IMG/VR virus record: IMGVR_UViG_3300017714_000194
Location: 1-22,455 of that record
Reading direction: 5' to 3' (one strand)
DNA length: 22,455 bases
Source: a virus
In this document: in pieces, positions 1-22,455 of the stretch
Layout: every line of letters begins with the position of its first letter
Numbering within the stretch: the first letter of the stretch is position 1
The notes under the pieces: model-generated
Databases searched by the model: none
Seen by the model: the letters and a program-made list of their open reading frames with translations, nothing else
Told to the model about the DNA's origin: nothing
Made by a program: the position numbers and the translations under genes

Positions 1-162
1 CTTTGTTCTCAGTTTTAAAAACGTATCAGTAGCATTTTTTATAATTAATTCAGAAGAAAAACTAATGTCAAACCCAATCAATTCTGATATTTCCTCTAAT
101 GCTAAATTACGTTCTTTTTCGAGGCGCAATATTTCAAAAAATTTCCTGCGAATTTCACTCAT
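1..162 (-). CDS. Start of an unknown gene, cut by the left window edge
   Basis: This reading frame starts at ATG 160-162 and stays open for 54 codons to position 1, so only the N-terminus is present. It begins MSEIRRKFFEILRLEKERN and looks helical and charged, with a helix-turn-helix-like stretch around residues 20-31 (LALEEISELIGF). The upstream connector gene stops at 167-169. A GTGATATT ribosome-binding sequence covers that stop and precedes this ATG, the same coupling seen elsewhere in the window. By position (after the connector) it could be a head-completion or tail gene, but nothing in the 54 residues identifies it. Confidence 0.6.
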   Translation of the reverse strand, partial: MSEIRRKFFEILRLEKERNLALEEISELIGFDISFSSELIIKNATDTFLKLRTK

Positions 163-166
163 AATA

Positions 167-1243
167 TCACGCAATAAAATGTATAACATCTTTTTTACCA
201 TTCAAGATAGCATTGGCTTCTTCTAAAAGAATATCATGTTTTGTCTTCAAATCAATATTAGAACCTGTATCAGCGATAAGTATAGAATTATCATCATGTC
301 TAATTATTTCAGCCGCTACTAATTTAGTTGCCGCATCGTGTACAGTAGCAGGAACTCTTGTTTCACCAGTGACATATGTAACTCTAACAGAATGAGAACG
401 TAAGTAAGGATAATTTTTCAAAAAGAATATTTTACCATCAATGTCAATCGTCCAGTAGTCTCCCATCCTACGTTGGTCTTGATTATCAGTAAACCCTGTA
501 ACTGAACCAAGGGTTGAAGAAATAGTACATGCAGACCCATCTTCTCCTAATAGTAGTGATGAAATAATAACGGTGTCTCCTCCTTCACTATCTGTTGTGG
601 CATAAAAGAAATCTGAAATATGAACTGCATTATTACCATTTGCAGTAATAGATTTAGCAGCAGTTTCTCCTGTAAACTTCGCTGTCTTATGGGGGAAAAC
701 TTCGTTAATAGCATCGGCTACTTGACTAGCAGTAGTTTTAGGACCAAAATTGTCAAAGAAATCTATTCCTTTATCAAGAACAAATGTATAAGTTCCTACA
801 CCTAAGGTAATAGTCCAATTACCACTTTGAGGAGTAGGTGGCATTTTCACCTTAGCAGTTGCAGATGCTAAATCAACATACTTATCACCTTGCCATACTT
901 CTAACCTAACAATTTTTTGAACTCTAGGTCTTTCTAATTGTACAAAGCCAACATAGTCTTTGAATCTGTGAACAGGATAAGCACCATGATTAAACGCTTC
1001 AAATCCATAAAATTCATTAGAATGTATTACTGGACGATAACTATGTCCTACAATATCGTCTACTCTTTCTTCTGATTTCTTAATTAATAGTCCTACTTCT
1101 GCAATACTAGGTGTAGTTCCAGTCGTAAATGGTGCTATTTGTAGCATCTTAGATATGTCACCATGAGTAGTATAATACCCACTACCATTAGTATAATTGA
1201 CATTTATATTTGTGAAATCACTAGGTGAGGATAATTTACTCAT
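167..1243 (-). CDS. Head-tail connector/adaptor-like protein with an inserted beta-rich domain
   Basis: 358 residues. The N-terminal part (about 43-115: TPSIAEVGLLIKKSEERVDD, then a Tyr/Arg-rich strand region) and the C-terminal part (about 285-345: VRVTYVTGETRVPATVHDAA, followed by a helix) resemble phage gp6/gp15-type head-tail connectors. Those have a helical bundle that packs under the portal. Between them (about 125-260) sits a Gly/Thr/Ser-rich insert containing TTASQVADAINEVF. That short 'VADAIN' signature recurs in phage tail and adhesin-like beta domains. The start overlaps the previous gene's stop (ATGA at 1240-1243) and follows GGAGAATGG. Family assignment rests on motif memory and gene order; no catalytic residues apply. 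Confidence 0.55.
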   Translation of the reverse strand: MSKLSSPSDFTNINVNYTNGSGYYTTHGDISKMLQIAPFTTGTTPSIAEVGLLIKKSEERVDDIVGHSYRPVIHSNEFYGFEAFNHGAYPVHRFKDYVGFVQLERPRVQKIVRLEVWQGDKYVDLASATAKVKMPPTPQSGNWTITLGVGTYTFVLDKGIDFFDNFGPKTTASQVADAINEVFPHKTAKFTGETAAKSITANGNNAVHISDFFYATTDSEGGDTVIISSLLLGEDGSACTISSTLGSVTGFTDNQDQRRMGDYWTIDIDGKIFFLKNYPYLRSHSVRVTYVTGETRVPATVHDAATKLVAAEIIRHDDNSILIADTGSNIDLKTKHDILLEEANAILNGKKDVIHFIA

Positions 1244-2541
1244 GATACCATTCTCCGTAATGAGGCATAACCTCGTTTAATACCACCGATAGTTCTACTT
1301 TCTTCCATATCAGGAAACACTCCTTCTGAAGCCATGAGTTTCTCATCGATGTTAACTTTAATAGTAAATGGAATTAATCCCTTTTCAGATTGGTTAGGTG
1401 TTTTGTTAGTCAGTTCTCTTTTACTAGTACTATATTTCTCAACTAAGTCGTTTAGTAAAATTTCATTAATGTTAAATTCTACACTAATATCTCCTAATAA
1501 AATCTGTCTATTTACTGAAGTACCCGAAGAAGTTGTAGATTGCATGTAAGGTCCAAGTAAACGCTCTGCGTTTAAAGATAAATATTCTTTCGCTACCTGC
1601 GTACTTTCTTTAAGTAATTTATCCTTGAAGTCATTTACTTCATCAATATCTACTATCACTGCACCTTTTGTATTTCTTTTTAATCTTCTAACTGTTTTAC
1701 CCTCTTCAGCAACAAGTTCCGTTTTACCTTTTGAATATGTTTTAACACCATTTGCTTTTATGGTATCTTTATAGTCAACTACTTCTAATGCTTCAAAGAC
1801 CTTATCCGTTAGTTCTTTAATGTCGGCATTATGTATTAGTATTTTGAATGGAGAACCACCTTGAACTCGTATATCCCCAAATCCATAATCCTTAAACATC
1901 TTAGCATAATAATCACGAATGCTTAATTTAACAAGTCCGGGTTCAACTTTAATAGCATCTTCAACTCTATTTCTTTCGAATAGACTTTCTCCTTTATCTA
2001 TTGCATTCATCAGATTAGTGGTTTTTTTGTTTTCGACAATAGTTTCTTCTTTTTCTCCTGCTCCTACTTCATATTGATATCCAAAGGTTTCCGGAGAAGT
2101 AATTAATTCTCTAAAAGTTATATTCTTTTCTTCTATTTTTTGATGCGCACTATTTTTTGATTTTGCTCCTAGTATAGCAAACGCTCCTTTTATTTCTTCT
2201 ATTTTTTCAATAGCCGTAATAATAGGGACATCTCCAGCCTTTTCTAGTAAGGTTCTCATATATTCTTTATATGAAGATAATTCTTCATCTGAATCAAAAG
2301 CATCTGAAGGTAGTTGTAAAATTAATGGGACTTCTGTTTGCACTCGTTGTGCCTTTGATGCATCCTTAAATGCTCCTTTGGCATTGATAAAAATGTATTT
2401 TACTAACTGACCTAACAATTTACTGGCATCATCTTTTCCAATATTTGCAATGTTTGCAGAAGTTACTTCATTTTTGGTTAATTGATATTCATTTCTTATT
2501 CCGGGGTCTTGGACATTTGAAATATTAACATCTACACTCAT
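1240..2541 (-). CDS. Unknown 433-residue virion-region protein
   Basis: I do not recognise this protein. It is mixed alpha/beta, soluble and strongly charged, with no signal peptide, membrane segment or Cys cluster. It has a Lys-rich middle (about 270-300) and a Ser/Thr-rich stretch (TSSGTS) at about 345, and ends IKRGYASLRRMVS. It lies between the Q/N-rich protein and the connector, so a baseplate, head-completion or tail-module role is likely by synteny only. The start is ATG 2539-2541 with a weak GGGG upstream; no better in-frame alternative is visible. Its stop overlaps the connector's ATG, suggesting translational coupling. Confidence 0.55.
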   Translation of the reverse strand: MSVDVNISNVQDPGIRNEYQLTKNEVTSANIANIGKDDASKLLGQLVKYIFINAKGAFKDASKAQRVQTEVPLILQLPSDAFDSDEELSSYKEYMRTLLEKAGDVPIITAIEKIEEIKGAFAILGAKSKNSAHQKIEEKNITFRELITSPETFGYQYEVGAGEKEETIVENKKTTNLMNAIDKGESLFERNRVEDAIKVEPGLVKLSIRDYYAKMFKDYGFGDIRVQGGSPFKILIHNADIKELTDKVFEALEVVDYKDTIKANGVKTYSKGKTELVAEEGKTVRRLKRNTKGAVIVDIDEVNDFKDKLLKESTQVAKEYLSLNAERLLGPYMQSTTSSGTSVNRQILLGDISVEFNINEILLNDLVEKYSTSKRELTNKTPNQSEKGLIPFTIKVNIDEKLMASEGVFPDMEESRTIGGIKRGYASLRRMVS

Positions 2542-2556
2542 CCATTAAACCCCATC

Positions 2557-3267
2557 CTATGCTAGCCACTTAGCCCACGCTACACCTTTAGTTATAGCAG
2601 CACCTAACCCTAAACCACTTTGAGGTGGTGTATAGGAAGGTTGTCCAGTAGCAGGGTCAATCCAATATGGGTTATTATTCATATCATATCCTTGAGGAGG
2701 TACAGGATAACCACTACCATTATTCATAGCCATTTGTTGTTGAGCCATAGTATTGTTAATGTTGACTCCCATTCCCCCACCTTGAATCTGACTTGGATTC
2801 AAACCTTGAGGATTTTGCATTCCCATTTGTGGTGGCATAGCCGCTTGTTGTTGTCCAGCACTTGGGCTAGCAAATCCCTGAGATTCTAAATATTGTTGTT
2901 TAGCCATTCTACGTTGCATGATAACTTCTGAATTAACCGCAGTAGCCAAAAGATTAACAATATCCAAATCAATGTTTTCTTGTGTTATTGAAGTGAATTC
3001 AGATAATGATTCAGGGTGTATTTCTAAATCTCCATTTGTATTAGTAACAAATTTTTGTTTAACTAACATTTGACTAACAACTCTAGTTACTACATCTTCA
3101 AACATTTTTTCTAATGCATTTAAAAAAGGCTCTCCATGATATTGAAAAAACTCTTCTACATGATTCTCTTGTAATGTCAATAAGTTATTTACTGACTTAA
3201 ATTGCTGTTGTCCCATAGTATTCATTTGTGTTGAAAGATTACCATTACTTGTTCCAAAAAGTCCCAT
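2557..3267 (-). CDS. Q/N/P/G/M-rich low-complexity virion-region protein
   Basis: 236 residues in two parts. Residues about 1-125 are helical (KSVNNLLTLQ, ALEKMFEDVVTRVVSQMLVK). Residues about 130-215 are disordered and dominated by Gln, Asn, Pro, Gly and Met (GQQQAAMPPQMGMQNPQ, MAQQQMAMNNGSGYPVPPQG). A short hydrophobic end follows (GLGLGAAITKGVAWAKWLA), which could be a membrane-active or helix-packing tail. Start and upstream stop share TAATG (3265-3269) after GAGGGC. No family is recognised. Composition like this is common in flexible virion linkers and tail or minor-head proteins, so a structural role is an inference. Confidence 0.55.
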   Translation of the reverse strand: MGLFGTSNGNLSTQMNTMGQQQFKSVNNLLTLQENHVEEFFQYHGEPFLNALEKMFEDVVTRVVSQMLVKQKFVTNTNGDLEIHPESLSEFTSITQENIDLDIVNLLATAVNSEVIMQRRMAKQQYLESQGFASPSAGQQQAAMPPQMGMQNPQGLNPSQIQGGGMGVNINNTMAQQQMAMNNGSGYPVPPQGYDMNNNPYWIDPATGQPSYTPPQSGLGLGAAITKGVAWAKWLA

Positions 3268-3947
3268 TAGCCCTCACTCCCCTCTACGCTTACTTTAACA
3301 CCGTCTGCTAACAAAGATTTAATCCTTTCAGACATAGCAGCGTTTTCTACCATCATTGCATACAACTGTTCTTCTTTCGAGGATGCTTCATTAGTAGGTG
3401 GGATAATTTTCCATCCTACTGAAACTAAAGAATTAATTTCCTCTTGTTTCAATGAAACCATTGGTCCTGCCTTAACAAGATTAACGGGATTCAAACTTTT
3501 AGCAGATGGTATATATGCACTAAAAGATAGTCCATGTTGTTCTGCTAAAATTTGTTGTTCTAGCATTTCATATTGCATATGCATTGATGCGTGTTTTTCA
3601 CAATATGTTCCTCTCATTGGATATCCTTTTCGCACTTTATGTAGTGGAAGTGGTGGTCTTCTAGCATCATCTGCTGACCAAAATTTTTGTGTTCCACATA
3701 TTACACATCTATCTTTTAAATTATATTTGAACCCATATGGAATTTTTAAGAACGTTTTCTTTTCCGGTTTCAATACTTTTACTATTTCCTTTAACTGTTT
3801 TTTTGGTTTCATTGCCTTATACTCATAGGGCATTATTGCACCTGCTGCTCTAGCAGCAGAAAACCTATCCAAAAAAGGATTTGGTCCTGCAACAGTAGCA
3901 TTTGTTGCTCCTATAAGACTCGGTGGTTGAAATTGCTGCATAGCCAT
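3267..3947 (-). CDS. Zinc-binding protein (CxxC...CxxH), unknown function
   Basis: About 226 residues from the ATG at 3945-3947. An in-frame GTG lies 9 bases further upstream (3954-3956), but it is inside the AGGAGTG ribosome-binding sequence, so the ATG is preferred. The centre holds a four-ligand zinc site: CVIC (C81, C84) and, about 32 residues later, YCEKH (C116, H119). The spacing fits a treble-clef or HNH-like knuckle, but no catalytic HNH motif is evident. A helical, Ala-rich tail follows. It lies between the GTPase and the Q/N-rich protein. Function unknown; nucleic-acid contact or a structural zinc fold are both possible. Confidence 0.55.
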   Translation of the reverse strand: MAMQQFQPPSLIGATNATVAGPNPFLDRFSAARAAGAIMPYEYKAMKPKKQLKEIVKVLKPEKKTFLKIPYGFKYNLKDRCVICGTQKFWSADDARRPPLPLHKVRKGYPMRGTYCEKHASMHMQYEMLEQQILAEQHGLSFSAYIPSAKSLNPVNLVKAGPMVSLKQEEINSLVSVGWKIIPPTNEASSKEEQLYAMMVENAAMSERIKSLLADGVKVSVEGSEG

Positions 3948-4008
3948 TTTTTTCACTCCTCGCCAACATCCGCGTGTAGCGTCTGCTGAACCTGTACTAT
4001 CTGACCTA

Positions 4009-4680
4009 CTAATAGTCTTTTATCATTGTTAATATTCCACGATAAACCATTTCCGAGTCTGACTTAGCACTTACTATGTATTTATGACAAGGAATTCCTG
4101 TATCATTTAACTTCTGAAGACCGGGTTTGAATGACTCAAATATAGGATGATTTTCTATCTTACCTTTATGATTATATTTGTCTTTCCATAAATCATATTT
4201 GTTAGCCCAAAGACCAACAGCCAAAGGAAAGTCTTCATCTTTTTTCTTCTTTTTCCTACCCCCAATAGTCCAATGTGTTTCACATAAAGTATCAACTAAG
4301 AAAGTCCAAGATAGTTGTTGTTCAATGTCATAATGTTTATCTAAATGTCTATCATCAAATAAAAAAATAACATACTTTACATTTCTACTTCGTAAATCTC
4401 TAACCCACTCTTCCCAATATACAGTCTGCCCCCCAATATCAGCAGTTTTTATTGTGTGTGCATCTCCATCAAGTTTAACAAATTTTCTAGTTGGTTTATG
4501 TCTGCCAACTGTTCTTTTTTTAATTTCAGGAACTTCTCCTCTTGTCATTAGTTGTTTGTGAAGAGTAGTCTTACCTGCCTGACTAGCCCCATAAACTCCA
4601 AAATTGATAGCATGAAGCCTATTATACAATTTATTCATGGCTTCAACCATTAATATTGCAAACCCCGCCATAACTGACAT
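4009..4680 (-). CDS. Arf/Ras-superfamily small GTPase
   Basis: 223 residues with a complete GTP-binding set. G1 is GASQAGKT (31-38). Switch I is a Thr-containing stretch (57-64). G3 is ADIGGQ (80-85), with the Gln that is catalytic in Arf/Ras. G4 is NKYD (160-163) and G5 is VSAKS (203-207). The DxGGQ form of G3 is the Arf, G-alpha and SR-beta type rather than the DTAGQ of Ras. Residues 1-24 before G1 are a Met/Ala/Leu-rich helix that could be amphipathic, as in Arf. A Lys-rich insert (GRKKKKKDED, 141-150) separates G3 from G4. It is transcribed right after two small membrane proteins, which suggests action at a membrane. The start follows GAGGTAG at normal spacing. Confidence 0.85.
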   Translation of the reverse strand: MSVMAGFAILMVEAMNKLYNRLHAINFGVYGASQAGKTTLHKQLMTRGEVPEIKKRTVGRHKPTRKFVKLDGDAHTIKTADIGGQTVYWEEWVRDLRSRNVKYVIFLFDDRHLDKHYDIEQQLSWTFLVDTLCETHWTIGGRKKKKKDEDFPLAVGLWANKYDLWKDKYNHKGKIENHPIFESFKPGLQKLNDTGIPCHKYIVSAKSDSEMVYRGILTMIKDY

Positions 4681-4714
4681 GTGACTACCTCAGTAGATAG
4701 GGAATAGTACGAGT

Positions 4715-4743
4715 CATTAAAACTATCACTATGATAGTTAATG
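4715..4743 (-). other. RNA hairpin across the stop codon before the GTPase gene
   Basis: On the minus strand CATTAACTATCA pairs with TGATAGTT-(TT)-AATG around a TAG loop. This gives eight perfect pairs, a two-base bulge and four more pairs. It covers the UAA stop of the 74-residue membrane protein and lies about 35 bases upstream of the GTPase start. No U-run follows, so it is not a classical intrinsic terminator. It may mark a processing or pausing point between the membrane-protein pair and the GTPase. Confidence 0.4.
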
Positions 4744-4962
4744 TGTACCTGACCAAAGGGTGGTTAGTAAATGCCAAAAACCTGCATATAAATTAATACC
4801 TAAAAATGATAAAGCATGTCCTGCAAAAAAACTACTAATGCAAGCAATGCCTCCCCAAATGTAGAACCTTGCTCTCATAAACCAAATATCAGCAGAGTGC
4901 GCTCGTTGTAAATCGTAAGCAATATTTTGTTCATCGAATCCCATCAGGAGTTCTGTTACCAT
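4738..4962 (-). CDS. Small membrane protein (74 residues)
   Basis: A short protein whose second half is hydrophobic from about residue 33 to 70 (YIWGGIACISSFFAGHALSF, then INLYAGFWHLLTTLW). This is enough for one long or two short membrane helices. The first 30 residues are soluble and mixed-charge. It starts just after the 140-residue membrane protein with a GTGATATAG ribosome-binding sequence that overlaps that gene's stop. It ends in an RNA hairpin before the GTPase gene. A holin-like, envelope or membrane-anchor role is conceivable, but no family is recognised. Confidence 0.55.
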   Translation of the reverse strand: MVTELLMGFDEQNIAYDLQRAHSADIWFMRARFYIWGGIACISSFFAGHALSFLGINLYAGFWHLLTTLWSGTH

Positions 4963-4967
4963 CTATA

Positions 4968-5390
4968 TCACTCATTAAACCCAGTTAAGAAAGTTGGACT
5001 AACTGTGGCTTCTTGCTTAGGCATCATAGGCATTTGTGGAAGTACATTATCTCCGTATACTTGTTGACCAAAATTAGTTTGTTGGAATGCTCTAAATGAA
5101 TCCCTAACTCTTTTTCTATTCTCTTCGTCTCTTGCTTTTCTATTCCAGTATGCATTGATTTGTCTTTGTAATAAGAAGTTTTCAATATATTCATTAAGAA
5201 CTAAATCAAACATGGCCTTTAGTACCATTATACCACCAACAGTAAGAATACCAAATAATACTGCATGTATATATTGTCCAAATAGTAGCATGTCATTTAC
5301 TTGAGAGTAAAAGAAAACATTTACTCCACTGACTGCTCCTACGAATAAAATTGTCATTACTAATCTTGTATCTGTATCTATGCTTGGCAT
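4968..5390 (-). CDS. Small membrane protein with cytosolic charged tail (140 residues)
   Basis: Two predicted membrane helices (about 9-29: RLVMTILFVGAVSGVNVFFY; about 40-64: YIHAVLFGILTVGGIMVLKA). A long charged helix follows (about 66-103, rich in Arg, Asp, Glu), then a Gln/Pro/Met tail. The open frame extends upstream to 5459, but the ATG at 5388-5390 is preferred. It follows GAGGTG at proper spacing and avoids a 59-base overlap with the preceding gene. It sits directly ahead of a second membrane protein and the GTPase. The two could form a membrane complex, possibly a holin/antiholin-like pair or a platform for the GTPase; neither is shown. Confidence 0.6.
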   Translation of the reverse strand: MPSIDTDTRLVMTILFVGAVSGVNVFFYSQVNDMLLFGQYIHAVLFGILTVGGIMVLKAMFDLVLNEYIENFLLQRQINAYWNRKARDEENRKRVRDSFRAFQQTNFGQQVYGDNVLPQMPMMPKQEATVSPTFLTGFNE

Positions 5391-5400
5391 ACATAACACC

Positions 5401-5694
5401 TCAAGACCAATTGACTGAAACTGTCCCGCTTCCAGTTGTAATCTGTATAAATATTCCATTTGCTACTATTACGCCATGTAAATCTTGTTCAATGGTTTTG
5501 GCTGTACCTCCAGCGTGTAGTTGTATTCGAGCAACTTCTTTTTTGCCTGATGTAGTTGAATTGTCACTGTCCCATATTTTGACAGTCATTAAAGAGTTAG
5601 CCGTTGATGTGGCATGAACACTCATTATTTTACATCTATGTTTTACTGCAACAGTAGAACTAGATACTATCCCAGTTGAATTACAAACTGGCAT
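5401..5694 (-). CDS. Small beta-rich structural protein, possible capsid decoration
   Basis: 97 residues, almost entirely short alternating hydrophobic strands rich in Thr, Ser, Val and Gly (for example TSTANSLMTVKIWDSDN and GVIVANGIFIQITTGSGTVS). This suggests a beta-sandwich. It lies two genes after the major capsid gene, a common place for decoration or minor head proteins. It starts on a TAATG overlap with the previous gene's stop after GGTGG. No charged active site, Cys cluster or membrane segment is seen. Decoration protein is an inference; a tail or fibre fragment is an alternative. Confidence 0.5.
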   Translation of the reverse strand: MPVCNSTGIVSSSTVAVKHRCKIMSVHATSTANSLMTVKIWDSDNSTTSGKKEVARIQLHAGGTAKTIEQDLHGVIVANGIFIQITTGSGTVSVNWS

Positions 5695-6122
5695 TATTTA
5701 CCACCTGCTTTCTTTTTAGTAGCAGGAGTTTTCTTAGCAGGAGTTTTCTTAGCAGGAGGTTTCTCCTCTACTTTTTCTGCTTCTACCTTAGGTTCTTCCT
5801 TAGGTTCTACTACCTTAGGTGTCGTTTTTTTCTTAGGTATTATCTTTTTCTTTGGGAACATTACTGCATGTAAATCTTTTGCTGTACCTTGAACATTAAA
5901 TTCTTTTAACATCATTTCTAATCTTCTTCCACCAAGTTGTAAAATATCACTTTCATCTTCTTTAGTGAACTCGATAATCAACCCAGTATCTCCTAGTAAA
6001 TTAGTTGCTACTGAGAGAGGTATCTCGGTTTTTTCTTGCGCTGTTAATGCATATGTTTGTCCAGCCCTTCTGAGTAGAAGTGGTCCGGTTGGTCTGTTTC
6101 TTGATAAACTTACTTTTGCCAT
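5694..6122 (-). CDS. Small head-region protein with Lys/Ala/Pro-rich histone H1-like tail
   Basis: 142 residues. Residues 1-90 form a compact domain (SLSRNRPTGPLLLRRAGQTY, then KTEIPLSVATNLLGDTG). It resembles small phage head proteins that follow the capsid gene and share a 'vP...A..Ll..G' pattern. Residues 91-142 are disordered and charged. The tail changes from Pro/Glu-rich (EPKEEPKVEAEKVEEK) to Lys/Ala/Pro-rich (PAKKTPAKKTPATKKKAGGK), similar in composition to histone H1 tails, so it could contact packaged DNA. It is the first gene after the capsid gene, past an RNA hairpin. The start follows AAAGGTGATATT. Function is inferred only from position and composition. Confidence 0.55.
   Translation of the reverse strand: MAKVSLSRNRPTGPLLLRRAGQTYALTAQEKTEIPLSVATNLLGDTGLIIEFTKEDESDILQLGGRRLEMMLKEFNVQGTAKDLHAVMFPKKKIIPKKKTTPKVVEPKEEPKVEAEKVEEKPPAKKTPAKKTPATKKKAGGK
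5721..5765 (-). repeat. Three tandem 15-bp units encoding K-T-P-A-K repeats
   Basis: Two identical 15-bp units (5721-5735 and 5736-5750) and a third diverged copy (5751-5765) lie end to end. They encode the basic tail of the preceding small head protein. The length is a multiple of three, so copy-number change would keep the frame. It looks like slippage-driven expansion of a basic tail. Confidence 0.75.
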
Positions 6123-6144
6123 AATATCACCTTTTTTTTGTTGG

Positions 6145-6180
6145 TAGTAATCCCTGCCCCGTTAAGGACAGAGACTACTA
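6145..6180 (-). other. Strong RNA hairpin just downstream of the major capsid gene
   Basis: In the minus-strand transcript TAGTAGTCTCTGTCC (6180-6166) pairs over all 15 positions with GGGCAGGGATTACTA (6159-6145) around a six-base loop (6165-6160). Three of the pairs are G-U wobbles. Those three would be A-C mismatches on the plus strand, so the structure is specific to the leftward RNA. An A-run and a ribosome-binding site follow rather than a U-run. It is more likely an mRNA-stability or processing element than a classical terminator. Confidence 0.65.
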
Positions 6181-6212
6181 CTTTACGTCATCACTTAATT
6201 GTTGTGTTTTAC

Positions 6213-7583
6213 TTAAGCACTCTTTAGGTTGGTGATTTTACCTTGTCCCTTAAAGAAAGAACAGCCAGTTTCAGCCATAGTTCGGTACATACCTTGGTTT
6301 CCAAGTTTACCTACACCGAATGGGTTTCCACTAGTAATACCATCTTCAAAGTATTCTGTTGGCTTCATAACTGATAGCCACAGATGGTCTGTGTCAAGTA
6401 TTAGTATATCACTTAGGTTTACATTTGTACCACCAGTTGATGGCATGTCTTTACATGGTATGATTGGTATATCATAATATGTAGCAACTCTGAAACCTGC
6501 TTCCTGACCCTTTACTCCACGAACACCATTATGGGAAGGAACGATTTCTTTCCTGTCCATAAATCTCTCTTGGCTTTGTAGTAAGTCAGCAATTGCTTGT
6601 ACAGTATCATATCCTGTTAGAATAACTTTCGGGTTTCCACCATTCTGACGGATTCTACGAATCATGCTGTTCAATAGACTTAGAGATAGAACTCTAGCGT
6701 CATTAGTAGCATAACCTGCTCCGAAATCAACTTCAGAATCTAAGAAAGATGCTGTTCCAGTAGCGGCTTCATTGTTTCCGTGTGTACCACTGATTGTTAC
6801 AGTTCTACTTGTTCCGAATAGTTTTACAACATCAGCAACAACTGCTGGTGTTCCTGAATCATTCTTTCCAGTAGCAAGTAAATCTGCTTCATACATTGCA
6901 GCGATTTCAGCAGCAGATGAAACAATCTTCATTAGAGAAGTATAATTTCTCTCAATTGTTGTTGCTGTACCGTCATCGTATCTTTCAAGAGGCATTAATA
7001 GCATCTTGTTTTGTGTTTCTGCGTGATGCTTACCCATGTCTTCACGGATAATAGAACGTATATCGCCAACACCGTCATCGATTGCAGCAAGTTCCATACC
7101 AAGTTCTGAGAACTCGAATAGATGTGCAACTGTTTTAGGGCTAACATATAGTTTAGCATACTGTGGTGCAATTGGAGGAATATCATTTCCTGTTCCAAGT
7201 GTTGCGTTTTCTGCAACTCCACCAAGTCTGTCTGCTCTAGGTGCGGCTGCGCCTTGCGCTCCTGTTCCTATTGCAATACTGCTTCCTGAACCACCCTCTG
7301 CTCTGTCTTTCAAAACTCTCCATCCACTAGATGTGTATGGTCTTTTTGCAAGCATAGCAAGTGCGTTAACTTCTTGATTTAACATTGACCATACTTTTTG
7401 TCCGTAAAGAACATTGTATAGGTCACCTAATCCACTAGCAGCAGTGAATCCCTGCGTACTGTCGTGTGGTGTTCCGAAACCTCCAACAACACCAGCACTC
7501 TTCAATAGGGCATTACCCGATGCGCCAGCGTAACCGTAAGTTGCTGCTTCTAAATCTTTCATTGTGTTAATATATCCACTCAT
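6213..7583 (-). CDS. Major capsid protein, HK97 fold (probable)
   Basis: 456 residues, Gly/Ala/Ser-rich. An N-terminal arm (1-60) is followed by an E-loop-like Gly/Ser/Ala stretch (about 95-115), a long helix region (about 165-195, EFSELGMELAAIDDGVGDIR), and an A-domain-like region. That region contains NPKVILTGYDTVQAIADLL, then VATYYDIPIIPCKDM and DILILDTDHLWLSVMKP. The sequence 'ydiPIipckdmp ... iLilDtdhlwl' is typical of HK97-like capsid C-terminal halves. It follows the protease/scaffold gene by one base between stop and start, the canonical order. The start has an excellent AAGGAGAG ribosome-binding site. No obvious protease cleavage site was identified in the N-arm. Confidence 0.85.
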   Translation of the reverse strand: MSGYINTMKDLEAATYGYAGASGNALLKSAGVVGGFGTPHDSTQGFTAASGLGDLYNVLYGQKVWSMLNQEVNALAMLAKRPYTSSGWRVLKDRAEGGSGSSIAIGTGAQGAAAPRADRLGGVAENATLGTGNDIPPIAPQYAKLYVSPKTVAHLFEFSELGMELAAIDDGVGDIRSIIREDMGKHHAETQNKMLLMPLERYDDGTATTIERNYTSLMKIVSSAAEIAAMYEADLLATGKNDSGTPAVVADVVKLFGTSRTVTISGTHGNNEAATGTASFLDSEVDFGAGYATNDARVLSLSLLNSMIRRIRQNGGNPKVILTGYDTVQAIADLLQSQERFMDRKEIVPSHNGVRGVKGQEAGFRVATYYDIPIIPCKDMPSTGGTNVNLSDILILDTDHLWLSVMKPTEYFEDGITSGNPFGVGKLGNQGMYRTMAETGCSFFKGQGKITNLKSA

Positions 7584-7584
7584 T

Positions 7585-8250
7585 TTACTTCACTCTCCTT
7601 GCGAGGTTGTGTATGTCTCCCCATGACATCTCAGCGACCGCACTAGCAGTTGTTGGGAATCCTTCAGGAAGTGACATTGCAACTTCCTGTGCTTTCATTA
7701 TCTCATTGTCTTTCTCTGTTAGAGATTTACGTAGTACAGCAAACTCTTCTTTGAGTGCTGTAACTTCAGCATGAGCATCGTACTCTGCTCTATCAGCAGC
7801 AGATTTCTTCATATCCATCTCTGCGACAAAACGAGCCTCGAACTGCTTTGATAAATTATCATACGCAAGTTTCTCCATCTGCTCTGCTCTGAACTGCTCA
7901 TATGCCTTTTCAACATTTTCTGTTGATAGGTCTAATGTTGAGAAATCAGTAGGGGCTAATCCCTTACCAATTGGGCCTAATTCTTTAGGTGCAGTAGTGG
8001 GTCTTCCACCGCTAACTACCTCAGTACCAGCCTCGTAGTCTCTTGTTGAATCTTCATCAAGAGCCTTCTCTTCCATTTCAGCGTCCATAGTTTCTACCAT
8101 TTCTTCTTCTTCTTTCATCGTTTCTTCATCTTCTTTCATTTCTTCTTCATCCTTATACATTTCTTTAGACACATCTTCTGTTGTGACTGATTGTACTTCT
8201 TTAAGTAAACCATTCAATTCTTCCAATGCTTTTTCCAATTTTTCCGTCAT
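7585..8250 (-). CDS. Nested in-frame scaffold protein with its own start
   Basis: Inside the protease gene an in-frame ATG (8248-8250, residue M181) is preceded by a perfect GGAGGT at six bases. It is among the two strongest ribosome-binding sites in the window. Translation from here gives a 221-residue scaffold starting MTEKLEKALEELNGLL, with no protease domain. It is coiled-coil and acidic and ends in the MSWGDIHNL segment. The arrangement matches known nested scaffolds in phage protease genes (lambda Nu3 within C) and herpesvirus UL26.5. It would supply excess scaffold over protease. Sequence evidence is strong; expression is inferred. Confidence 0.75.
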   Translation of the reverse strand: MTEKLEKALEELNGLLKEVQSVTTEDVSKEMYKDEEEMKEDEETMKEEEEMVETMDAEMEEKALDEDSTRDYEAGTEVVSGGRPTTAPKELGPIGKGLAPTDFSTLDLSTENVEKAYEQFRAEQMEKLAYDNLSKQFEARFVAEMDMKKSAADRAEYDAHAEVTALKEEFAVLRKSLTEKDNEIMKAQEVAMSLPEGFPTTASAVAEMSWGDIHNLARRVK

Positions 8251-8790
8251 GTTGTTACCTCCTTTTTCGTGTTTCAATATGTCGAATTTTGCTTCGGGAT
8301 TAATCCCTTTTTCACAGATAGTTACTTCATGTAGTTCCAAACTATCAATTTCATTATACTCTCCGTACTCATCAGATTTTCTTTCTTTTTTAGATATGGC
8401 TTGTCCACCAATACTAAATGAACGTAGAGTTCCTTTTCGAATTCCTCTAGAGATTTCTTTGGCTTTTTCTATATCGTCTCTCATTTTAATAACAACGTAA
8501 AACCCAACGTTGTCTACTCCAGTCTTATGTAAAACACCACTATTATCTCGGTACTGTTCTACTACTTCACCAACTTGTACATTAGAATGATTAGACATTA
8601 CATTTCTAAATGATGAATCTTTCATAAATCCAGTTACTGCTTTCTCTAATGCTTCTAATGTGATTAAGTCATTTTGTTTGTCAACTATTTCAATAGAAGC
8701 ATACCCACCAATAACTAGGTTTTCTGACTTAAGAATACTAAACTCATGGGAATCATTCGCCTTCATCAAAGGGGATTCCATTGCTAGCAT
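7585..8790 (-). CDS. Prohead serine protease (XkdF/HK97 type) fused to scaffold domain
   Basis: 401 residues. Residues about 15-175 match the phage prohead protease fold. GGYASIEIVDKQNDLI opens the beta core. H68 in SNHSN and S126 in RSFSIGG are the likely catalytic pair. HEVTICEKGINPEAKF (154-169) matches the closing 'EvSlv..g.NpeA' motif. Residues 181-401 are a scaffold-like region. It has a Glu/Met-rich acidic stretch (about 200-245), then long helices, then a C-terminal AEMSWGDIHNLARRVK. This last segment is the same MSW motif that starts many small proteins upstream. The enzyme would cleave scaffold and capsid proteins during prohead maturation. An earlier in-frame Met (M4) is an alternative start. 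The gene lies directly before the capsid gene. Confidence 0.82.
   Translation of the reverse strand: MLAMESPLMKANDSHEFSILKSENLVIGGYASIEIVDKQNDLITLEALEKAVTGFMKDSSFRNVMSNHSNVQVGEVVEQYRDNSGVLHKTGVDNVGFYVVIKMRDDIEKAKEISRGIRKGTLRSFSIGGQAISKKERKSDEYGEYNEIDSLELHEVTICEKGINPEAKFDILKHEKGGNNMTEKLEKALEELNGLLKEVQSVTTEDVSKEMYKDEEEMKEDEETMKEEEEMVETMDAEMEEKALDEDSTRDYEAGTEVVSGGRPTTAPKELGPIGKGLAPTDFSTLDLSTENVEKAYEQFRAEQMEKLAYDNLSKQFEARFVAEMDMKKSAADRAEYDAHAEVTALKEEFAVLRKSLTEKDNEIMKAQEVAMSLPEGFPTTASAVAEMSWGDIHNLARRVK
7588..7629 (-). other. C-terminal MSW motif of protease/scaffold
   Basis: The last 14 codons encode MSWGDIHNLARRVK, matching in place and sequence the C-terminal MSWDDIHKM of the 76-residue protein at 11631-11861. 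It also matches the N-termini of many small proteins. Phage scaffolds such as that of P22 bind the capsid protein through a C-terminal helical segment, so this is a candidate capsid-binding motif. Confidence 0.7.
8257..8262 (-). promoter_or_regulatory. Internal Shine-Dalgarno site for nested scaffold
   Basis: GGAGGT sits six bases upstream of an in-frame ATG at 8250 inside the protease gene. The codons here (Gly-Gly-Asn-Asn linker between protease and scaffold) place the site precisely at the domain boundary, as expected for a selected internal start. Confidence 0.75.
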
Positions 8791-8831
8791 AATCAGTTGT
8801 CCTGTTTTTCTTTCTATATTAAGTAGGCGAT

Positions 8832-11390
8832 TTACTTAGGTAATTCTAAATCGCTGTACTTATCTTCAGAAAGTTGCCAAAGATTGTCTTTAGAGTCCTT
8901 ATCTAGCATTTTTTGTTTTGTCCCTGTCCACGCTACCCAAGTTTGTTTTTCATCTAAAGGAACAACTCGGAAATGTATTCTAGTTTGAAATTTCTTTCCA
9001 TCTAATCTATATTCGTGATATCCGTCTTTCTGTACTCCAAATTCTAATTCTCCGGAATCTAATACTTTTGTACTGTTTCTAACATTAGCATTTATTATTG
9101 CTGGAAACTTTTTAGATTTGCCAAATAAATCATAAATATCAGTAGGTTCATCTATATCAATTAACCAAGACTGCCTAACATTACCACGCTCAATTATGAA
9201 ATCTATATTACCGTCTTCTCTTTGTCGTATTTCAAAAGAACCCATATTAGGCTCTTCAGACACTTTTTCAATATATTCAGGTTTAACAGAAAATTCATTT
9301 ACTCCATCAAATGCATCTTGACTTCTTAAATATTCTAATAGTTTTCTAGATTTTCCATCATATACTTGATTATATTCTTGCTGTAAATGTAATTTTACTT
9401 TATCTTCAATGTCACTAAATTTCATAGAATTATTATTATCTCTAATTATTTCTATAATTCCTGCACGCAATTTAGTTTTATCAGATTTCATAAATTTTTC
9501 TAACTGCCCCATTAATTCATCCATGGAAGCGACTGCATTTTTTTGCATCAATTCATCTCCTTTAAATCCATATAAAGTAAATCCTTCAACGTCATGTTTA
9601 CAAATAATTTCTGCTTCTCCATGAACATAATCAGTAACAATATATTTTTTAAGTTTCTTTCTATCTTTACGTTGCATTTCAGCAATTATAGATAGTGGAT
9701 TAATAATATCTTTAGGATTAAACGTTGGGAAAGTTCCACTGGTTATAGATTTCTTTGTTTTAGTAGATAATTGTTCTAATGTTTCTAATTTATCCGGAGC
9801 ATCTACTTCAGGTAATTCTATTAATTTGGCTGAATACAAACTAAATCCATCTTTCTTCTTAGTTACTTCATCGACTTTAACTCTAATAATTGTACCAACA
9901 TCAACATGTATTTTAGTGTTAAGAGCCTTACCAACTGGTAAGTAATCTTTACCGTCTAATTCTATTGTTTTATTATTTCTAGTATCTTCTGCTGTTAATG
10001 GTCCGACTCCCATAGTGTAAGAATGTAGGCCACTTTTGGTTTTTTTATCATCTAAAACCATAACATCTAAATCAACATAATTTTTCCATTTAATCCATTT
10101 AGGATTTTTCTTCTTACCAATGTAATATGTTGATTCGATATCTTTTATGACTACTCCTTCTGCCGTAGGCATTTCCATAATTTTTTTAGCATATTCTCCT
10201 ACTTCCTCCATAGAGTCAGCAATTCTAGTATCTTTCTTAGAAGGGAATGCTAGAGCATCTGATGAATGTTGAGCATATTGGTAAAGCATAATATTTATTC
10301 TTTCTTTCAGAGTTTCGTCTGTTAAGTCTTTACCTTCGTGTTTCATCACATCAAAAGCGTGCGCTCTAAGAGTTGCACCTTCTAATTTCTTCTTGAATAT
10401 ATGAGTAATAACATCTGCTCTGTGTAGGGATTCTTCACCCTTAAACAATAGTAGTTCAGCATCAAGGATACAATCTCCGAACGCTTTCTTTTCCATTTTT
10501 TCAACTTGTTCAGGACATTTATCAGTTATGTCTTTTTTATTGTAAGAATAAATAGTTACTTTATTTTCAAATTTATGAATTTGTATTCGCATACCGTCAT
10601 ACTTTTCTTGTACAACATATTCTCCACTAAGTCCTTTTATTGCTTTCATATCATCTAAATCAAAAATTCTATACATTGGTTTATTGGGTATTAAAAAATC
10701 GATATCTTGTTTTTCATCTTCAGATTTAGCAATATCTAAATCTTCTAAGTTTTCCCACTTTTCCTCTGAATATTGACTTTGATATACTTGCTCTAATAGT
10801 TTCATTGCATTTCCAAACTTACCCTTAACTCGCTTACTATCTTTATCGTCTCCATAATGTTCTATAATATACAATGGAATATCTTTGGGTGATATATCTA
10901 ATCCATTAGCACCATCAGTGATTTCATCAGGTTTTAATTCTGACTCCTCCCATGCTTTTTTTGGTAAAGCAGAACTGTGACTTCTCATAGCATAATGAAT
11001 AAAGGAAGCAAACACTGCTTCATCATTCAATAATACACTAAGTACTTTATCTCCTAATTGTTTAGAAAACGGGTCACTAATTTCATTTGATTCAAAACGC
11101 ATAGTTTTTATTGCTTCGTATATTTTTTTTGCCGTAGTAGATTTAGCATCTATGGCTTGGTCATCAAATAAAATCTTTTCATCTAAATATTTTTTGAGTT
11201 CTCTAGAAAATTCACTCAGTCCATCAAAATTATCTCTAATAGATTTGACCATTGTTTTCCATTTACTGCCATACTCTTTTGGATTTTCTTTAGCAGATAA
11301 ATAGGAATAACGTACCCTTTCAAAAAAATCTAAAACTCTTTTAGTAAGGGCTTTAGTATCCTTCTCAAATGCTATTCCCGAAGTAGACAT
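8832..11390 (-). CDS. ATP-dependent DNA ligase with a large C-terminal extension
   Basis: 852 residues, longer than typical archaeal ligases (about 550-610). An N-terminal helical DNA-binding-type domain (1-235) precedes the nucleotidyltransferase core: motif I KYDGMR (263-268, Lys263 forms the lysyl-AMP), motif III ILDAEL (308-313), IIIa AHAFDVM (343-349), IV EGVVIK (411-416) and V KWIKWK (431-436). An OB-fold region follows (about 440-525). Residues about 550-852 are extra. They include a helical winged-helix-like segment (about 640-700) and a beta-rich end (about 715-830). The end vaguely resembles the 3'-phosphoesterase domain of bacterial LigD but lacks its His residues. The gene lies in the morphogenesis block, next to the protease, which is unusual for a replication/repair enzyme. 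Confidence 0.88.
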   Translation of the reverse strand: MSTSGIAFEKDTKALTKRVLDFFERVRYSYLSAKENPKEYGSKWKTMVKSIRDNFDGLSEFSRELKKYLDEKILFDDQAIDAKSTTAKKIYEAIKTMRFESNEISDPFSKQLGDKVLSVLLNDEAVFASFIHYAMRSHSSALPKKAWEESELKPDEITDGANGLDISPKDIPLYIIEHYGDDKDSKRVKGKFGNAMKLLEQVYQSQYSEEKWENLEDLDIAKSEDEKQDIDFLIPNKPMYRIFDLDDMKAIKGLSGEYVVQEKYDGMRIQIHKFENKVTIYSYNKKDITDKCPEQVEKMEKKAFGDCILDAELLLFKGEESLHRADVITHIFKKKLEGATLRAHAFDVMKHEGKDLTDETLKERINIMLYQYAQHSSDALAFPSKKDTRIADSMEEVGEYAKKIMEMPTAEGVVIKDIESTYYIGKKKNPKWIKWKNYVDLDVMVLDDKKTKSGLHSYTMGVGPLTAEDTRNNKTIELDGKDYLPVGKALNTKIHVDVGTIIRVKVDEVTKKKDGFSLYSAKLIELPEVDAPDKLETLEQLSTKTKKSITSGTFPTFNPKDIINPLSIIAEMQRKDRKKLKKYIVTDYVHGEAEIICKHDVEGFTLYGFKGDELMQKNAVASMDELMGQLEKFMKSDKTKLRAGIIEIIRDNNNSMKFSDIEDKVKLHLQQEYNQVYDGKSRKLLEYLRSQDAFDGVNEFSVKPEYIEKVSEEPNMGSFEIRQREDGNIDFIIERGNVRQSWLIDIDEPTDIYDLFGKSKKFPAIINANVRNSTKVLDSGELEFGVQKDGYHEYRLDGKKFQTRIHFRVVPLDEKQTWVAWTGTKQKMLDKDSKDNLWQLSEDKYSDLELPK

Positions 11391-11403
11391 ATTTCATCCC
11401 ACT

Positions 11404-11625
11404 TCAGCCTTCATTCAATAAGTCTGCGTCTCCATCTATGTTACTTGTTTTTGGAAGAGATGGTTTTTCAGGAGTTTTCTTAGGTCTAGTTAACTTAACT
11501 TCTTCTCCCATCACATCTTCATCTAATGGTAAAGTACCAAGATGTTTTGCTTCTTGTATGACTTGCTTTGCTTTCTCTATTGCTAATTCTACTAATTTTT
11601 CTTCTTTCGTTACTTTTACTGGCAT
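11404..11625 (-). CDS. Small unknown protein, helical N-terminus, Pro/Lys-rich tail
   Basis: 73 residues from the ATG at 11623-11625. An in-frame GTG at 11632-11634 lies inside the GGGTGA ribosome-binding sequence, so the ATG is preferred. The first half is one amphipathic helix (EEKLVELAIEKAKQVIQEAK). The second half is Pro/Lys- and Asp-rich and probably disordered. It lacks the MSW motif of its neighbours. It lies between the ligase and the coiled-coil protein with C-terminal MSW. Function unknown; a scaffold- or ligase-associated accessory role is possible by position. Confidence 0.5.
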   Translation of the reverse strand: MPVKVTKEEKLVELAIEKAKQVIQEAKHLGTLPLDEDVMGEEVKLTRPKKTPEKPSLPKTSNIDGDADLLNEG

Positions 11626-11630
11626 CTTAA

Positions 11631-11861
11631 TCACCCTGCATTCTCCACCATTTTGTGAATATCATCCCACGACATTTTGCCAATAGTATCTCCTGTTGGC
11701 GCAATGCTATTATTACTGATAGAAGGAGTTGGAGTATTATGTACAACTAACCCGGCTTTCATCAATACATTGTCTTTATTGTATACTTGTTGTTCTAGAG
11801 ATTTAACTCTATCAACTAGTTCTTTCATTAGTAGTAACATTTCATTATTTTCTTCACTCAT
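11631..11861 (-). CDS. Short coiled-coil protein ending in the MSW motif (possible second scaffold)
   Basis: 76 residues. Residues 5-30 form a coiled coil (NEMLLLMKELVDRVKSLEQQ), residues 40-58 are a Pro/Ser/Thr-rich linker, and residues 63-76 are MSWDDIHKMVENAG. That end nearly repeats the C-terminus of the protease/scaffold protein (MSWGDIHNL). Same motif, same end, same preceding linker style: it may be a mini-scaffold or an assembly adaptor that uses the same binding surface. Its ATG overlaps the preceding gene's stop (ATGA, 11858-11861) after AGAGGTGA. Confidence 0.6.
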   Translation of the reverse strand: MSEENNEMLLLMKELVDRVKSLEQQVYNKDNVLMKAGLVVHNTPTPSISNNSIAPTGDTIGKMSWDDIHKMVENAG

Positions 11862-12193
11862 TTTCTTTCACCTCTTGTTTTTGCATTTCTAGCCCTAAAT
11901 TGTGCCAGTAATTCTGATTCGTTTTCTTCCGTTCTTTTAGCGGCTTCTGCATCTTGACCTGTGGAAGTTTTAGTTGCTATTAATTCGTCTGCGTGATACA
12001 ACCTAACACTTTTTTCATTGTGTGGATTTTGAGTCATTAGTTTTCCATCGGGCATCTTATGTGTTTCACCAAACCATTCTTTACCATCTTTAGTATAATG
12101 AGGTACGCCTTGTTTTTTCTCTACGTTACCGTATGTTTCACATGGGGTTTTTCCACAACCACAATTTTTCTTAAGTATATTTTCCCAACTCAT
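11858..12193 (-). CDS. MSW-tagged small protein with Cys cluster and HYTKDGK domain
   Basis: 111 residues: an MSWENILKK N-terminus, then CGCGKTPC (C11, C13, C18), then PHYTKDGKEWFGETHKMPDG (31-50) and a charged helical tail. The 'HY-x-DGK-W-G-TH-MPDG' pattern resembles short domains I recall in unrelated phage and giant-virus proteins, usually without this N-terminus. That would fit a tag joined to a stand-alone cargo domain; this recall is unverified. The start uses AAGGTGATTTAGAATG, whose DNA is identical to that of the next gene upstream. Likely zinc- or metal-binding; function unknown. Confidence 0.6.
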   Translation of the reverse strand: MSWENILKKNCGCGKTPCETYGNVEKKQGVPHYTKDGKEWFGETHKMPDGKLMTQNPHNEKSVRLYHADELIATKTSTGQDAEAAKRTEENESELLAQFRARNAKTRGERK

Positions 12194-12206
12194 TCTAAAT
12201 CACCTT
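12182..12206 (-). repeat. 25-bp exact repeat over ribosome-binding site and MSW start (copy 1)
   Basis: This is identical over 25 bp to 12503-12527. It spans GGTGAT, the spacer, the ATG and the first MSW-E codons of the 111-residue gene. The two genes' bodies are unrelated. In this copy the upstream gene's stop is the TGA inside GGTGAT. Confidence 0.85.
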
Positions 12207-12514
12207 CTACCGTAATTCTCAAACACTTCTTCTTCATCATCTAACGCATTTCTTAATTTTACAATATAAGAATAAAAGTCTATATTATCTAATATTACAT
12301 ATATTTCCTCAGCAACGCTATGAAATAATTCACTTCTTGGTATTTTTTCATAAGTGGCAGGTTCATTTGCTTTAGGTTTACTATCTATGAACTCTTTTAA
12401 TATTTTCCTATGTTTATCCATATCCGAACTAAGCCTATTGATGTAGTTGTGTAATTCGTGAGAATAGACTATTTTCTCACTTCTATCTTTTTTTACTATA
12501 TCTTCCCAACTCAT
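12200..12514 (-). CDS. MSW-tagged small helical protein
   Basis: 104 residues starting MSWEDIVKK, followed by an all-helical body (SHELHNYINRLSSDMDKHRK, then SVAEEIYVILDNIDFYSYIV) and an acidic end. No Cys, membrane segment or known fold is recognised. The first codons and ribosome-binding site are DNA-identical to those of the 111-residue neighbour although the bodies differ. Its start overlaps the preceding stop (ATGA, 12511-12514). Proposed as capsid-directed cargo or an internal protein; function unknown. Confidence 0.6.
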   Translation of the reverse strand: MSWEDIVKKDRSEKIVYSHELHNYINRLSSDMDKHRKILKEFIDSKPKANEPATYEKIPRSELFHSVAEEIYVILDNIDFYSYIVKLRNALDDEEEVFENYGRR

Positions 12515-12527
12515 TCTAAATCACCTT
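12503..12527 (-). repeat. 25-bp exact repeat over ribosome-binding site and MSW start (copy 2)
   Basis: Second copy of the 12182-12206 sequence, starting the 104-residue gene. Here the same DNA is read in a different frame by the upstream gene (ending Gly-Asp-Leu-Glu-stop). The identity is therefore tied to the downstream gene's leader and tag, not to a duplicated upstream gene. Confidence 0.85.
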
Positions 12528-12837
12528 TCTTTTTTGGGTATACCATCTCTCTCATTTGTCGATATAAATTATCGTAATCTTTGCGCAGTTCCGCAGCACT
12601 AGCAAGTATGTCTAAATTTTTCTCTCTGAAACTTTCTACCTTTTTAGTAAGTATCTTATCAGATTTTACTACTTCTAATAATTCTATTTCTTTAATCACT
12701 TCTTCTAACTTAGTCATTTCTTGTCCCATAAATTCAGAAGGCTGTGTTTTTTGTAGAAGTTTTTTTAACTTTTTTTTCTGCTTAGGTTCTAATTTTTCTA
12801 GAAAATTTGACGCTTTCAATATTTCCTGCCACGCCAT
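12511..12837 (-). CDS. MSW-tagged (MAWQEILK) small coiled-coil protein
   Basis: About 108 residues from the ATG at 12835-12837. An upstream in-frame ATG (12850-12852) exists, but GGGAG directly precedes and reads into this region, and the chosen start aligns the tag MAWQEILKA with its neighbours. The body is a strongly charged helix/coiled coil (LEPKQKKKLKKLLQ, then LEEVIKEIELLEVVKS) and ends in a Tyr/Arg-rich helix and a Lys-rich tail. Function unknown; possible internal head protein. Confidence 0.58.
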   Translation of the reverse strand: MAWQEILKASNFLEKLEPKQKKKLKKLLQKTQPSEFMGQEMTKLEEVIKEIELLEVVKSDKILTKKVESFREKNLDILASAAELRKDYDNLYRQMREMVYPKKKGDLE

Positions 12838-12863
12838 ACTACTATCTCCCACTACTACCTAGT

Positions 12864-13724
12864 CTAAATCTCTTCTGTTAAATTAATTTTTCTTCTTTTC
12901 CCATTTTGTACAGGGAAACCATGATTAATTATGTCTGCATTAGTTAACATTTTTCTAAATTTTACCCTTATTTCAGGAGTTGCATTTTTCCACATATTTT
13001 CAACCATATCTAATGCTTCTGATAATTGCCCTACACTATCTCTTTCGAATGCATCATCTCCTAGAGTTTCGTAGATATCTCCGATATTTTCTAATTCTTC
13101 TTCGTCTTCAACTTCCATCCAATCTGAAAGACTAAGCGTTAATTGACTAAATTTTTCTAAGTCAGACAGTCTAGAACCTCTCAATGTAACTTTACCTACC
13201 GCATTTAAGGAATTTTTGAAAGCAGAAACTGCTCTGCGGTATTTTAATTCAGATAGTGTACTACGAGTTCTACTGGTATTTGGTAATGTATCTAATAATT
13301 CTCTAAAGATATCATCACTGTCTAAATTGTTGTATCTCCTAAATGTTTCACTAGCACTTCCATCACGGTTTTGTTCATAGAAAATTAACTTGAATGCGGA
13401 GGGCATTCTATTTATATTTTCTAAACCCGCAAGAATACGATTTACTACGTTCTTAGGCTTGAATATTAAGTCTTGAGTTAACACCAATTTTTCTCTAACA
13501 CTATTATCATTAATGTCTTTGGTCTTAGAAAAAATTTCTAATAATTCTTCTAACTCCTTTTCTACATTTTTAGTGCTAGTTTTTGTATCTTCAATTTTAA
13601 TTCCGTGGGTTGCTTCCATCATAGCAGCACTAGGTTTTTTACCACCAAATAATGTATCGGCTACACTACTAATCGTAGATTCCTTTTTCTTTTTTTTTAA
13701 AATCTCAAAAAAAGAATCGTCCAT
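12864..13724 (-). CDS. Helical protein with degenerate MSW-like start (DSFFEILKKKKK)
   Basis: About 286 residues from the ATG at 13722-13724, which follows AGGTGA at five bases. An in-frame GTG at 13733 is within that site and is rejected. The N-terminus MDDSFFEILKKKKKES has the '[FW]-x-x-[IL]-[LI]-K-K-K' shape of the tag without the Trp. The body is all helical (KNVEKELEELLEIFSKTKD, ALDMVENMWKNATPEIRVKF) with an acidic patch (EVEDEEELEN) and a basic C-terminus (NGKRRKINLTEEI). No family is recognised. It is the largest member of the tagged cluster; a virion-internal role is inferred. Confidence 0.55.
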   Translation of the reverse strand: MDDSFFEILKKKKKESTISSVADTLFGGKKPSAAMMEATHGIKIEDTKTSTKNVEKELEELLEIFSKTKDINDNSVREKLVLTQDLIFKPKNVVNRILAGLENINRMPSAFKLIFYEQNRDGSASETFRRYNNLDSDDIFRELLDTLPNTSRTRSTLSELKYRRAVSAFKNSLNAVGKVTLRGSRLSDLEKFSQLTLSLSDWMEVEDEEELENIGDIYETLGDDAFERDSVGQLSEALDMVENMWKNATPEIRVKFRKMLTNADIINHGFPVQNGKRRKINLTEEI

Positions 13725-13733
13725 GTAACTCAC

Positions 13734-13958
13734 CTAAAATGGAATATTTTCTTTTCTATTTTTTCTTGCTTTAGGTAACAAGATTGCATCCGGTATTTCA
13801 GAAGCCTTAGGTATTTTTTTCTCCACAGTAGTTTGTGGGTCTACTCCCCCAACAGAATAATCTCTTGATTTTGTTTCCTTTCTACTATAATGAGCATATT
13901 GTTCTGCTCTTGCATCTGCTAGTTGTCTTTCTAATTCTCTTACACTTTTTTCACTCAT
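13734..13958 (-). CDS. Small charged protein without the tag
   Basis: 74 residues from the ATG at 13956-13958, preceded by AGGGGTAAATAAT. An earlier in-frame ATG (13977-13979) overlaps the preceding gene and lacks a site. The N-terminal helix is rich in Arg, Glu, Ala and Gln (SVRELERQLADARAEQYAHY). The rest is disordered and basic (KKIPKASEIPDAILLPKARK). It is the only member of this sub-cluster (12200-14908) with no trace of the MSW start. Function unknown. Confidence 0.5.
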   Translation of the reverse strand: MSEKSVRELERQLADARAEQYAHYSRKETKSRDYSVGGVDPQTTVEKKIPKASEIPDAILLPKARKNRKENIPF

Positions 13959-13963
13959 ATTAT

Positions 13964-14119
13964 TTACCCCTGTACCCATTCGATTGCTTTTTCCATTCCC
14001 GGTATTTTTCTACCGCAATGCTTACAATTACCATCGTCATCCATCATCATTTCTCTTTCTGACTTTGTTCTCCAACACAAACAATCATCACGGTTTTTTA
14101 GTAGTTTTTTCCAACTCAT
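13964..14119 (-). CDS. MSW-tagged 51-residue zinc-ribbon protein
   Basis: A short gene below the usual length cut-offs. It has ATG at 14117-14119 after an excellent GGGGGAGA ribosome-binding site, and TAA at 13964-13966. The product begins MSWKKLLKNRDD and then has two Cys pairs, CLC (13, 15) and CKHC (32, 35), with a Met/Asp-rich spacer between them. It fits a small zinc ribbon. The tag matches its neighbours and it fills the gap between the 74-residue and 84-residue genes. Function unknown; possibly nucleic-acid-binding cargo. Confidence 0.68.
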   Translation of the reverse strand: MSWKKLLKNRDDCLCWRTKSEREMMMDDDGNCKHCGRKIPGMEKAIEWVQG

Positions 14120-14190
14120 ATTGTCTCCCCCTACTGTTTAACAATTACTTCGACATATAATGTAGTTGATGAGCCTTTCCACAATTTTAT
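14120..14190 (-). promoter_or_regulatory. Intergenic gap with a possible TATA-like element
   Basis: One of the few real gaps in the cluster (71 bases). On the minus strand it contains ACATTATATG around 14153-14163, TATA-box-like and near-palindromic, about 35-45 bases before the start of the 51-residue gene. An archaeal promoter here is possible but weak; no BRE is clear and AT-rich DNA gives such matches by chance. Confidence 0.2.
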
Positions 14191-14445
14191 CTATTTGCTA
14201 GACTTATTCCCGTGACATTTCCATTTTCTACGACTTAGATTATTAGGACTATCAGGGTCTTTTCTCCAATCCCCTTTTATCTTATTTGACCTTGCACAAT
14301 AAGCATCACCTTTACTTGTACCGGGTCTAATTCTATCTCCGCCATCTTTCGCTTTACCAGCCTGACCATAAGAAGTTCCTTTTGGAGAGACAAATCTTTT
14401 ACCCTTGTTAGGTTTTTTCTTTTTCAAAACTTCTTCCCAACTCAT
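14191..14445 (-). CDS. MSW-tagged basic protein with CARS...W...WKCHG domain
   Basis: 84 residues: MSWEEVLKKKK, a basic Gly/Lys linker, then GDAYCARSNKIKGDWRKDPD (47-66) and SPNNLSRRKWKCHG (66-79). C50, C77 and H78 could bind a metal. The 'YCARS ... G-W ... SPNNLSRRKWKC' arrangement recurs, as I recall, in small proteins of unrelated phages and giant viruses, where it is not preceded by MSW. That suggests a cargo domain with an added tag (recall unverified). Strongly basic, so DNA or RNA contact is plausible. GAGGG precedes the start. Confidence 0.6.
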   Translation of the reverse strand: MSWEEVLKKKKPNKGKRFVSPKGTSYGQAGKAKDGGDRIRPGTSKGDAYCARSNKIKGDWRKDPDSPNNLSRRKWKCHGNKSSK

Positions 14446-14451
14446 AATCTT

Positions 14452-14715
14452 TCAGCCCTCTATTCTTTGGTAGACTTTTTTTCCTGCTTTTGTTCTAGGA
14501 ACATGTTGCTTGCCTTTCTTTCTACCTGCTCTTTTCTTTCTGTTCTCTGCGGCTCTTTGTTTGGGAGTTAATGACTCAGCAACTGCTCTAGGAGCATATC
14601 TTCCTTTCTTTCCTTTTCCTCCCATATCTACCCAATCTTCATCTTTCCATTCTACCATAGACTGTTGTGAGGGTTGTAAATTTTTCTTTTTAATCAAGTC
14701 AAACCAATTAATCAC
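14452..14715 (-). CDS. Tag-bearing (MINWFDLIKKK) basic small protein, GTG start
   Basis: About 87 residues from a GTG start at 14713-14715. The open frame extends to an ATG at 14749-14751, but the GTG follows GGTGG, aligns the tag (INWFDLIKKK) with the neighbours, and overlaps the preceding stop by 8 bases (GTGATTAA). The body contains a very basic stretch: APRAVAESLTPKQRAAENRK (41-60) followed by a Lys/Arg/Gly-rich region to the end. 'VAESLTPKQR.AENRKKRAG' resembles small basic phage proteins I recall, unverified. Likely nucleic-acid binding; function unknown. Confidence 0.6.
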   Translation of the reverse strand: MINWFDLIKKKNLQPSQQSMVEWKDEDWVDMGGKGKKGRYAPRAVAESLTPKQRAAENRKKRAGRKKGKQHVPRTKAGKKVYQRIEG

Positions 14716-14908
14716 GATACCCACCACCTGCTTTCTTGTATCTTGCAGCAAGTAACTGTGCTTTTCTTGCAGACCATTGACCTTTTCTACCGCCTTTGCT
14801 TCCTGCTTTTATTCGTTGGAATATCCTCTTTCTCATACCGGGCTTAGTATAATTACCCGCTTGGTTAACTGTTGATTTCTTTCTCTTAATAACGTCAAAC
14901 CAACTCAT
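14708..14908 (-). CDS. MSW-tagged basic protein with GQWSARKAQLL domain
   Basis: 66 residues: MSWFDVIKRKK then a compact basic domain, YTKPGMRKRIFQRIKAGSKG (20-39) and GQWSARKAQLLAARYKKAGG (43-62), ending GGYRD. This 'YT.P.LR..I..GSKGG..GQWSARKAQLL...Y...GGGY' module is, from memory, a small domain of unknown function (I recall it as DUF5872-like) found alone in giant viruses and phages. Here it is joined to the MSW tag. Basic and probably nucleic-acid binding. The start shares TAATG with the portal stop after AGGAG. Confidence 0.65.
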   Translation of the reverse strand: MSWFDVIKRKKSTVNQAGNYTKPGMRKRIFQRIKAGSKGGRKGQWSARKAQLLAARYKKAGGGYRD

Positions 14909-16551
14909 TAACCTACTCTCCTTTCAGTACGCTTGTCAACATTTTGATTTCCAGCATCTGCTGGTAATCCAGTAAATCTCTTATCAGGTCCAGTAGACAT
15001 TGATGGTTTGTTTCTAGTTGCAGGTGGATTTTCTTGTGGTTTACTACCACCCATCATCATCTGTTCTTGCATTTGTCCCATTTGACTTGCATCTATATCT
15101 GTTCCAGCATAAGGGTCAAGTTCTACTTTATCTCCACCTTGGCTTGCACCACCTTCACCACCTTCCATTTTTGGCTCAGGTTTAGTATATGAAAATCTCC
15201 CTTCGTCATCCATATTTACTTCAAATCCTAAATTTTTAATTGCTGCTGCTACATTAACTTCTATCTCTCTTTTACGAAGAACAGCAATCTCATCTTCTTC
15301 TTCTGAAGGAGGCAACTTTAACTCCCAATCTGTAATCCCAAATTCCTTAGTCATAAATGGAAACACATAATTATTCCAAATTGTTTGCGCCATTTCTACT
15401 GCTCGATTAGTAACAAGTATTTGCATACCTTCGTTATTTAGTCCACCACTAGCAGAACTGTCTGCCATGAAAACTTTGCTAACTCCAAAAAATCCAGCAA
15501 TCCTATCTCGTAAATCATCTTTAACAGAAATATAGTCCATTTCCTTTAGGCTATCCATGAACTTAATCCACTCAACTCCTCCTTTACCTTCACCTTCTAT
15601 TCCCATAACAGGAATAAAATGTGGGTCTTGCTCCATCTTATCTTTGACTCCTCGCCAAAAAGATTTCATAGATTCCATATTTCTTGTTTGTACTGTCAAC
15701 AGTCCTCTTGGCATTCTTGCCTTAGTGTAGGAAGAATTAACATAATTTTCCATAGCAAGCAATGTAGTTATCTGATTCCACATTGTCATAATTGGGGATT
15801 GTCCATATAATCTAGAAGGTGAATATTTACTAAAATGTAATACTTCTCCATCTAAGAAATACTGTTCAGTTCCATTTACTCTATTCACATAATGTACTGG
15901 ATGAAGTTCAGAACCACACATGCCACAAGTATCAGAAATTTCTGTACTAATAAAATCTCTATGATTCAAACATGTAAATCCTTGATGTCCTCTTTCTCCA
16001 TTTTCATCAGCATAAATATGCATAGAAACAGGGTCGCCACGATATACTTCCTTAATACGATGCATTCGTATGTCTCCATTTCCATCAACAAAGTATTCCT
16101 TAACCATAATCATATATGCATCGTCCATTATATTCAAGTCATCTTCTAACTCTTTTAGCACATCAATAAATAATTGTTCACCTTTGTTTACATAACCATC
16201 TAATAATTTATGTATGTATTTTAATTGGTCACGATTAGGCTTGACTAAGTTAGTACTACCACAATCAATACAGGCAGTAGTAGGAGTTTTGTGTTCTCTT
16301 CCACAATCTGTACACTTGACTACAAACTTTTCTTCCCATGTATACCCACGCCTAAATATTTCATTTTTCAATTGAGTAATACAAGTACGTACAATTACAG
16401 ATTGGTAAGTAACGTGATATATTATTGGAGCAGTTATAATATTTGACGGGGCTTTTTCTTGAATACCCGGATTGTAAATGTTTCTGTCTTGGGGCTTAGG
16501 GGTCGTTCTTCGAGTTAATCTCTGAAACAACGTTGGCTTCTTTTCTACCAT
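14908..16551 (-). CDS. Portal protein with two zinc-binding inserts
   Basis: 547 residues from the ATG at 16549-16551. An in-frame start at 16584 would overlap the upstream gene, whose last codons GGAGGAGGAA form this gene's ribosome-binding site. The portal signature 'SPSRLYGQSPIMTMWNQ' (about 244-260), then ALTS-like region and LTVQTRNM, then 'DRIAGFFGVSKVFM', identifies a DNA-packaging portal. Two zinc sites lie in the N-terminal half: C80-C83-C94-C97 (CTDC...CIDC) and C194-H197-C209-C212 (CLNH...CGMC). The C-terminal ~110 residues are Gly/Gln/Pro/Met-rich and disordered. It would form the dodecameric ring at the packaging vertex. Confidence 0.85.
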   Translation of the reverse strand: MVEKKPTLFQRLTRRTTPKPQDRNIYNPGIQEKAPSNIITAPIIYHVTYQSVIVRTCITQLKNEIFRRGYTWEEKFVVKCTDCGREHKTPTTACIDCGSTNLVKPNRDQLKYIHKLLDGYVNKGEQLFIDVLKELEDDLNIMDDAYMIMVKEYFVDGNGDIRMHRIKEVYRGDPVSMHIYADENGERGHQGFTCLNHRDFISTEISDTCGMCGSELHPVHYVNRVNGTEQYFLDGEVLHFSKYSPSRLYGQSPIMTMWNQITTLLAMENYVNSSYTKARMPRGLLTVQTRNMESMKSFWRGVKDKMEQDPHFIPVMGIEGEGKGGVEWIKFMDSLKEMDYISVKDDLRDRIAGFFGVSKVFMADSSASGGLNNEGMQILVTNRAVEMAQTIWNNYVFPFMTKEFGITDWELKLPPSEEEDEIAVLRKREIEVNVAAAIKNLGFEVNMDDEGRFSYTKPEPKMEGGEGGASQGGDKVELDPYAGTDIDASQMGQMQEQMMMGGSKPQENPPATRNKPSMSTGPDKRFTGLPADAGNQNVDKRTERRVG

Positions 16552-16552
16552 A

Positions 16553-17923
16553 CTACTCTTCCTCCTCCATCTTGTGGATAACATCGACCACTTCGTTATC
16601 CTTCAAAACTTCTTCTAATTTATCCATAGTAGAATTTTTATCATTATCATAATATTTTACAACACTATCTATGTCAATCTCATACTTTGCGAAATCATAG
16701 TTCTTATCATCCTTATGATTCTCATATTTCATTAATTTAAAGAGTTCTACCTTACGTGCCTTGTACCAATTTGCTTTCTTATGACTTTTTTTCATCCTAA
16801 GTAACTCTAACAATATTTCAGCATTTTTCTTTTTTAATCTAAAATATGGTAAGCATTTGTTAAGTATCTCTCCAACATCATTTCTAGAATAAAAATTTAA
16901 TCTATTAATTGGTTTAGTATCTTGTGGAGATTTTTGGTCTAAATGTAATCTCCCACATCCTAGAGACTTGTGCATTTCTAACATGAATGCTTTCCCTCTG
17001 TCTCCAGTTGCAACTAACCCGACTCTAGGATTATGATTTTTATCCATAGTAATGTAGCCATCTGAATCTATGAAAGCCGCAGTATATGCATAAATATCCT
17101 TTTTTATTTCATCACTCATCTTATACAAAGCACCATTAACAATAGTAATATTTTGTGTCTTAGCCAATTTGGAAATCATTCGTGGAGAAGATTTACGTAA
17201 CAAATTATCCGGTAATCTTTCGTGTACTTGTCTAGCAGATATTCCCTGTTCTTCACTAACTAACTTAACAATATGTCTTTTCAATAATTCTTTTGGGCCT
17301 AAGTTCACAATAGATTGTTTAACTATTTTATTGAACTCGCGTTTACTGTTTGTCATCTGTTTTGTCATTTTAGAATAATCTGAAGAATATGCCATACCAT
17401 CTCTTTCTATACGCGCTTCCCAATATTTACATAAAGTATCGACAACTTCTCTTCTAGTTTTCTCATCTTGAATAAATGATAATTTAATTAATTTTTCTTC
17501 AGAACAAGTCATATCTTTCAAGGCCGACTTATATTTTTTAACCCAATATATTTTTTCTATATTAGAATCTAAATGAGTTGAATATGAAAAAATTAAATTA
17601 TCAATAGATTTTGTAACTGCTATTTTTTTCTCTCCCTTTAGAGTTCTTCTAAATTTTTTGAGTTCTTTAATCATAGCAGGTATGTCTTTACCTTCTATTT
17701 CATATTTTTTAAGTTCTAGATGTATTTCCTTTCTAGCACTAGATAACGTCAACCTATGGTCTTCTGCGAATCTTTTTTCTAATTCAAAATGGTCTGAAAT
17801 AGGTTGGTCATTTAACCAACTAAGTTTCATTTCATCAGTGAGTACTTTTTGTCTATTCTGAAGTTCTTCCTCTTGGTCAGCAAGGTCTGCTGCTTCTCTT
17901 AATTTGTTACCCTTTTCACCCAT
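16553..17923 (-). CDS. Winged-helix plus LAGLIDADG-type endonuclease-like protein
   Basis: 456 residues. Residues 1-200 are helical and charged, with an HTH-like part near 45-75 (FELEKRFAEDHRLTLSSARK). Residues about 205-268 look like a winged helix (LLKRHIVKLVSEEQGISARQ...NGALYKM). Residues about 275-400 form one LAGLIDADG module: YTAAFIDSDGYIT (280-292, acidic D286/D288), then VATGDRGKAFMLEMHKSLGC and PYFRLKKKNAEILLELLRMK. Only one motif copy is present, so a homodimer would be expected. No intein splice signals are seen. It lies between terminase and portal; the N-terminal half may be a small-terminase-type DNA binder, which is speculative. Its start follows TAGGTGATAAC, overlapping the terminase stop. 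Confidence 0.75.
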   Translation of the reverse strand: MGEKGNKLREAADLADQEEELQNRQKVLTDEMKLSWLNDQPISDHFELEKRFAEDHRLTLSSARKEIHLELKKYEIEGKDIPAMIKELKKFRRTLKGEKKIAVTKSIDNLIFSYSTHLDSNIEKIYWVKKYKSALKDMTCSEEKLIKLSFIQDEKTRREVVDTLCKYWEARIERDGMAYSSDYSKMTKQMTNSKREFNKIVKQSIVNLGPKELLKRHIVKLVSEEQGISARQVHERLPDNLLRKSSPRMISKLAKTQNITIVNGALYKMSDEIKKDIYAYTAAFIDSDGYITMDKNHNPRVGLVATGDRGKAFMLEMHKSLGCGRLHLDQKSPQDTKPINRLNFYSRNDVGEILNKCLPYFRLKKKNAEILLELLRMKKSHKKANWYKARKVELFKLMKYENHKDDKNYDFAKYEIDIDSVVKYYDNDKNSTMDKLEEVLKDNEVVDVIHKMEEEE

Positions 17924-17931
17924 GTTATCAC

Positions 17932-19365
17932 CTAAAAATTAATGCCGAGAACACTCGGCCTACCATTGCGAGGACGGGACGGTTCATCAAAGATGTCCAA
18001 GTCATCTAGTAAAATGAACTGATTTCCTGTACCTTGTGATGCTGCGTTAGCCAATGCTAAACTCATTACTAAGTCATCGTGTGCGCCTACTCCTTCAAAT
18101 TTACCACTAGTCGTAATTGAAAACATAGACAGTTCTTCAATTAAGGTATTGGTAAGTCTTCTGCTAGACGCATCCCCATATGGAAAATGCATCTTCCCAT
18201 TTTCTATATTCATTTGTAAATTAAGAATAATTTCCTGTTTGTTTCTCCTAGTAGTATTAAAATCTCTAATATTCAAATCTGACATATTCCTGAGTTCTTG
18301 AGTGAATGCCTTCGCGAAAGTATTCGTTTCAAATAATATTTCTTCCGGCTCAAATATTTTACCTATTATTCTAATCTTTTCAATATTTTCTCTAAATTCA
18401 ATATTTTTTGCTCTATCGACATGTACAATAGTTTTGTTTTGTTCCTTGTCTACTTCTAACACGGTAATTACATTGTAGTCCCCATCAGTAGAAATAGCAG
18501 GGTCAACTCCAACATAATAACGATACCCTTTTTCTTTCCGGTTTCCTAATTTTAAAACGTATTCTTTATCTTTACATTTTTCAATAAAGTCCGGATTAAA
18601 TAAAGCAGTACCAGTCGAGATGGGAACACACAAATATTCTCTTGTAAATTTAAGTGAACCTATTTCCGCCTTCCTTTGCATCAATGCATCATAATCCCAA
18701 CGTTCAGCCCAAAGTGGTTCATTCAATGCATTAAGACATGGATACTTGGTTACAGTATATGCTTCATTCTCTTCTAATTGTGCAAAAATATCAGTATAAG
18801 TAAACGGTGTACCAATCATTCTCAACTTAGATGTGTGATGAAGTGTTGGTATCATGTCTCCAAAGAACCAATCAGTAACTCTTTGAATACCTGCTAGACT
18901 AAATTCTTTCAAAGGGTCGTCAATAATAATCTCTTGAGGATGGAGTCCCCTAATTTGAGAACCGACAGAACGTTCTAAAATTGCGTTACCATTTGTTAAT
19001 TGAATGTTACCAATAGCCCAACCACGACTAGGTTTGAATTGTTTAAGTGCTGGTAAGTTAAAATATCTATCAATTTCTCTCATGTGAACTAGAGTCTGCT
19101 TTTGGTTAGATGATATGTATAACATTTGAAATGGAGGCTCTTGAAATATTAAATTCCAAACTACCCAACTATGCATGAATACAGATTTACCGTGGTCACG
19201 ACTACAAATGATAACTGTTCGATTAGTAGTTTCCATTGACTCTAACCATTCTTGCATATATTTAGGGTACATCATACCTAAGACGTTTTTAAAAAAATAT
19301 GGAAAAGAAGTTTTAGATAATTCCATATCCATTTGTGAAACAAAATCTAGATTATCTATTTCCAA
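17932..19365 (-). CDS. terL: Large terminase subunit (packaging ATPase/nuclease)
   Basis: 477 residues, intact and complete. ATPase: Walker A CSRDHGKS (54-61), Walker B EIIIDD (145-150), and motif III IGTPFTY (184-190). Nuclease: GVDPA with D288, ILFETN with E346, and AHDDLVMS with D430/D431, the RNase H-like acidic set. The motor pulls DNA through the portal and the nuclease cuts it. The gene is followed by the LAGLIDADG-type gene, then the portal, so the packaging genes are contiguous except for that insertion. Start ATG 19363-19365 lies just after the GNAT gene's stop. No intein or split is visible. Confidence 0.93.
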   Translation of the reverse strand: MEIDNLDFVSQMDMELSKTSFPYFFKNVLGMMYPKYMQEWLESMETTNRTVIICSRDHGKSVFMHSWVVWNLIFQEPPFQMLYISSNQKQTLVHMREIDRYFNLPALKQFKPSRGWAIGNIQLTNGNAILERSVGSQIRGLHPQEIIIDDPLKEFSLAGIQRVTDWFFGDMIPTLHHTSKLRMIGTPFTYTDIFAQLEENEAYTVTKYPCLNALNEPLWAERWDYDALMQRKAEIGSLKFTREYLCVPISTGTALFNPDFIEKCKDKEYVLKLGNRKEKGYRYYVGVDPAISTDGDYNVITVLEVDKEQNKTIVHVDRAKNIEFRENIEKIRIIGKIFEPEEILFETNTFAKAFTQELRNMSDLNIRDFNTTRRNKQEIILNLQMNIENGKMHFPYGDASSRRLTNTLIEELSMFSITTSGKFEGVGAHDDLVMSLALANAASQGTGNQFILLDDLDIFDEPSRPRNGRPSVLGINF

Positions 19366-19366
19366 T

Positions 19367-19882
19367 TTATCTCCTCAATTGTTGTTGCCACTTAGCAAGT
19401 CTATTATCTAATACTCCTACATTTTGCCTACCGTAGGCTTTGATTTCTTTTTGATACACACCCATAGGAATCTCACTAGGTACTTCTACATCTTCTAAAT
19501 TAAATTTCCACCCTTGGTCTTCCCAATGTTTAATCCATTTATTTTTTGAAAATGTACTAATATTAACAGAAGCAATCGATGGCTTCTGTCTTAATATTCT
19601 TAATCTTCTTTGATTTAACAAATACGAAACTCCACTACCTCTTTCTTTTGGAGTGGTATAAATTCCGGCAGTAGCGTAAAAAGAACCATTGTCCTCAAAA
19701 CCTGCATAACCAACAGGTTTGTTTTTTGACAGAGCAATAAAATATTCAGGGTTAGTAGTAGTTAATGTAGTTTTTAAGGTTGGTCTTTGTTTTCTAGGTA
19801 ATTTTTGGTCATCGGGATTATTTGAATTCCATAAATTTAACATCTCTTTCTCAGAGTATATTTTATCGGGAACTTCAACCAT
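19367..19882 (-). CDS. GNAT-family N-acetyltransferase-like protein
   Basis: 171 residues from the ATG at 19880-19882. A GTG at 19889-19891 overlaps the GGTGA site and is rejected. The central part matches the GNAT fold. Strand region FIALSKNKPVGYAGFED is followed by motif A GIYTTPKERGSGVSYLLN (73-90), where RGSG contributes the acetyl-CoA pyrophosphate-binding loop, then a helix. A C-terminal tail ends in Arg-rich DNRLAKWQQQLRR. It lies between the 834-residue protein and terL, an unusual place for an acetyltransferase. Substrate unknown; a virion or packaging protein is one possibility. The match is moderate. Confidence 0.65.
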   Translation of the reverse strand: MVEVPDKIYSEKEMLNLWNSNNPDDQKLPRKQRPTLKTTLTTTNPEYFIALSKNKPVGYAGFEDNGSFYATAGIYTTPKERGSGVSYLLNQRRLRILRQKPSIASVNISTFSKNKWIKHWEDQGWKFNLEDVEVPSEIPMGVYQKEIKAYGRQNVGVLDNRLAKWQQQLRR

Positions 19883-19887
19883 ATATA

Positions 19888-22392
19888 TCACCTAAAATTA
19901 GCCTTTAAGAAATAAATTCCTTCTTTTGAAACACCATGTTTAGTACTAAGATTTTGCATAGAGTCAAAATCATTTACAATATTTTCTAACTCCATAGCAG
20001 TTAAATCCACAGAAAACATACTCTTCATTAAGTTCAAAGTGTCAGAAACATTATCGTAACTATCTACTTTTCCTAACCCATAATATACTGGTTTACCTAA
20101 CATTTTACGAATCTCATCATGTGCTTGTAATATTATAGATTCTTCTTGAGATTTAGTTATGTCCAATTTACTTTCTAAACGAATCAATGTTTTAATTTCG
20201 GTTGCTAAATTTGCTGCACGATACGAAGACTCCCTGTATCTAATATGGTCATATATACCTTCGAAGGGTAATACTCTAGATTTATTTTCTTCATACTCAG
20301 CATTCCATTCATTTGTCATCTTTTCATTACCGATACCAAATTTTTGCGGAGCAATACCATTCTTCTCTAATACATCATGTAAGAAAGCCCCCATTTCCAT
20401 ATTGACTTCATTGGTAACTGTGTTGTCATATACATTACTAATCATAATTGCAAAGGAACGGACTTCACCAATAAATTCTCTTAATCTATTCGATACTGCT
20501 GGTCTAGTCAGAGTATCAAGTAATCTATTAATTTGAGTAAGTTGAGTTTTATTTAGTATAATACCTTCATCCGTAGAAAATTCCATGCGCAACAAATGAA
20601 TAAAAGCATTTTGACTAGCAGGTGTTTCTTTACCTAGAATATTGATATCACGTGGCACTATGTGTGGCAATGAAGATTTCAAAGGTCTAAATCTACTTCT
20701 AGCAGGAATAACAAAATATTCCATAACAGCAGATAAATACTTAGTAAACTTCTCTTCCATCTTTAACTCTGAAAAATCTTTCATTCGTGAACCGCCACGT
20801 CCACCTTCTCTAGCAGGGAACTTGTATTTGTTGCTGCTTCCTCCTGTTGCCCCACGGTCAAAGTCATTACCTACATCAATAAACTCAGAAAGTAATCTTA
20901 GATATTTTTTAGTTTGTTCTACATTAGAAGCGTTGAATAAATTACTAGAGTCATTCATTGGCCCATAAGGAATTTCTCCATATAATTCTTTTTGATATGG
21001 TAAGTAAAATGTTTTCCTAGAACTATCAATAGCCATGTTTTCTATATTATCTAATAACTCATTTAGTGTATCTTCTAATCCTTCAGCATCTATCACGACT
21101 AGAGTATTTCTCAACATAAGTTTAATTTTTTTAATCTCAGAAAGTAAAACAGGTTTACCCTTAAGTCCTACTGCTCCCAATTCGTAAGCATAATGTAAAA
21201 GAGGGTCTGCTGCATTTTCTAGACCTTCATCTAAGTCTTCTAATATACTAGAAAGTTTTTCTTCAATATCCCCATCTTCAACAGAATCATAGTCAAGTTC
21301 ACCTACTTGGCCTCCACCCTTTTCGTTTGAGGTTCTATATCCTCCTTCTTGATAAATTAAATTTTCATTATCTTTATTTTCTTCTACAAATAATTCAAAC
21401 AACTTAACACTGTTAACTAATGGACTATCAGCCGGTAAATTCTTTGCTTCATACTGCATTACATATTGTAGAGTATCTACTTCTATATCAATAAGAGATT
21501 GTACTTCTCTAATGAAATCATTATTTTTACTACCACTTATTAATTTCTTCATAGCCGCAACAAATTCAACATGAGTTTTTCTAAATTCTGCCCATTTTGT
21601 TGTTCCTATTTCTTCCCAATAATCGTATATTGCTTCTCTACGTTTTAGTAATTTTAAATCATATTTACCTAAAAGAGAACCAGCACTTATTTTTTCTACC
21701 GAAATAGGCTGTTCACTCAAATCACCTAATTCGTTTTTTAACCTGTCAATAAAAGGCTTGAGTTTAGATTTAATTTCAAATGGTTGACCTAATAAAAGAC
21801 TATACATATCTTCTTTTTCATTGCGAGGCATCTTCGAACCATCAAACATAATTTCCTTAGAGAAATTTTTAATTGGTTTACTTATTGCCTCTCCACCAAC
21901 TGATAGATTATTTTTAGTATATTTAAATTTAGAAAGTGCTGCTAGTAATTCTTCATCTAATACGTTAGCGTCTGAAAGTTTACCTTCTTCTCTAGAACCC
22001 ATTTCAGATGTTTTAGTTTCTCGGTATACATAATTCAACATACCTATTTGCTGCATACTAGATAGATTTTTGAAATTTCTATATCTTGCAATTAATTTGT
22101 TTCTGAACTTTTCTTGCGCTCTTGCTCCCCCTAAAGCCATAGCATAATTTTGTAATGTAACTTTTCCTTCAGGACTGCGTAGTAATAATGTAGAATCATT
22201 AGCCTCGTCTTTAGCATTTACTACTTTATCAGAAATATCATTTACAGAAAGAAAATCGAATAATGAATTATCTGCAAATCCATTTTTTATTTTTCTTGCT
22301 TCAGCACTAATTTCTTTCACTCCTTCTGCCTCTAAGTCAGATTTTAGCCCTCGCATACCTTCGAACATAAACTTATCAAATCGTTCACTCAT
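19888..22392 (-). CDS. Large helical protein of unknown function (834 residues)
   Basis: The second-largest gene in the window. The product is almost entirely alpha-helical, with acidic loops (about 355-385, ELDYDSVEDGDIEEKLSS), a Gly/Ser/Arg-rich spacer (about 515-540, FDRGATGGSSNKYKF), and a second helical domain (about 550-834). No Walker motif, Cys cluster, membrane helix or protease motif is seen. The start has a perfect GGAGGT seven bases upstream, so it is probably strongly translated. Its position directly upstream of the packaging genes suggests a large virion or internal protein, but I do not recognise a family and do not assign a function. It ends in a TGA within the next gene's GGTGA site. 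Confidence 0.6.
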   Translation of the reverse strand: MSERFDKFMFEGMRGLKSDLEAEGVKEISAEARKIKNGFADNSLFDFLSVNDISDKVVNAKDEANDSTLLLRSPEGKVTLQNYAMALGGARAQEKFRNKLIARYRNFKNLSSMQQIGMLNYVYRETKTSEMGSREEGKLSDANVLDEELLAALSKFKYTKNNLSVGGEAISKPIKNFSKEIMFDGSKMPRNEKEDMYSLLLGQPFEIKSKLKPFIDRLKNELGDLSEQPISVEKISAGSLLGKYDLKLLKRREAIYDYWEEIGTTKWAEFRKTHVEFVAAMKKLISGSKNNDFIREVQSLIDIEVDTLQYVMQYEAKNLPADSPLVNSVKLFELFVEENKDNENLIYQEGGYRTSNEKGGGQVGELDYDSVEDGDIEEKLSSILEDLDEGLENAADPLLHYAYELGAVGLKGKPVLLSEIKKIKLMLRNTLVVIDAEGLEDTLNELLDNIENMAIDSSRKTFYLPYQKELYGEIPYGPMNDSSNLFNASNVEQTKKYLRLLSEFIDVGNDFDRGATGGSSNKYKFPAREGGRGGSRMKDFSELKMEEKFTKYLSAVMEYFVIPARSRFRPLKSSLPHIVPRDINILGKETPASQNAFIHLLRMEFSTDEGIILNKTQLTQINRLLDTLTRPAVSNRLREFIGEVRSFAIMISNVYDNTVTNEVNMEMGAFLHDVLEKNGIAPQKFGIGNEKMTNEWNAEYEENKSRVLPFEGIYDHIRYRESSYRAANLATEIKTLIRLESKLDITKSQEESIILQAHDEIRKMLGKPVYYGLGKVDSYDNVSDTLNLMKSMFSVDLTAMELENIVNDFDSMQNLSTKHGVSKEGIYFLKANFR

Positions 22393-22396
22393 AATA

Positions 22397-22455
22397 TTAA
22401 CCTCCTAAATTAAACATTTTATAAATAAAGATGTATGGTTCATTTTCTTTCTTAA
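22397..22455 (-). CDS. C-terminal end of an upstream gene (cut by right edge)
   Basis: One minus-strand frame is open from the right edge to TAA at 22397-22399 and ends ENEPYIFIYKMFNLGG. The last codons GGA GGT double as the ribosome-binding site for the 834-residue gene, the same stop/site fusion seen repeatedly here. Only about 18 codons are visible. A second frame is also open to a TAG at 22405-22407, so the assignment is tentative. Confidence 0.4.
   Translation of the reverse strand, partial: KKENEPYIFIYKMFNLGG

Follow-up and report, generated by a model that had tools for sequence, protein, structure and literature searches.

The window, that is, the whole 22,455-base virus record that was analysed, carries its main genes on the minus strand and encodes a terminase, a portal, an S78 protease, an SU10-type major capsid protein (MCP) and an ATP-dependent ligase. 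A 223-aa open reading frame (ORF) occupies exactly positions 4009–4680 of the minus strand with its ATG at 4680, and the plus strand over these positions is closed by many stops. The first-pass annotation had read this region as a small GTPase with five intact G motifs, encoded inside a viral structural gene block, and both readings held. GASQAGKT, Thr57, DIGGQ, NKYD and SAK were all found, with a single match to the ordered G1-G3-G4-G5 pattern across the six frames of the window, and the gene has the prohead protease and MCP genes upstream and a head-tail-adaptor-like gene downstream (Table 1). The name "adaptor" is our own reading; the profile libraries gave no name to that protein. The GC (0.335) and GC3 (0.232) of the GTPase gene were similar to those of neighbouring genes.

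Table 1 Features of the GTPase locus, with positions in the window.
Feature	Positions	Strand	Basis
Major capsid protein (context)	6213..7583	-	SU10_MCP 2.5e-07; HCTV-1/HVTV-1 MCP matches
Membrane protein, two hydrophobic segments, ~140 aa	4968..5390	-	73 homologues
Small membrane protein, RAHSAD motif, 74 aa, one hydrophobic segment	4738..4962	-	74 homologues
Small GTPase, 223 aa, Arf-like fold, DxGG[QE]	4009..4680	-	ORF, model, 211 homologues
N-terminal hydrophobic helix of GTPase, aa 3–22, invariant Glu13	4615..4674	-	model, hydropathy
G1/P-loop GASQAGKT, aa 31–38	4567..4590	-	sequence; GKTT invariant in 211
G2, switch-I Thr57 in R-T-x-G	4510..4512	-	R56, T57, G59 invariant in 211
G3 DIGGQ, aa 81–85; last residue Glu in most relatives	4426..4440	-	
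G4 NKYD, aa 160–163	4192..4203	-	N, K, D invariant in 211
G5 SAK, aa 204–206	4063..4071	-	invariant in 211
CxxC...CxxH protein, probable zinc site, 229 aa	3267..3956	-	conserved RCVxCG and TYCxKH
Gln/Pro-rich protein, conserved N-terminus, C-terminal AWAKWL, 236 aa	2557..3267	-	
Head-tail-adaptor-like protein (context)	167..1243	-	HVTV-1 gene 125 counterpart by position and profile

The search with the GTPase found 109 relatives in IMG/VR contigs, the best 80 at 69–95% identity, and searches from alignments headed by other members confirmed 273, 323 and 374 stretches. The best 80 were kept from each GTPase- or neighbour-led search, and most loci were thus GTPase- or neighbour-chosen. The GTPase was present in 405 of the 479 loci gathered and was represented by 211 distinct full-length proteins (omitting loci without a start motif, with X, or <215 aa), down to 58% identity to that of the window; a thinned alignment contained 77 of 190 GTPases at a cut-off of 95.5% identity. 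Across the 211 proteins, G31, G36, K37, T38, T39, T57, D81, G83, G84, N160, K161, D163, S204, A205 and K206 were unchanged, and R56, G59, W89, W92, R111 and H112 were also invariant. The median dN/dS was 0.049 (maximum 0.116) in 150 close pairs drawn at random from 666. Because the binding residues are invariant and dN/dS is this low, the ORF is not a chance one, and at the sequence level the alignments demonstrate a guanine-nucleotide site that is complete and strongly constrained. Residue 85, the last place of the DxGGQ motif recorded by the first-pass annotation, is Gln in the window protein, and Gln is no feature of the family, in which 169 of the 211 proteins had Glu here and 42 had Gln. 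Ras carrying Glu at the equivalent position retains GTP hydrolysis. A non-GTPase P-loop ATPase or kinase was ruled out by the invariant NKxD and SAK; weak matches to a PRK07667 kinase, AAA_24 and ATPase_2, and to the Sak4-like phrog_124 (2/10 members, best E 0.054), were taken as P-loop likeness.

As judged by profile searches, similarity of the GTPase to known families is at the detection limit. The 77 aligned members matched the Pfam profiles MMR_HSR1 (74 members), Roc (59), SRPRB (50), Ras (38) and Arf (27) at E ≤ 0.1. Among the 10 members shown with scores, one passed a Pfam cut-off (L130, MMR_HSR1, 22.4 vs 21.9) and none passed the Arf gathering score of 22.3, against which the window protein reached 20.2 bits; the best Arf match among the 77 had an E value of 3.8e-05. 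The best SRPRB (PF09439) match had an E value of 8e-05, with all scores shown <25 bits. NCBIfam small_GTP matched 74/77 members, the score of the window protein lying under the cut-off, and PDB sequence searches with the GTPase gave no match below E 0.086.

A structural model built from the 77 sequences (mean pLDDT 75.9, pTM 0.76) replaced an earlier one from 15 sequences (pLDDT 58); residues 34–58, the stretch into which switch I falls, were modelled with pLDDT <50. The predicted structure is a small-GTPase fold, with Z scores of 13–15 to Arf, G-alpha, Rab and Ras chains. The best VIA-align matches were Arl2 (Z 15.2), Arl3 (15.1), Arf1 (14.7) and GerdArfR1 (14.5), and Gi-alpha was also among them, G-alpha being tied with Arf/Arl. 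Rab and Ras chains reached Z ≤13.9, Rab lying within 1.3 Z of Arf/Arl, and the modelled preference for Arf over Rab/Ras appears small (15.2 vs ≤13.9). Foldseek alone gave the top ranks to Gz, Sec4 and Rab1b, and the best named matches in a viral structure library were Ras/Rab proteins of giant viruses.

The hallmarks of Arf are PTxG in switch I, WDxGGQ, a CAT-type G5 and an amphipathic N-terminal helix with Gly2. The viral GTPase shares TxG in switch I with its best structural matches, Arf/Arl and Asgard ArfR (T57 and G59 invariant, with Arg in the place of Pro in 211/211), and has in common with Arf/Arl a Trp seven residues beyond DxGG[QE], counted from residue 85. It differs from Arf/Arl in having Ala or Ser instead of Trp before DxGG (211/211), mostly Glu as the last residue of that motif, SAK in place of a CAT-type G5 (211/211), about 20 extra residues ahead of NKxD, and Ser2, invariant in the 77-member alignment, in place of Gly2. 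The amphipathic helix that had been suggested before G1 is a helix in the model, and E13 within it is unchanged in 211/211 distinct homologues. Its amphipathic character was unsupported, since the helical moment exceeded that of shuffles at p<0.05 in 0/77 members and was thus no better than shuffles in 77/77. The helix is instead hydrophobic, with 35/77 members averaging at least 1.6 on the Kyte-Doolittle scale over 19 residues. Strict Arf membership is unsupported, failing on the Trp before DxGG, the Gln, the CAT-type G5 and the amphipathic helix. The Arf-type identity first assigned to the protein thus survives in its predicted fold, nearest to Arf/Arl and G-alpha, and not in its family, for which the profiles favour others and several hallmarks fail; we conclude from the model that the viral GTPase is Arf-like in fold and represents a branch of its own rather than an established Arf.

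The GTPase belongs to a set of five co-directional genes, in the order membrane protein, membrane protein, GTPase, CxxC/CxxH protein and Gln-rich protein, placed between decoration-protein genes and the head-tail adaptor gene. The first-pass annotation had not mentioned the two conserved membrane proteins encoded directly upstream of the GTPase, which strengthen the membrane theme; the segments of both were predicted from hydropathy alone. The RAHSAD protein had one segment over the threshold in 71/74 homologues, and its neighbour had two in 60/73 and one in 13/73. Homologue alignment indicated 5390 as the likely start of the two-segment protein, the ORF of which opens at 5459. Some of the 479 loci share contigs, and linkage was therefore counted over distinct proteins. 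Wherever the flank was long enough, the GTPase was accompanied by the RAHSAD protein (204/204), the two-segment protein (199/199), the CxxC/CxxH protein (192/192) and the Gln-rich protein (178/178), and all five genes and the MCP were present for 157/157 distinct GTPases with flank for every tested neighbour. Conversely, among the matches listed for loci picked by the CxxC/CxxH gene, the GTPase was found in 75/75 and both membrane proteins in 74/74. Each of the four partner genes was absent from the 35 GTPase-less loci (0/35). Since linkage is without exception and the partners are missing where the GTPase is missing, the five genes form one unit, hereafter the cassette. A role in anti-phage defence was set aside, as none of the five proteins matched PADLOC, a collection of anti-phage defence systems.

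Several other features of the window were observed. The motif M[SA]Wx[DE][IV][ILH] is found at seven places on the minus strand (at about 7629, 11675, 12193, 12514, 12837, 14445 and 14908) and nowhere on the plus strand of the window. It stands at the N-termini of five small proteins encoded between ligase and portal and at the C-termini of two further proteins, one of them the prohead protease, and may serve these proteins as a common tag for docking to the prohead. The DNA ligase gene (8832–11390; PF01068, 1.1e-28) lies inside the structural block, between the portal and prohead protease genes, and its product carries long extra regions. The portal protein (14908–16584) has a four-cysteine zinc-ribbon-like insertion with weak matches to zf-ChsH2 (0.0025) and DZR (0.0071). 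The ORF at 16553–17923, between terminase and portal, ends in a C-terminal AAFIDSDGYI that is LAGLIDADG-like by eye, with no Pfam match.

The MCP of the window has HCTV-1 and HVTV-1 among its relatives, and magroviruses have been described as related to Druskaviridae (PMC8651126; PMC10768690). Together, gene content and MCP relatives assign the window to the Druskaviridae-related tailed viruses of marine archaea. Among 80 loci chosen by MCP similarity alone, the GTPase was present in every one of the 58 that extended 3.3 kb or more downstream; the 22 with less comprised 11 with and 11 without a GTPase match. The figure of 58/58 at capsid-chosen loci is the unbiased estimate of prevalence. An MCP tree was reconstructed from 195 distinct MCPs, each 380 aa or longer, out of 238 loci with an MCP match, and all 146 GTPase-bearing MCPs fell in one clade of 150 with a support of 0.977. 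The remaining four contigs of this clade, with <5 kb after the MCP, gave no GTPase match. The GTPase was absent from 18 sister-clade sequences with at least 5 kb downstream (10 were too short) and from 9 such haloviruses (8 too short), and it was missing from 19 of the 20 whole records searched by profile, the sole positive being a clade member. The GTPase thus marks one clade, and the sister clade and haloviruses are without the gene. Distances between GTPases and between MCPs were correlated over 67 loci (Mantel r 0.73, with 0/2000 permutations as high), indicating that the GTPase is inherited with the capsid. These data establish that it is an ancient core gene, passed on vertically within one magrovirus-like lineage of archaeal tailed viruses.

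Family B polymerase was split into two ORFs in 11/11 long records of the GTPase clade (G022–G032, 92–103 kb) and was encoded in one ORF in both sister-clade records (G002 and G007). The legend for Aoguangviridae lists PolB-NTD/CTD (PMC10768690), and on this correspondence in gene content the GTPase clade is probably Aoguangviridae-like. Traits of Magrovirales present were a Druskaviridae-related structural module and a 90–110 kb genome with PolB, the window being a fragment. The sliding clamp profile PF00705 matched 0/13 records at E ≤ 0.001, a search that a diverged clamp could escape. In the four sister-clade loci inspected, decoration-like genes stood in place of the GTPase cassette; in three of them (L202, L207 and L235) one ORF of 788–1027 aa and of unknown function follows and fills the place of the cassette, and the ORF call for the fourth (L245) listed no such long ORF.

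Record G022 also encodes a ThiF/E1-like protein (L405:958–1587, L406:733–1200; PF00899, 1.9e-18), which accounts for weak PF00025 matches at both ends of the record and led us to reject a second Arf-like gene there. A protein encoded nearby has an HTHP...SSTD stretch that is JAMM-like by eye, with no Pfam match, and the two are possibly a ubiquitin-like pair.

Outside the virus contigs, a genome scan found relatives of the GTPase on only two contigs (L095 and L096), both in one Maricaulis metagenome-assembled genome. The MCP of L095 falls inside the virus clade, and these contigs are therefore read as a virus of the GTPase lineage, probably misbinned in a public genome. No match to the GTPase was found in plasmid records or in 50,697 phage records, and PHROGs gave no convincing family match. 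The magrovirus literature searched, with PMC5474096, contained no mention of a GTPase in the parts covered, and an earlier mention in print is possible; among the matches listed, the wider literature on GTPases dealt with cellular ones only.

Three known systems offer comparison. SRPRB has an Arf-related domain behind a membrane-anchoring N-terminus. Its profile is the one matched by 50/77 viral GTPases, at scores under the cut-off wherever shown, and the 35/77 helices that reach membrane-segment hydropathy can be set against its N-terminus. Giant viruses, like the present ones, encode small GTPases, and a mimivirus Rab (PDB 5xc5) matched the model with Z 13.9. Those are of Rab/Ras type and belong to viruses of eukaryotes, whereas the gene described here lies in the structural block of an archaeal tailed virus and in a five-gene cassette. 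The nearest characterised analogue appears to be ArvA, likened here by its published description. According to that description (PMC10927574), the ArvA (OapA) operon of Haloferax and other archaea includes ArvB and ArvC, with a zinc-ribbon gene among its members, loss of ArvA lowered vesicle output about threefold, its overexpression raised it 3.5-fold, and homologues were reported in 14 archaeal phyla. As described there, ArvA resembles the viral protein in being an archaeal small GTPase with profiles between MMR_HSR1 and Arf and an N-terminal helix, and its operon resembles the cassette in encoding a zinc-site protein alongside, a membrane role having been demonstrated for ArvA. It differs in being cellular, with DUF2073 (ArvB) and DUF2072 (ArvC) partners as opposed to the two membrane proteins of the cassette. 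The cassette neighbours gave no match to the ArvB or ArvC Pfam families at E ≤ 10, in a search in which HMMER filters limit weak matches. We therefore rejected ArvB and ArvC as the genes beside the viral GTPase and treat ArvA as an organisational analogy with no claim to membership.

Our preferred reading, to which we give a probability of roughly 40%, is that the GTPase is a late, membrane-anchored switch. As particles assemble or leave the cell, it would work on the host membrane in concert with the two membrane proteins. The GTPase would be made late together with the capsid proteins, as its gene position suggests, and would sit at the inner face of the host membrane, anchored there by the two membrane proteins and by the hydrophobic helix at its own N-terminus. 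On binding of GTP the switch regions would shift, and partners would be recruited or reorganised; among these partners, the CxxC/CxxH protein is the likeliest candidate regulator or effector. The cycle might then shape or open the host membrane, or dock particles there, the protein working like an Arf- or ArvA-type membrane switch while being a demonstrated member of neither family. The invariant binding residues, the dN/dS of 0.049, the 58/58 loci and the 157/157 linkage speak for this reading, as do, on prediction, two membrane neighbours, a hydrophobic N-terminal helix and an Arf/Arl/G-alpha-like fold and, by analogy, the archaeal precedent of ArvA (PMC10927574). Against it stand the helix, which is short, non-amphipathic and carries an invariant Glu; the partner genes, which fall outside the ArvB and ArvC families; and, in the models, the small preference for Arf, the Foldseek top ranks of Gz, Sec4 and Rab1b and the low confidence of switch I. 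A further-reaching version, in which an Arf/ArvA-like switch, two dedicated membrane proteins and regulators of its own make up a GTP-driven machine that remodels membrane by breach, budding or reorganisation, is doubtful. We know of no tailed virus that leaves the cell by such a machine.

The position of the cassette between decoration genes and adaptor, and its inheritance with the capsid (r 0.73 over 67 loci), would also suit an assembly checkpoint in which the GTPase times head maturation or head-tail joining through the flanking decoration or adaptor proteins. We regard this as unlikely: it leaves the two membrane proteins unexplained, and the sister clade has protease, MCP and adaptor genes but no cassette. 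The cassette is hence dispensable for making such particles in general; this weighs against a pure checkpoint and fits lineage-specific handling of the host membrane. Its place among virion genes, with membrane proteins inside the block, raises the alternative that the virion carries all five proteins to the next host, at whose membrane they would act, for example by making a passage for DNA. A GTPase with a full cycle would be unusual as an ejected protein, and an entry module of this kind seems rather improbable.

Host manipulation, in which the GTPase imitates or competes with an ArvA- or MglA-like host GTPase and redirects membrane traffic, motility or polarity, draws on the spread of ArvA homologues over 14 archaeal phyla (PMC10927574) and on the viral copies of host switches carried by giant viruses (PMC4569851). 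It is quite unlikely, as the genome scan gave no near host homologue, both contigs found being read as virus, and a pure decoy would need no fixed set of four viral partners. An artefact, whether a contig chimera or a chance ORF, could be suspected from the lack of a small GTPase of this kind in the phage records searched. Its probability is negligible given the same gene in the same place in 405 loci, among them a 96,094-base contig whose first 999 bases are repeated at its end (G022), and a GC and GC3 like those of the neighbours. The GTPase lies downstream of the MCP in 339/339 related loci with enough sequence, which excludes a chimera, for which absence from related genomes had been named as the sign.

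What is new about the membrane-switch candidate is that the five genes are linked, and universally so within the lineage, rather than any proven Arf identity. With no convincing PHROGs family and no match in phage records, annotation pipelines are likely to miss it. Eukaryotic cell biology depends centrally on membrane-coupled small GTPases, whose archaeal roots are debated. A core GTPase of archaeal tailed viruses with fixed membrane partners offers a compact natural system for studying an Arf-like switch. The cassette also provides concrete candidate genes for how marine archaeal tailed viruses leave or enter cells and may show how viruses of ocean archaea handle the host membrane; if the further-reaching version were true, an abundant group of ocean viruses would possess a GTP-driven exit machine.

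Follow-up and report, generated by a model that had tools for sequence, protein, structure and literature searches.

A core motif common to the scaffold C-terminus and to N-terminal tags of head-module proteins in a family of marine viruses

Short terminal peptides are already known to target proteins to capsids, and it is the MSW-type form described here, seen at a scaffold end and in a set of N-terminal tags, that we rate as new. In P22, the last 11 residues of the scaffold gp8 are needed for coat binding and dock on the coat N-arm (PMC9965877). The internal proteins of T4 are targeted to the prohead by 10-residue N-terminal tags, and this capsid-targeting sequence (CTS) binds the scaffold core rather than the shell (PMC9026906). 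Each of these systems is a precedent for one half of the mechanism that we propose below. Short terminal peptides also load the shells of encapsulins, which have the HK97 fold, and of microcompartments (PMC13185644). Both are, however, cellular compartments, and each encapsulin takes limited cargo types.

The window analyzed here is a whole stretch of viral DNA of 22,455 nucleotides (IMGVR_UViG_3300017714_000194). Its head genes share with those of T4 (IPI-III) an N-terminal tag of about 10 residues on head proteins that otherwise diverge, together with an HK97-type head and a prohead protease; that two positions (4 and 7) carry most of the targeting by the T4 CTS is a further likeness to the marine-virus tag. 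The T4 CTS is a propeptide that is cut by gp21 and binds the core, whereas no fixed cleavage site is seen here, and the marine-virus set is far larger, acidic on average, and has its core motif also at the C-termini of the scaffold and of a coiled-coil protein. In the best reading, the tag would act in the manner of the T4 CTS but be unrelated to it; we see no evidence of common descent. With P22 gp8 the window shares a scaffold that terminates in short helices, but gp8 is a separate scaffold without a protease and binds acidic coat residues via Arg/Lys. To our knowledge, no cargo tag shares the P22 scaffold motif, and we know of no scaffold that shares an encapsulin peptide.

The nearest named viruses are the Druskaviridae HVTV-1, HCTV-5 and HCTV-1 (L082-L084), whose capsid protein and portal are about 23-28% identical to those of the present family and whose genes follow the same order of portal, protease and capsid. 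The MSW motif was found neither at their scaffold end nor at the start of any protein encoded between portal and capsid. Judged by the termini as read, several head-region proteins encoded between their portal and protease carry a different repeated segment (VYVDSPDEAPE...), possibly the Druskaviridae viruses' own recruitment module; one regular-expression check for it found nothing. The virus group studied here may be, or may neighbour, the Adrikavirales (type genome PP497040; Satyavativiridae, viruses of Poseidoniales), in whose profile the capsid phylogeny resembles Druskaviridae. Such relatives suggest that the host is probably archaeal; a host and provirus search returned four capsid relatives on misbinned-looking marine MAG contigs and gave no host clue. 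One related record, G025 (IMGVR_UViG_3300021958_000021; 184733 bases), holds two different capsid genes of the same family at positions 70457 and 161908, and is perhaps two joined virus genomes or a very large relative. A search of 5.39 million papers for six tag strings found no mention of them.

The scaffold end and a second C-terminal carrier

The prohead protease/scaffold fusion (positions 7585-8790, minus strand) is a 401-residue protein with an S78 protease domain at about residues 17-173 (profile matches to Peptidase_S78 at 3.7e-8 and to S78_2/XkdF at 2.4e-7). The helical region after the protease domain and the major capsid gene directly next to it are likewise those of a Peptidase_S78-type prohead protease/scaffold. 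The capsid gene (6213-7583, minus strand) starts 1 nt past the protease/scaffold stop and encodes an HK97-type protein (SU10_MCP; phrog_24667), which would be the candidate receptor. Comparison of the capsid and scaffold profiles with solved structures gave no meaningful sequence relative, and a model of the scaffold alone, of moderate quality, had no useful match in the PDB. AlphaFold2 predicts an acidic linker at about residues 204-279 (low confidence), helices at 290-336 and 339-371 (moderate confidence) and a low-confidence hinge at 372-374, followed by the helix of the C-terminal motif, which is predicted at 390-400 with W390 as its first residue and S389 as its N-cap. The protein terminates in ...AVAEMSWGDIHNLARRVK. 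The preliminary description had read an MSW motif in this terminus, and rightly so: MSWGDIHNLARRVK (7588-7629, minus strand) is exactly residues 388-401, and the match is far beyond chance.

The loci around 80 capsid relatives yielded 77 readable scaffolds, the window's own not counted, and all 77 terminate in [MLIV]-[ST]-W-x-[DE]-[IVL]. Across every locus, the core phi-x-W-x-[DE]-[ILV] is present in 85 of 90 distinct scaffold ends; the other five appear cut off inside the protein, which leaves 85/85 intact ends with the core. W390 is the sole invariant residue among the last 44 of the scaffold in a 51-sequence alignment, and no other part of the scaffold's end is as well conserved as the motif. 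It is kept in every relative, down to 46% capsid identity, with the distant relatives (46-67%) having the scaffold termini KMDWSDIHKMVGG, KMDWSDINALVERLEG, EMSWDEINELVRELQ or EMSWDEIHDLFSKHKGG. The motif is also family-specific: across 2.9 million IMG/VR contigs, W-G-D-I-H-N-phi-[AT] was matched 53 times, always in the C-terminus of a scaffold next to the family's capsid gene and 11-14 residues short of the scaffold end.

The same motif (MSWDDIHKMVENAG, 11634-11675, minus strand) forms the C-terminus of a coiled-coil-like protein of 76 residues (11631-11861, minus strand), and M-x-W-x-[DEQ]-[IVL] terminates all 27 of its distinct relatives. Because the likeness between this protein and the scaffold spans about 22 residues across genomes (SGDTIAKMDWSEINQIIETIEG and SGDEIAKMDWSDINALVERLEG, respectively), their ends look like one longer C-terminal module.

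Three neighbouring genes, all on the minus strand, may be recorded here. An 852-residue ATP-dependent DNA ligase (8832-11390) lies within the head module, between the 76-residue protein and the scaffold, as it does in most relatives read. A 223-residue protein (4009-4680), which relatives also keep to the neck/tail side of their capsid gene, has a P-loop-like GASQAGKTT and matches Roc/Arf small GTPases weakly. A 456-residue ORF between terminase and portal (16553-17923) has no Pfam match and contains FIDSDGYI, which resembles the LAGLIDADG of homing endonucleases.

N-terminal tags and the genes that carry them

Between the portal and the scaffold, six proteins of the window begin with MSW or MAW, one of them after five residues, and two further proteins carry variants, all on the minus strand. 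The tags are MSWENILK (12170-12193) on a 111-residue protein (ORF 11858-12193), MSWEDIVK (12491-12514) on a 104-residue protein (ORF 12200-12514), MSWKKLLK (14096-14119) on a 51-residue protein (ORF 13964-14119), MSWEEVLK (14422-14445) on an 84-residue protein (ORF 14191-14445) and MSWFDVIK (14885-14908) on a 66-residue phrog_17747 protein (ORF 14708-14908). In a 113-residue core protein (ORF 12511-12852), MAWQEILK (12814-12837) follows MGDSS, provided that the start is correctly listed. A probable Phe variant, SFFEILKK (13692-13715), lies near the N-terminus of a 289-residue protein, a relative of which has MSFMDILKK; the variant (GTG)INWFDLIK (14689-14715) probably marks where the protein of the listed ORF 14452-14751 really begins.

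We surveyed 1,696 predicted proteins from 81 loci, which were clustered, each cluster having one vote in the profile. The tag, M-[ST]-W-x-[DEN]-[IV]-[LIV]-K, is borne by proteins of about 51 unrelated clusters, so that several unrelated head-module proteins have one short N-terminal tag in common, as with the T4 CTS. Positions 1-4 are M, S (.87) or T (.11), W and E/K/Q/F, the search having preset M, W and S/T/A at position 2; positions 5-8 are D (.55) or E (.18), I (.66) or V (.14), L (.53), I (.31) or V (.14), and K (.95). A wider search also found N, D and a few other residues at position 2. Some tags lie 1-12 residues inside the listed ORF, where the start codons are uncertain. Past position 8, positions 9-14 included, we found no conservation across clusters and no conserved cleavage site.

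The tags keep to the structural strand and to the side of the genome that holds the head genes. In four genomes of 95-99 kb, tags occur on 37 of 122 genes over 26 kb upstream of the capsid gene and on 1 of 86 over 32 kb downstream, with 1 of 229 on the opposite strand (Fisher p=6e-9 for the location bias). A separate count by strand gave 199 tags and 0 on the opposite strand. This confinement fits an assembly signal. A few contigs, however, do have tagged genes outside the head module. A blind scan with the tag pattern returned 43 contigs, of which 33 encode a capsid protein of the same family and a further 5 the family's terminase and/or portal; the matches in L131 and L150, which are unrelated contigs, look like chance and were rejected. 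Tagged proteins are 46-834 residues long (median 107), and those listed for two genomes have no strong transmembrane stretch. They are acidic on average, and basic DNA-binding cargo resembling the T4 internal proteins was rejected on this ground. In one relative, a tagged soluble PAP2-type phosphatase domain (L094:13582-14382; E=7e-15) is fused to a basic phrog_17747 domain, ahead of which lies a remnant second tag, KWQDILHKK; the window's 66-residue protein is the stand-alone tagged form of this domain.

The tag is modular, also in its DNA. Between unrelated tagged genes, identity drops from 0.71 within the tag to 0.30 directly past codon 8, with nearly equal values within and between genomes, and GGTGATTTAGA-ATGAGTTGG is repeated before unrelated genes. 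Ser2 is encoded by AGT in 89 of 94 tags, as against 22-29% genome-wide, and part of the tag's conservation is therefore at the level of DNA. We infer that the ribosome site and tag spread as a small cassette. That the tag is mainly such a cassette (ribosome site, overlapping stop, start and ATGAGTTGG), spread by recombination and with little function as protein, would account for these three features, but we regard it as very improbable. At positions 6-8 the residues are kept through synonymous codons (Ile as ATA/ATT/ATC, Leu as CTN and TTR, Lys as AAA and AAG), and the tag protein is therefore also under selection; MSW is retained at GTG starts, and a DNA cassette leaves the C-terminal motif unexplained. 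Near-identical DNA of ribosome site and tag (GGTGATTTAGAATGAGTTGG) is found before unrelated genes in the window (12170-12214 and 12491-12530, minus strand) and in L056, L057 and L073; it contains TGA and TAG, which are possible stops of the upstream gene.

Common core and differing continuation

The tag and the scaffold end had been described as the same motif. This applies to the core M-x-W-x-[DE]-[IV], which both have, and not to the continuation, which from position 7 onward is [LIV]-K (LK) in tags and [HN]-x-[LMI]-[VA] (HN) in scaffolds. Under the full tag profile, positions 7-8 included, the scaffold ends fail and do not stand out among clusters; we accordingly rejected an identical motif in favour of a shared core. 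Tag positions 5 and 6, which were not used in selecting the tags, carry residues that fit the C-terminal profile (AUC 0.92, p=1e-22, given W and compared with other W contexts in the same proteomes), and no fit to that profile was found at positions 4, 7 and 9. When tag positions 2-6 were scored away from N-termini, the scaffold and the 76-residue protein were within the top three clusters, although single scores this high also arise in shuffled proteomes. No relative keeps the tagged proteins without the scaffold motif, and the association that the preliminary description drew between the two stands in this respect. The covariation that it proposed to look for between tags and scaffold ends is weak (position 2, p=0.03, uncorrected for descent), and we do not count it as support. 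Since positions 7-9 differ, the docking surfaces of tags and scaffold may perhaps be only partly the same.

Ser or Asp at position 2, Asp or Glu at position 5 and hydrophobic residues at positions 1 and 6 are expected of a helix with a hydrophobic staple and capping box, and SxxD/E is common. The tag and the scaffold end could thus be two look-alike motifs, both short well-capped helices (phi-S-x-x-D/E-phi), of which the scaffold end would bind the capsid protein and the tags, for example, the portal, the terminase or one another. This explanation accommodates the classic N-cap (S/T/D/N, position 2) and N3 (D/E, position 5) residues, the start of the predicted helices at Trp (W390 in the scaffold and its equivalent in a scaffold-capsid fusion) and the systematic difference between tags and scaffold at positions 7-9. 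We nevertheless consider it unlikely: capping demands no invariant Trp at N1, Met occupies position 1 in 86% of C-terminal motifs (4% in other W contexts) though no start codon is needed there, and the 76-residue protein bridges both forms, about half of its distinct motifs having K at position 8.

A proposed docking motif in head assembly

We propose, with a probability of about 0.58, that M-[S/T/D/N]-W-x-[D/E]-[I/V] is a helical docking motif of head assembly, by which scaffold and cargo use one procapsid site. A flexible hinge would precede the motif at the scaffold C-terminus, the 76-residue protein would have the same C-terminal module, and the N-terminal tag of many unrelated soluble proteins, MSWxDILK, would be a sister version. 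To judge from the sequence and the predicted helix start, Ser or Asp would cap the helix, and Trp and Ile would form the contact face. Scaffold and tagged proteins would dock at the same site in the procapsid interior, for which the capsid protein is the likeliest place, and cargo would thereby be gathered during shell formation; a later release or breakdown of the scaffold may be the work of the S78 protease. Against this proposal stand the differing positions 7-9, the ordinary capping box within the core, the DNA-level conservation of Ser2, the lack of a conserved cleavage site past the tag, the tagged genes outside the head module of a few contigs, the binding of the T4 tag to the core and the absence of the motif from the Druskaviridae.

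The capsid protein is our first choice among candidate receptors and the scaffold core our second. An AlphaFold2 model of scaffold end and capsid protein as one fusion, built at loci with both genes in one frame by translation through the stop, gave pLDDT 55, pTM 0.45 and no usable contacts. That the motif is a capsid-assembly signal, as the preliminary description suggested, agrees with the core common to scaffold and tags and with the head-gene-side confinement of the latter; the single capsid-protein surface that it also suggested is at the stage of a proposal. The tags could instead bind the scaffold or core and not the shell, as in T4, with the scaffold C-terminus self-associating via the same motif in homotypic helix clusters. 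T4 capsid-targeting sequences do have affinity for the core, and self-packing is conceivable for a motif present in scaffold, coiled-coil protein and cargo, but a helix with one Trp and about 7-11 residues offers little length for self-association and scaffold termini of the P22 type bind coat, which makes this arrangement quite improbable in our judgement.

The docking motif that we favour may extend to a family-wide "zip code", which we put forward tentatively, at somewhat less than even odds: in these tailed and probably archaeal viruses, one procapsid groove would be read by the scaffold end, by the second, small protein that resembles a scaffold and by tagged cargo, a set that is open-ended and changes fast, and an intergenomic DNA cassette would load the product of any gene joined to it. 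By one sequence rule, dozens of small marine-virus proteins become candidate head cargo, and the eight-residue signal is ready for trial as a means of filling HK97-type shells with proteins. Should one groove serve both scaffold and cargo, a virus could add internal proteins to its head by tagging genes.
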